Positions 1-64,000 of a DNA stretch of 64,000 bases are shown here, piece after piece. Numbering within the stretch: the stretch's first letter is position 1; the number at the start of each line of letters is the position of its first letter. The notes below the pieces were generated by a model. It saw only the letters and a program-made list of their open reading frames with translations, did not search any database and was not told the DNA's origin. Location of the stretch: positions 8,478,225-8,542,224 of the forward strand of contig OZ005690.1 of the NCBI GenBank assembly GCA_963930775.1, given 5' to 3'. The DNA comes from Cliona cf. orientalis (lineage: Eukaryota > Porifera > Demospongiae > Clionaida > Clionaidae). A program made the position numbers and the translations under genes.

Positions 1-192
1 TAGCTATAGCTACTGTATGCTAATTAATTTTAAATACACTATTGCCTGATGATTCAATGAATGGCCAATAATGATAGCAGCAGTTGGTAAAGAGATTTTA
101 TGATTCCGCACCCAGGACACACTATAATTATTTCAGTATATGCATCAATAATAACACCTTCAAGGATTACATTGCTAGTAGCAATTTCCATA

Positions 193-301
193 GTGTCCCG
201 GTAATTGTAAGCGCCCATGGGCATAACATGATTCCATATGTTTATAGAAGCTGCTACAGTGGCCCTTTGAAATGTTGTACATGGGCGCTTGCCTGGGACA
301 C
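193..301. mobile_element. 109-bp foldback MITE, TA-flanked
   Basis: The ends form inverted repeats (GTGTCCCGG... against ...CCTGGGACAC, then GCGCCCATG against CATGGGCGC) and are flanked by TA on both sides (191-192, 302-303). The same element is at the matching place in the other block copy (60038-60141), so it inserted before the duplication. The rest of 1-690 holds no gene I can support; it is the 5' flank of the gene at 695. Confidence 0.7.
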
Positions 302-694
302 TACGGTAGTTGCAAAATGGGGCATTACATGTCCTTCAAAGTTATATGCCAAGATTAATTTTAATACGTATGCCTGCTATACACTAAATCTTCGATGTAT
401 TACGATACCCGGAGTCTACATTAATTTTTTGTGTAGTGGGAATTGATGAGGTATTCTTATATTAGTGATGCATGCGCAGATAGGTAATCTCACTCTATCT
501 GCATCATGAAGTCATAATAGTAAAACCACACTTTCTACTCTGGTACTGAAGTGTCGACAGATGTTCCATGCATTGTGGTCCCTGATATCCATGGGATCTG
601 ATAGTGCAACAGTCATAATTTAACAGTACGTCCAGGGCTGTTTGCTATCTTATTGTGTGTGCAAGCAGACAAAAGCAATTATTTCTGAAACAAG

Positions 695-1679
695 ATGAGC
701 AAGTCTGGAGTTCTTCTGACGCTCTTCCTAATAGTATCAACTACAGTTCTTTCCGTAGCCAGTGCTCAATCGTGCAATGCTTGCAACTGCCAGTTTAACA
801 ATGTGCAAGCGCTAAGTCAGCTCATTGAGGTTCAAGTGAATCGTGCTCTGGCAAATGAGCCACGTAAGTCACATAATATTATCTTCCAAAATATTTTCCA
901 CTTATACATGATTGCTGTTAGGTTAATGCATTCTATAACAATTTGCTCCTTGGAGTGTTGACCTGTGTATTGCCGACCCAATTGCAAGCTCACAACTTAT
1001 AATACTATTACTCAACACAACCAGCAGATAATTATAATTGCAGCTAGATCAAAGATCCTGCTATTTATTATGGCATTGTGTGCATCTAGCTGCATGCACT
1101 TAATGATTAATTTTCGTGCTGCAGATATACTAGCCTGTTTGATCTGCATGCAGTAGTAACCCTGAGATTAACACTTAATTTTTTCTCCTTATAATTGTCC
1201 GATTGTTGCGAATTGTTATGAATAACAATAGAAATCTAAGGCTTCTAAGAACAGATCACACAACTCTTCAAGCCTCTGATGCTACAAGACTCGCTGACAT
1301 CACTATCTCGAACTCCTCTCGACAAGTGACATCACCAAACAACCTCCTAGCATATCGGCCACGCTTTGATGACCATCACGACAGCAACCTAGCTGGCATC
1401 TTTATTAACCTAGAGGGTGTGTTTCCCTGTCTTGTACCGCTCAATAACTATTATCCTATCTGCCGAGTTTTCACTGAAGAGGAGGATGGATTTAGAAATG
1501 GAAGGGCACTGATTGATGCTGGCGATATTGGAAACAATTTTCGTGTATTCAGTTCTAGCAGCAATATCTTGACCTATGGTATTGCTATCCAAGAGTTCCC
1601 TGAGTTTACCACTTCCTGTTTCCCAGCATACCACAGCTTATCAGTTGCCTGTTATCTACCAAGAGGATTGTGCTCATAG
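695..1679 (+). CDS. Secreted cysteine-containing protein, unknown family (copy A1)
   Basis: Two exons are proposed: 695-863 and 1195-1679. Exon 1 encodes a signal peptide (MSKSGVLLTLFLIVSTT...ASA), a CxxCxC motif and a short amphipathic helix-like stretch (about residues 36-56), and ends at a GTAAGT donor in phase 1. Exon 2 supplies two bases and then 161 codons to a TAG stop, for about 217 residues. I do not recognise the exon 2 domain; it has cysteines near its middle and end (FPC, YPIC, TSC, VAC, GLC). The twin at 60532 has the same exon lengths. The oddity is the acceptor: here the bases before exon 2 read AA, where the other three copies have AG. The gene may therefore be mis-spliced, or an alternative acceptor may be used. 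Function is unknown; a secreted or surface role is inferred from the signal peptide only. Confidence 0.6.
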
Positions 1680-2984
1680 TAGCTACTGAACAATCTATCT
1701 TCTACTAAAACATCCGAACAGTGTGGCTAAAATGTTTAATAGTGTGATTGCGTAATGCACTGAGTAATTGTTTTGCTATAAGAATTGTGTGCACACTGAG
1801 TGACATAATTATTAGCTATCACTTACTATGGTGCTGATATCAACTCAACTTCCCTCACAGTAGCCCAACCTCCAATTCCTGGGGACTTAGCTAGCTGGCT
1901 ACATCTTCAGGGCCGCGGGGGAAGGTAAGATCAGGACTACAGCTGCTATTGTGATAGTTGCACGTGCATGTGATTGCTCGAGCATGCACTTAAGCACTTG
2001 CACAGAACAGGTAATAGGCATGGTTCATAGAGTCAGCAATCAAATATTAGCCACCACATAATTATAATCAGATGCCTGTATCTCAGGAATGGAAAAAGCT
2101 ATAATAATTATTATGATCACCATTCTTGCACTGACTGATATAGCTCTAGTCAAATACTGATCATGTACCAAATCTGAAGTCTCTGCTATAAACCATGTGT
2201 GAGCTAGAGACAAAATAATGTTCCTCCATTTAATATTAATTTTATGTAACTAAAAGACGTTTGTACAATACCAAATTTCAGATAATTAGCTCCATCACTG
2301 CTAAAAATGATGTATGGAATACTTGATTTGGAACATATCACCTCCTACCCTTGCTGCTACTGGCCATTAAATTTTAGCCCACATGCAGTGTTACTTGCGT
2401 GTATAATATGACAAGGCTTTTATTACGGTTAAGTAGAATATGACCACGAAATAATATCCTATGGGTCGGTCGGTCAAGTGGATGATAATTTAACCAAAGA
2501 ATTTTAATTATGAATGTCAGTATTTCTTGTAGTATTCTATATAGCTATCTATAGGTTTGTGCTGTGTGGTAGCTTATAAATTGATTTTTAGGCAGTCCTA
2601 TTAAAAGTCTGAGTCGGTATTATATACCTGTAGTAAACTCAGCTATTGGAAGCTTTATATTAATATTAATTTTACAGTCGGTCGGGTTAGTTCAAACAAA
2701 CATTTAATTCTGAGTGGCCAAATAGATATAGTCGTGGTGGTGACTGCATGGTAGTCTATTGTGGTAACCGTCTCGTAAACCGCTACCAGATGCATGCACT
2801 GCAGGGGATCTAGTGTGTACACACAATGCCATTATAGAACTATAGACTCTAATGCACTACTACTTCCTGATGATTAATTTTAATCACTTAATTAAGGGCC
2901 AATAGCAGCAGCTGGTAGCAGAATGCATACAGGTGGGTACTCTATTTGTCATGAAAATAATTATAGTAAACCATACTACATATA
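1680..2984. other. Non-coding part of duplicated block
   Basis: No gene is seen. The sequence is AT-rich and nearly identical to 61518-62817. A short piece at about 1845-1905 (containing GGGGACTTAGCTAGCT) recurs at about 34862-34935, next to the zinc-knuckle gene end, so it is part of a dispersed repeat. The second tandem sub-unit starts near 2725. Confidence 0.6.
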
Positions 2985-3691
2985 CAGTGCTACAGAGCAA
3001 GAGAGCAAAACTTTTCAATTTTTACTTTATTATGCCTAAGCCAAAACATATAGTAATTGGGTACTAATTGACAACAGATTCTTAAATAGTTAGTCCTTGT
3101 TGAGCTTCAGTGAGTGGGAGGAGTTCCCATGTGGTTTTAATAAGGAGGCGTGGCCATATTTCTATACTGAGGTACTGAGAAAATGTTTGGGATCAGTTTA
3201 GACAAACCGCTTTGCGTTAAGAATGTCAACTTGACACAGTGGTAGGTACTGCAAGGGAAAAACTTAGTCCTGAGCTAGAGGTGTAAACTCCAAAGAATTA
3301 CTGAGAAACTTGCAAAAATATGCTAAATTTTATGCAAAAACAGTCAAAAAACGTTTGGGATAAGAATCACTACTTCCACTTCCTGTTAAGAGTCCATATT
3401 TTAGGTACATGTAGAGACTGTAGTGACATACTGTGGTACCAGATAAGAAGTCCATATGAACTTGCATTCTCGAGATATTCGCAGTTGAAGTCGAAATTTG
3501 CAAGATTTTTGCTGAAAAGCTAGCTGCACTTGTATGGTTTCTATATTAAACTCTATGGGGAAAATCGTGAAAATTTTTTTGGCCTGAAATGACTTTTTAT
3601 TGCTAAAATAGCAACATTTGACTAATTTTGTGATAATAATACTGCTTATAAAGGAAAATTAAAAGTTTTGCTCTCTTGCTCTGTAGCACTG
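2985..3691. mobile_element. 707-bp non-autonomous TIR element (Tc1/mariner-like), TA target
   Basis: It starts CAGTGCTACAGAGCAAGAG and ends with the reverse complement; the inverted repeats run about 40 bp with few mismatches. TA lies on each side. The duplicated block at 62.8 kb gives the empty site: removing the element and one TA reproduces the other copy's sequence exactly. It has no transposase. A longer relative with almost the same ends sits at 30663-31744. Confidence 0.92.
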
Positions 3692-3882
3692 TATATACTT
3701 CCATATTGAAGTTCCGACAGATGTTCCATGCATTTAATGTGGTCCCTATGTCCATGGGAAATATCCATGGAAAATGATATAATATTATAGCACAGCAGCC
3801 ACAACAGAAACAGCATCCAGAGCTGGTTGCTATCTCATTATTTGTATGTGTGCAAGCAAACAACAGCAATTTCTGAAGCAAG

Positions 3883-4684
3883 ATGAAGTCTGGAGTTTTT
3901 TTTATGCTCTTCCTTATAGTATCAACTTTAACAACAGTTCTTTCCATTGCCAGTGCTCAGTCGTGCAATGCTTGCAACTGCCAGTTTAATAATGTGTAAG
4001 TTCTAAGTCAGCTCATTGAGGTTCAAGTGAATCGTGCTCTGGCAAATGAGCCACGAAAGTAACATATCTTCCAAATGATATTATTTTTTTCCCAGATTAC
4101 TGTTAGCCTAACACATTCTACAATACAATAATTTTTTATCACCAGCCTAAAGTCAATACATTATCAACCAACAGGTGCAGATGTTTGATTGCAGCTAGAT
4201 CGAAGGTGCTGTTGCTTATAATGGCATTGTGTGCATGTATGCCTATGATTTTGTGTTGAATATAGCTTCTGCATGCACATGCATTTAAATTAATAATAAT
4301 ATTATAGCTTGTTTGAGCTGCACCTGAAATCAACATTTCTACATACATACTTTTTCTACGTTAACATAGTTGTCCGATTGCTGCGATTTGAAATTCCAGT
4401 TTCTGCTGCATGCAGTAGGTACCCTGAGATTAACACTTAGCCTGCATAATTAATTTTTTCTCCTTATAGTTGTCCGATTGTTATGAATTGTTATGAATAA
4501 CAACCGAAATCTAAGGCTTCTAAGAACAACTCACACAACTCTTCAAGTCTCTGATTCTACAAGACTTGCTGACATCACTATCTCAAGCTCCTCTCAACCA
4601 GTGACATCATCAAACAACCTCCTCGCCTATCGGCCACGTTTCGACGATACAAGAATAATCGATGCACTATTTGGTTTAGGTTGA
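3883..4684 (+). pseudogene. Broken tandem paralogue of the secreted-protein gene (A2)
   Basis: Exon 1 from the ATG at 3883 keeps the signal peptide and the CNACNC motif, but the codon after AATGTG has become TAA. The same C-to-T change creates a GTAAGT donor inside the exon. The second exon region (from about 4470) has a TGA where the intact genes have CGA, and matches them only as far as about 4645 before unrelated sequence and a stop. Both changes are shared with the copy at 63012, so the paralogue broke before the block duplicated. A new, shorter secreted peptide using the new donor cannot be excluded but is unlikely. Confidence 0.75.
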
Positions 4685-4739
4685 ACAGGCCTACGTCCAT
4701 TTCTATAACAAAATGAAATGTATTTGTTCCTTCTTTTTA

Positions 4740-5060
4740 CCATCCTCTTGAGATACACAGTAATAACCATAAGTAACCATAGATAACCATAATAACCATT
4801 ATCTTGAAATGTATGAAATTATTCTCAACACCTCTAATAACCTCAGATAACCATTGGTAACCACTGATAACCAAGATAACCATGGTACTCTAGAGATACA
4901 CAGTAATAACCATTAGTAACCGTCAATAACCATGATTATTCTCTCAACGCACTATTGAGATACACAGTAATAGCAATCAACAACAAAGAAACCATATGAT
5001 AACCATCACTGCTGCAACATTGTAATCACCATAATTATTATAGAAATGCTATTGAATCTT
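4740..5060. repeat. Degenerate ATAACCA-type simple repeat
   Basis: Irregular repeats of ATAACCA and AGTAACCA, with the phrase GAGATACACAGTAATA recurring three times. The start of the same array is present in the other block copy at about 63895-64000. It is too irregular to be telomeric. Confidence 0.7.
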
Positions 5061-5752
5061 TAGATAACCAGTTAACCAATGAAAACTGGTTATCAAAAAC
5101 ATTAAACATTTCCTATAATATTGCCAGGTCTACATTCTAGAAGCTACGAAGCAGATTTTTGTATAGAGAAATGATTCCTCTATCGATCTATACTATGACA
5201 AAAAAGTGATAATCGATAGTTATCACTATAATATATAGATGACTATTTTGGCCTGTATCTCAGATTGATATCCAGCGCATTATGCATGATTTTCTTGTGG
5301 ATGGTCACATATACATACCCCGGTATTAAACAAGGGTTAAAATTGCAAAATTTAAAATGGACGAGTGCATGTTCACACTTCTCAGTAAAACTAAATTGAG
5401 GTAGCTACATGTAGGTTTTCCAAGCTAGTTTTTGTGAACTAATGCGTGACTCAGTAACAGTAGCAGCAGTAAAACAGTTACCACCAAACTTAACAGTGAA
5501 TTTCAAAGTACCCAGTCAAGTGGTGAATTTAACATCTTGACACCTCTTATGACTCATTAGTGTGTATTATTATTGAGCATTATGGGTAACATTTTGGAGG
5601 ATAATGGTCACTATCTTGGGGATAATTGGTCAAAATATGAGAATTGGAACATAGCATTTTGGGCAAAAAAATTAGCAAAGCCATATCACTGAATTAAACA
5701 ATAATAATCCACTCATAATAATACTAGTTTCTACTGTTTGGTAAAACAAAAA
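5061..5752. other. No gene seen; 3' flank of NLR gene
   Basis: AT-rich sequence downstream of the minus-strand NLR gene stop. No reading frame, inverted repeat or RNA gene could be supported. Confidence 0.5.
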
Positions 5753-8700
5753 TCATGTTTCAGATGTCTCAATAATTTCTGAATTAGTTTGTTCTTCCTC
5801 TTCAGATTCGTCAGATAAAATTGTATCACCGATTTATACACTCACCATCAGATATCTCGTTCTCTGAATCAGTTTGTTCACTGCTCTCATCACTTTCGTC
5901 ATCTGCAAAAGCTAGAGGTTTACCAACAAGTTCCAGTCTACTCATGTCTTGCATTCTTGACTCTATTGCTTCTACCATCTTTGACCATCCTCTTGGAGTA
6001 AAATAGTTGTCCCACTCATCTTCACAGAGCCTGCATGGCAGACAAGTAAAGCTAGGTTAGTGATAACAATACCATGCAACATGCAGTAGAGGTGCATGCT
6101 CAAAACTCAACAGTGACTTGCTTGTCAGTTGACAGTATATGGGGACTATGTTAATCTTTAAAATACACAAAGTACGATATCCAGTAGGAAATTTCTAGAC
6201 CACCACTCAATAGGTACTAAATACAGTGGAACCCCTCTTAACGGCCACCCCTGATGAGCGGCCACCCTGTCTATAACGGCCACTCACCTTGGTCCGGATT
6301 GCATCGCCATATAAAATAGTACTTAAGAAACCCCTGGTTGGCGGCCACCCCTCTACTCCGTACAACGGCCACGTATTGTGGCCCCAAATGATGCTCACCA
6401 ATACATATTGACCTCGCACTACGGCCAGCCCCACCCACTTTGATCAAGGTAAAGGTCGTCAACGGCCAGCTCCGCCCACTTTAGTCGAGGTAAAGGTCGT
6501 CAATGGGCTCTTTTGTAAATTATGCTTATCACTTCAGCTCTCCTCTCTCGCGCGAGCTCGATGTTCAGATATTAGTGGAAATTCAACATCCACTGACAGG
6601 CCTGACCTCCCTTCACTGTGCAAGCCTAAATTCTGCTAGGCAGAGTACTCTCACAGTATGTCACCCTGCTTAAAATATGTTTTTATGCTATAATTCAATC
6701 AACTTAGGAAAACCCCCTGAGATAAGGCCACCCCTCTATAACGGCCACAACCTCATTCCCCAATGGTGGCCGCTATAGAGGGGTTCCACTGTACTGCATT
6801 TTCTTGAAGCCTTGCAATGGCAATAATTAACATTCAATTTCGGCTAATTAGATTTGATACAGACGTAATCTTGGTAGGGTGTCTGGACCTCTTAGAGGTA
6901 GGTAAATATTATTAATTTTAGAGCTGGACTATACTAAACAAATTGTTTTTGAGAACAGAGTGCACACATGCAATAAAGTATGATGGCGATCTTGTACCAA
7001 ACAATAAAATATCTGATGACCCTTGCTCGTTGGTTCATACACCGGACTGATACTTCAGGAGTACATGGTGAGGTATAGAGGAAGTGAAAATTATAGACAT
7101 GTTTCTTCTATGTACAATCAGTGACTATGAAACAACACAATGTACATGTTAAAAATGGGGAAGCTCAAGGTTGGCACACACTGTACAATGATCACTTTGT
7201 TACTACACTCATACAACTAGACACCTGCACAGACTGGTACACATCATCAGTTGTATGTTACTTACTCTTTAACAAGCACCAGTTTCTCAAGAGCCTTTGA
7301 TGACTTGATCAATTCAATTAAACATGGTACACTACCATCTGTTAGACCATTGCAGTCAACACTGTACATAATAATAACCAGCATGAATAACTTCAATGGA
7401 GATGAATCAACAGTACAAACAACTTACTTAATATCTTTAACATCTTTACAATTCACAAGGAGGGCTTCAACTAGAACCTTCACTCCATCATCACGAATAT
7501 AGTTATAAGAGAGACTACAAGTCAATATCATAACATTAATAGTGAGAAGAATAAACAATGTACTAGACACAATGTACTCATGCTTTATTAGGTGTCCTGT
7601 GTATACATGCACATAATCATTGTCATGCACATCTTCAAGGAATAGAGGTCTCCACACTAACAATACTAATTGTAAAGGTGTTTTCAAATGAGTGTGCACT
7701 TTAATTGGCACAAGTACAGCACATGTCCAGAACAACTGGTGAATTCAAATTACTTCCAGCAGAAATTGAGACTATAGAGCTGAAATGATGTTTGCTATCG
7801 TAGCCTTGTCCCTGAGTATAGCGACGACATGGACAAAACCCAACCCATACAAGGAAGTAATAACAAGTGTGTGTGTATGTATGTATGTAGCGTAAGTCAT
7901 CAACTCTCGACCATCTAAGACGTTCGGGACTGTAACTCGGGCTCTGTACGTGCTATGAACCTCGAACAAAATCCATTTGGTAGATAATTCATTTGTCTAA
8001 TGAACGACCACTTACCGTGTATGAATCTCGTTTCTGCAGGTCACTATGAGCGAGTATGCTAGACCCATGATTTTATGAATTGGCGACCGTTTCCACCTGT
8101 TGTCGATCGCCCAGTAACTTGCAACAGCGCTAATGTCGACCGATGGCCGATTTTTACAATAAATGTGCATGCAAGTAGTAGATACTTAAGATAATACTTT
8201 CATCATGATTATTACTTACTATTATCATAAATATCAAGTTTTCATATCGAGTGAAACTTTTATATATACAGGATACACAAAATTAATACCATCGCCATAC
8301 GTTCATAGTGTATGGTAAAACGCGACCACACCCGAGACCACCGTATAGTAGATATCGGTCGATAATAAAAGGTGGTCGACTAATGATGACTTACACTATG
8401 TATGTATGTATGTATGTATGTGTGTGTATGTGTGTGTGTGTGTTTGAAATAGAGATGAGGGGGTGGGAGGATCTCTGTCGGCTGTCACAACAGAGAGTAC
8501 AAACAACTTACTTAATATCTTCAACATCTTTACAATTCACAAGGAGGGCTTCAACTAGAACCTTTACTCCATCATCATGAACATAGTTGCTAAAGAGACT
8601 ACATGTCAATATCATAACATAACAGTGAGAAGACTAAACAATGTACTAGACACAAATGTAGTCATGCTTTATTAGGTGTCCTAGCTGTGTATACATGCAC

Positions 8701-10679
8701 ATAATTATCATGCACACCTTTAATGAATAGAGAAGGTTTCCACACTAACATATAACGGTGTACTTTCAAATGAGTATGCACTTTTAAATTAATTATTGGC
8801 ACAAGTACAGCACATGCTCCTGGTGTCATTCATAGCTAGCCTCATACATACATAGGCAATCAATCAAAGGCTGGTGAGGAGATAGAATGCTTGGTACACA
8901 CAGGATGCACATGCAACTCATTCCAAAAGTATCTCAGAAAGCCAAAGACTGTGCCAGATCAGCTCTAGCTTCCATATGTGAGAAAATTCCAAATTACTTC
9001 AAGCAGAAATTGAGACTAGAGCTGAAATGATGTTTGCTATCGTAGCCTTGTCCCTGAGTATAGCTATAATATTATACATCATGGACAAAATCCAACCCAT
9101 AAAGAAAGTCATCAACAAGTTAGTGTGTATGTGTGAGTGTGTGTGTGTATTTGAAATAGAGATGAGGGGGTGGGAAGACCTCTGTTGGCTGTCACAACAG
9201 ACCAGCGGCTATATGCTCCTATATTATGAATATTTGCACACATCTGTGTGCGCACACATAAGTAGAGTCCCTGTTGGTCTGATAGCTATATTTTGCTAAT
9301 CTCTTATTTCTCAGTTTTGTTACTAGCTATCACGAACAAGTATTTTTTACGGTCATAACACAAGAATTGGGGAACCAGCTGCCCAGCCTTGAGAACCAGG
9401 AGTGGTGGGTTAAAGAATTCCTTTGTGGCCCGGACCAAACTCTCCCTACTCAGCTGGCTAGTCCCAGTATGGTAGCATGCAACACACGAGGGGTTGTTTA
9501 ATGACCTAGCGTACCAATCTTAGTCCACCCTTAATTAAAACACAGTCACTTAGCTACACCTTAAATATCACATTCTTGGAGTAGCCATCTTCAAACTAAT
9601 TCAGATATGTTCGAACTGACCATGTGTTCAGGGTGACCTCTCCATAATATGCCTCATGCTTATGAATACTATAATTGCATATGGTTGACAACTAATTACA
9701 GGGTTCTGCACTTTCTCATGATAAGTGCATGTTATTGGAAGTGATAACTTGCTTGTTTGCATGTGTGTGTGTGCGTGTGCGTGTGCGTGTGTGTGCATGT
9801 CATACTTTAGGAATGAAATCACATGTACGCTTTAGCTACGCCACACCCCCAGCCAACCAGGTGTTTAATGCAGCACGTCTATATGTCCTATATATGCACT
9901 GTATGACAAGCAACAGGATGAACAGTGATAATAGAGCTAGACCACTTACCCCAAGGCAAACAAGCGTGAGAGAAAGACTGTAAGATGGAATCTCAACAGA
10001 AAAGGATTTATACAAACTTGCACTGTGTCTCAGACACTGACAAAGGTTTTCTGTAGCTGAGGCTTGAAACTGAGAGACCACTTATCACTCAGAAGGGTGC
10101 TAATAGAGTAAAGCAGAGCACTGGCCACTACACTAGCCTTTTACACTTTTCACACCAACTGAAAACTATTATAACTAGAGCTCTGTAGAGCACATACCCT
10201 GCGCGCTCTGTAGCTACTGTAGCGTAGCACTGCAACACTCTGCGGTATAGCTGTTTTATGGCCTGACGACCCTTTCCAACACTGAGCTTGAGCATGCGCA
10301 GTCGCATCAGCATGCTAAAAGAGTGGGTGTGGTCCATAAACCACAGGCATTTTGAACAGAAAAAGCACGATTTATAGTACTAGTAAGCCTTGATGAGAAA
10401 TTCGAAGCCTGTACAAACCAGTTTTTCACCGATATCTACCGATTGGTTGTGCTTACAGCACGCACAGACGCCTAGAACTCGAGATCTGGCGATTTTCGTG
10501 CCGACAACAACAACAGACGGACAAACCGATTGCTTTACCCCTTGCGCATGCGCGCGGGGTAATCATATAGAAACTGAACACACAGTAGAAGTATGAAATA
10601 CACCACACTTTTAACAATATCTTCTATGCTTCATGTGTTGTAGGTAGAGTGAGAAAGAGACAGAGAGGCAGAGAGTGAA

Positions 10680-10722
<43 letters not shown>

Positions 10723-13700
10723 GAGAGAGAGAGAGGAAGAGAGGGAGAGACGGATGAAGAGAGAGACCCCCCCCCCCAACAAACTTCAAATTTGATTAAA
10801 TCTGACACATTGACAAAACTTAGCTATCGATAGCATTTCTCTCCCTCAAGAAAAAACCCCGTATACAACCCTGGTACATAAACAACTTCTCAAGTCATGC
10901 ATGTACCTCTTACAAGTTTCAAACAGTGATGTACCGTGTACATTGTATCTTAAACAAGTAGTAGACCAAATGTGCACTTCATTATTCATGAGACACCAAT
11001 CAAATTTCCCGTTCTAAATAGACACCAATACATGTACCACTGGGAAAAGGATGAACCTATTGGTGGCTGTATAGTGTAATTACTTTTATAGTGAACTGCC
11101 ATAGTAAGGTATTATGGCACTCCTGTAATTACACTGCTGTAATTGCACATCCTTTGTAAGCTTGTAATTGCCAAGTAATGTTGTGACCCGCTATGGAAAA
11201 ACTGATCACTCACGATTTTTTTACGAAAATCACATTTTGGGTATAGATTGACGCACAATTTACTGGATCGAGTTCAACGGTCAAAGAGCCAGGCTATAAA
11301 AAGCTTCCTAAGCCGAGTTATGGCAAAAAAAATTGTACACAGGTCACCCGTGCCTCAGTTCATAATTTTTCGAGAAACAGAGCGTTTTGTACATACATAA
11401 CTCAACGTTCAATGTTTCTGTATACGCTCTGTATTATACCAGGCGGTTAGTGCCATAATAAATTTGCCGGGAAAGATAGCCACAGAGAGCGCCAGTACAG
11501 CAGTCCTGGTCTTAAGGAGAAGATATCGAGAGTAGCGATGGACTCTACACCTTGTAAGTTGTCTATGATTGTTCGTATAGCTAAGGCTGCATGTAATAAA
11601 CACCCCCTGGGTGTGATTCAACATGAAGTACTTCTGGCCAAGTACAAAGGAGTCACATGACATAGCCGTTCGTAGCTAGCTGTGAATTATAATACTAGCT
11701 AGCTATTGTGCACTGTTTGATGTGAACTACGGTTGTGAAAAGCTTTACCTTTGTTGTAGAAAATGTGATTTTGAAGGCGCTGTACTGCGCTGTGAGTCTA
11801 CCAACTGATTGGATGTGATACTGTCACTGTGAGGATGAGTCTGCTCATCGTTTAGATTTGGAAAGCTAAGGTACATGAATAGTAGAACAACAAACAGGGA
11901 GAGTTTGTATGCATGTTGAAGAGTGTGTGTGTGTGTGTGTGTGTTTGTGTGTGTGCATGTGTACATATCTATGCGTGCATGTACATGTATGATGTACTTG
12001 TAGAAAATGGGGGGAAGGAAAAGGAGAGAAGGGAGTGACTGGCTTAGAGCCGGCAACAAACACGAGGAGGGAGAGTCGACTAGTCTTGCATCAGATCGTA
12101 TACGGTGGGACAGGTATGTATACAAGCTGGCACATTTGAGCTTGGGGTTTGTGTGGGTATAAACGACCGGGATACTGGCTGTTGACTCAACAGTGATTCT
12201 GATACACTGACAAGGTCTTCTCAGTAGCTGTTTATAAAGTTTACTGCACAGGTACTAGTTCCTTCATCCCTGTCCATAACTGTACAAGTAACATGCATGT
12301 CAAATTATCTGTGTACGTACATGTATGTCCATGTAATTCAACTCGGTATTTATCTCCTCTCTCTTTCTCTCTCTGTCTGTCTGTCCCCACCACCCCCCCC
12401 CCCCCCCCCCCCCCCCCCGTTCCATCTATCTCTTTCTCTCTTCTCTCCCCCTCCCTCTTAGATTCTCTGAGTCTTCAGACAGGTCAAAGCACTGTTGTGC
12501 TCAAGGCTGTACGCTCCTTCAGGACTGGGCTGCTGCTGTTGAGCTCTGCCGGTCTACATAGATAGTTAGGCATTGATATTGATTTTAGTAGCAGTTCAAT
12601 TCAGTATTATGACAGTGTATTGTATGATTAGGGGGTGGGCTGGATGGGTGGAACTGTCTTCTTGATTGACTTCTGGTGCCATCGATCGTGGAGCCAAGGG
12701 TAAGCGGCTGCTCTGTGTAGGATCGAAAGCAAGACAAGAGCCTCGAGTCGGCCACTACTGACTTACTGTGCTATGCTAGCTCGCAAAGCGCGGGTATCGT
12801 CATGGTGATCAACCGCGACACGTAGCTAGCTAAAACTGAACGCCATTCTTTCTTTCGAGCAGTACACACTGAACAAGCTTGGATCACGCTGAAATTTTAT
12901 AAATGGATGGGCAAAGGACTATACTTTCAGAATATCCAAAGAAAAAAAAATTCGAAAAAATAACATTGAGTCGAGTATCGAACCCCCTACTGCAAAATCA
13001 TAATATTTTAGCGCAAGTGGTCAGTTTTTCTATAGTGGGTCACATGTTGTTTACATTGGTTGACATAGAAACAAAGTAGAGTAAACAATGATCTTAGCTA
13101 TTGAAAGTATGACTCCACTATACTATTAGCAATTAACAGCATGGATTAGTGTGCAATTGTGGGTGATATACTACTTGTGACTATCTCTGAAACAGTAATT
13201 GCACTCAGCTTTGTCTCGTACAATTACAATTTCAGAGTCAGTCACTCATGGTATTATCACCCAAATTGCACACTTAGCCATGCTAAAAGTAGTCACTTAC
13301 TTGAGCTTCTTGAGCTTCTTGTACCCAGCAAAACCTTTAGCTATATGAGCCATACTGGAGTCATCCAAGCCAGTAAGCGAGAGACTGCAATACATAAACG
13401 CAAAAGTAACAAATTACGTGTATAGATGATTGCGAACTACAATGGAATCGATCAGAATCAAAACAACATGCACTGGAACTGAATATTGCTTGTCCATTAT
13501 AAAATTGGTGCTACATACTAGCTTATGTACCATCAAGTGTAAAGTAGTCACTTACTTGAGCGTCTTTAGTTCCTTACACGCAGTAAGGCCTTTAGCTATA
13601 TGAGCCACTCTGGAGTCATCCAAGTTAGTACGCGAGAGACTGTAATACATACATACACACAAAAGTAACAAATTACGTGTATAGACAATTGCAAACTACA

Positions 13701-16700
13701 ATGGAATCCGTCAGAATCAAAATAACATGCACTGGAACTGAATATTGCTTGCCATTATAAAATTGGTGCTACATACTAACTCAGATATTCATACAAGCCA
13801 CATCCACTCACAGTTTAGGATGTCATTACATTCAAGCTGAAAAGTACAGCACTAGTACATGTCTATAGACCACAAGTCTTGCTGAAATTGTTGTTTTTAT
13901 TACTGTCTCAGGTAAATACTACAGTGACAACATGCAGTCATTGAAAATTTAATTTAAACAGTGGGTGGACCTTGCCATAGCATGTGATAATTTGTACTGA
14001 TGAGCACCATTTGGGGTGTGGCTGTAACAAGTGGCTATGAGTCAGGAGATTCTTAGAGTAACAGCTATGTATGTGAGTCAGTTGGTACATCCCATATCCG
14101 TCCCAGTATCCCAACAGTATATACACACCCCATAGATGGGACAGACAACAGTAACAAGTATGTTGGTACATCCCATTTCCGTCCCAGTGTCCCAACAGTG
14201 CACATGGATGGGACAAACGTAACTATGAATGTATATTGGTACATCTCATGTAACATATACGATGTAATGTCAGTATTTGGTAGGAATCCCTGTGTACCAG
14301 TTGGACAGTCCATATTATAAAGGGAATCCCGAATCCCAATGTACTAATAGACACTTGTAGGCAATACTGGACATACATGTATATGGATGGGGTTGGAGCC
14401 AAAACCGTTGATGTGGACACATACTTAGTGCATTTAATAGTATCAACCAAGTAATAATCTGTTGATATATTATATATAATCAAGGGCTTATCGAGCTGCC
14501 ATAGGCAGCGAGAGGGCATGTAACCCGCATCTTGCTAACGTAGATGTATGATGAAATCCTAATTGTTACTAAAAATAGCAAAACGTTTGATGAACAAACT
14601 AACTAGTGTAGGGAATGTTTGTACCTGGTTTTTAAAATATAGCGACCTACTTCTATTCTAAGCCTTTATTGGCAGCAATAAAGATCAAGAAGGCAACATC
14701 AATCGTCGAGACAAGTGAAAACGAGGCTATACTCGAGTCGATCAGAGACGGTGGCGGTGAAAAACAGCTCTGAGCTGACAAAACGCCATCACACAATGTG
14801 TCAAGACTAAGCTGGGGTCACGAGACGTCAAAGGCCTTTGTTCGAAGCTAGTCTTCAATATAACAAAACCAGAAGCTTACCCCATTGCTTCTGTCTCTAT
14901 CGTTGGGCGATAAAGTGAACTGGAGCTTTTAATACATTTTCGGAGACTCAGATTCGGCTTGGGTTTGTTACTGACACTTGGTAGCGTTGAGAACCACCTA
15001 AAAGGACCATGATAGCCTCTCTTTTCTGTCAAATCTCGAAAAGAAAGGGCTGACAAGCCATCAAACAAAATTTCATAGCTAGTCGAAAAATCCATTTTAG
15101 TAACATGTTGGATTTCACCGTCTACGCACGTTACATGCCCTTTCGCCGCCTACGGTGGCTCGATAAGCCCTTGATATAATTACAACTTACTCAAGGTGTT
15201 GCAGTCTTGAACAGTTTTGTAATGTTTCTCCTAACACTTGCCATGTGGAGTCATCCAAGCTACATTCATCCTCCTCACTACAGATCCTACACATCAATGA
15301 GAAGCATTGTAGCAATTAGGCATGTGTAAATGTATAAACCTTGCTCACAATATAAGAATGTACGCATGTCAACACAATCCAACTCACGTGAGACTCTCAA
15401 GTTTAGAGCAACAATACTTCAAGCACTTAAAGATACTATCCTTTATGATGCAATCTATAAATCTGTATAATGAAATTTGTGGTTAGCAGAATAACTGATG
15501 CTGAAATAGGAAGGGACATGTGTGCTTGCATACGTAATAGATTTTTTAATGCAACTATCATGTACATGACCCTTTCCGCCTTTTGTCAGTAAAAGTAATT
15601 CTGGTTACTACAAAGTGTTTATACCAATATATAACAAAGATTTCACGAGACGCAAATTTCGCCCTTGGATCCCACAGTTTATCCATGCATGTGAGTGCAT
15701 GCAAGAAGTTAGCATTATGAGAAAAAACTTTGTGAATAAATTAATGGCCCTAGGCAAAAATTGGCAAGAATTTTCTCTTGGCAAAAAATATCAATCTTTC
15801 AACGTTTATGGCAATTGCTTTGTGTGCAAATTATATGCTAAGTATTAACTATTCGGCTTCATGTATGCATGTCTCTTATCTTCATACAGACTGCATGTTT
15901 TAACAGAAAAAAAGTGGTCATCTTAGAGAAATCTGTGAGACCACGTTTGGACTGATGTATTATAGAAGACACAAACAACTCACGTGAGACTCTTAAGCTT
16001 AGAGCAATCTTTCAAGCATTCAGTGGTATCATCATCAAAGTCGCAAGCATTAAAACTGCAAGTATTGTATAGATTTGTGATTCAGAAATTGAACTATATT
16101 TGACAGTGTATATAATTAAGGAGGGGGCCGGGTATACGGATGAGGCTATTACTACATGTACAGTCATGTGTACTATGCACATGACATGGGTAGTGTTTTA
16201 TCCACCATGGACCCTTATAAGCAGCATGTATCGAGCAGTAACCACTTGGCTGGTCTCGTACAATGCTTTACACAAAGTGTTGGCAATAGACTGGAGGGTA
16301 CGTAAGATATTAACAACTCAGTCGTGCAAGAACATTAATTAAAATACATAATTATGGATTATAAGAAAACATAAAACTCACGTGAGACTCTCAAGATTTG
16401 AGCAACTTGGTTTCAAGCACTTAAATATATCATACCCAGTCTTGTAGATGTCTATAAAACTGTAGGTTTGTATTTGTGATTCAAATAGGAAAGGGTACAT
16501 TGAAGATGAGGCTATTATAGTACACTAAACAACTACACATTGATTTTGTACACTCCATTATTAGCCGATTTTTGAAAGGAACGTACGTGATTTTCTTAAG
16601 CTTTGAACATTGCTTTAACCACTCAGTGAAAAGAATTGTATAAGAACCATCATCCGTAGAATCATGAGGACTGTGTAGGACAATGAAGATATGCATAAAC

Positions 16701-19700
16701 ATGTAATTTATGTTGAGTCACAATTATTAAAGTCTTTATTAAAATTACTCGCGTGCCTGTGGACAAGGAAAATAAGTGAGCAAACACATTCTTTGTCACA
16801 CTTAAGAAATGCATACATCACTGGTACATGGAAGAAACTGGACAAACATAAACCATTAACAGTATAAAGGAAGCTTGAGAAAAAAAGGTGGTGAATGTAC
16901 TAGGAGAACCAACAGGATGGTCAAATTAGGCCACTAGTGACAGAGGAAGGCATTTTTACAAATGAAGACTAGATGTGCCTTGAGCTTAATGAAAATTTGC
17001 ATGCACATACATGTCAAACCTTCCCTACAATGTAACAATATTTTCTCCCCCACGCATTTCTGGACCACTATATACTATACTGAACTTGTCACTAACTTTT
17101 TAAGACATACATGTGGCAGTTCCGTGTAGAAAATGAACATTATTCCGAACGTAAATTATTGTGAAATGGTTGGCGTTAATTTTAGCGTTCTGACTATAAA
17201 CCTTTTCATAAGCTTAGTACACTCGCCTGCACTTCTATGACAGGCAAACGCTACCTGAAAGCTTCGGAAACGGCCCAACTGCTACACAAACCACCTCTTC
17301 ACTGGCACACTGCCGTAGGCAACTTACGGGAATGGCGGTGGAATTTCAACGGGTTCGAAGCTTTTGTCCCCTTCGCGATACTTTCGCCTAGTTCTTCGTT
17401 CATCTAGCTGACAAACGAGCGTCGAAAAGCCTTCTAAGAACGCAAGCCGCTCTTCGTCTCGATCTGTGCTATTCAATTTTTGCTGAGCATACAAAAATTG
17501 ACAATGACAGAACGTCCAAACGGGTAGCGTTTGACGATCAATACCTCATCGCATAGACGCGCTATCGCAATGGCGATCGAGAAATGCACACAGCATGCCT
17601 TTTGGCAATGATAGGTGTGGAAAACTCGATCTTGGTCAAAACAGAATACACTGTGGCTAACGTACCGGTACCGGTACCCAAGATTTAGTGCTTGGAGTAC
17701 CGGCAACGCTATAATAGCTATAGATCCCTCGGGGGCTGGGATCTATAGCTATATATATAGTATTGTAATTACTGAACGCTAATGAGGCTAGGAGCCGGAG
17801 GGGGGGTCGGGTTTAGGTTATGGTTGTTGACCAAGGGTTAGTATTATAGTGGTAGAGTGTATAAAGGTGGCAAAAAACGGCATCTGGCAGCAGAGAGCTG
17901 GGTGGACGAGTGGGCTAGGGCTGGCGATGGTCATGGGTTCGAATCCCGCTTGATTATTCGAGTTCTTTTTTTTTCCTCCCACTTGAGAAAATTTTCTAAG
18001 TTTTTTGGCGGGCTAATTGCTGGTACTCGAAGCACAAAATTTCCAGTACCGGTACCGGTACGTTAGCCACAGCAAACAGAATAATGTTCGTTTTCTACAT
18101 GGGACTGCCACACATGTATATTATACATGTATCAACTTACATAGGGTTTATGTCATTAGAAATGTCTGTGGAACAGTCAATAAGTCTGCATGTAATTAAT
18201 ATCAATAAACATGGTAACAGAGGTGATAAAGACAAAATACTTTGACAGTCATGTCAATAGTATTATATTCACCCTATCTCTGTAAGACCAGGGAAACCCA
18301 CATTCATGACAGCACGCATCAGTGGAAGTAAAATCACTTTCCTGTAATATACGAGATTAAATTCATGAGTAAATAATCATGATTAGTCTAGCAACGTACT
18401 CAAGTTCGAGTGAAATTTGACGATCACCAAATGCCAGCAGGAGAGCCTCATATTCTTGTTCATCAAACAGACAAGAAGAAATCTTAATCTTAACATTATC
18501 ATATCTAGAATTTTCTAGAAAGTAAGTCAGTGAAGCTGAATCAGAACGAACAAGATTAGAAAGTGAAAATGATCCATTATGAAAATTAAAGACATGAGTA
18601 CATGACAAAGGACACTGAAACTCATATGCACAATGAATATGAAAAAGGTGATTGGATGATGTTGCCTTAAGAATTGAATCAAAAATTGCTTTGGTGGCAA
18701 GGTTCGAATAGTCCATCATTCCACATAAGAAACGCAAAGTAACTGAGAGTCGATCATCACCACTATTACGATTAATGATGTCGACAACTTTTTCATGATC
18801 TTTGAGTATACATGAGTACATGTATCTAGCGGCCAAGAATTCTTGCATTGTCAGGTGAAGAAAAGAGTATGTTTCAATTGTTCCGGTAAGAACAAAAAAT
18901 TGATCTGTAACCAGCGTTTCAAGGCCACATTGCATACCTGGCTGAGATGAAATTTGTATATTATAGATATCCTTCACTTCCTTGGCGGTGAAAACCTGTT
19001 TTGATTCCAAAGTTGCACAAAATGCTAGATAGCAGACTTTGTTAAGCTGCAGTTCGTCTTCTTCTTTGAGATTATCGAAGGAATGAAGTGAAGTTGGATG
19101 CTCAACCGTTTTATTACTACAACGACACATCCAAGTGAGTGTAAAAAGGCGATAAAATTCGGTCTCAGTTTTTGGTAAATTTGATTCATTTTGTGCCAAA
19201 TATACTAACATGGCACAATGAAGAGGAAGATAACATACATTTAGTAGATTTGGATGACTTTCTAGATGATCTATAAGTGAACTTGTTTTCTCTTCGTTTT
19301 CAAAAAATGTTTCGATATATTGAAAAACCTGTTTCTTAAAAAAGCCAACCACTTCAATATACTTTGTAGCGATATTTCGAAAACTGATAGTAGCAGCAGG
19401 ACGAGAAGACACAACCACGACAGATTTAGTAAACATTTCTTTCATTATTATTTTCTTGACAATGTTGCGTTCCGACATGCTGTAATAATACTCATCGTAA
19501 CCATCTAGGAGGAACACAACATTTTCACCACGATATCTTTCAATATATGAACGAATGCACTGCATTTCCTTTAAAGAGAGACGGTTGCAAGAAGCCTTAA
19601 GAAGTTGGCTCAAATAGACGTCACCTGTTTGACTTAGCTGGCGTAGATGAACTAGAATTACTACCTTAGCTTCCGTCAGTATTTTCTTCTTCCCCCACTC

Positions 19701-20071
19701 GCATGAGATATTAAGCATCAGAGTTGTTTTTCCACTCCCTGGCCTCCCTTCTAGCAGGAAGAGTGATCCATGATCTACACCCTTGAATAAATCATCAAAA
19801 GATATATTTGTCTTCTTTCCATACACTTCATCGATATCTTTTCTCACTGTTTTTAGTCTAATATGCTGCGCCCTTTTATCTTGCTGAACTAAAGCTAACT
19901 GAACAAAGTTCATCAGTTTGAGACGAGGCCAAGTTTTTGATGCTGACCGCAAATTTAAATAAAATTGAGAGAGTGTCTCAGCACATCTATCAATGGTTGG
20001 AGGTTTCTCAGCACAATCATCAATGGTTGGAGTTTCAAGTCTTATCCGTTTTGATGGAGGTGATGATAAAT
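5753..20071 (-). CDS. NLR-type immune sensor: NACHT NTPase plus leucine-rich repeats
   Basis: Exons in transcript order: 20071-18400 (NACHT), 18341-18273, then LRR exons 16670-16587, 16459-16382, 16055-15984, 15462-15388, 15286-15191, 13639-13556, 13384-13301, 8598-8512, 7514-7428, 7361-7266 and 6030-5846, and a last exon 5799-5753 ending TGA. The NACHT exon has Walker A GRPGSGKTT (about residue 113) and Walker B VVFLLDGYDEY. Each LRR exon is 72-96 bp, starts and ends in phase 2, and reads like LDDSTW...LQNCSRLQHL. The frame stays open through all joins, giving about 938 residues from the NACHT exon on. The tail is acidic. NLRs are cytosolic pattern sensors; a role here is by family. The first exon begins at an acceptor (needs one base from upstream), and the N-terminal exon, perhaps Death or CARD, was not found. 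The 46-bp last intron is the least certain join. Confidence 0.87.
6224..6791. mobile_element. 568-bp TIR MITE (pogo/Tigger-like ends) in NLR intron
   Basis: The left end is CAGTGGAACCCCTCTTAACG and the right end is its inverted partner (CTATAGAGGGGTTCCACTG). TA flanks both sides (6222-6223, 6792-6793). The motif AACGGCCAC recurs several times inside. No transposase remains. It lies in the intron between the last two LRR exons. Confidence 0.85.
7420..9230. repeat. Tandem duplication carrying one LRR exon
   Basis: The segment around exon 7428-7514 and its flank (to about 7890) recurs around exon 8512-8598 (to about 9135). Matching flanks include AATGATGTTTGCTATCGTAG, and a segment with GAGATGAGGGGGTGGGA occurs at both 8451 and 9160. 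The unit is about 1.1 kb. This shows how the LRR array gained an exon. Embedded are TATG/TG microsatellites (8398-8443, 9120-9150). Confidence 0.85.
9300..10100. other. Intronic sequence, no gene seen
   Basis: Long NLR intron. A TG/CG microsatellite lies at about 9760-9800. No exon in LRR phase, inverted repeat or RNA gene was recognised. Confidence 0.5.
10240..10570. repeat. Dispersed repeat ending in GCGCATGCGC hairpin
   Basis: The unit ends with a short palindrome (CCCCTTGCGCATGCGCGCGGGG, here at about 10538-10560) preceded by ACAGACGGACAAACC. The same arrangement (ACAGACAGACAAACC then CCCTCGCGCATGCGCCGAGGG) is at 35440-35503. Another GCATGCGC motif lies near each left side. It could be a SINE or MITE; no transposase or Pol III boxes were confirmed. 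Confidence 0.55.
10678..10765. repeat. GA microsatellite
   Basis: An imperfect (GA)n tract followed by a run of C. Apparent Ser/Leu-rich reading frames here are repeat translation only. Confidence 0.9.
11183..13043. mobile_element. 1.86-kb non-autonomous TIR element, GTGACCC ends
   Basis: The left end is GTGACCCGCTATGGAAAAAC and the right end is its inverted partner (GTTTTTCTATAGTGGGTCAC as the complement's ending). It is flanked by ATGTT on both sides (11178-11182, 13044-13048), a 5-bp duplication. No transposase frame is visible. It contains TG (about 11922-11955) and poly-C (about 12385-12418) tracts. A relative with the same ends and a recognisable GAGTTATGGC segment lies at 39578-41465. 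It sits in an NLR intron. Confidence 0.82.
13301..13790. repeat. Tandem duplication of an 84-bp LRR exon with its intron
   Basis: Two copies of a ~255-bp unit: exon 13384-13301 and exon 13639-13556, each followed (on the plus strand) by closely matching sequence with ACATGCACTGGAACTGAATA at about 13468 and 13725. Both exons keep phase 2 and read GLDDS or NLDDS...AHIAKG. They are the newest-looking LRR pair besides the 7.4/8.5-kb pair. Confidence 0.88.
14075..14250. repeat. Short tandem repeat, ~80-bp unit
   Basis: Two and a half units built around GGTACATCCCAT, TCCGTCCCAG and GATGGGACA. Intronic and not in LRR phase. Confidence 0.7.
14481..15173. mobile_element. 693-bp TIR element with 7-bp target duplication
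   Basis: The ends CAAGGGCTTATCGAG...CTCGATAAGCCCTTG match as inverted repeats over about 45 bp, including the inner ATGTAAC/GTTACAT segments. ATATAAT flanks both sides (14474-14480, 15174-15180). The target length suggests a hAT-like relative, but no transposase remains. Intronic in the NLR gene. Confidence 0.8.
16671..17112. other. Intronic, no exon seen
   Basis: NLR intron sequence between an LRR exon and the TIR element at 17113. No acceptor/donor pair in the right phase was found. Confidence 0.45.
17113..18111. mobile_element. ~1.0-kb TIR element with nested tRNA-like insertion
   Basis: The ends GTGGCAGTTCCGTGTAGAAA and the inverted partner at 18073-18111 (both run on into GAACATTATTC) are flanked by ACAT on both sides. 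A second element (17651-18072) sits near its right end. It lies in the intron between the linker exon and the first LRR exon of the NLR gene. Confidence 0.78.
17651..18072 (+). mobile_element. Foldback-armed element with tRNA-like (SINE) core
   Basis: The arms CTGTGGCTAACGTACCGGTA and inverse enclose a core with a tRNA-like A box (about 17903, GTGGACGAGTGG) and a B box GGTTCGAATCCC (17936-17947), then a T run and AAATTTTCTAAGTTTTTTGG. AAACAGAATA flanks both sides, as a target duplication would. Cores of the same design are at about 43229-43460 and 45385-45620. A tRNA-derived SINE is the likeliest origin. Confidence 0.65.
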
Positions 20072-20643
20072 CTACACAATTCAAAATTCAAAACAAAATC
20101 AATATTGTCCATTGCTTTTCATGATCTAATAATTACATGCAAGGACTGATATAGGATTGTTAACTTTCAGGAAGGGGAAATACAGTAGCAGGCAAAAAAG
20201 TTCCAGTTCCGTTGTGGTTGTACGCAAGTAAAACACTGCATTTCTTACCATGGAACTTGTACACAATGTAGGCCTGAACGTGCAAACGTTGAGTAAGCGT
20301 TTTACGCATGCCTGTACGTACGCCTCGCAAGCGTTTCCATTTGTTGAAATTAATATTACATTGAACTTTTATTAAAATATTTAAGTCGACCTTTGATGGC
20401 AGTTGATTTGCGGTTGATCATGGAGCAAGGAAAAGATACGTAAAAGGAGCCGAGGAATGTATCGGAAACACACAGAAGATTCATTGATATCGCTGACTTT
20501 CAACTCTCTCTCTTGTAAACAGCTCCTCTACTGGCAACATTGAGCGCCGTGTTCGTTGTGTCACAATCGATCAAGTGTCTCGAGTCTCTTTGTAAATCGA
20601 GCTCAGGTTAGTCGTGAGCTTACAAACAGCTCTGAAGGATTCC
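20072..20643. promoter_or_regulatory. Divergent intergenic region between NLR and BEN genes
   Basis: The NLR gene runs left and the BEN-type gene starts rightward at 20644, so this stretch should hold both 5' ends. It is richer in CG than its surroundings (20270-20640). On the minus strand an ATG directly before GTAAGA (about 20250) could be a tiny first exon of the NLR gene, but its phase does not fit the known acceptor. No TATA box is obvious. Confidence 0.4.
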
Positions 20644-22130
20644 ATGAATACAGTAAACCGTAAGTGTAGCTGTTTTAAATTATATACAAACCAGTTTCTA
20701 TTTCAACATACATATTGAATTTATATAGTACATGTATCTAATACAGGCAAGGCGTTCCTGATTTATTGGAAAGAAGAGGACAGTGTCAGTCTTGCTCTGT
20801 TAGATGATATGGTGGACCAGGATGGTGAACCGAAGTTTGGAGATTCAGTTAAAGTGCGATTCCAGCGCCTTGTGTGTCAAGGACAAGTTGCAGAAGTTGG
20901 AACTGCACAAGTGATACAACAGAGAGTGAATGACTTTCTTGACCTACTACAGAACCTACACCCCTTTCTCCCGAAAAAGGCCAGTTCACCTCTACCACCG
21001 TCTGTATTATAGTCCAGGTCAGACTGTTTACATATTTAAACATTCATGCATATGCACTATAGAACCCACTGGCTTCATTATTGCTGTCAGAGACAACCCA
21101 CTTATGGCAGCACTATCCTCTCTCCCTCCTTGTGATGGTGATGAATCTTGGGATGATGATCTGGCCACTCCCCCTCCACTCTCCCCACCAATGCCTCCTC
21201 TATCTGAACTGGACCATTCCAAAAATGGCAGTAAAGGAAGTGCAAGCATGGAGATGAGCTCCCTAGAGGTCAGTGGTGGTGACAGTACAGGCCATAACAA
21301 GTCATCCTCTACAGATGGACTAAATGAATCTGGTAAGCCCCTGAATGTGTACAGCCGTACTAATTCTACAAATGCATACATGCAATGTACATGTAGTACA
21401 TGTATATGTATGTAGTGCTTACTCTCAACTTACTCTCAGTCAACTTTTTTTAGATCCTCTTCGATTAATCAGGGTATCACAATAATAAAGTTAGAGCATG
21501 AGATGCAATGTGTTCTAAGCCAGCACAAGATCGTTACGCAGAAGTTAACAGAATTTGAGTCATGGTTGAGGTCATCATACAAACAGCTGACCTCCACCCC
21601 TCGACACCACTACTCCAAGCAAATGTGTTTGACAACACCTAACCCCCTCCAGCTCTCAGCATCAACTCCATCTCATCAGTACCAGCCATTCTTTTCCCCA
21701 GCAATGGCAGTGTCTCAGTCAGATCCACCTGCTCCAGTCATTGTCCAGCTGTACCACACTCTCAGATGTTGCAGCCAAAGAAGCTGATCAACAATGACAA
21801 GGCTCTACCATCAGGTGAAATTTAAGAAACCTTGAGTGCAGCCGATGATGATATTGCTCGCTATCCAAACCTAAAAGGAAGTAAGCTATACCCACTCTAG
21901 CTGTCAAGCTAGCAAAAGGAGCTTTCTTTGGGGAGAAAATAATGAAGCAGTGTACTCCACTTGGAGGTAGAGAACTACCTGGTCTCCCAACGGCTGAACT
22001 CAGCAAGCTGAAGGAAGCCCTTTATTCTCACACTCCCCAGTACTGGACCAACATCGCAGAGTTCGAGTCAGTGAGGACTGATTGCATTGCTTCCATTGGA
22101 CAAGCATGTAAGAGACTACGCAAGAAGTGA
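20644..22130 (+). pseudogene. BEN-domain protein gene, apparently frame-broken
   Basis: Exon 1 (20644-20659, ATG AAT ACA...) ends at GTAAGT in phase 1. Exon 2 from 20747 reads KAFLIYWKEEDSVSLALLDD and on to a stop at 21012. Later pieces are an acidic, Pro/Ser-rich segment (about 21090-21333), a coiled segment (about 21500-21740) and the C-terminal BEN domain (about 21888-22130: LAVKLAKGAFFGEKIM ... QACKRLRKK). BEN domains bind DNA or chromatin proteins in the nucleus, often as repressors. Reading continuity fails at two places: within about 21700-21760, where the frame shifts but coding resumes, and near 21885, where the frame before IPTLAVKL needs a shift. Exon 2 also ends in a stop without a clean donor. 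Either this is a decayed copy or the assembly has small errors. Confidence 0.65.
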
Positions 22131-22164
22131 CCATTAACTGACTGACACTATTAAATTTTACTTA

Positions 22165-23047
22165 GCGTAAAACCTCGATTATCGGCCGACTTGTGTTATC
22201 GGCCGAGCGTACATTGATTATCAACCACTATTTTACGGACATTTACGCGTTTATACGGAAAAATTTACAAATATGATGCGGAACTCCGTTTATGCTCGAA
22301 GACTGGATCAGAGGTTTTAAACTCGTTTGAAGATACCTGGTAGGCTTAACTTACTTCTACAACTTAAATACAAGGGAGAGAAGGGTACAGAATGGTGTTG
22401 AACCAATTTGAATGGGCGTAACATGGTGTACTGAATGGTGGTGGATCGTGAGGGCTAGAAGCTAGCTACATGGCCTAAACTGATATTAGACACTTTACTT
22501 ACTTTTATCCAGATCAGAAGAAAGAAGACAGTACTCATATGAACCCAAGAAAGCATCGCCGAAGTTAATATTAGCATTTATATCATGTCATTATCAATCA
22601 TAAAATGTATTGTATACAATGCAGTAATGATTATTCATAGCTCGTTTTCACTGTATCTCGGCAATGCTGCATAGAACAAGTTGGTTGAAATTGCATGGTA
22701 AAGGGTAATCACACCTGCTGGTTTCAGTACTGTTGACCAGGAGTGGCAATTTTGAACAGGTAAGAGTCGACAGACAAAAAGGCTCGATTTGGCCGATAAT
22801 AATTGTAGTGCAGGTGTATGTACAGCCGATAATACCAGGTGGTTAGCTATCGATAATACAGGCCAGCGAACAGGAGTTTCGAGAGATCGCTGTACCGTGT
22901 CTGCTAATCAAAGGTACATTATTTTTACACAACTGTGTAGAGAACCACAAGACCAGTCTGTAGGTCTTTGAAATAGAGTCTAGAACCGTTCCTACTTCGA
23001 GTTACGCCCGGAGGCGAAAAACATGGCCAATAGTCGAGGTTTTACTC
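22165..23047. mobile_element. 883-bp TIR MITE, pogo/Tigger-like
   Basis: GCGTAAAACCTCGATTATCG at the left and CGACTATTGGC-type inverted partner at the right (ending CGAGGTTTTACTC). TA flanks both ends (22163-22164, 23048-23049). CCGATAAT and related motifs recur inside. No transposase. Confidence 0.82.
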
Positions 23048-23158
23048 TAGTACAACTGTAGCAATTTCATGTATAATAATTATTGATGTTATCATTAATT
23101 TTAAGCAGATGAAAGTTTTCAAGTGACAACACAAATACAAAAGAGTGTGTGCATGTAC

Positions 23159-23975
23159 TTAGTATCCAGTTGCATCTCCTTCTAACTCTATAACTTTAGG
23201 AATGACCTTGTCAAGATGCCTTATGTACTTTTTACATTTAATAAAATCAACAGTCTCCCAAAACCGTAGAATTCCATTTACCAGCTCATCCTTCGTCTTT
23301 GGCTTTATCTCTCTCCTGATGAACTCCTTTAGCTCATGCCAAAGATTTTCAATGGGGTTGAGGTCCGGAGACTCGGGTGGGGTGTGCCACCAATTGACCC
23401 CATGATCGTCCTTCCCAAGGGTTGACGTATGCTTGGGGTCGTTGTCCTGCATATAAACCTGTGTCCACTTGGGAACACTTTTTCAATAAACGGCAACGAA
23501 GTTCTATCCAGAATTTGCACAAACAATGGTGCATTCATCTTTCCTTTAAATATGCAGAGAGCTGTAGGGCTGTGGATACTGATTCCGGCCCAGATATATA
23601 CTTTCACTGGGTGCTTTGGTCTTGGCTTGTTCTTTGGTGGCTCTCCTTTCTTCCAGCAACAGAAGTGGCGATGGGACACAGCTTGAATAGAGCATTCATC
23701 CGTAAAAATGACATCATTGAAGTTGTCTTCTGGATGATATTGTGCAAATAGGAATCGTTTTTCTTTTTTACTGTACGGATGAGCTGACAGTACATGCTGC
23801 CACAAAAGGTCCAACCAAGAGAGACCCTACACTGCAGTACAGTTCTGAGTGAGATCGAATAGCCCTTGTCATTTAACAGCCTATGAAGCTGCACCGCCGT
23901 TGTTTCGTCGTCAGTTCTCATCTGCTGCTCGACAATTTCCTTTATTTCACCAGTTCAAGAAGTCATTCTATTATG
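23159..23975 (-). pseudogene. Tc1/mariner transposase, dead
   Basis: Read on the minus strand, pieces in three frames give the Tc1 DD34E order: EIVEQQMRTDDETTAVQLHR (helix-turn-helix side), FTDECSIQ (first Asp), KHPVKVYIWAGIS, QDNDPKHTS (second Asp) and SPDLNPIENLWHELK (Glu), ending EGDATGY. The frame changes near 23815 and near 23455, and the N-terminal DNA-binding part is missing or unreadable beyond about 23960. The element's own inverted repeats were not identified. It is a class II (DNA) transposon relic of moderate age. Confidence 0.9.
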
Positions 23976-24114
23976 ATGGCACTTCTAGCTTGGCGAAAAC
24001 ACTTATGAACCGGTTAAGATGCTTTTGCTTTCCTCTGAAGATGTACACACGGAACAACAAGTCCTTTTCCTACCGCCAATCGTCGTCTGTTGCCGTCTAC
24101 TTGACAGGTCATTT

Positions 24115-24300
24115 TGCTGCCGCTCTTTTGGAGAAAAAAAACCCAGCAAACTCTGGATATTTCCCGCGGTACATGACCAATGATGAGGGGCTTATATTCG
24201 AGGGAAAGTGCATATTCGAAATTAAGCCCCCTCCCCAGCCTAGGTCATGTCTACTGCTGAAAAAGGGAGGGCTTATTTTCGGGAGGATACGGTATATGTA
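24115..24300. repeat. Partial MITE-like repeat
   Basis: Contains GGGGCTTATATTCGAGGG, its partly inverted form (AATTAAGCCCCCTCCC) and ends GGAGGATACGGTATA. Only the right terminus resembles a TA-flanked end (CCGTA-type), so I call it a fragment. Confidence 0.4.
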
Positions 24301-24394
24301 CCTCACCTTCTTCAACTGAAGCTCGCTCTCCGTACGTCCTTTGAGTCGCTCAGCATTTTCACACAAAAGTTTTCACATGTAGCATAAACTTGGT

Positions 24395-25252
24395 GATTTT
24401 ATTTAGAAACAGCGCAATAATTACGCAACATTAACGTAAGTACATACGCACCTTGTACCTTGTACGCATGCATTCAATATGCGCGCGATATGCGATGGTA
24501 CGGAAGCACAGGCAGAACGGTACGCTGCGTTGCTTCCATTGAAACTTAGGGTAGTACGAGAACAAAACGGGAACTTTTTATTGACAGCTACTGTAGGACA
24601 TATACATGATCCCTTATTACTACACTATTCTAATTCAAAGAATCCAGGGAGGGGAAACTCAGATCAGGGGTGGGAAATGCCTGTGCTCCCCACCCTCTAA
24701 TGAATCCCTAACATGGATGCTATATCCACTTCCAGACTAGTATTGATTTCTCTATTTTCGAGGAATTTTGCTCCCAAGGCATTCCTGTAAATGAACAACA
24801 ATATAGCTTTTCTACTCTGTACCAGCTTCGTGGTGTGTTGCGCAATGCATATTCACACGGGCTTAGTACACAAACACATGCTGCTTTCATGGTACTTCCT
24901 ATGCTTATCCTAAGCCATTCATAAGCACATTCAAGAATGTAGACTTGATGCATTTTTCACACCTTGCAACTGTTGTTTGATGTATGCAGCCACTAAATTA
25001 AAGCGCATATACTGTATTTCCTTAATAAAACACTGGGGCGCTTATTTACTTGCAGCAGTTTTTGACATGGTGTCAAATGAGGCAGCCGTTCATTTGGGCC
25101 AGCATTCATAAACAAATTAATGAGAATACGCTATATATAATGATAGTGCAAAATAATTGGCGGATATCAGTCAATTTCCATGCATTTATCACTCACTTCC
25201 TCTTGTGGTCGGTCATCATGTTCTAGTATTATAAACTACAGCTACAGCTACA
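24395..25252 (+). repeat. Dispersed ~0.86-kb repeat block, copy 1
   Basis: Matches 36582-37634 in the same orientation with few percent differences, apart from a 206-bp MITE in the second copy. Both copies keep a 73-codon open frame (here 24479-24700, containing ICDGTEAQAE and HIHDPLLLHYSNSKNPGRGN). The frame starts close to the left end. It could be a decayed element's coding remnant or a chance frame kept by recent duplication. No known domain was recognised. Confidence 0.75.
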
Positions 25253-25257
25253 CGTAT

Positions 25258-25449
25258 AAGTGAACTTGTTTTCTCTTTATTTCCAAAATATGTTTTGATA
25301 TATTGAAAAATCTGTTCCTTAAAAAAGCCAACCACTTTCAATATACTTTGTAGCAGTTTTTCGAAAACTGATAGTAGCAGCAGGACGAGAAGACACAACC
25401 ACGACGGATTTAGTAAACATTTCTTTCATTATTATTTTCTTGACAATGT
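25258..25449 (-). pseudogene. Fragment of an NLR NACHT exon
   Basis: About 190 bp match 19271-19467 of the NLR gene closely (same orientation), covering the region after Walker B with SVVVVSSRPAATISFR-like coding. There is no NACHT P-loop and no other exon nearby. It abuts the dispersed repeat block, so it was probably carried here by duplication or is the last remnant of a second NLR gene. Confidence 0.88.
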
Positions 25450-25870
25450 TGTGCTACCAATTCCTATATAAAAGTATACTGCCACTGCCTCAGCTGTGGT
25501 ATAAATTTTATCATAACCCCTTTCGATCGAAATTTGGCCAAATTTACCGGTTGGGACATGAAGGGTTAATGTGCTGGGCGCATTTTGAGCTAAAAATTAA
25601 AATTATTATTGCTGATCTACATGTAAGCGCGTCATTTTTAAGTTCTAGTACTTTACCTCAGAGTAACTGCTGCTACAGCTGGAGGTGTAAACGAGAAGAT
25701 CAGCGATTGGAAGGAGTGTTGATGACTTTACCAGTACTTTTCAGTACTATCTGATTGAGCTCCAACCTAATCTAGCCATCGAATACGCTTAGTGAGTAGT
25801 TCTCGGACGGCCAGCGCTCATCGCTTCAGTGTTTTCAAGCTACTGCTACCTCAAGACTCCAGACAACGCT

Positions 25871-26670
25871 ATGGTTAAGTTCCTAGTGTGTTTGTTCTTC
25901 ATTGCGCATACGATACCGAGTCTGGGCGAGGCTGGCGGAGGTGGAAACAAGCAGACTCAGTCTGTTGCGATTGCGAGTAATACCGAATCAGCCTCAACGA
26001 TGACCTTTCAAGTAACCATGTAAGTCACACTTAAACTTATGTATGCTTTCTCGCCTTAAAAATTGAATTTAATAGCTGCATGGCATTATGAAGTAGCCCA
26101 ACACTAGCTATACAGGTAACTTACATTCACATTGCATGTGTATTTTCATAGCCGATTTCTTTGGGACCTGACAAACAACGAAATCTACTGCCCTCCTGAT
26201 GACGTAGTGAAGGTGTGGATAGACAGGCTATCTGATATGCTGGGTGTAACTTTGTATTACTCAAGAAGAGTCATCGACAGTATTGTTGCATGAGTCAACA
26301 AGCTACGAACAGAATCGCAGAAACTAAAAGGTGGCAGGCAAAGGAAGAGCTACTTTGAGAGGGTTTGGAACTTTCATGTTCAGTTGAGTGATGTCAACAC
26401 AATCCAGGATCTATCTGCTGAAAATAAGACAATGAAGAGTAAGGTAGAGGAACTACAACAGCAACTTGCTTCCAGTTCGAAACTCTTATTGCAAGCACAG
26501 AAAGGATCAGATCAGCCTAGTAAACAAAAACGAAAGCGATCGGCATCATAAGGTGAATATTCAACAAGGCATCAGCGTCGCTTAAAAAAACTCGTACAAG
26601 TGATTGTGCAGCATCCCTGAAATGGCTTGAACAAGAAGGAGTAACACCTCTCAGTATCGTTGTGCTAAAG
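25871..26670 (+). pseudogene. Zinc-knuckle gene of unknown function, 5' part
   Basis: Exon 25871-26019 starts MVKFLVCLFFIAHTIPS and ends at GTAAGT in phase 2; the next exon begins at 26152 and reads FLWDLTNNEIYCPPDDVVKVWID..., then a coiled-coil (KVEELQQQLASSSKLLL) and a basic stretch (KQKRKRSAS), then RHQRRLKKTRTSDCAASLKWLEQEGVTPLS. The reading is interrupted by stops, and at about 26670 it runs straight into BEL/Pao sequence. The other end of what looks like the same family is at 33122-34573. I believe related proteins are multi-copy in sponges and cnidarians, but no function is known to me. It may be a domesticated or mobile gene. Confidence 0.55.
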
Positions 26671-29600
26671 TCGAAGAATGATGATTTGACCGACATTGAT
26701 AAATTCAATTATTTGAGATCGCTGCTTGAGCGCACGGCCCATGAAGCAATAGCCGGTCTGACCTTGTCCTCAGCTAATTACCAGGAGGCTATCGATATTC
26801 TGCAAAAGCGATTCGGTAATAAGCAATTGATTATTTCAAAACACATGGAGATCCTGTTGAACACCGAAGCCATTACATCTGAGCAGAATGTGAGAGGTTT
26901 GCGCCGTCTATATGATGATGTAGAATCCCACATAAGGAGTCTGAAATCGCTTGGAGTCACACCAGACTCGTATGGTGCTCTGCTGTCGCCTGTGCTCTTG
27001 AACAAGCTCCCACCTGAACTTCGCCTCATTGTCAGTAGAAAGATTCCCGACTCTACGCTAGATATTGATTCACTCTTGAAGATTGTGGAGGAAGAGCTAC
27101 TTGCTAGGGAACGAACCCAAGCCCCAACCCAGACACTGCCTCGTCGAAACCAAGATAAACCTCGTTCTACCGCAACTACACTTTTCTCTGGCGCGCCGTC
27201 TCCCGCCTCCAGTCCAACTTGCTGCTATTGTCAGCAGCCTCACTCTTCAACTGAATGCACCACCGTATCTAGCATCAGTGCACGGAAGCAGATCCTCCGA
27301 ACAAGTGGTCGTTGCTTCAACTGTCTCAGGAAGGGTCACCTCATTCGCAACTGTCGATCTCCAAGAAGGTGCCAAAGGTGCAATGGTCGACATCACTCCA
27401 GCATCTGTGAGGGACGCTCCCTTGAACGGACACCCTCAGGTGTCGATCAGCTGAGCTTGGCCCAGCCGACAAGTACCCCACTCAATCCTGAAGCTCCACC
27501 CTTTACCACCACGCCCACATCGAGCAACCTCTGTACCAATGGAATGAAAGCTGTGCTACTTCAGACCGCTCGTGCCTCTATCTACAATCCTGCTCAACCG
27601 CATCGTTCAATCGAGGTCCGTGTACTTCTTGATAGTGGAAGCCAGAAATCATACATATCTGAGCGAGCCAAGGGGCAGTTAGCGTTGCAGCCGACTGGAG
27701 AACAGCACTTGTGTATCGCAACCTTTGGCTCCACCCGAGAAGGACCCAAGGTATGTCAGATAGTAACGATAGGAATGGTGGGGAAGGGGTATCCTCATAT
27801 GCAGCTATCCCTGTATGTTGTACCAATGATATGTGAACCCTTGGCCAGCCAACCCATTGCTGCCTGTACTAAAGAGAATCAGCATCTTGCATCACTAGAG
27901 CTAGCTGATTATTGCGATGGTGACCAGAGCTTGGAAGTTGATATCCTTGTGGGTTCAGATTATTATTGGGACTTGGTCACGGGGGGGATTAGCCGTGGTA
28001 GCGGTGGTCCTACAGCTATCCACACTAAGTTGGGATGGGTGCTATCGGGCCCAACACGGTCCAGAGAGGCAGATCATTGCTCCATGAATTTAGTGACAAC
28101 GCATGTGCTACGAATCGATACTCAGCAGAACGACTCGAAATCTTTGGACGAGACGCTACGATCGTTCTGGGACCTTGAGTCTCTTGGCATTCGTGAGCCT
28201 GAGAAAACCATGTATGACGAGTTTGCCAATACTATTGCTTTTCGAGATGGCAGGTACATGGTGTCATTGCCTTGGAAAGAATTCCATAGTCCCCTCCCTG
28301 ATAATTACCAGCTTAGTCACAACCGACTGCGGGGATTGTTGCACCGACTGAAGCAGACTCCCTCCATCTTGCGAGAGTATGACGATATCATACGTGATCA
28401 AGTGGATAAGGGCATAGTTGAGCCTGTTACGGAGACAGATCCAGCCTTGAGTCGGCTTCACTACTTGCCGCACCACGCTGTTATCCGCACCGACAAAACT
28501 ACAACGAAGTTGCGCATTGTCTACGATGCTTCAGCGAAGTCGAATGGGCCCTCTCTGAACGATTGTTTATACACGGGTCCAAAGTTTAATCAATTGATTT
28601 TGGACATTCTGATGAGATTTCGTTCATTCAGAGTAGCCCTAACAGCGGATATTGAAAAGGCCTTCTTAATGATTTCCGTGGCCGAGCATGACCGAGACGC
28701 GCTCCGATTTCTCTGGGTCGATGACCTTGCTAAGGATCCACCTGATATCCGCATACTGAGATTTACCAGAGTTGTATTCGGAGTCTCGTCAAGCCCATTT
28801 TTGTTGAATGCAACAATCAAGTATCACTTGGAGCAGTATTTGGAATCTTATCCTGATACCATTCGATGCCTGCTTCAGTCCACCTATGTCGATGACATTA
28901 TCACAGGAGCTGCCTCAGAAGACGAAGCTTTTGACCTCTACGCTCAAGCAAAGGAAATCCTTCAACGCGGAGGCTTTAATCTCAGGAAATTCCTGACCAA
29001 TTCCCGACACCTTCAATTGAGAATTGATCAAGCCGAGAAGTCTCGCAACCAACCTAAGAAGATCGTGAGGGAAGAATGTCCACATTACTTAGACGAGACT
29101 TATGCTGAAGCCACTCTTGGCAGCAACCCTGGACAAGGAGATGGGGAGCAGAAGATACTTGGGGTACGCTGGGAGCCAACCAGTGATCAGCTTATATTTG
29201 ATGTAGCTGAAATCGCTCAACTCGCCGGAACTCTGGAACATACCAAAAGGAATGTTGTGAGTACTATAGGGAGATTTTACGATCCCTTGGGATTCTTATC
29301 TCCACTCATCATCAAGTTCAAAGTCCTGTTCCAGAAGCTATGTGAAAGCAAAGTTGACTGGGATCAGACACTCACCGGGGAGCTTATGCAAGAATGGAAG
29401 ACTCTAATCACAGAGCTCCAAGAGAACCAACCAGTTTCCATCCCTCGGAGTTATCTTGCCAATGTGAATGGAGAAGTTGCCTCCTACGAACTCTACGGCT
29501 TTTGCGATGCCTCCCTCAAGGCTTATGCTGCTGTCGTTTACCTTGTGTTGAAAACGGAGGAGGAAACTTTCGTGAGATTTGTGGTAGCCAAGACAAGAGT

Positions 29601-32600
29601 TGCCCCACTTCAAGCGCAGACGATACCGAGACTCGAATTGCTGTCCGCACTACTCCTTTCAAGACTGATTACGACTGTGTCTAATAGCCTGAAATCCACT
29701 CTACAACGGTTGGAGCTGAGATGTTTCACTGACTCGCAGGTTGCCTTGTTCTGGATCCATGGCATAGACAAAGATTGGAAGCCCTTCGTACGGAACAGGG
29801 TCGCAGAGATTAGGAGATTGGTTCCTCCAAACTGTTGGAGCCACTGTTCGGGAGAGACTAATCCAGCTGACCTACCATCAAGAGGCCTATCATTGATTGA
29901 ATTGTCGGTGAATCAATTGTGGCGCCATGGACCAGAGTGGCTTGGTACGAAACTCATCAGCCAGGATGAGACAGACTCGGTGAGTATGCCTGAAGAATGT
30001 GCTACGGAGATGAAGGCCAAGAATCAGCCATCTCACAATCTACTGACCCCTAATCCAAAGCAGACTGTTGGGGAGATAATGGACTACCGGAACTACAGCA
30101 CCCTGTCACGATTGCTAAGAGTGACAACGTATGTTCTCAGAGCTGTGAAGAGATTCAAGGCTGGTTCTACCGCACTTACCTGTTGTACTACGCTGACCAC
30201 TGAAGAACTGTCTGATTCAGAGAGACAATGGATCACATATGTTCAGATGCAACTAACTCGGGAGAAAAGCTTCAGCACCTGGCAGAAGCAGCTCGATCTT
30301 TTCGTCGATGACAAGGGCCTGTGGCGTTGCGGTGGAAGACTGGCAAATGCGGACATTCCGTACAGTACAAAGCACCCCGTGCTACTTCCACGAGATCATC
30401 CGTTCACAGCTATGATCGTCAGAGATGCACACGAACGAGTAGGCCACAATGGGGTCAAAGAGACACTGACGGAAGTCAGAGCAAAGTTTTGGATTGTGAA
30501 GGGTCGAAGTTTAGTGAGATCCATAATCCATCGCTGTGTTTTGTGTCGCAGATTTGAAGGAGCCGCATACCATGCTCCACCTCCACCACCGTTGCCTGAG
30601 TTTAGAGTCAAAGAGGAACCACCGTTTACCTTTACAGGTGTTGATTTTGCCGGTCCGCTCTACAGTGCTACACAGCAAGAGAGTAGATTTCTACCACTGT
30701 ATGGTTTTTGCAGTGTTTTGTGGTTAATCTTGCATGTATTTTGATTTGATACCCAGCTGGGTCAATGGATGGACTATCTACATACACAGCGGAATGTTGA
30801 TATCACCTTCTATATGGCTTCAGCATGCAAAAATAGCCAAAAATTTCCAATTTTTATGTTAGGCACATTTCACGGGATTGGATTATAGTTAAGAATCCAG
30901 ATTTGAGATGAAGATAGATACCAACTAGATGCATCTTTGTGCCAAATAAGAAGTCTTAACTACAAAGGGTGACAGAGATATTGACCAAAATAGCCTAAAA
31001 TATGGTCTATTTATGTTAGGCACAAATCTTGCATGAAAGTGTTAGTTAAGAGTCAATATTGTGCTCAATGCATCCTTATGCATTAATAATTCTGGTGTAT
31101 ATGTGGAACTGCGAATGTTTTGCAGGAAACGCCCAATCCGGAAGCAAACGTTTCCGCCGAGTGCTCGAGACGGGTTGGAGTCCGACTTGATGACGTAGTG
31201 CCCAACGCACGTGTACAATAGTGACGTTTTTATTGACCACGCCCACTGGCGATCTAAGAACGAGAAGGCAGCGAGAACAGAGTTGTTAGCGTTGAACGCG
31301 TGGAGCGCTTTGCTTCTAAGGCGTCGAAGCGAGGTAAGATAGTAACGATAGGCAGCCCAAAAGCCTTTTTAATGCTCCGAAGTTTTTTTGTGGGGTTGAC
31401 AGTCACTGCCTCACTAGGCGGTCCGATTGTCGCTCGTGTTAGCTATGTATGGTAATACTATGTAGAAGTAGACATACCAGAGCGATTCTCTACCTTCAGA
31501 AACTTACCCCCTCTTGTCTATAGCCTTCGATCTTGCGATTTTTGATCGTTTGTATTGCTATGTATTGTGCACGTGATACCAGACTAACGTCATTATTCGT
31601 CATAGCTTCTGTTACGGAGCGGTCTTTGTTTGACGCTTTGCACACAAATACTGCTGCTAAAAGTGATATTTCTATTTATTATAAGTAATAATAAGTGTGC
31701 ATGCAAAGTTAGAAAAAAATCTACTCTTTTGCTGTGTAGCACTGTACATCCGCTCATTTGGCCTGACTGCATCCAACAAGGTGTGGATTTGCCTCTTCAC
31801 ATGTTGCGTGACCAGAGCAATTCACCTCGACATTGTGACTGATCTATCGACCGAAACGTTTCTCAGATGCCTTAAACGGTTTGCTGCGAGACGAGGGATG
31901 CCCCGTAAGTTCGTTTCAGATAACGGAAAGACATTCAAAGCAGCTGCCAAATTCATCAAGGCTGTATTCAAGGACGATATGGTACTGGAGCATCTATCAG
32001 GCCTAGGCGTGGAGTGGAAGTTTAATCTGGAGAAGGCCCCCTGGTGGGGTGGGATATTTGAACGTCTTGTGAAGTCTACGAAACGCTGCCTGAGGAAGAT
32101 GGTGGGACAGGCCAAGCTGTCGCTAGATGAGCTGCAAACTGCAATTGTAGAGATCGAGTCAATCGTCAATTCGAGACCACTGTCGTACCTGGCGTCTAGC
32201 GATATGGAGGAACCTTTGACACCGTCGCATTTGCTAATTGGTAGGCGAGTGCTGAACCTTCCAGACAATCTTGGATACATTGTTGAAGCTGGCGATGACG
32301 AATTCATGATTGACACCAGTCAGCTAAACAGGCGATTAAAACACCTCAACAATACACTCAACCAATTCTGGAAGAGGTGGAGGACCGAATACCTCACAGA
32401 ACTCAGAGAATCACACAGACAGAACCATCGAGACTACTCATCACAACCCGTAATTGAGGTCGGGGATGTAGTTGTCGTGTATGATGAAGGCTTACCTCGA
32501 GGATTTTGGAAACTTGGAAAGATCCAGGAGATGATAGTTGGCCGAGATGGCAAGATACGGGGAGCCACAGTTAAAGTAGCCTCGCGAAACCGTCAACACT

Positions 32601-33115
32601 CACTGCTACGTCGACCAATTCAGTTACTTTACCCGCTGGAAGTGCGCAGTGAACCTGAAAATCTAATCGAAATTGAGCCTGAGCCAGAGACTTGCTCACA
32701 GGAAGAGAGTATTTCTAACGAGATTCCACCAGGCCCCCCAGATCAAGAGCCAAGGCGACGCTCACAGCGTAGTGCAGCGAAACAGGCCGATGATCGCAGA
32801 AAGGCCTGCATGCTTGAACTTGAGAACTGAATTTTGATTAATTTTCGTTGACCATGTCTGGTCAACGGGGGGAGGATGTGGTGAACTGAACTCTACAATA
32901 TTATGCTATTGTTATTATTATTGTAATTTCTAATGCATCTACGAAGTTATTGTGCTGTTATCATTATCATTGATTTGTGGACGTCATGTGATATTCACGT
33001 GACGAATGATGTACCACGCTTCTCAGTTTTTGATGAATTACAGTGAGCGTTGAGAGTGTTGTATCTGGTTGAATCGGGTGTGTAGCGACTATCTAGTGTG
33101 CGAATAGACTAAGGG
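26671..33115 (+). mobile_element. BEL/Pao LTR retroelement fossil
   Basis: Parts in order: the DUF1759-type gag region, CCHC-type zinc knuckles (about 27220-27410), aspartic protease (LLDSGS, about 27630), reverse transcriptase (YVDD at about 28884), RNase H (from about 29480), integrase zinc-binding segment (about 30380-30560), integrase core with the BEL-type C-terminal domain (31745-32830), a purine tract (about 32866-32875) and a probable 3' LTR starting TGTGGTGAAC at 32877. No 5' LTR or primer site is found; the left end abuts a zinc-knuckle gene piece. A 1.08-kb TIR element lies inside the integrase region. It is broken, with about two large lesions, but the remaining frames are long and open, so it is probably fairly young. 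Confidence 0.93.
30663..31744. mobile_element. 1082-bp TIR element nested in the BEL fossil
   Basis: Ends CAGTGCTACACAGCAAGAGA and inverse, TA on both sides (30661-30662, 31745-31746). The ends match the 707-bp element at 2985-3691 with few changes, so both belong to one Tc1/mariner-like MITE family. No transposase. Its presence dates it after the retroelement inserted. Confidence 0.9.
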
Positions 33116-33121
33116 TGTGGA

Positions 33122-34573
33122 TTGGAACGAATTCTGAATTATTTACAGAAAGAACTTCTTCCTAGCTTGGATGACAACAAGGTGCTAAAAATACAGCAAT
33201 TATGGAATAGGCTTCTACGACTCAACAAGATCTTTTCTAAGTGTGCTAGTGATCTTAGCTCCTCAGATACAGTCTACGCTAAGACCGCCTTAATTGGCTC
33301 TGGAATGTGGTTTGAGCAGCTGTACAGTAGTATATGGGCGACCGCATGGTGGAATAATGCATGTACTAAAATTTTCGTAGCTACCTAGACATAAGAGATG
33401 TAAGCTACACACTTAAAACACACAGTGCAAAGGGATTATAGAACACCTGGGAGTACAAGATCATAGATTCTGGCCGGTCATTCGAGCAAAACAAGGCCAA
33501 ACGGTCCTTAGACGAGTCTGGCCGCCTCCAACTTGAGTTGAGTGTTCAACATGCAGCAAATAGCCTCCAGCAGTTCATAGTTACAAATCTGGGAGCTAAC
33601 TTTCAGGTAAGTATCTTGACAAATACTGGAGACATACCATTGTCGTTACCTCCAGAAACACCAGCTCAAATATCAGAAATAATTCAACAATTCTCACATA
33701 AATAGCTTCATGTACAGTACTGTAGTACTAACTAAACTGAACTGAGGCTAATAGATCTACCTTACTACTAGTCTCTGTAACAGGTTTCAACTCCCTACCT
33801 ACAACTGTTTGTTATTTATGAACTGATCTTCATGGCCATCTCCAGTCATCGCTCTGTTTCGGCGAAGTTCAAGCGAGTGTTCAACCTGCAGCAAACTGTC
33901 CTGGCTGCTTGATTAATTGGTCACATGAACATTCCATCCCATAGATCATTGGCCTGCCTTGGCTTCCGGTAAATCCTTGCTCGTGTTCAGATATAGCTGC
34001 ACAAAATCTCAAAAAAGTGAATTTGTAGCCGTGTCGACCTGTGGTGTGACGTCATGCATAGGGCTTTAACCGCTGTTAGCTTACGCGAGGCATGCGCAAA
34101 TAATTATATTCATAGACCACCCTTCCTGACTGTGGCGCGCGTATACGTCAACCGCGGTTGATTGATGATAACATTCCATAGTACCATTTAAGGAGGTCTT
34201 AGCGTAGACTGATACTGAAAATTTTGAGGATGAAGCTCATTCTTGGGGTCAACTTTTTATAAGTGTTTACCATGACTCCCACATTACGCCATACATACAT
34301 GCTATGATAAATCATGTCTCAGAATTTATGACACTACATGGCAGCATATTATCGTTCACGCAACAGAGTCTAGAAAAGTATAACGATGTCGTCACTAAGG
34401 ACTATTTCAGATCTACTAACCACAAGGGGGAGAATGCTCTTCGTCAAGTGATGGAAAAACAAAATCGATTAGAATACTTAAGAGATACAGGTGCTAGCAG
34501 GTCGAAACATCATCAGATTAAATGTTCTAACTGTCAAACATTTGGTCATAACAGGCTTACATGTCCAAACTAG
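33122..34573 (+). pseudogene. Zinc-knuckle gene of unknown function, 3' part
   Basis: Two coding-like pieces: 33122-33300 (ERILNYLQKELLPSL, IQQLWNRLLRLNKIFSK) and about 34262-34573 (VYHDSHITPYIHAM...EFMTLHGSILSFTQQSLEKYNDVVTKDYF...), ending in a CCHC knuckle CSNCQTFGHNRLTC just before the stop. The stretch between (33390-34230) is not coding in a matching frame and has a likely donor (GTAAGT at 33606). The family tail and the piece at 25871-26670 look like two ends of one gene separated by the BEL fossil. It is broken; a living copy elsewhere in the genome is likely. Confidence 0.6.
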
Positions 34574-35114
34574 AGCTCTCTCGAGCACAAAACCCTCGGC
34601 GCGCTGCATGGCATTAGCTACATGCTTCAACAGTTGCATGCAGAAAAGGGGGCATGCAGCTAAAGGGCTGGGGCCAGGGCGAGACAGGGATGAGGCTAGC
34701 TATTAAATGTTACTTGCACAGCTGTGTTATTCAAGACGGTTCAACAGCTCATATAGCAGCAAGTTGTATCGAACTCCACACTATAATAGTCTTGTGCCCA
34801 GCCCCCTTCATGCACGCGCATGAAGGGGGCTGGGCACGAGACTACATCACACTGTGGTGTTGACATCAACTCAACCTTAAATCCTCACTGTAATCTTATC
34901 TCCAATTCTTGGGGACTTAGCTAGCTACATCTTAACTATAGAAGGACTATGATACAAAGCCTTGGCACAAGACTGAAGTACACTGAGCAACATTGCATGT
35001 CCAATATTATCGCATATTGAACTCACTTGCATGGTTTCAAGCACTGTAATTCCATGCATGCATACAAGCCAGAGAGTCAAAGGGTACCACAAGAATACAG
35101 GCAGCTATGCCGCT
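34574..35114. repeat. Repeat-derived intergenic DNA with hairpin
   Basis: A near-perfect hairpin at 34797-34842 (CCCAGCCCCCTTCATGC and inverse) and, at 34862-34935, a piece shared with 1845-1905. No gene seen. Confidence 0.55.
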
Positions 35115-35505
35115 TAGAATTGAAAAAAAAGCCACGATCGTCAAAAGCTCGCTGGTGGACTGAGGGGCGGGATTGATGCAACCGGGCATATGCGCATGCG
35201 CTGAGGGTTATGGACGTACATACCGTATTATAGTGCGCAACCTATTTATACGTTAAGTCATGCAATCGCTAGCTCGAGCAAAGTCAAGAAGCTTAGAGTC
35301 GGCAAATGACGCCAAAACTGGCGAACAAAGCGTTTTCGGAGAAATCCACACAAATCATGAACTGGGAACACCATAAGGAACCTTGCAACACCGCAAATTG
35401 GACTCGCAAACGAGGTATGTAGCAGCTAGCGCGGTAACAGACAGACAGAAGGACAGACAGACAAACCAACTACCGTAACCCTCGCGCATGCGCCGAGGGT
35501 TAATG
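35115..35505. repeat. Dispersed repeat ending in GCGCATGCGC hairpin, second copy
   Basis: Same layout as 10240-10570: GCGCATGCGC near the left (35190-35205), ACAGACAGACAAACC (about 35455) and a terminal palindrome CCCTCGCGCATGCGCCGAGGG. Longer than the first copy, and the middles differ. Confidence 0.55.
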
Positions 35506-35651
35506 AGCGTTCAAAATGTGGTCATATACCATACTGTTCACATCTCAATGATACAAAGAAACCAATATGTGATCAAGAAAATAATTAGACAGTGACTTAA
35601 CAATAGTTTGTAATAATCATTGTTACTTACTAATAATGTATTTCTAATTAA

Positions 35652-36308
35652 TTAGCTACTTAAGTGTGTATATTGTTTCCCATTCATCCTCACTAACTTG
35701 AAAATAAGCATGTGTCCCACATTACACACTTCTTTTCCACTGGGAGTGTATTCTTCTACATCTCTTCGCTTGTGAAGGTAGTAGCGGACTGTCTCCAGAT
35801 TGACGTATCAAAAGATAAGTCGGTCATTCAATCCTCTCATGTGCCACCGAATACCTAGCAAGGGAGTGAGTGATGTATATGATGAAATTCCATATACAGT
35901 GGCACCACGTACACCACCAGCCACCAAATGCCCAGCTTGCTTTAATCCCCCCTCGAAGAGGAGCCTGTCAAATGGTAGTTCAATTCGAACCTCAGGATCT
36001 TGTCGGTGCTTTGAATCTAAAGCCATCTTAATTTGGATAGCTAGCTCACGATGCAACTCGAATGGCTGGTAGATATCCTTCTCAGGTACAGGAGATGAAT
36101 CAACAATCTCAGATTTGTCTTTCCATTCATCATACTTGTCATCATAGCCCTCATAATGCACTTTAACTCCCTCTCCATCCTCTTCAACTATTGTTATTGC
36201 ATAGAGTTTGCTGGTGTTATTGGAGCGAACTGGGCAAGGTAGAATAACATTGTTTAGTTCCTGGTAGTTAGTTTTCTCCTTCTTTCTCAGGTTGTAGTGA
36301 CTTGCCAT
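35652..36308 (-). CDS. Chromo-barrel-like protein with in-frame stop
   Basis: From the ATG at 36308 the frame reads MASHYNLRKKEKTNYQELNN, then a chromo-barrel/Tudor-knot-like core (about residues 45-70: AITIVEEDGEGVKVHYEGYDDKYDEWKD), and a region ending GGVRGATVYGIS...LNDRLIF at a TGA (35808-35810). The same frame then stays open for about 51 more codons (YVNLETVRYYLHKRRDVEEYTP...) to TAA at 35652. The aromatic/acidic core pattern is typical of domains that bind chromatin or protein tails, so a nuclear role is inferred. The TGA may be a true disabling change, a polymorphism or a base error. The codons after it look like real protein, which favours a recent lesion. A dispersed repeat block lies just upstream (36582 on). 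Confidence 0.6.
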
Positions 36309-36581
36309 GATGAACAGCTAGTAGCACCTTCAGATGTAAGTATGAAAGCTAGTATTGCTACCGCTATATTTATACACATCCCATACCTATCAACCGCTGT
36401 CAATAGGGACAGAGGTCAGTTAGTACGCGTGCGCATGCACTGCAAAAGGTGGGTGGGGCTGCACGAATTAATTGCGCTTGCAGGCGCGATATTCACACTT
36501 ATAGGTGCCATTCACACTACTCGTAGGCAGTTAACAGGTATGATTGGATATGTCCGTTTTAGGGTAATATTTCTTCATATG

Positions 36582-37634
36582 AGAAACAGCGCAATAATTA
36601 CGTAACATTAACGTAAGTACATACGCACCTTGTACCTTGTACGCATGCGTTCAATATGCACGCGATATGCGATGGTACAGAAACGCAGGCAGAATGGTAC
36701 GCTGCGTTGCTTCCATTGAAAACTAGGGTAGTACAAGAACGAAACGGGAACTTTTTATTGAAAGCTACTGTAGGACATATACATGATCCCTTACTACTAC
36801 ACTATTCTAATTCAAAGAATCCAGGGAGAGGAAACTCAGATCAGGGGTGGGAAATGCCTGTGCTCCCCACCCTCTAATGAATCCCTAATATGGATGCTAT
36901 CTCCACTTCCAGACTAGTATTGATTTATCTCTATTTTCGAGGAATTTTGCTCCCAAGGCATTCCTGTAAATGAACAGTATAGCTTTTCTACTCTACACCA
37001 GTGGTGTGTTGCACAATGCATATTCTCACGGGCTTAGTACATAAACACATGCTGCTTTAATTACCGTATAGCGGGAAACTTTCGAGGGAGAAAACTTTCA
37101 CGAATTTCGCGATTTTTCAGCCATCCGCGAAGTTTTCTCCACGAAATTCTAGGCATGTCACGCCCATTATGCAACCAGTTTTAACATTCCGCGAAAGTTT
37201 TCTCCGCGAAATGCTCCTTTCCTACCGATCCGCGAAAGTTTTCTCCCTCGAAAATTTCCCGCTATACGGTATACTTCCTATGCTCATCCTAAGCCATTCA
37301 TAAGCACATTCAAGAATGTACACTTGATGCTTTTTTCACACCTTGCAACTATTCTTCAATGTATGCAGCCACTAAATTAAAGCACATACTATATATCCTT
37401 AACAAAACACTGGGGCGCTTATTTACATGCAGCGGTTTTGACATGGTGTCAAAATGAGGCAGGCGTTCATTCAGACCAGCATTTATAAACAAATTAATGA
37501 GAATACGCTATATAAAATGATAGTGCAAAATAATTGGCGGATATCAGTCAATTTCCATGCACTTATCACTCACTTCTTCTTGTGGTCGGTAATCATGTTC
37601 TAGCATATAAACTACAGCTACAGCAACAATGCAG
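36582..37634 (+). repeat. Dispersed repeat block, copy 2
   Basis: Second copy of 24395-25252. The 73-codon frame is kept (36656-36877) with about nine residue differences and no stop. A 206-bp MITE at 37064-37269 splits the copy. After it, both copies share the segments with ACACTGGGGCGCTTATTTAC and the end near ATAAACTACAGCTACAGC. Confidence 0.8.
37064..37269. mobile_element. 206-bp TIR MITE, CCGTA ends
   Basis: Starts CCGTATAGCGGGAAACTTTC and ends with the inverse; TA on each side. The block copy at 24.9 kb lacks it, giving an approximate empty site. Internal repeats of CGCGAAAGTTTTCTCC. Confidence 0.88.
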
Positions 37635-37959
37635 TGTGGTATTGCAGCTGCAGTACTCAAGCTACCGTATTGCCTGCATATACCTCTGGGTTATACAAAC
37701 AAACCAAAGAGGTGTAAGGGGTGGTAGTTCTCAAGTGTTTGTCATGTCCTAACTTTGTGGATACTCACCACAGCCACATTTACAGTTTGAATATTACAGA
37801 CCACTCGTCTGAGTCACTACACTATGCACTATTATAGTACCACAAGGCTGTAGCAACTGTATAAACCCGATGGGCCATAGCCAGACATGTATATAAAAAT
37901 ATCCGACCAACTCTGGCTTTGGTTGGCCATCACGACCAGCCAGATTTCAATCCTTATTT

Positions 37960-38620
37960 GTGACCGTATTTGGGAAAACCCTCCGTATGGGATCCGCACG
38001 CAATTCGCGCAATGCGCGTTTTTAGTAGCTCTGGTCGAAATTTGTCAAAGTCCAGATTTTGTCACATACATGTCGAACAACCCTTCTTCCAACTGTTGCC
38101 GTCTTCTACGGAGGCTAGTCGTGCTATACGAAGGCGAAATAAGCCTTCATTTTGACCCACCTAGTTGGCACAGCTGCCGTACACGGAGCCCATTGCTATG
38201 GGCAGTAATTAGAATTCTCCACCTAGATACAGCTAGATTCATCGATCTACTGTACGTTCGCTCACCTTTTTAGCTTCTTGGGCATCTAAGAACAATCGGC
38301 TGTTGTTGTCAACAACAAAATTCAACTCTTGCTCGATCTTTATATTCATTTCGAACGGCTCCGCCCAGGTCCATTTAATTGATTTCCGGGTTACGCGTAG
38401 TATGCGGAAACGCCATACGCGTGCATAGCAACGCCTTTAGACCGTAATTTCTCGATTATTGGGGGTGTGGCGCGATTGCAAACAAAGCGCTGTATCTCCA
38501 CAACCATGATCGGCCTAAGACTTGAACGCGGGTTAGCTCTATGGTAGAGCTTATCAACCATGCATCAAACTCAATTTTCTGAAAAAACCCCATACGGAGG
38601 ATTTTCCCAAATCCGGTCAC
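37960..38620. mobile_element. 661-bp TIR element, GTGACC ends
   Basis: Left end GTGACCGTATTTGGGAAAAC, right end inverse (TTTTCCCAAATCCGGTCAC), inner CCTCCGTATGG/CCATACGGAGG also paired. ATTT flanks both sides. No transposase; an internal palindrome lies near 38400-38430. Same end motif as the 1.9-kb elements. Confidence 0.75.
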
Positions 38621-38789
38621 ATTTGCACTCTGTATAACCAGTATCAGGTTTTTGTCTGGCCCAAAAATTTAGGGTGGGGGGGGGGGGGAATATGAGAGAA
38701 GTTGAAGTAATGGACCGCCTTGGCGGCCCAAGGGGAAGCTAAAGCATAAATTAATATTAATGAGGCACCTAAGTAATACTTCAACATAA

Positions 38790-39103
38790 TTAGTCTTGAT
38801 GTACAGACAACCAACCATGAGCAGCTGCTCCAAGTCCAGAATCACTCAGAGCTGTTTTCAACGACTCAAGAGTAGCGAAATCCGTACTTCCTCTGCTGTC
38901 CCCGGGAGCCCACTGCATCCATTCTTCCAACAGTGCTCCCAGTAACGAGATTGGTGCTCCTTCACTCAGGTTTGGACGAGCAGCAATGTTGGATAGCTCA
39001 CCCGGTAGAAATTCTAGATTGAATCCAATTTCTCTCCACTTGAAGGCATGCTTCTTAAGCTGTCGAAGCAAACATGGAATGTCCCTTTCAGTCAATCTTA
39101 GAC
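38790..39103 (-). CDS. Death-domain protein, last exon
   Basis: The exon starts after a TGCAG acceptor (39104-39108) and runs to TAA at 38790. It reads LRLTERDIPCLLRQLKKHAF KWREIG...GELSNIAARP...LLGALLEEWMQWAPGD...LKTAL, the helix pattern of a Death domain with the conserved Trp-Arg-Glu-Ile-Gly and the later Leu/Trp core. Death domains pair with each other in cytosolic signalling to apoptosis or NF-kB-type pathways. About 104 residues is a complete domain. The exon needs one base from upstream. Upstream exons are not secure; two tiny coding-like exons at 42739-42751 and 42459-42489 are candidates, but their phase does not join directly. Large TIR elements (39578-41465) would lie in its intron. 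It is not in reach of the NLR gene. Confidence 0.82.
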
Positions 39104-39577
39104 CTGCAGAATGAAGCAACAAAACTAAATATCAAACAATAAATACATCATTAAAGGAATTGTGATATAAATGCACACATAGCCTCAACCTCACAAACCA
39201 AGGGAAGGTCGACCTGGTCTTGATATCGTGTGCATGTGCATATACATGTATGTACACTGAAAATTTTTGAATGTCAGGTATGACTATGCTAGCTCACACA
39301 CATGAGTGTGGCCTAGCGTGAAGCACAAAATGTAAGGATTGCAAACACGGCATAGAAAAGAAGGGACAGTGGCCATATCCAGGCTGTGTAAACTCTGACA
39401 CGTGTTCGAGGTTGGATGGCAGTGTGTGCACGGTATACTGCGGTAGTTCGCAGCATTTTTTTTTATTTTTGTGTGGCATGATAGCGGATATGCACATACG
39501 TATGCGTATGTTGATGTTTACGAGGAGGTGGTACCGAAATTTTTACGTAATGCTACACAATACCACACAAATAATTT

Positions 39578-41465
39578 GTGACCCGCTATAGAAAAACATA
39601 CCACTCACATAAATTTTAAAAATCCGCGATTTTGGTATCATCACGTGCAGAATTTAGCATAGAATGCAACCGTCCGAGAAGCAGGTCCCAAATAGGCTCT
39701 GAGGCTGAGTTATGGCCTCTACAATGTATACCGGTAACCCGCATGCGACGTGCAATTTTTTTTTTGAGAAAAGGAGCATTGAAGCCGTACGTACAAAAAT
39801 AGCAATATTTCCGTATACTAATCCGCGTCACGTATGCAGTCGACCTTAGTAATGATTTTACCGGACACTCTGCTGTTCCAGGACGACAAAGAGAGTGACT
39901 GTCATCCTTCAGAGAGCTGGTAGGTGTACTGATGCATGCCATAGCTAGCTGTTTTTCTAGTTTTGTGAGGCGAGTGTGTACCGTAAATCGCGAATATTTC
40001 ATGTCTAAAATATTTCATGCGATAAATTTTCATGTTAAATAATTTTCGGACAAACAACCCTGTACCGCATTATCGTTAATATTGCGTATGTATTTTCGTG
40101 CGTTTAATTTTCGCACAAGCCAGGCTGTCCGAAAATATTTTAACAACGAAATATTCGCTATTTACGGTATAAAGGCCACGAGTTGGGCTGTTGCTAACAA
40201 ATCAATCAAATTCTTAGTTTTATCTCTAGTACTGTACTATACAGCACGTTCACTGCATCAACACAGTTACTCCAGCATGTAACTATACTATACTTTATTG
40301 TACTTTGAAGCTGTGATTCTTATGAACATCATGTATACATTGTACATGTCATGCACTTGCACACTCTCTTACCCACACTCACATGCAGCTAGAGAGATGC
40401 TGAATAACTCTACCTTGTTCTGCTGGTCTTCTATAACCTTTGTGTAGCTTAGTTAAGCTATGTTGATGTTTTTATGAATGTTTTGTGCATGCACATACAT
40501 CGAATAAATCAATCAAGTGCATGGGTGGGGTCGATAGGTTGGGCTACTTGTACATAGTTGCCAACTTCTGAGATAAGAATGTATAATATGTAGGAACACT
40601 ATCAGCGATTAGCACCCGCAAAAAATTTTGAGGCCAGCCCACTTTTGGTTAGCACACCCATTTTCCCGTTAGCCACACCTTCACCAAATTTAATAATAAT
40701 AAATAATTATTTTGATAAGTGAGTACAAAGTATAACTGTCAATGTAGCTTAAATAAAGTGAGTCCAGTTCATTAACGCTCGGCGCAAGTGTACGACGGTT
40801 ATACAGTACTCACTCCGTGTGTCTGTTAAGAGTCTACTAGCTTCATTTCAAGTTTATATGACAAATCAAACATATATACCTGTTTTTTGCCGAATTTTCT
40901 AGGTTTCCAATTTGCAAATTTCGATAAAAAGCTTTTTTCGAAAGATACAGCTCTTTTCACCATTATTAAATTTTGTAGTCTCCAGCCCATGAATGGTGTA
41001 TAAACAGCTCTGTACACTACTGATGTCATGAGCGGTCCTTGGCGATCTTCGAGGCGACACGCACAAGAAGAGCTGTCTACTATTGGGACAGAGATTAACG
41101 TGTCAGGACTGTCCTGCCAGAATCGGGACGGTTGGCAACCATGCCTGTAGAATATGGTCCGTGGCCATCAATGTATGCAAGTGGACATCAAAGACAACTA
41201 TCACTAATGCTCCTATAGTGACGGCGGTCCCCTCCAACGAGTTCATGGACTCATAATTAATAACTGGTAGTTTTATTCAATGTACAATAATGGCTAGCAT
41301 GCTCTCCCAGGAGTCGTCATGGAGATAATCAGATCGTTGTAACCTGCGAACGGTAGAAGCTCCGTTCACGGCAACAGGGAGAACTTGACTGCTTCTTTTC
41401 AGAGTGTCCATTGAACGTCTATAGGACTTTTAGCACGAGTGGTATGTTTTATCATAGTGGGTCAT
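39578..41465. mobile_element. 1.89-kb non-autonomous TIR element, GTGACCC ends
   Basis: Left end GTGACCCGCTATAGAAAAAC, right end inverse (GGTATGTTTTATCATAGTGGGTCAT); ATTT on both sides. Internal similarity to 11183-13043 just inside the left end (GAGTTATGGC and CAATTTTTTTTTTGAGAAA-type segments). No transposase. It carries its own nested MITE at 39981-40167. Confidence 0.75.
39981..40167. mobile_element. 187-bp TIR MITE, CCGTA ends, nested
   Basis: CCGTAAATCGCGAATATTTC at the left, inverted at the right (GAAATATTCGCTATTTACGG); TA flanks both sides. Nested inside the 1.89-kb element. Confidence 0.85.
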
Positions 41466-42420
41466 ATTTAACACATGCGCATGCAGTCAGTACCAGGCTC
41501 TCTTTCTCCTCCCCCTCCCAAGAGCCTGGGTACAAGGCTAAGAAAGGAGAAAACACGACTTTTGGTACCATTGGGTTTGGTTTGTAAACGACTCTTTCTG
41601 TGTGTATCAATAGGCCGATGAGAAACAAGTAATTAAGTTTATATGATCTCAATTATGCATGGTGTTTTTTAAGTGGTGTTCTTTAATAAGCACATGCTTG
41701 CTACCGAGGAAGCTGTGGCTGGTACCTGGTGGTTAGGCCATGCAAAGTTAATCTTCTGTTTCCTGTCCCCGCCCACACGTACATCAAACCCCCTGTGTGT
41801 ATTTTTGATATTCAGATTTCGGCTGGATGACGTCATCAAGCCATAACTAATTAACCATTCTGGGGGTGTGGTCTCGTCGTTAGTCGCTCGAGGCCGGCCC
41901 GAGTGGATGCTCTACAAATCTAGAAAATCGATTGAATGTTCAACAATATTGGTCAGCAAAGATCATCAGTAACTGCTGTGATACTATAAATGGAGCAGAT
42001 ATAGAGCTAATCTGCCGTTTCAGCTTGTTAGCAATTAATGGGAGTGTGGCTAGGGGGTGTGGTATCAAATATCAAAATCATCCATGTCCCTTATGTGTTT
42101 TGGAGTATCCTATAGGACGAGAAACAGAATATTTAATTTAGCTACTTTAATGGCATGCCCCCTCACCCCACCTGGACCTCCTATTTTGGGGAAGTCCCGA
42201 CCAGAAAGCACATTACCACTTTGAATGGCCTTATCCTCCAATAGACCCATTGCATGTACAAGAAAAATCCGTAAAACTCCGTAAATTGTGCTCCAACGGC
42301 TGCCATTTTGGAGTACAAGCGTCTATGTAAACTTGTACTAGCAAGCGCTAAATGGTGCTGTTGCTCTATCGATGTGCATGGACGCCCAACAACTAACTGA
42401 TATTTCGAAGCACGCTGTGG
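41466..42420. other. No gene seen
   Basis: Includes a short inverted pair AGGCTCTCTTTCTCC/GAGAAAGGAG-like near 41496-41550. A 69-codon frame at 41932 has no recognisable domain. Confidence 0.4.
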
Positions 42421-42458
42421 TTAGTCATACTGCAACCATGAGAAAAACGGATGCTTAC

Positions 42459-42751
42459 CTTCTTTGCAAATGAGCGGCAAAGGCAGCCTCTGTACATTTT
42501 CGCCATAGAAAACGGCTCCAGTTGTTCTCCAGGGCGGCCCACTGCACGCGCCTCGTGACGTCATGTGCAATAGGTCTATATGAAGGGACTGGAGGAAGTA
42601 GGGCCACTCTAAAGTGCATGCCTTGTTGACCGTTGAATCACAAGTGTGTAGAGACTGTCTATACATCTCTAATAACACAAATAATTAGTGCATACTAGAG
42701 AATCAAAAACTGCACTCTCAAAAAGTTCTACGAAATACCTTCTTCTGCCAT
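42459..42751 (-). CDS. Possible small 5' exons of a minus-strand gene
   Basis: ATG GCA GAA GAA G before GTATTT (42751-42739) and a 31-bp exon between CAG and GTAAGC (42489-42459) join in phase to give MAEEEAAFAAHLQRR. The two-exon match in phase is the only evidence. It may belong to the Death-domain gene downstream, but no direct in-phase join was found. Weak. Confidence 0.25.
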
Positions 42752-43049
42752 AGTACGTTCACTTTCTTGAATATCGCCAAGTTGAATAGAGTACAGAGAT
42801 GGCACTAGAAGGTAACTGAAATGGAGTACAAATTTATTTGCCGCAGGACTGAGCAGAAAGCAATATCATAGATCTACTGGTGGGCTTGCCATGTGTACCG
42901 GTATCAATGATAAAGAAATCCAATAGTCTACCATAGATATCTTACCTTTCAGAGACTCTCGAGGATCCGCTAGGGACAGTCCCCTTTCTGGTCATGTGAT
43001 CTTCATGTGATACCGGTGTAGTAGGGATATAGGCCCCCACCTTTTGCGG

Positions 43050-43112
43050 GCCCCCTTAGTCTCGTCCCCAGACCCCACCTCGAGGATGGGGTCTGGGGGA
43101 CGAGACTAGGGC
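43050..43112. repeat. Perfect-type hairpin
   Basis: GTCTCGTCCCCAGACCCCAC pairs with GTGGGGTCTGGGGGACGAGAC-type inverse around a CTCGAG centre. Resembles the remaining tips of a small foldback element. Confidence 0.6.
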
Positions 43113-43228
43113 CCCTCGGCCCCATGTATGCCTGTAGTGATACACGCCCCCCAGGACTCATATCGCTAGCGAAATCGTAGATATCCTAATTAGATTATCG
43201 GCGCGTGATTATGACGCAATCACACGCG

Positions 43229-43460
43229 CGCATCGGTATGGTGGGAGGGGCTGGGGGTTGGGAATGGTTAGCTGGGTTAGTCTCTGGTTTATCTATGAAA
43301 GGGGGTAAATAATGATTGGCAGCAGCGACAAGAGCGGTGGTGTAGTGGTTGGGGCTCTTGTGTGTGGAACAGAATGTAGCGGGTTCCAATCTCGCTTTAT
43401 GATGCTTTTATTTTTTTTTTCACTTGTTGAAATATTTCTAAGTTCTCGTAGGATGTCTGT
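43229..43460 (+). mobile_element. tRNA-like SINE core, second copy
   Basis: A box GGTGGTGTAGTGGTTGG (43334-43350) and B box GGGTTCCAATCTC (43380-43392), then a T run and AAATATTTCTAAGTTCTCG. The order GGTTAG, AAATGATTGGCAGCAGC, tRNA-like head, T run and CTAAGTT tail is the same as at 17.8 and 45.4 kb. Its outer arms were not identified. Confidence 0.6.
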
Positions 43461-44639
43461 ACATAACAGGGATGGACCTTCCAATTAGCGTATGATGTGG
43501 CGTCATTTCCCACGGATGCGGTAGTCTCGTCCGCCCCGAGTTTACGTGTACTAGTATGCATTTTCCGGTAACCATGCAGACGACCTTTTCCAACGCTACA
43601 GAGAGTTTTTGATGACGGTGTATCCATTGATTCTGGCATCTATTATTACAATCAGCACAGTGTCAGGCATACTTTTTAATTTTGCCAACAAACAGGCCTT
43701 ATATAAAGCTAGCCCTTGCATGGTATTACAGTGGTGGTGTAGTCTAGTGGTGGGGCCGCTGGGCTCTCGGTCACTCGAACCTGACTAGTGCTGTTATTTG
43801 CATTCCTTAATCTGAATGACAGTAGGCTGCAAGAACTTGAAATGTTGTTAGGATTCAAATTTACCATTATGGATAGCTTATCATAGCTTGGTGTCAAAGA
43901 ATTGAAGAGAAGAGTGCCAATTAAGGCTTAGACCTAGACAGGTTTATAGCTATAGCTAGCTACATGTAGCTAATTTCCTTCACATTTTCTTTTCCCATGC
44001 ATGCATTGTTCTAGCTAAAGGGCTGTCTACAATTCGGTGGAGTGGACTGGTGGACTAGCTGGACTAGTGGACTGGACTACTACTGGTAAACGGAAGCTGC
44101 AAGCAAGCTTTTATCAGTCCTCACTATAGGGACCTATATTAATATTATTATTGTAGACAAAACTAGAATACAGGTACAAGTAATAGGGTGCAGCTATACA
44201 ATTATGACTGTCATGATCCACTTGGGTCTGCGTCAGTTTAATACTCATGCAGTTTTCATGGGTCAGATAGAAAGAAGATCAACATATTAATGATTATCCA
44301 TTATACATGGATTATTAGAGGAGTCCTAGCTTATTATGTTGTAAAGGTAGGTCCTACCTATCACATATATGAAGTGATGAATTTCAAAAGTTCTCTTCCT
44401 TGACATCTTCACTTAGCTAACTATATAGTTAAGAAACAAACATTAACTCTTCCTCAGGGCGAATAATAGGACCTGTGAATATCTAGAACCAAACGCTATG
44501 TATGATAATAATATTATTATTCTCTTGACTATCACGATATAAACAAAGATAGTCTCAATAATAACAGCACAGTGATACTTGAAAATTGTTCTAGTAGCCC
44601 AGCTGCAGGTGCCATCCCATACGGAAACGACAAGGTTTT
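43461..44639. other. No gene seen
   Basis: AT-rich with a short GTGGACT-type tandem at about 44037-44075. No supported coding or RNA gene. Confidence 0.4.
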
Positions 44640-45205
44640 TACCAAGTTAACATGTAGGTTGTAAATATGTTGTTACTGGGTTGTTGTAAGGTTGCAAAGA
44701 GATTGTAAGAACATGGAATCGAAACTAGGTTGTAATAATGTTGCAATATTGATATCAGTGGAGTAGGAAGCAATCGCATGCATAGAATACACTACTGGAA
44801 GCTGTTTGTTTGAGAATTGTTGAAAATGTATTTGAAATATGTGTGATGCAGTAATCCAATATGTGAAAAGTACTTGTATTCTGGTCTAGCCCATGAGAAT
44901 GATTTCACGTAGTATGTGAATAATACTTGAAATGCATTAGACAGAATTCAAGCATGTTTGAAAAATGTTGGAGTTAAATATACTTACTTGAAAACTGTTT
45001 GAATAAAATTGCATGTTTTCAAACAGTATTGAAAAATTGTGTGAAATAAAGCATGTATCAATTTTATGCTTAAGTATTTGAATCCCAAAGTTTGAAAACT
45101 GTTTGAATAAAATTGCATGTTTTCAACCAGTGTTGAAAAATTGTATGAAATAAAGCATGCTTCAATTTTATGCTTGAAAAGTATTTGAAGTCCCAAAGTT
45201 AATTT
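44640..45205. repeat. Repeat-rich segment with ~101-bp tandem pair
   Basis: A unit starting TTGAAAACTGTTTGAATAAA occurs at 44988 and 45091. Earlier, GTTGTAA-type motifs recur. Segments like ACTACTGGAAG...TATTTGAAATATG recur in inverted form at about 55480-55520, so this is a dispersed family. Confidence 0.65.
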
Positions 45206-45299
45206 AGGGCGTGGCTGCGTTAGCGGGAGATCGAGAGGGCGTGCGCGTGCACGTATTAGATCACGTGCGTTGAACTTAGTTCAAATTTTTATGAATCCC

Positions 45300-45641
45300 G
45301 TTATGTACCCGAAACCCGCGCGCTCCGCGCGCCATAGGCGCACGGCCCAGCCCCCGTAGGGGGCTGGGCTAAATCATACAGTATTATAATATGAACGCTA
45401 AGGCTAGGTAGGGTTTGGTTTAGGGTAGTGTTTGACACACAAGGGTTAGTACTACTATTGTCTATAAAGTCGTGACAAAAGAGCAACTGGCAGCGGCGTT
45501 CACGGTGGTGTAGTGGCTAAGGGTCTGGTGTATGGATCCGTGGACCCCAGTTCGATCCTCGCTCCATTTATTGATTTCCTTTTTTTTTCCCTTATACTCT
45601 GGAAATTTTCTAAGTTGGAAGCGGGTTTCGGGTATATAACG
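45300..45641 (+). mobile_element. Foldback-armed element with tRNA-like core, third copy
   Basis: Arms CGTTATGTACCCGAAACCCGC-type at the left and the inverse (GCGGGTTTCGGGTATATAACG) at the right. The core has A box GGTGGTGTAGTGGCTAAGG (about 45504-45522) and B box AGTTCGATCCT (about 45550). A hairpin GCCCAGCCCCCGTAGGGGGCTGGGC lies next to the left arm. The core is related to 17.8 and 43.3 kb, but the arms are a different sequence. Confidence 0.65.
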
Positions 45642-46374
45642 CCGCTCAATTTTTATGGAGCGCGAGCGCTTGCAGAGCTCAACTGGAGATCGCTGTACCG
45701 AGGGCTAGCTGTCAGCCTGTTGTAGTATGATGTCGATATTCGAGAGAGGATTATCCATTTCTACCCCTATCAACGTTCCTGCTATCGACCACTGTGTTAA
45801 AAAGACGCTTGATTCAACCTGAGAAAAAGAGTCGCGGCAGGTCCCATCGTTGATTGTTCGTATGACCATCGAGGCCTCCGGGGGACCTCCTGGATACTCT
45901 AGAGCTGTTGTGGACTATATTATTAAATTGTGAGTATACTGCAGTACTATTAATTTTATAACTTGGGGCACTGGGGGATAATAGGGGTTGAGAGAGCGTG
46001 TGGGGAGAGTGTAGACTGGTGCAGAAAGCAAGCTTAAGGTACCATTTAATTGCGTGGGCGTGAGCGTCAGGAATGGCTAATTCAATTAGCGAATCGTGAA
46101 GGGGCGTGGCCGAAGAGGCCATACGAGTGCTTTTGGCCGAAGGTGGGCGTGTCCAGAATCGGCCAGGGATGATTATGCGCGTGTAATTAGCGACCGGAAG
46201 TGGCCCCTGAAGAAAACACCGGTAATTGCCCACATCAAAGCAAGATCAAAGCATTCTTTCTTAACTATTAACCGCAACGACAAAAAAAAAAAAAAAAAAA
46301 AAAAAGCTTATTAGGCCTAATTAAGCATGTGGGCGTGTTCCTGGCACTGTGTGGAGTGTGTGCGTGTGCGTTAA

Positions 46375-46845
46375 CCCTTTCGGTCACAGAAAATTCATGA
46401 GCTCACCCAGCAGGCCTTCGTTAGGTACAGGGTCGACCAGGCTGCGGTTGTTGCCGGGAAACCGAACGAGCCACGCCCCAATTATCGATCTCTGCAAACG
46501 GTTGCTCAAGATGCAGCTCAAATGCAGCCCAGAGAGGGAATGCAAGCAAAGTAATCGAGTCATGAGACAATACTAACACATACATCGCCTACAACACCAC
46601 TCTTTTGCTTTTTTTTTTTTTTTTTTTTTTTTTAAAGTGATCAAAGCATAGATGAAAGCTTCTTCAAAGCAAAACCACTTTGACGTCATCACTTCAAAGT
46701 GCCGACGGGACCGCGACTATTGTGTGGGCCAGGTTTTCTTATCGGTAGCCTAACCGCCGCCAATGAATTATTCATATCTCTATTTAGCCGAAATACGGTC
46801 CATGCAAAATTGTTGTAAATTTACAACAATTTGTGACCGAAAGGG
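46375..46845. mobile_element. 471-bp TTAA-flanked MITE, left copy
   Basis: CCCTTTCGGTCACA at the left, TGTGACCGAAAGGG at the right, TTAA on both sides (46371-46374, 46846-46849). A 25-T tract sits in the middle. By eye it is identical to 50655-51123 except for T-tract length. Confidence 0.92.
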
Positions 46846-47026
46846 TTAAATTCCACTCCCTGCACATGTGTGGATGTGTTGTATACCTCATATACCATCA
46901 TAATTATTATTACATCAAGATAGATTAAAATAAAATCACACATTTTCCAGTCATATTAGAGTCATATTAGATAGTAATGCATGGACACTTGGTTGCTAAA
47001 AATATATTAATAATTACTAACAGTAA

Positions 47027-50000
47027 CTACATATTATGATATTCTTGAAAACATCTGATCTTGCATAGTCTAATTTTACACACAGAACATCCAAATGAAG
47101 TGTGCCTCTTCCTCTTCATCTTGATACATTGGTGGCACCTACCCCTCTTTAGGCCTATGTCACTAACTCTACTTAGACAACAAACACTAACATCTTGGGC
47201 CTTACCCTTATTCACACTACTCTGTGCCTTAGAACTGCTGCCAAATTGTAATAGCAAACGTGCTAGATCCAAACGAAATCCAAGCAAATCCTTTGGTTTG
47301 ACACCACATCGTTTACAGTTGTGTTTATAGAGAATATGGGCATTATTTGTTGACACATCAAAACAAAAAAGGAATGGCCGAAGCCAGCAACGGATTTCCT
47401 ATCAAAACCATAGGTCCTCATCAGCTGATCAGTGAGATCAACAGCACCCATGTACTTATTATAGGCTGGTAAGAGTGGGGGAACTGACTGCTCCCTCAGA
47501 ACACCCTCAGGCTGAAGCCTGAACACTTTACTGTTCATAGTCTCTGGAAACACATTAGTAACAAAGCTAACAAGCTTGCGATCATTGAATACAAAATACT
47601 GCTTCCCATCTACACTCTCTGATACGTAGCTACCCTTTGGTGGTGCCACTGTCCTCAAGCTATCTGGGAAACCTGCTGCTCTCCTTTGAATACTTCCAAC
47701 TATAAATATTTCATCCTTAGCCAACATGTCAACTAGGGGTCCACTAGTGTAGAAATTGTCGCAGTACACAACATGATTTGTGCCTACAAATGGAAGCAAT
47801 AGGTCTGTGACCACTCTCTTTACTAAGCCCTTCTCAGGCAGCTTCTCACCAGTGGCTATGTCCACAGGCCTGCCATCATAGAACTGAAAAGTGCATAAGT
47901 AACCACAGCAAGAACAGGAGCAGCACCAAACCTTGTAGCCTAACTTAATAGGTTTTTTGGGCATACGCACCTTCCCTTTACAGTGACCTTTGTACTTAAC
48001 CATGGATTCATCAATGGCTAGCTCCTGTCCAGGGCTGTATTGTTTTAAAAATGTCTGGTTCAGAACATCTACAATAGGCTTAATCTTGCGAGAGGGACCA
48101 ACACCACCAGGTGGAATTGTGTCATTATCTACCACATGGAGGTTGGACCATATTGCCCAAAACCTATTGAGGGACATGGACTGTTGTATAGGCTCCAGAC
48201 CAAGTAAACGGTCTATGCTCCAATAATTCCTAACTCGTGGAAGCCTGTGAATGCCCATTAGGACAAGAATGCCAAAGAAAGTCCATACTTCCTCCACTGT
48301 CACATCTACCCAATTGACACGATTCCTCTGCCTAGCATACCTATTTGTCTCAGTAGCTATGTGGGAGGTGAGTGATTCTGGCCAGAGCAGCAACAGATAA
48401 TCTAAGGCAGAGTTACTTTCGGGGTCATGATTTTCTGCTGGCCCTTCCGCACCTAGAAATTCAGGGTAAAGCCCAGACTCTAGTGATGTTTTAAGGGCAA
48501 GTTCACTACATAATCTGCGTCGCTTACGGGTAGGTGCCATAAGTTCCTCATCAGATTCATCACCACCACACTCTGCAGAGAAATATGATATTAATGAATT
48601 ATAATATTAATGTTACACATAAACCCCAGTTTAAACATGGTTCTGCACCACAATTCAACACCAAGACCACACCCACTTTATCATCACCTTCTACACCACT
48701 TCTGACAGCCCAAGCCACACCTACTTCCTGCTGACGTCACTTCCCATGCCAAATACAGGCCTCCAAAGTCGATTGTGGCCCAAAGCCACACCCACTGCTC
48801 CTGCTGACATCACTTATTGTAAGCCCATTCTGGCCACGCCCACTGCATCTCCCCAATGCTGATGTCACTTCCTCATTAAACCATGCCCACTGCAGCCTAT
48901 TTCAGGCCTGTTCTGGCCTCCAAGCCACGCCCACTTCTCCCAATGCTGACGTCACTTCCTACGCCTATCGCAGGCCCGTCCTGGCCCCAAACCACGCCCA
49001 CTGCCCCTCCCATTGCTGACGTCACTTCCTGTGTCTATTGTAGGCCCGTTCAAGCCTCCAGACCACGCCCACTTCTCCCAATGCTGATGTCACTTCCTAC
49101 GCCTATTGCAGGCCCGTTCTGACCCCAAACCACGCCCACTGCCCCTCCCCATAGCTGACGTCACTTCCTGTGTCTATTGTAGGCCCGTTCAAGCCTCCAG
49201 ACCACGCCCACTTCTCCCAATGCTGACGTCACTTCCTACGCCTATTGCAGGCCCGTTCTGACCCCAAACCACGCCCACTGCCCCTCCCCATAGCTGACGT
49301 CACTTCCTGTGTCTATTGCCCGTTCAAGCCTCCAGACCACGCCCACTTCTCCCCATTGCTGACGTCACTTCCTACGCCTATTGTAGGCTTGTTCAAGCCT
49401 CCAGACCACGCCCACTTCTCCCAATGCTGACGTCACTTCCTACGCCTATCGCAGGCCCGTCCTGGCCCCAAACCACGCCCACTGCCCCTCCCATTGCTCA
49501 CGTCACTTCCTGTGTCTATTGTATGCCCGTTCAAGCCTCCAGACCACGCCCACTTCTCCCTATACTGACGTCACTTCCTACGCCTATCGCAGGCCCGTTC
49601 TGACCCCAAACCACGCCCACTTCCCCTCCCCATTGCTGACGTCACTTCCTGTGTCTATTGTAGGCCCATTCTGGCCTCCAGACCACACCCACTTCTCTCT
49701 ATGCTGACGTCACTTCCTGTGTCTATTCCATGCTTCCGACTGAAATTCTGGCCCCCAACCACGCCCACTGCTCCTCCCCATTATCAGCGTCACTTCCTGT
49801 GCCTACTGCAGGCCCATTGTGGCCTCAAAACCACGCCCACTTCTCCCAAAGCTGACGTCACTTCCTGTGCCTATTCCAAGCCTCCGACTGAAATCCTGTC
49901 CCCAAACCACGCCCACTGCTCCTCCCAATTGCTAAAGTCACTTCCTGAGCCTATTCCAAGCTTCCAACTGAAATCCTGGCCCCAAACCACGCCCACTGCT

Positions 50001-50615
50001 CCTCCCCGTTGCTGACGTCACTTCCTGTGCCTATTCCAAGCTTCGGACTGAAATCCTGCCCTAAAACCACGCCCACTGCCCCTCCCCATTGTTCACGTCA
50101 CTTCCTGTGTATATTGCAGGCCTGTTGTGGCTTCCAAACCACGCCCACTTCTCCTAAAGCTGACGTCACTTTCTGTGCCTATTGCAAGCTTCCTGACGGA
50201 AGTTCTGGCCCCCGACCACACCCACTGCTCCTCCCCATTGCTGACGTCACTGATCAATTAGCCCCAGACCGTGCCCACTCCCTACTTAGTTGACGTCACT
50301 TCCTACACAGCACGCCCACTTCCACACACACATACATGCATGGTATACATACACACGATATGCGCATGCACACACACACACACACACACAACAGATTTTC
50401 ATGATCCAGATCGTATAAATATGCCTTTTTAGGCTTTGTCAAGCAGGAATAACCTTTACCATTGTAAGAATATTCTACTTACCTGGTTCAGAACCTAGTC
50501 CGACTTCTTCGTCAGAATCCAAGCAATCCTCGTCTGGTGAGCTCGCTCCGCTCTCTAAATCACTTTGGTTATCTTGAAAAGCGTCCACGAGGTCTTTAGA
50601 ACGAAGCTCCAACAT
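47027..50615 (-). CDS. piggyBac transposase
   Basis: Exon 1 (50615-50483) encodes an acidic N-terminus, MLELRSKDLVDAFQDNQ..., and ends GTAAGT in phase 1. Exon 2 (48572 to 47027) starts ECGGDESDEELMAPTRKRRR. The catalytic Asps are placed in LAIDESMVKYKG, VVYCDNFYTSG and GAVDLTDQL, the usual piggyBac order. The C-terminus is a Cys-rich zinc-binding domain (CCLS...GRCHQCIK...CSVCKIRLC). Total about 560 residues, normal for the family. One frame change lies near 47395, between DRKS and the WLRPF-type segment, so this copy is probably inactive, though a base error is possible. The enzyme would cut and paste at TTAA sites in the nucleus. The intron (48573-50482) holds the minisatellite. The gene's 5' end lies only 40 bp from the right MITE copy, so its promoter is probably within that copy. 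Confidence 0.92.
48700..50320. repeat. ~70-bp minisatellite with CRE-like and CCACGCCC boxes
   Basis: About 23 units of 68-71 bp (often alternating as a ~139-bp pair). Each contains TGACGTCA or a one-base variant followed by CTTCCT, and CCACGCCCAC. It sits wholly inside the transposase gene's intron. Apparent Pro-rich reading frames on the plus strand are translations of the repeat. A TGACGTCA is also present in each flanking MITE, so the array may have grown from related sequence. Confidence 0.92.
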
Positions 50616-50654
50616 TTTTTGGCTGTTTACAAATCTCGAGACATCTACAACTAA

Positions 50655-51123
50655 CCCTTTCGGTCACAGAAAATTCATGAGCTCACCCAGCAGGCCTTCG
50701 TTAGGTACAGGGTCGACCAGGCTGCGGTTGTTGCCGGGAAACCGAACGAGCCACGCCCCAATTATCGATCTCTGCAAACGGTTGCTCAAGATGCAGCTCA
50801 AATGCAGCCCAGAGAGGGAATGCAAGCAAAGTAATCGAGTCATGAGACAATACTAACACATACATCGCCTACAACACCACTCTTTTGCTTTTTTTTTTTT
50901 TTTTTTTTTTTAAAGTGATCAAAGCATAGATGAAAGCTTCTTCAAAGCAAAACCACTTTGACGTCATCACTTCAAAGTGCCGACGGGACCGCGACTATTG
51001 TGTGGGCCAGGTTTTCTTATCGGTAGCCTAACCGCCGCCAATGAATTATTCATATCTCTATTTAGCCGAAATACGGTCCATGCAAAATTGTTGTAAATTT
51101 ACAACAATTTGTGACCGAAAGGG
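50655..51123. mobile_element. 469-bp MITE, right copy
   Basis: Same sequence and orientation as 46375-46845; T tract two bases shorter. Right border TTAA, left border CTAA. Its left edge lies 40 bp from the ATG of the minus-strand transposase gene. Confidence 0.92.
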
Positions 51124-51832
51124 TTAATGCAGGTTTTATTGCTTCCGATTGGGCGTGGCCTCACGGGCCAGTGCTTGGACATCGGCGCCTGGGACTTGGC
51201 CTCGGCGATAGGTGGGCGTGTCCCGGAAGCGGTGGTGACCTTCGAACCCCGCGAGGAGGCTTTGGGGGCGTGGCAGGAGGTCAAAGGTGAGGCCATGTCT
51301 GTTAATGAGGCACTGTATGGCGGTGCGATCGAGGGGCCTGTACGGCCGGACGGAAGCTGACGATGGTTTGAAGCGGATGTGGTTGCGATGACGTGTTGTT
51401 ACTCCGCCCACACAGGAAATAAGGTGAGCTCTTGCGTGGGCGGTGTGGCAGAACGGCCTCCAAGTGTTTGTGTGTGTTTTGGCCTTGAGGAAGCTGTGTG
51501 GTTTAATTGGGATTGATTGTGGGCTTCCGGTGGACATCCGGTGGTTAGTAGGCACTTGATTGAGAATGGTGGTCCTTGGGGAAGAGGGTGGGGCTGTTTT
51601 GGGCGTGGCCTGGCCCCTCCCTTCCGGCTCGGCTTCCGGTCCATGGAGGATATTAAATGAACACTTCCGGCTCTAGCAGCCACACCCCTGAGACCTGTGC
51701 AATTAAAAGGGCGTGGTTACACATCATGCACCTCACTAATGACTTTGATGTGGTTTAGGTGTCATATCCCCACCTCACGCCCACGCAATTTAATGGTACC
51801 TTAAATCAGCTTGTGGAGTATCTATCACTAAT

Positions 51833-52160
51833 CTCGCGCAGCCAGACTCTTACACCTCGGGAGGGGAGGGAGAGAGTCTGGTAAAATGCTATACATGTAC
51901 ATTGAGTTGTCCCAGTGCCTGGTATGAGGCGCGACCAATCAGATTACATCTTTATGGCATTATACATAGTTTGCGATGGCGTATCCGACTGTGAACGGAC
52001 GAGATATTATTGCGCACGCGTTTTTATTCTCCGTTCACAATCGGATATGCCACCGTAAACTAATTGCGCCTCGTACGAGGCGCTGGGACAACTTGATGTA
52101 TAGCACTTTACCAGACTCTCTCCCTCCCCCTCCCGAGGTGTAAGAGTCTGGCTGCGTGAG
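51833..52160. mobile_element. 328-bp palindromic TIR element, ACTAAT duplication
   Basis: Long inverted arms (CTCGCGCAGCCAGACTCTTA and inverse) with an inner inverted pair (TATCCGACTGTGAACGG / CCGTTCACAATCGGATA). ACTAAT flanks both sides (51827-51832, 52161-52166). Confidence 0.85.
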
Positions 52161-52341
52161 ACTAATCTATCACATGGATTACCCAGTCCATATGCATGGC
52201 ACCACAGGAGGGCCTAGTACCCTCATTGCATGTGTATACGCTGAGTACCTATATAGGCTCTGATGTTTCCCTCCAATACACATCAGTAAACTACGCCATG
52301 TCATTCAGACAGACATAAAATACCACAGAATCCTCGATATA

Positions 52342-52938
52342 CCGTATACTTTCTAATATAGGCGCCCCCAAAAAATAATTACAGATCGTGCAGGCGCCTC
52401 CAATTAGAACCGAAAAATTCACGAGCAGGTCAAAGGGCGCCTAAATTAGGGAGGCGCCTAAGCGCTGCAATTAGAACGGTTCTGGAAGTTTTGCCAGAGC
52501 ACAAGCGCTATCACTAATTGGTCCTATTTAGTGGCAGTGAATATGATAGTGGCGAAAACAACAAAAAACTTGATATGGTTCTAGTTTCAGTTCTTTTTGG
52601 AAATTTCACTCTGATCGCTGAATCATTCTCGAGTTGTCAGTACCGTAGCCATCAGAACGATTGTCTCTAACTCCAGAAAGACATCAAACCAGTCGGTAAG
52701 TGCCAGTTTATATAAATGTAGGAGACAGCTTAGTTTGACGTCTAAACTGCTAGCTCGATAAATCAATCGACGGTACCGAGCCTATGCCATATTGCACGTG
52801 GCAATACATTCCAATTAAATAGGCGCCGCCTAAAAATAAATGATGTCTGGAAAGGCGCCTTAAATTAGAACCGAAAAAATTGCGCAGGTCCCAAAGGGCG
52901 CCTAAATTAGGGTGGCGCCTATATTAGAACATATACGG
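52342..52938. mobile_element. 597-bp TIR MITE, CCGTA ends
   Basis: CCGTATACTTTCTAATATAG at the left and the inverted form at the right; TA flanks both sides. GGCGCCT occurs repeatedly inside. Same end type as the MITEs at 37064 and 39981. Confidence 0.85.
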
Positions 52939-55820
52939 TATACTCAATGGCAGCATCTATGATGGCAGAATCACAGAAATGTTGACATATTATTATGCAC
53001 AATGAAAACTAGGTACCAGGCTGCTTTCTCCTCTTGCACCCTGGGTACGAGCAGTTGAAAGTATCTATGGTACGAGGCTAGCTGCATGTCCCTTTCATTG
53101 CATAACATAATACATAAAGATACTCTTAACTGTACTCTAGTATAGTATGGTTGTGATTTAAGAGATCGCAACTGACATACCTGCTGTGACTGGTGGTTTG
53201 ATACCGCCCAGTGTAAACTGTAGTTTTGGACAAGAAATATTAATCAGTTAGTTGAACTTGATTTTTAGTAATGATAAAACAGCTAATGCCCAATCAGGAT
53301 TTAATCTTGATTGTTGTCACAAAATTGTTAGTCCAGCACACATTTTTCATCATAAAAATTTAATATTCGTTTTGCATAAAGCAATGAAAATTTTTTATGC
53401 TTACCTGTACTAATGTATACAGCAAATAATATATGGTGTTCGAAAATTTGCACCATACAAAAAAGTGTGTTGACCTACATACATGTAGCTCTTACCGGGG
53501 ATGACTATATATACCCAGTTATTAGGCTATGGTTCAAGGAACCTACCAACCTGGGAATCATTCATGCCCGTAAAATGCACTGGCTGTGTCCCTGAAGAGA
53601 GGGAGAGACAGATAGAGAAAGAGAGGGGGAGAATCATAATCATAATAATGTCATACGTATGGATATTTTCTATGCCATAGGTTGGACTCTGTGGTCACAC
53701 AAACAAAACAACCATGGATAGCTAGCTCCGAAGCATTCAACAATTGTGGCTTTCCATGAAGAAGAAAATGTGAAGGTAAGGAAGATAAAATCGTACACTC
53801 TTTGATGCATGTAAATATCAGCCAGCAGCATTGCACTTAACTGATCATGAACTCACCAAGTACACACGCAGATCACACACAACTTATATAGTGCACTGAA
53901 CTCACAAGGTACGGTCATACCCAGGCCTTTCATGGCCCAACCACATGGTAGCAAACGAATTATACCACAAAAAATTTCGTAAAGTTTGTGTATGCGCATG
54001 TGGTGTGGACCAGGCCCTTTCTCTCCCATAGAGCTCACCAAGTCAATGTTTTGAAAGACTGTTGTACGATAGATCCTAAACAAACCCTCCTGAGCTTCAA
54101 GAACCAAACAAAACCCTTCTTTGCAGTTGGGTGACCAACAATTCAATCTGATTGCCTCATCAAAATCTTTCCGACTAAAGGTGAATGAATCTTCTTATAT
54201 TTTGTCAATTTCGTTCGTTTTTGATGGCAAGACTCGTCACAATAAGCATTCTTGGCAAATAACTACGGTAGACTTAGATGAATTTTAGGTAACGGTTGAG
54301 ATCAAGGGCCACAAGAGGAATAATATATGATCACCCATTTTCTGGCATATGCAATCAGTATGTACCAGCTAGGTCAGTTCTCCCCCTTCAAAGGATCTGG
54401 GGTATGACACACAGATCAATCACAACTGGACAGACACTCTCAACTCACCAAGTACACAGACACACAGATCACATAGAAATTTGACAGGCACACTGAACTC
54501 ACCAAGCCTACATGTACATCAGCACACACAACCTGACATGCTAAACTGTCTCCGAGTACATGACATATATACTCACCAAGCATATACAACATACAATGTC
54601 ATGGATCATACATTCTACAGATCAAACAATATTATTGCTACAGTAGAGAAACAATGAACATTCTTTGTGAACAACCAACGTTCAGTGTAAAACTTGCCGA
54701 CATTTCGACTAGATGCTCTAGTCATCCTCATGGCACGAAGGATCTACATTGTTTCTCTATAGCTACAGTAACAGAGAGCAATATCACTTCAAAATTGTTA
54801 CAGTTATGTGTACTATAATATTATGCTTGTTGATTTACATGTATGCATACTTGTAGTATACAGTAGGGCATAATTATTATACGTATATCAAAAGTAATTA
54901 TTATGACTTGGTTGATTTTTTGTGTACAGAAAAATGACAAGTTTCTCTGGAAAGGAGATAAATCAGAAAGGAAGATGGTGCCAGCACTAGTGCTGTTGCT
55001 GATCAGTCTGCTTCATCCAGCGGGGTAGCTATCGCCAGAGGAATCTGAGGAACACTGGGGTTCTCCCAACAGGTTAATGTAGCAATGCAACTTATGGATG
55101 ATTGGCCTAGGACATGTGCTAACTTATATATAATTAACAGACAACTGTTAACTTAAGCCACCTTCAACTTGTAGACTAATCTTCATGTCATGATTATTCA
55201 TCATCTGCTGACAGTGTATGTCCATAATAATTTGTATACATTATACATTAAGTCTTACTAATGATTATCATTATGGAAATGACTTTTGATTCATGCACAA
55301 TAATTCAAATACTATGCACATATTATTTCACATATCATTCAAATCTTTTTTTTCAAATCAAAACACAAGAGAAAGACAGTACTATTCAAACAGCATTTCA
55401 AAGGATATTAAAACACAAAAAGTCTAGCAATTTTCAAAAACATTTCAAATTATGTGAAAATGGACTAATTCATATAATTTTTAAATTCATTTCAAATACT
55501 AAACTTCCAGTAGTGATAATAAATATTATTGCACAGGGCCACCAATACACCTCCCCCTCCCGTTCCTACTACACTGAATATGCATGTTACAACCTTAATA
55601 ATTATTATCCCTTATTATGGCATGTGCAACGCAATGGTAGCTGTAACAAAATATTATGTTTCTGCGTGCATGTGTAATCGTTATGGTAGGTATGGGATAT
55701 AAAGCAAACAATTTCTGCAGCCTATATAAGAGACTAACTTGTGCACATCCTCACCACAGTAGTAGACCGGTGGCTACTAGCGCAAAGAAGAAAAAAACAA
55801 CAGAGACATCACAAGAAAGG
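52939..55820. other. Intergenic, no firm gene
   Basis: AACTCACCAAG phrases recur near 53850, 54445, 54495 and 54570. The hammerhead-like motif lies at 54696-54738. At 55380-55520 are segments inverted relative to 44.8 kb. Several short frames here show no domain. Confidence 0.45.
54641..54770 (-). ncRNA. Degenerate hammerhead-ribozyme-like motif
   Basis: On the minus strand TGAGGA, a perfect 6-bp stem GACTAG/CTAGTC around AGCAT, then GAAAT and GTCGGC (54730 down to 54696). This is the stem II and GAAA side of a hammerhead, as found in Penelope-like and other retroelement repeats; the first core C (of CUGANGA) is A here. AGAGAAACAATG borders it in inverted form (54646, 54750). Probably a decayed element end. 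Confidence 0.4.
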
Positions 55821-58337
55821 ATGAAACTTGAAGGTTGTGGAATTCTGCTTGGACTCGTATATGCTATTTGTGCAATATCCACTTTAACAGGTAAAAATTA
55901 ATAATTATTGTACGTAGCCTTGAACTCTATTGATTTGGGTTCATCAACATCCATACTTGGCACAGTCTCCTACCCAGAATCCAGGAGTGAACCTCAACCT
56001 CGCTATGATAATATGAGCCCTCAATTTATGGAGAGTTTCATCCAAAATGAGGAGGGAGAACCAAGTGAAGACTTTAAGAAGGAAATAAATGAGCATTTTG
56101 CAAAGCAAAGAGGAGATCAACCACTCAATGTCAAAACTGAAAGTGATAAAGGTAAACGCTATAATTATTACTAATACTATGTACAAATTACACTCTTTAA
56201 TTTACTACAGAGAGTGTTTAGGAGTTGGAATTCTGCACACCGCAAGGGTATAACAATGCATAGCTATAATTGCGAAATTCAAGTTACATTATTTTGTGGA
56301 AGGCCATTTTCAAAGGCTTTATGGCTTAATTTTCATGGACATGCACAGTCACTAGGGGTTTGCACATTCACGATTCGACAATTATGCTTTCAAATTGTCA
56401 CGTATGGCTGGTAATTTTCATGAGGAGCTAGTAATTTTGGTGTTAGCTAAATTTGAACTTGGAAACAACAAAAGAATTCCATCATCCGTGAAGATTAATG
56501 CCTAGCTATTAACCCATGCATAGGAACTAGGGCATACAATAATATTATTACAGTACTTGCCTATTTGCCAATTCTTAAGTCAACCGTTAGGCTAAGTGTA
56601 ATCACCACCCCCTTCCACTTCTTAAATTTGGGCGATAAAGGGTGGCCTGAGACAATTCAGATACCCAGCGATGGAGAGATGCCCATGCCCATAATAATAA
56701 TAATATTATTATTATAATTATATGATCAAATCTCACTCATTCTTTATTTTAATAACAGTGACCATGCAGGGACAGGCAATAATCTTTGATGGGGGGGGGG
56801 GGGGTTGCATCATGCATGCCAAAATATTCAGGTGGCTGGCTGTCTTATGAAATCAGCCAAACAAAAGAACAGTTTATCAGATGTGCAAAGACACTTAGTC
56901 TTTAAAAGAAGCAGGAGAGGGGTAAACGATAAAGTTCGCCAGCTGCCGTTCACAGTAAGCATACAATACTAGTTTCACAATTCAATGTTGTGTAATAAAA
57001 AGTAATGTATAGAAAGGAGCACATGTTCCATTGCTGCACTGAGCATATACTCATGCAGTTGTTGCATGATGTCATCCTGAGTTATTATGGTTAACTATAG
57101 GATACCACAACTATCATCCTGATTCTGATAGTTAGCTGTTTGTTAAACTGTGTTGTGCATGAACACTTGCATAGTAATATTATTAGAATTAGTGTGCATA
57201 CATTCATGGCAAAAGGAAACAAAGTGCAGGCCCGTAGCCAGACTTTTTAAAAGGGGGGTGCACATGTGTATGGGTTTAATTACTATAATGTACTCGCAAC
57301 AAGGGTTGGGATGTTAACTCACAGCTGCTAAGTCACATGACAGTCACAGAAGTGACTATTATAATAATTACATGTACATGCATGTATTGGTCACAACTGC
57401 TTATTGATTGAGTTGTGATGTTAATTAGCTGCACTAAGTGTGGTTTTGTCAAGCTGATAGAGAGGATAGCATGCAGCCTCAGTCTATTGCTCATGCAATT
57501 AAGAACTTCTGTGAATGACATGCAATTATTAGGCTGAAAAAAGGGGGGTGCACGTGCACCCCCCTGCACCCCCCCCCCCCCCTGCCTACTGGCCTGAAGT
57601 GGAAGCTCAGCTCGGCTAACATCATTGGTACAGCGCTATACATAGCTAGCTTAGAAATTTTAAGATATACTTGAAGCGGATTACTATAAATATCCGTCCC
57701 GGTCCACGTATGGTGCAGTATTCATAGCTAAGAACACTGCACCGTACATGGACAGATAATTTTTATTGTCTATAATATTTATTGTTGATTCTGCACAGTT
57801 ATCAGGCAAGGAGATCCTGTTGCACTCCAGACCTACAGGAAAAATTACTGGATGTCATGTTTTGAAGACAGGTGTGGTACATCTGATTGTCCTAATGCAT
57901 TCTTTGACGCAAAAGATTCAAAAGCATGCCTTGGAGAGAGCTTTCAAATTTACACAACTAAACCGGGTGAAATAAAAAGTGGAGATCTCGTTGGACTACA
58001 TTATCCACACCAAAAAGGGTTCTGGTTAGCCTGTTCTTCTACTTGTGGGAAATCATCTTGCCCTGGACATCCAACTGATGCACTTGGATTTTCACAAGAA
58101 GACAAATGGCTTCAGTGTTTTGGAGAAGTGTACAGGATTTATGTCTACGGCAAGAGCGTTGGTAGTCAAGTTATGTCGGGTGATTCGATCGCGCTCTATT
58201 ATGTCCAGGAGAAAACCTGGTTGAATGGAGGAGGAGACAAAATTGTGAAAGTTCGTTGCATTGGACCTACCCCACCTCATGCATCACAGTATGATACTTG
58301 TGCTCATGAAACCTTCACAATCGTCAAACGTCCATAA
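55821..58337 (+). CDS. Secreted protein with threefold repeat (beta-trefoil-like)
   Basis: Exons 55821-55890, 55918-56151 and 57799-58337; all joins are phase 1 and the lengths close exactly, giving 280 residues. Exon 1 is a signal peptide (MKLEGCGILLGLVYAICAIS). Exon 2 is acidic and polar, without a known domain (about residues 24-102). Exon 3 has three repeats, each starting GDPVALQTY, GDLVGLHY and GDSIALYY, followed by W-M/L-x-C or WLNG, a Cys-rich loop and a closing F-x-I-Y or F-T-I-V strand. A three-part repeat of about 50-60 residues suggests a beta-trefoil, a common lectin or ligand-binding fold; this is inference, and I do not recognise the family. The second intron contains a small foldback repeat (57224-57595). 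No neighbour suggests a pathway. Confidence 0.8.
57224..57595. mobile_element. Foldback repeat with CAGGCCCGTAGCCAG end
   Basis: CAGGCCCGTAGCCAG at the left, an approximate inverse CTGCCTACTGGCCTG at the right, with GGGGGGTGCAC/GTGCACCCCCC just inside each end. Intronic in the three-repeat gene. Similar poly-G/poly-C foldback sequence is seen at 58720-58795. Confidence 0.65.
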
Positions 58338-59719
58338 TTTCACCATGCCAGACACTGAACGGAACTGACTATATAAGTATACAAGTAGAAAACATTTATG
58401 TAGAAATTAGAGACTGTGTAGTAGAACTCAGTAGCGACTTAATAATATTATAGCTGTAGTATAGAGAATAGTGAAGAGGAGACAGCTTGGATTTAAAATT
58501 CATTATACTCTATATGCCTACTTGAATTCATTAGGGTTATCCAGACCAATAATGTTGTGTGTATACTCAGTGCACCAAGCGCTTTAGAACCGTATTAAAA
58601 ATAATTATTATTGTTTTGGAGCTGAGTGCTATATAGTATTATACTACTATAAATTCCTCTTTCTGCTCTCCACGCCCTTTCCAGACATTGTTTGAGTACT
58701 ATGATGATATAGAGGGGCGAAGAAATGGGGGGGGGGGGGGGGGGAGGGTTCAGCCCCCCACTTTGGAAACCAGCGGGGCTGAGTCCCCCCCCCTCCCATT
58801 TTATTACATGCCCATACTACAAAATTACAGTAACATAGTTCTGTCATAATTCTAGATGTTTGCAAAAGAGTGCTCAAATCAGTAAAAATTGCTACTATAA
58901 AATCACTCCCAAAACTGCTGCTAGAATGCATCAGTAACACTCTCAGTGAGTCAAAATTTCCCCGCCCTTGCCTTTGTGTTCTTGTCGACCAATGCAAGAT
59001 GAATGCTAAATGTACACACAGTGTTTGGAAAACCCTTCTGTGCTCACTCAACTCATCTCTCTTGCTTAATTAATTCTTTCAGTACGTATTTTGTTGTCTA
59101 AGTAAATCCTTCAAAGCTTCATGGGTGTGGCATCCACTGCACTATGTAGTTACCTTTACATCATATATAGCTACACCTCATAAAGAACGAAAACTGCTAT
59201 ACCAGACTTTTGCACAATTTCTTCTGAAATGGAACCGAATGATAGCTATAAAAATGATTAGCTCAAGATGTTGGTGTGGCATCAAGTTAGCTACATGTAC
59301 TGTTGCGAAAATGAAATTAATTTCTGTCACTATCAGATTCCATATGTAAACAATCCTTTCGAATTCTGTGCATATTGATAGACTTTCTAAACGTAAAATT
59401 AAATTACTAGGTTAGAAATTCTGAAATAATCATTTTCCATTCTCGAGAAACCTTCAATTTGTAGTATTATAATAATATTATTATTATTTTATATCCCTAC
59501 CATTGCCCTTGTGCACATGCAGTCTTTTGTAAACTTTTAAGTTGATACATGCATCATCAGATTCTGTGCAATTAGGGAAGCCATACAGATCAAAGGCACC
59601 AATTGCAGACAGTCCAGACCATGAGTAGTAGCTATAATAATAATATTGAGGTATATAGTCCCAAGGGCTTCTCCCACAGTATACTATAATAATATTATTA
59701 TAGTTTGACCATAATTGAT
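58338..59719. other. No gene seen
   Basis: 3' flank of the three-repeat gene. Poly-G/poly-C foldback at 58724-58795; otherwise AT-rich, no supported feature. Confidence 0.45.
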
Positions 59720-60531
59720 AGTCGTGGTGGTGACTGGTAGTCTACCATGGTAACTGTCATGTAAACCGCCACCAGATGTACTGTAGGCATACATGCACTG
59801 CAGGCCGAGATCAAAGGTGTGCACACACAATGCCGTAACATTATAAAACTAGCTATACTGCATGCTAATTAATTTTAAATACACTATTGCCTGATGATTC
59901 AATGAAGGGCCAATAATATAGCAGCAGCTGGTAAAGAGATTCTATGATTCTGCACCCAGGACACACTATAATTATTTCAGTATGCATCAATAATAACACC
60001 TTCAGGGATTACATTGCTAGTAGCATGAAATTACCATAGTGTCCCGGTAAGCGCCCATGGGCATAACATGATTCCATACGTTTATGGAAGCTGCTACAGT
60101 GGCCCTTTGAAATGTGGTACATGGGCATTTGCCTGGGACACTACGGTAGTTGCAAAATGGGGCATTACACTTCAAAGTTATACCAAGATTAATTTTAATA
60201 CGTATATGCCTGCTAAATACTAAGTCTTCGATGTATTACAATGCCTCTACATTAATTTTTTTGTGTAGTGGGAATTGATGAGGTATTCTTAGTGAAGCAA
60301 TTCAAAGTGCATGCAGATATAGGTAATCTCACTCTATCTGCATCATGAAGTCATAATAGTAAAACCACACTACTCTGGTACTGAAGTGTCGACAGATGTT
60401 CCATGCATTGTGGTCCCTGATATCCATGGGATCTGATAGTGCAACAGTCACAATAATATCAGTATGTCCAGGGCTGTTTGCTCAGTTGTGTGTGCAAGCA
60501 GACTAAAGCAATTATTTCTGAAACAATTAAG

Positions 60532-61517
60532 ATGTGCAAGTCTGGAGTTTTTCTGACGGTCTTCCTAATAGTATCAACTACAGTTCTTTCCGTAGCCAGT
60601 GCTCAATCGTGCAATGCTTGCAACTGCCAGTTTAACAATGTGCAAGCACTAAGTCAGCTCATTGAGGTTCAGGTGAATCGTGCTCTGGCAAATGAGCCAC
60701 GTAAGTCACATAATATCTTTCAAAATATTTTCCACTTATACATGATTGCTGTTAGGTTAATTCATTCTACAACAATTCGCTCCTTGGAGTGTTGACCTGT
60801 GTATTGCCAACCCAATTGCAAGCTCACAATAATACTATTAGTAATTTTAACATAACCAGCAGATAATTATTATGATTTCAGCTAGATCAAAGATCCTGCT
60901 ATATTTATTATGGCATTGTGTGCATCTAGCTGCATGCACTTAATGATTAATTATCGTGCTGCAGATATACTAGCTTGTTTGATCTGCATGCAGTAGTAAC
61001 CCTTTGCCTTAATTAATTTTTCCTCCTTATAGTTGTCCGATTGTTGCGAATTGTTATGAATAACAACAGAAATCTAAGGCTTCTGAGAACAAATCATACA
61101 ACTCTTCAAGTTTCTGATTCTACAAGACTAGCTGACATCACTATCTCGAACTCCTCTCGACAAGTGACATCACCAAACAACCTCCTAGCATATCGGCCAC
61201 GCTTTGATGACCATCACGACAGCAACCTAGCTGGCATCTTTATTAACCTAGAGGGTGTGTTTCCCTGTCTTGTATCGCTCAATAACTATTATCCTATCTG
61301 CCGTGTTTTCACTGAAGAGGAGGATGGATTTAGAAATGGAAGGGCACTGATTGATGCAGGCGATATTGGGAATAATTTTCGTATATTCAGTTCTAGCAGC
61401 AATATCTTGACCTATGGTATTGCTATCCAAGAGTGCCCTGAGTTTACCACTTCCTGCTTCCCAGCATACCACAGCTTATCAGTTGCCTGTTATCTACCAA
61501 GAGGATTGTGCTCATAG
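60532..61517 (+). CDS. Secreted cysteine-containing protein, unknown family (copy B1)
   Basis: Exons 60532-60700 (169 bp) and 61033-61517 (485 bp), the same lengths as copy A1. The donor is GTAAGT and the acceptor is an intact AG (61031-61032), so this copy should splice properly to 217 residues. The start ATG gives MCKSGVFLTVFLIVSTT..., a clean signal peptide. The mature part begins with CNACNC and a short helix-like stretch, then the unrecognised cysteine-bearing domain. It differs from A1 by roughly ten residues. A Phe-to-Cys change (IQECPEF) adds a cysteine not present in A1. Confidence 0.72.
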
Positions 61518-63011
61518 TAGCTACTGAACAATCTATCTTCTACTAAAACATCCGAACGGTGTGGCTAAAATGTTTAATAATGTGATTGCATAATGCACTG
61601 AGTAATTGTTTTGCTATATATAAGAAGAATTGTGTGCACACTGAGTGACATAATTATTAGCTATCACTTACTATGGTGCTGATATCAACTCAACTTCCCT
61701 CACAGTAGCCCAACCTCCAATTCCTGGGGACTTAGCTAGCTGGCTACATCTTCAGGGCCGCGGGGGAAGGTAAGATCAGGACTACAGCTGCTATTGTGAT
61801 AGTTGCACGTGCATGTGATTGCTCGAGCATGCACTTAAGCACTTGCACAGAACAGGTAATAGGCATGGTTCATAGAGTCAGCAATCAAATATTAGCCACC
61901 ACATAATTATAATCAGATGCCTGTATCTCAGGAATGGAAAAAGCTATAATATTATGATCACCATTCTTGCACTGACTGATATAGCTCTAGTCAAATACTG
62001 ATCATGTACCAAATCTGAAGTCTCTGCTATAAACCATGTGTGAGCTAGAGACAAAATAATGTTCCTCCATTTAATATTAATTTAATGTAACTAAAAGACG
62101 TTTGTACAATACCAAATTTCAGATAATTAGCTCCATCACTGCTAAAAATGATGTATGGAATATTTGATTTGGAACATATTATCACCTCCTACCCTTGCTG
62201 CTACTGGCCATTAAATTTTAGCCCACATGCAGTGTTACTTGCGTGTATAATATGACAAGGCTTTTATTACGGTTAAGTAGAATATGACCACGAAATAATA
62301 TCCTATGGGTCGGTCGGTCAAGTGGATGATAATTTAACCAAAGAATTTTGTCAGTATTTCTTGTAGTATTCTATATAGCTATCTATAGGTTTGTGCTGTG
62401 TGGTAGCTTATAAATTGATTTTTAGGCAGTCCTATTAAAAGTCTGAGTCGGTATTATATACCTGTAGTAAACTCAGCTATTGGAAGCTTTATATTAATAT
62501 TAATTTTACAGTCGGTCGGGTTAGTTCAAACAAACATTTAATTCTGAGTGGCCAAATAGATATAGTCGTGGTGGTGACTGCATGGTAGTCTATTGTGGTA
62601 ACCGTCTCGTAAACCGCTACCAGATGCATGCACTGCAGGGGATCTAGTGTGTACACACAATGCCATTATAGAACTATAGACTCTAATGCACTACTACTTC
62701 CTGATGATTAATTTTAATCACTTAATTAAGGGCCAATAGCAGCAGCTGGTAGCAGAATGCATACAGGTGGGTACTCTATTTGTCATGAAAATAATTATAG
62801 TAAACCATACTACATATATATACTTCCATATTGAAGTTCCGACAGATGTTCCATGCATTTAATGTGGTCCCTATGTCCATGGGAAATATCCAAGGAAATT
62901 TATATATACATGTAGCACAGCAGCCACAACAGAAACAGCATCCAGAGCTGGTTGCTATCTCATTATTATTTTGTATGTGTGCAAGCAAACAACAGCAATT
63001 TCTGAAGCAAG

Positions 63012-63833
63012 ATGAAGTCTGGAGTTTTTTTGATGCTCTTCCTTATAGTATCAACTTTAACAACAGTTCTTTCCATTGCCAGTGCTCAGTCATGCAATGC
63101 TTGCAACTGCCAGTTTAACAATGTGTAAGTTCTAAGTCAGCTCATTGAGGTTCAAGTGAATCGTGCTCTGGCAAATGAGCCACGAAAGTAACATATCTTC
63201 CAAATGATATTATTTTTTTCCCAGATTACTGTTAGCCTAACACATTCTACAATACAATAATTTTTTATCACCAGCCTAAAGTCAATACATTATCAACCAA
63301 CAGGTGCAGATGTTTGATTGCAGCTAGATCGAAGGTGCTGCTGCTTATAATGGCATTGTGTGCATGTAGATGCATGTATGCCTATGATTTTGTGTTGAAT
63401 ATAGCTTCTGCATGCACATGCATTTAAATTAATAATAATATTATAGCTTGTTTGAGCTGCACCTGAAATCAACATTTCTACATACATACTTTTTCTACGT
63501 TAACATAGTTGTCCGATTGCTGCGATTTGAAATATGCCAGTTTCTGCTGCATGCAGTAGGTACCCTGAGATTAACACTTAGCCTGCATAATTAATTTTTT
63601 CTCCTTATAGTTGTCCGATTGTTATGAATTGTTATGAATAACAACTGAAATCTAAGGCTTCTAAGAACAACTCACACAACTCTTCAAGTCTCTGATTCTA
63701 CAAGACTTGCTGACATCACTATCTCTAGCTCCTCTCAACCAGTGACATCATCAAACAACCTCCTCGCCTATCGGCCACGTTTCGACGATACAAGAATAAT
63801 CGATGCACTATTTGGTTTTAGGTTGAACAGGCC
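63012..63833 (+). pseudogene. Broken tandem paralogue (B2)
   Basis: Partner of 3883-4684. It has the same stop/new donor in exon 1 (about 63124) and the same TGA at the start of the second coding segment, plus an extra TGA where A2 keeps CGA (about 63647). The end region has the same early truncation. No function expected. Confidence 0.75.
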
Positions 63834-64000
63834 TACGTCCATTTCTATAACAAAATGAAATGTATTTGTTCCTTCTTTTTACCATCCTCTTGAGATACAC
63901 AGTAATAACCATAAGTAACCATAGATAACCATAATAACCATTATCTTGAAATGTATGAAATTATTCTCAACACCACTAATAACCTCAGATAACCATTGGT

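Follow-up and report, generated by a model that had tools for sequence, protein, structure and literature searches.

The window analysed here is a stretch of 64,000 nucleotides from Cliona cf. orientalis (assembly GCA_963930775.1, contig OZ005690.1), and all copies studied come from this one genome. It harbors a piggyBac transposase gene on the minus strand (PF13843, E = 8.1e-69), located in an internal unit (INT) between two long terminal direct repeats (LTDRs), which are in turn enclosed by the two parts of a further TTAA element, denoted OUT. The features are as follows.

46034-46374, plus strand: left part of OUT, up to and including the TTAA target; OUT is a ~1.02-kb TTAA element, TTAA-GGTACC...GGTACC-TTAA
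46371-46374, no strand: outer left TTAA target-site duplication
46375-46845, plus strand: left LTDR, MITE-like, TIR CCCTTTCGGTCACA, 471 bp
46846-46849, no strand: inner left TTAA, constant in 14 of 14 INT copies with a left repeat and also in the bare INT
46846-50650, minus strand: INT, TTAAATTCC...CATCTACAA, holding the transposase gene
47263-48572, minus strand: transposase exon 2 to the first stop in the window copy, DDE domain PF13843, splice acceptor placed by eye
48580-50480, no strand: presumed intron, placed by eye, mostly a 65-80-bp minisatellite CCACGCCCACT...TGACGTCACTTCC
50483-50615, minus strand: presumed transposase exon 1, splice donor placed by eye
50651-50654, no strand: inner right CTAA (not TTAA), constant across all 9 right junctions that are intact, which come from the 8 loci retaining that end of the right repeat
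50655-51123, plus strand: right LTDR, TIR CCCTTTCGGTCACA, 469 bp
51124-51127, no strand: outer right TTAA target-site duplication
51128-51804, plus strand: right part of OUT

The two LTDRs are in direct orientation and differ by no substitution and by two bases in a T tract, just as the initial annotation had described two MITE-like repeats of ~470 bp. Each has its own inverted ends of type CCCTTTCGGTCACA, with termini CCC...GGG. The end motif TTAACCCTTTCGGTCACA occurs four times in the window (three exact matches and one with a single mismatch, in a scan allowing up to 3 mismatches), compared to a chance mean of 0.07. The CCCTTTCGGTCACA-type ends and TTAA borders proposed for the segment 46371-51127 are present at both outer sides, and the second, outer pair of inverted repeats noted around it (46034-46064 and 51774-51804) is 31 bp long and 97% complementary. 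We consider the segment 46375-51123 very probably to be a composite-type piggyBac transposon with the plan LTDR-INT-LTDR, whose mobility we infer from sequence.

Only 35 bp separate the ATG of the presumed exon 1 from the right end of INT; promoter sequence farther upstream would therefore fall in the right LTDR, which would supply it to the transposase gene. The window copy is probably inactive, since its frame shifts ahead of the C-terminal Cys-rich domain; several other copies are open there. The transposase of the copy at locus C15 matches PF13843 with E = 3.4e-75 and, among PDB structures, piggyBat (9c0f, 1.1e-33) as well as the chain of 6x67/6x68 (1.1e-22), an entry titled 'Transposase' that we take to be cabbage-looper piggyBac. 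Three Asp positions, presumably the catalytic ones, align by eye in this copy (stretches aIDEs, yCDNf and gaVDLtDQ). Of the 18 stop-to-stop frames of at least 60 aa that overlap the C15 INT, ten were scanned, and the transposase is their only Pfam match (E 0.001); these ten frames match neither a His-Me finger homing endonuclease, although a very diverged or spliced nuclease might escape such a scan, nor a reverse transcriptase, and the LTDRs carry TIRs, unlike an LTR retrotransposon.

INT is found in 15 copies at 14 loci. Eight loci have the arrangement repeat-gene-repeat, one of them (C5t) being a dimer with a common middle repeat, whose two INTs are identical across 4183 bp, whose three LTDRs are identical, and which has ATAC on both outer sides. 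One locus (C10) is a longer, truncated, composite-like version; four (C15, C6, C1 and C9) have the left LTDR only; and one (C5:9.63 Mb) is a bare INT without either LTDR. The LTDR itself occurs in 25 full-length matches, 6 of which are solo copies. Of the 13 loci with an LTDR, six (C2w, C8, C2b, C3, C5c and C15) have TTAA as the outer border on both sides, the remaining loci having TTAT/TTAT (three), ATAC/ATAC (one), CTAA/TTAA (two) and TTAA/ATAA (one). Mismatched outer borders are thus found at C5b, C10 and C16, and also in 3 of 8 solo-type elements. Because loci with dissimilar flanks share one structure, an assembly collapse, named by the initial annotation as a possible source of the repeat identity, is very unlikely.

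Paralogous empty sites exist for at least 8 of the 14 INT loci, with targets TTAA, CTAA, TTAT and ATAC. They are located in OUT for C2w and C2b, and in other repeat copies for C15, C6, the bare INT, C5b, C5t and C3, hence covering at least 5 of the 8 repeat-gene-repeat loci (C2w, C2b, C5b, C5t and C3). The search covered the loci other than C16, C1, C9 and C10, and the 40 matches listed, all of them belonging to C3, included no row for C8 and C5c. In 7 of the 8 loci the break is exactly at the element ends; the bare INT lost 10 bp on the left. A spread of the copies through segmental duplication or ectopic recombination, for which the perfect dimer and the paired repeats that invite recombination might speak, is therefore contradicted wherever an empty site was found; the 40-bp outer flanks differ among loci as well, except between C2w and C2b, whose OUT hosts have differing outer flanks. 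We regard this explanation as very improbable. Equally improbable is that two MITEs inserted by chance beside an ordinary transposase gene without forming a unit: the LTDR does exist alone, and the inner TTAA and CTAA borders resemble insertion sites, but identical inner junctions are found at 8 loci with differing outer flanks, at least five of them with empty sites. Chance insertion is contradicted for the present state and may apply to the first origin. Recurrence and empty sites together indicate that the 4.75-kb unit moved as a composite, the gene-bearing inner unit being found elsewhere at TTAA-type targets, as the initial annotation had proposed to check.

The same annotation had offered an outer 5.77-kb unit, here OUT plus composite, as possibly mobile, which the comparison does not support. 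OUT belongs to a separate ~1-kb TTAA family in which the composite landed. It is very abundant (1576 first-look candidates, 40 scored); the window copy of 1018 bp is interrupted by the composite, whereas ten uninterrupted copies are contiguous through the insertion TTAA (12 loci taken, minus L021 and L023, for which both end motifs were not detected). In favor of joint movement, the C2w and C2b composites occupy the same one of the 10 internal TTAAs of OUT. However, the C2b INT is nearest to that of C8 (1/1910 differences) and not to that of C2w (5/1879), the two host OUT copies differ at 15 of 1018 positions and are each nearer to other OUT copies, and the remaining 12 INT loci all lie outside OUT. 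A single moving unit of OUT and composite is hence highly unlikely and was rejected. As a side observation, OUT, whose ends are Kolobok-like, also occurs as dimers and arrays built about a single constant short spacer.

The loci with missing repeats bear on the mobility of the LTDRs. The loss is one-sided: four copies lack the right LTDR, none lacks the left alone. In all four right-less copies the 4-bp outer borders agree with each other (TTAT in three, TTAA in one); three are flush with the target, and C9 has one extra C at the join. A TTAT target is found in 3 of the 4 right-less copies versus none of the 9 two-ended copies. The INTs of C15 and C6 differ from the dimer INT at 0 of 1920 and 1 of 1910 positions, respectively, placing them inside a group of young composites; as the branch supports of the INT tree (36-92) are strong only in part, this nesting is based on the difference counts. 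Since C15 and C6 nest in this way, their right LTDR would have been lost after the composite form existed. C1 and C9 rank among the more diverged INT copies, the C9 INT also carrying an internal insert. The bare INT keeps the TTAA and CTAA borders of the composite within an otherwise known repeat. It was considered as the ancestral native locus and rejected: 8 of the 9 copies read of its left-flanking repeat continue through ...CTACA-TTAA-ACTCC (L063 diverges just ahead of the site), and this uninterrupted state identifies the bare INT as an insertion with 10 bp lost on the left. In C9, C1 and C10 the left repeats are long, and a transposase of an ancestral autonomous element within them was likewise rejected: judged by length on frames of at least 90 aa, their longest frame has 107 aa, and the interior consists largely of repeats.

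An alternative order of events starts from LTDR-INT as the original element: with ...CATCTACAA as its cryptic right end, it would be able to insert with a 4-bp duplication, and the right LTDR would have joined later at the neighbouring CTAA. The matching borders of the four right-less copies, three flush and C9 one base off, the divergence of C1 and C9, and the association of TTAT with this form are consistent with it. Conversely, the right end of INT could not be matched by eye with the left inverted end, C15 and C6 nest inside composites, the divergence of C1 is roughly equalled by that of the composite C3 and the composite-like C10, and the bare INT has CTAA where the host repeat has TTAA in 8 of 9 copies. 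We therefore consider this order unlikely, even though LTDR-INT may be an early form, given the diverged right-less C1 and C9.

In the mechanism we prefer, each LTDR would possess both a left and a right end and form a non-autonomous element complete in itself. The INT-encoded transposase could pair the outer left with the outer right end, moving the whole 4.75-kb package, or both ends of one LTDR, moving that LTDR alone. Departure of the right LTDR would leave LTDR-INT on the target, and departure of both a bare INT; the extra C of C9 could be left by repair of mismatched overhangs. Recombination between direct repeats would give rise to dimers and could also yield solo LTDRs. In the window, the TTAA into which the composite inserted belongs to an unrelated 1-kb element. 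The role of this particular transposase, the excision of the missing LTDRs and the order of events are deduced from the copies compared. We note that simple excision does not predict the TTAT bias of the right-less copies, and that the one-sided loss, the mismatched outer borders at C5b, C10 and C16 and in three of the solo-type elements, and the 10 bp lost by the bare INT also speak against this explanation. Mobility of the MITE on its own, a further suggestion of the initial annotation, is suggested by the right-less and bare forms, the excision as such being read from sequence. Either the whole package or one end piece, such as the right repeat, is apparently able to move; by sequence comparison, the outermost ends appear to move the unit and a flank appears able to move alone, as expected for a composite transposon.

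In four of the eight composites the left and right repeats are identical, T tract included. When equal T tracts are counted, shuffling yields p ~0.03, versus 0.14 for the summed differences; concerted evolution of the two repeats was rejected as weak. At least one homogenising event between the C5c repeats is likely, because both have two variants that, among the 19 repeats aligned, are otherwise found only in the left repeat of C16.

In standard members of the piggyBac superfamily, the gene is enclosed by a single TIR pair. The element described here conforms to the superfamily in its PF13843 transposase, catalytic Asp positions, C-terminal Cys-rich region, CCCTT ends and 4-bp TTAA-type target. 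It differs in having a whole non-autonomous LE-RE element at either end, both in direct orientation, instead of one half of a single TIR pair around the gene, and is therefore classed as a piggyBac variant. Of two distant relatives read in the same genome, one (C1:25983200-25987700) has the ordinary plan; for the other the scan used found no TTAA-bordered ends. In bacterial composite transposons, two mobile elements flank a segment, and both the complete structure and each end by itself are mobile. The sponge element shares this property, but its transposase is in the middle and its flanks are non-autonomous. CCCTT is described as the most conserved piggyBac end motif, and rare variant target-site duplications including CTAA are known (PMC10813416).

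The expectation that a eukaryotic composite would be unusual holds, but the plan is not unprecedented: the closest eukaryotic match that we found in print is KolobokP, a different transposon family (Kojima & Bao 2022, PMC9587614, where bacterial composite transposons are also summarised). Its LTDRs (~450 or 660 bp) are presented there as setting KolobokP apart from all other DNA transposons; they are arranged as LTDR-INT-LTDR with an independent TIR pair per LTDR. The account includes solo LTDRs, multimers with common LTDRs that are usually TSD-flanked, the forms LTDR-INT, INT-LTDR and solo INT with excision footprints, a strong bias towards one of the one-sided forms (40:6 in one of the families), and empty sites in other repeats. 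The plan with own TIRs, solo LTDRs, multimers, one-sided loss and empty sites in repeats recur here. Differences concern the transposase and termini (Kolobok and 5'-RR...YY-3' versus piggyBac PF13843 and CCC...GGG), the His-Me nuclease of KolobokP, with none found here in the ten frames scanned, and the joins, with losses of 1-5 bp there, whereas three of four right-less copies here are flush and one has an extra base. That the homing endonuclease aids multiplication via induced unequal crossover is a speculation of the authors (PMC9587614). The macrotransposons and Composite Insertions of maize Ac/Ds, as described in PMC4270019, jointly use the ends of two nearby elements and include tandem direct duplications, but are individual alleles and not a multiplied family as here. 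Coe1 of Beta vulgaris combines an En/Spm-type transposase with retroelement-like features and is set apart by its description (PMC2426827).

Taken together, we lean towards a reading in which the plan arose independently in piggyBac and needs no homing endonuclease; the gene would depend on a promoter in the right LTDR, so that excision silences a copy while freeing a non-autonomous element, and the dimers and arrays of OUT would suggest that paired-end units are recurrent among the TTAA transposons of this lineage. The architecture as such is known from KolobokP; new is the same plan with a piggyBac transposase and, in the ten frames scanned, no endonuclease. If piggyBac shares both plan and by-products with KolobokP, so far with no endonuclease found, this argues that such a plan can originate repeatedly, and it may need just a transposase and ordinary repair. 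As piggyBac chemistry is well worked out (PMC7351741), the family could serve as a test bed in which the choice between outer and inner pairs of ends is directly measurable.

The transposase gene of the window lies in a composite unit, in which two direct-orientation copies of a ~470-bp MITE-like element (LTDR, long terminal direct repeat) stand either side of the unit carrying the gene (INT). The composite is hosted by a ~1-kb TTAA-bordered element (OUT). Features of the window are as follows.

18363-20087: open frame of 574 aa encoding a NACHT domain (PF05729, 8.8e-21)
26557-32830: BEL/Pao-type LTR retrotransposon with long open frames (PF05380, 2.1e-50; PF03564, 1.1e-28; DUF5641, 3.1e-18); RVT_1 and rve matches slightly under the Pfam cut-off
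46034-51804: OUT together with the composite
46375-51123: composite, LTDR-INT-LTDR; minus-strand piggyBac transposase gene (PF13843, E 8.1e-69) in INT
48700-50310: minisatellite of the presumed intron, CCACGCCCACT and TGACGTCA, period 65-80 bp
51829-52164: second nested inverted-repeat element, immediately right of OUT, with arms of 38, 34, 35 and 33 nt

Each LTDR has inverted ends of its own (CCCTTTCGGTCACA...TGTGACCGAAAGGG). Four instances of the end motif joined to TTAA are present in the window, one of them with a mismatch, versus 0.07 expected. The two LTDRs of the window show 0 substitutions, their T tracts measuring 25 versus 23, and enclose an INT of 3805 bp; INT length varies from copy to copy. 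By eye, the transposase gene consists of two exons separated by a minisatellite-rich intron of ~1.9 kb, with the start codon 35 bp inside the right edge of INT. The minisatellite motif TGACGTCA is CRE-like. The window copy (C2w) carries a frameshift upstream of the C-terminal Cys-rich domain; the exon-2 frame is open over 515-524 aa in C6, C15, C3, C5c, C16 and the bare INT (C5d), and C2b has no stops either, according to the genome search with the transposase.

Judged from sequence, this is a genuine and multiplied composite-type piggyBac family. The initial annotation had proposed the inner 4.75-kb unit as a composite, which is borne out: in the single genome searched (216.8 Mb) the unit recurs at eight loci with the same inner junctions and differing outer flanks. 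The 3' part of INT gave 16 matches, namely 15 copies and one 70% piece at C7:4748643, and the 5' part as query returned the identical set of 15 copies, located at 14 loci (L029-L044).

Structure of the INT loci, with outer 4 bp (left/right)
LTDR-INT-LTDR (8 loci): C2w, C8, C2b, C3, C5c (TTAA/TTAA); C16 (TTAA/ATAA); C5b (CTAA/TTAA); C5t, a dimer LTDR-INT-LTDR-INT-LTDR (ATAC/ATAC)
Longer left repeat, right repeat missing its left end: C10 (CTAA/TTAA)
Left repeat only (right-less): C15 (TTAA/TTAA); C6, C1 (TTAT/TTAT); C9 (TTAT/TTAT plus one extra C)
No LTDR (bare INT): C5d

On the left, all 14 of the 14 INT copies having a left repeat show the inner border GGG-TTAA-ATTCC; on the right, CTACAA-CTAA-CCC is found in 9 of 9 copies with an intact start of the right repeat. 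Common inner junctions combined with differing outer flanks mean that the unit arose once and then moved as a whole. The INT of C5b has an internal deletion (length 2594 bp). Three of the more diverged copies, C9 (L042/L043), C1 (L038) and C10 (L039), have left repeats whose interiors are repetitive and whose lengths are 4.95, 2.48 and 1.26 kb, the compact form being ~470 bp.

Because many insertions sit within other repeats, empty sites can be read in paralogues. As the initial annotation had suggested looking for, such sites were recovered for 8 of the 14 loci (C2w and C2b, both in OUT, C15, C6, C5b, C5t, C3 and C5d), with C8, C5c, C1, C9, C10 and C16 outside this count. The empty site of the dimer is seen, for example, at C2:12399955 (98%), that of C5b at C8:1190801 (100% over 260 bp). 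The latter reads CTAA, so that the original target of C5b was CTAA, and TTAA stands on one side today; we infer that this mismatch is the expected outcome of the TTAA overhang of a piggyBac end (described in PMC7351741) pairing imperfectly with a CTAA target.

The outer 5.77-kb unit, also proposed as mobile, finds no such support: OUT is a separate abundant element, of 1018 bp without the composite, of which ten uninterrupted copies were read (12 loci given, 2 dropped by script), and the composite is an insertion within it. First-look candidates numbered 1576 for its left half and 1522 for its right half (40 of each scored). Its ends, 5'-GG...CC-3' adjoining TTAA, point to Kolobok rather than piggyBac by the terminus rule in PMC9587614. 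OUT also occurs in head-to-tail arrays with a fixed 40-bp spacer between TTAAs (L064, C6:121600-123900; L065, C15:246900-249200), and the 81-bp OUT-spacer junction is present at at least 40 places on ten contigs (best 40 of 259 candidates); it may be that OUT-spacer-OUT forms a paired-end unit in its own right, with a very small core. C2w and C2b occupy the same TTAA of OUT, and the solo repeat L046 (C19:2504044) and the C9 copy at C9:6.60 Mb share the same TTAT, apparently in the same host repeat, which suggests preferred target sites. Some candidate sites adjoin inverted repeats (by eye).

The LTDR itself gave at least 70 matches, at least 25 of them full-length (best 40 of 54 first-look candidates scored); these 25 comprise 17 in two-ended units, 2 right-less and 6 solo. 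Solo LTDRs may be insertions or products of recombination. Nine solo-type loci were read (six full-length, two ~860-bp versions, one half fragment). Eight of them retain both ends, and the flanking 4 bp match at L045, L046, L047, L052 and L053 and are unequal at L048, L049 and L050, which makes independent movement of the LTDR likely, albeit unproved by the solo loci. In the dimer, no difference separates the two INTs over 4183 bp, a ~330-bp insertion among them, and all three LTDRs are identical; a recent unequal exchange, or some event equivalent to it, is the indicated source of this identity.

LTDRs also appear to be lost. The INT of C15 shows 0 differences from the dimer INT over 1920 compared bases, that of C6 one in 1910, and in both the right LTDR is absent, with a flush end at CTACAA on the target. 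Being nested among composites, these two copies have lost the right LTDR, and the right-less join coincides with the cut expected of a piggyBac transposase releasing it. The extra C of C9 is compatible with the repair of overhangs that do not match. C5d retains both inner borders of the composite, TTAA and CTAA, with 10 bp missing on the left, and its host repeat has TTAA at that site in 8 of 9 copies read; the simplest reading of these junctions is loss of both LTDRs. Against loss stand its one-sidedness (right-less versus left-less, 4 to 0) and the TTAT targets of three of the four right-less copies (C6, C1, C9) versus none of nine two-ended ones (4/286, about 0.014, hand-reckoned and post hoc).

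A distant piggyBac relative at C1:25983200-25987700 carries just one pair of inverted ends (13/14 matching, 3.3 kb apart), so that at least one other piggyBac of this genome has an ordinary plan; the same end scan gave no TTAA-bordered ends for another, L067. Among the matches listed, distant relatives (30-43% identity) are strongly concentrated on one chromosome half: 78 of 81 stretches lie on contig C1 (99 of 336 candidates scored), 74 of these beyond 17.6 Mb (C1:17.6-37.5 Mb). No piggyBac with the LTDR-INT-LTDR plan was found by title and start of abstract among the papers listed from the open-access literature covered (bioRxiv excepted), and of those listed for KolobokP or LTDR the KolobokP paper alone deals with such a plan; the phrase 'terminal direct repeats' occurs once in PMC9942856. 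The composite shares all structural features testable here with KolobokP, an LTDR-INT-LTDR transposon of the Kolobok superfamily, and differs from it in superfamily and termini; KolobokP has a His-Me nuclease, whereas INT gave no match to one in the 10 of 18 frames scanned. A comparable one-sided excess, 40:6 in one family, is given for KolobokP in PMC9587614. The plan is a known one, that of KolobokP, and appears here in a piggyBac family.
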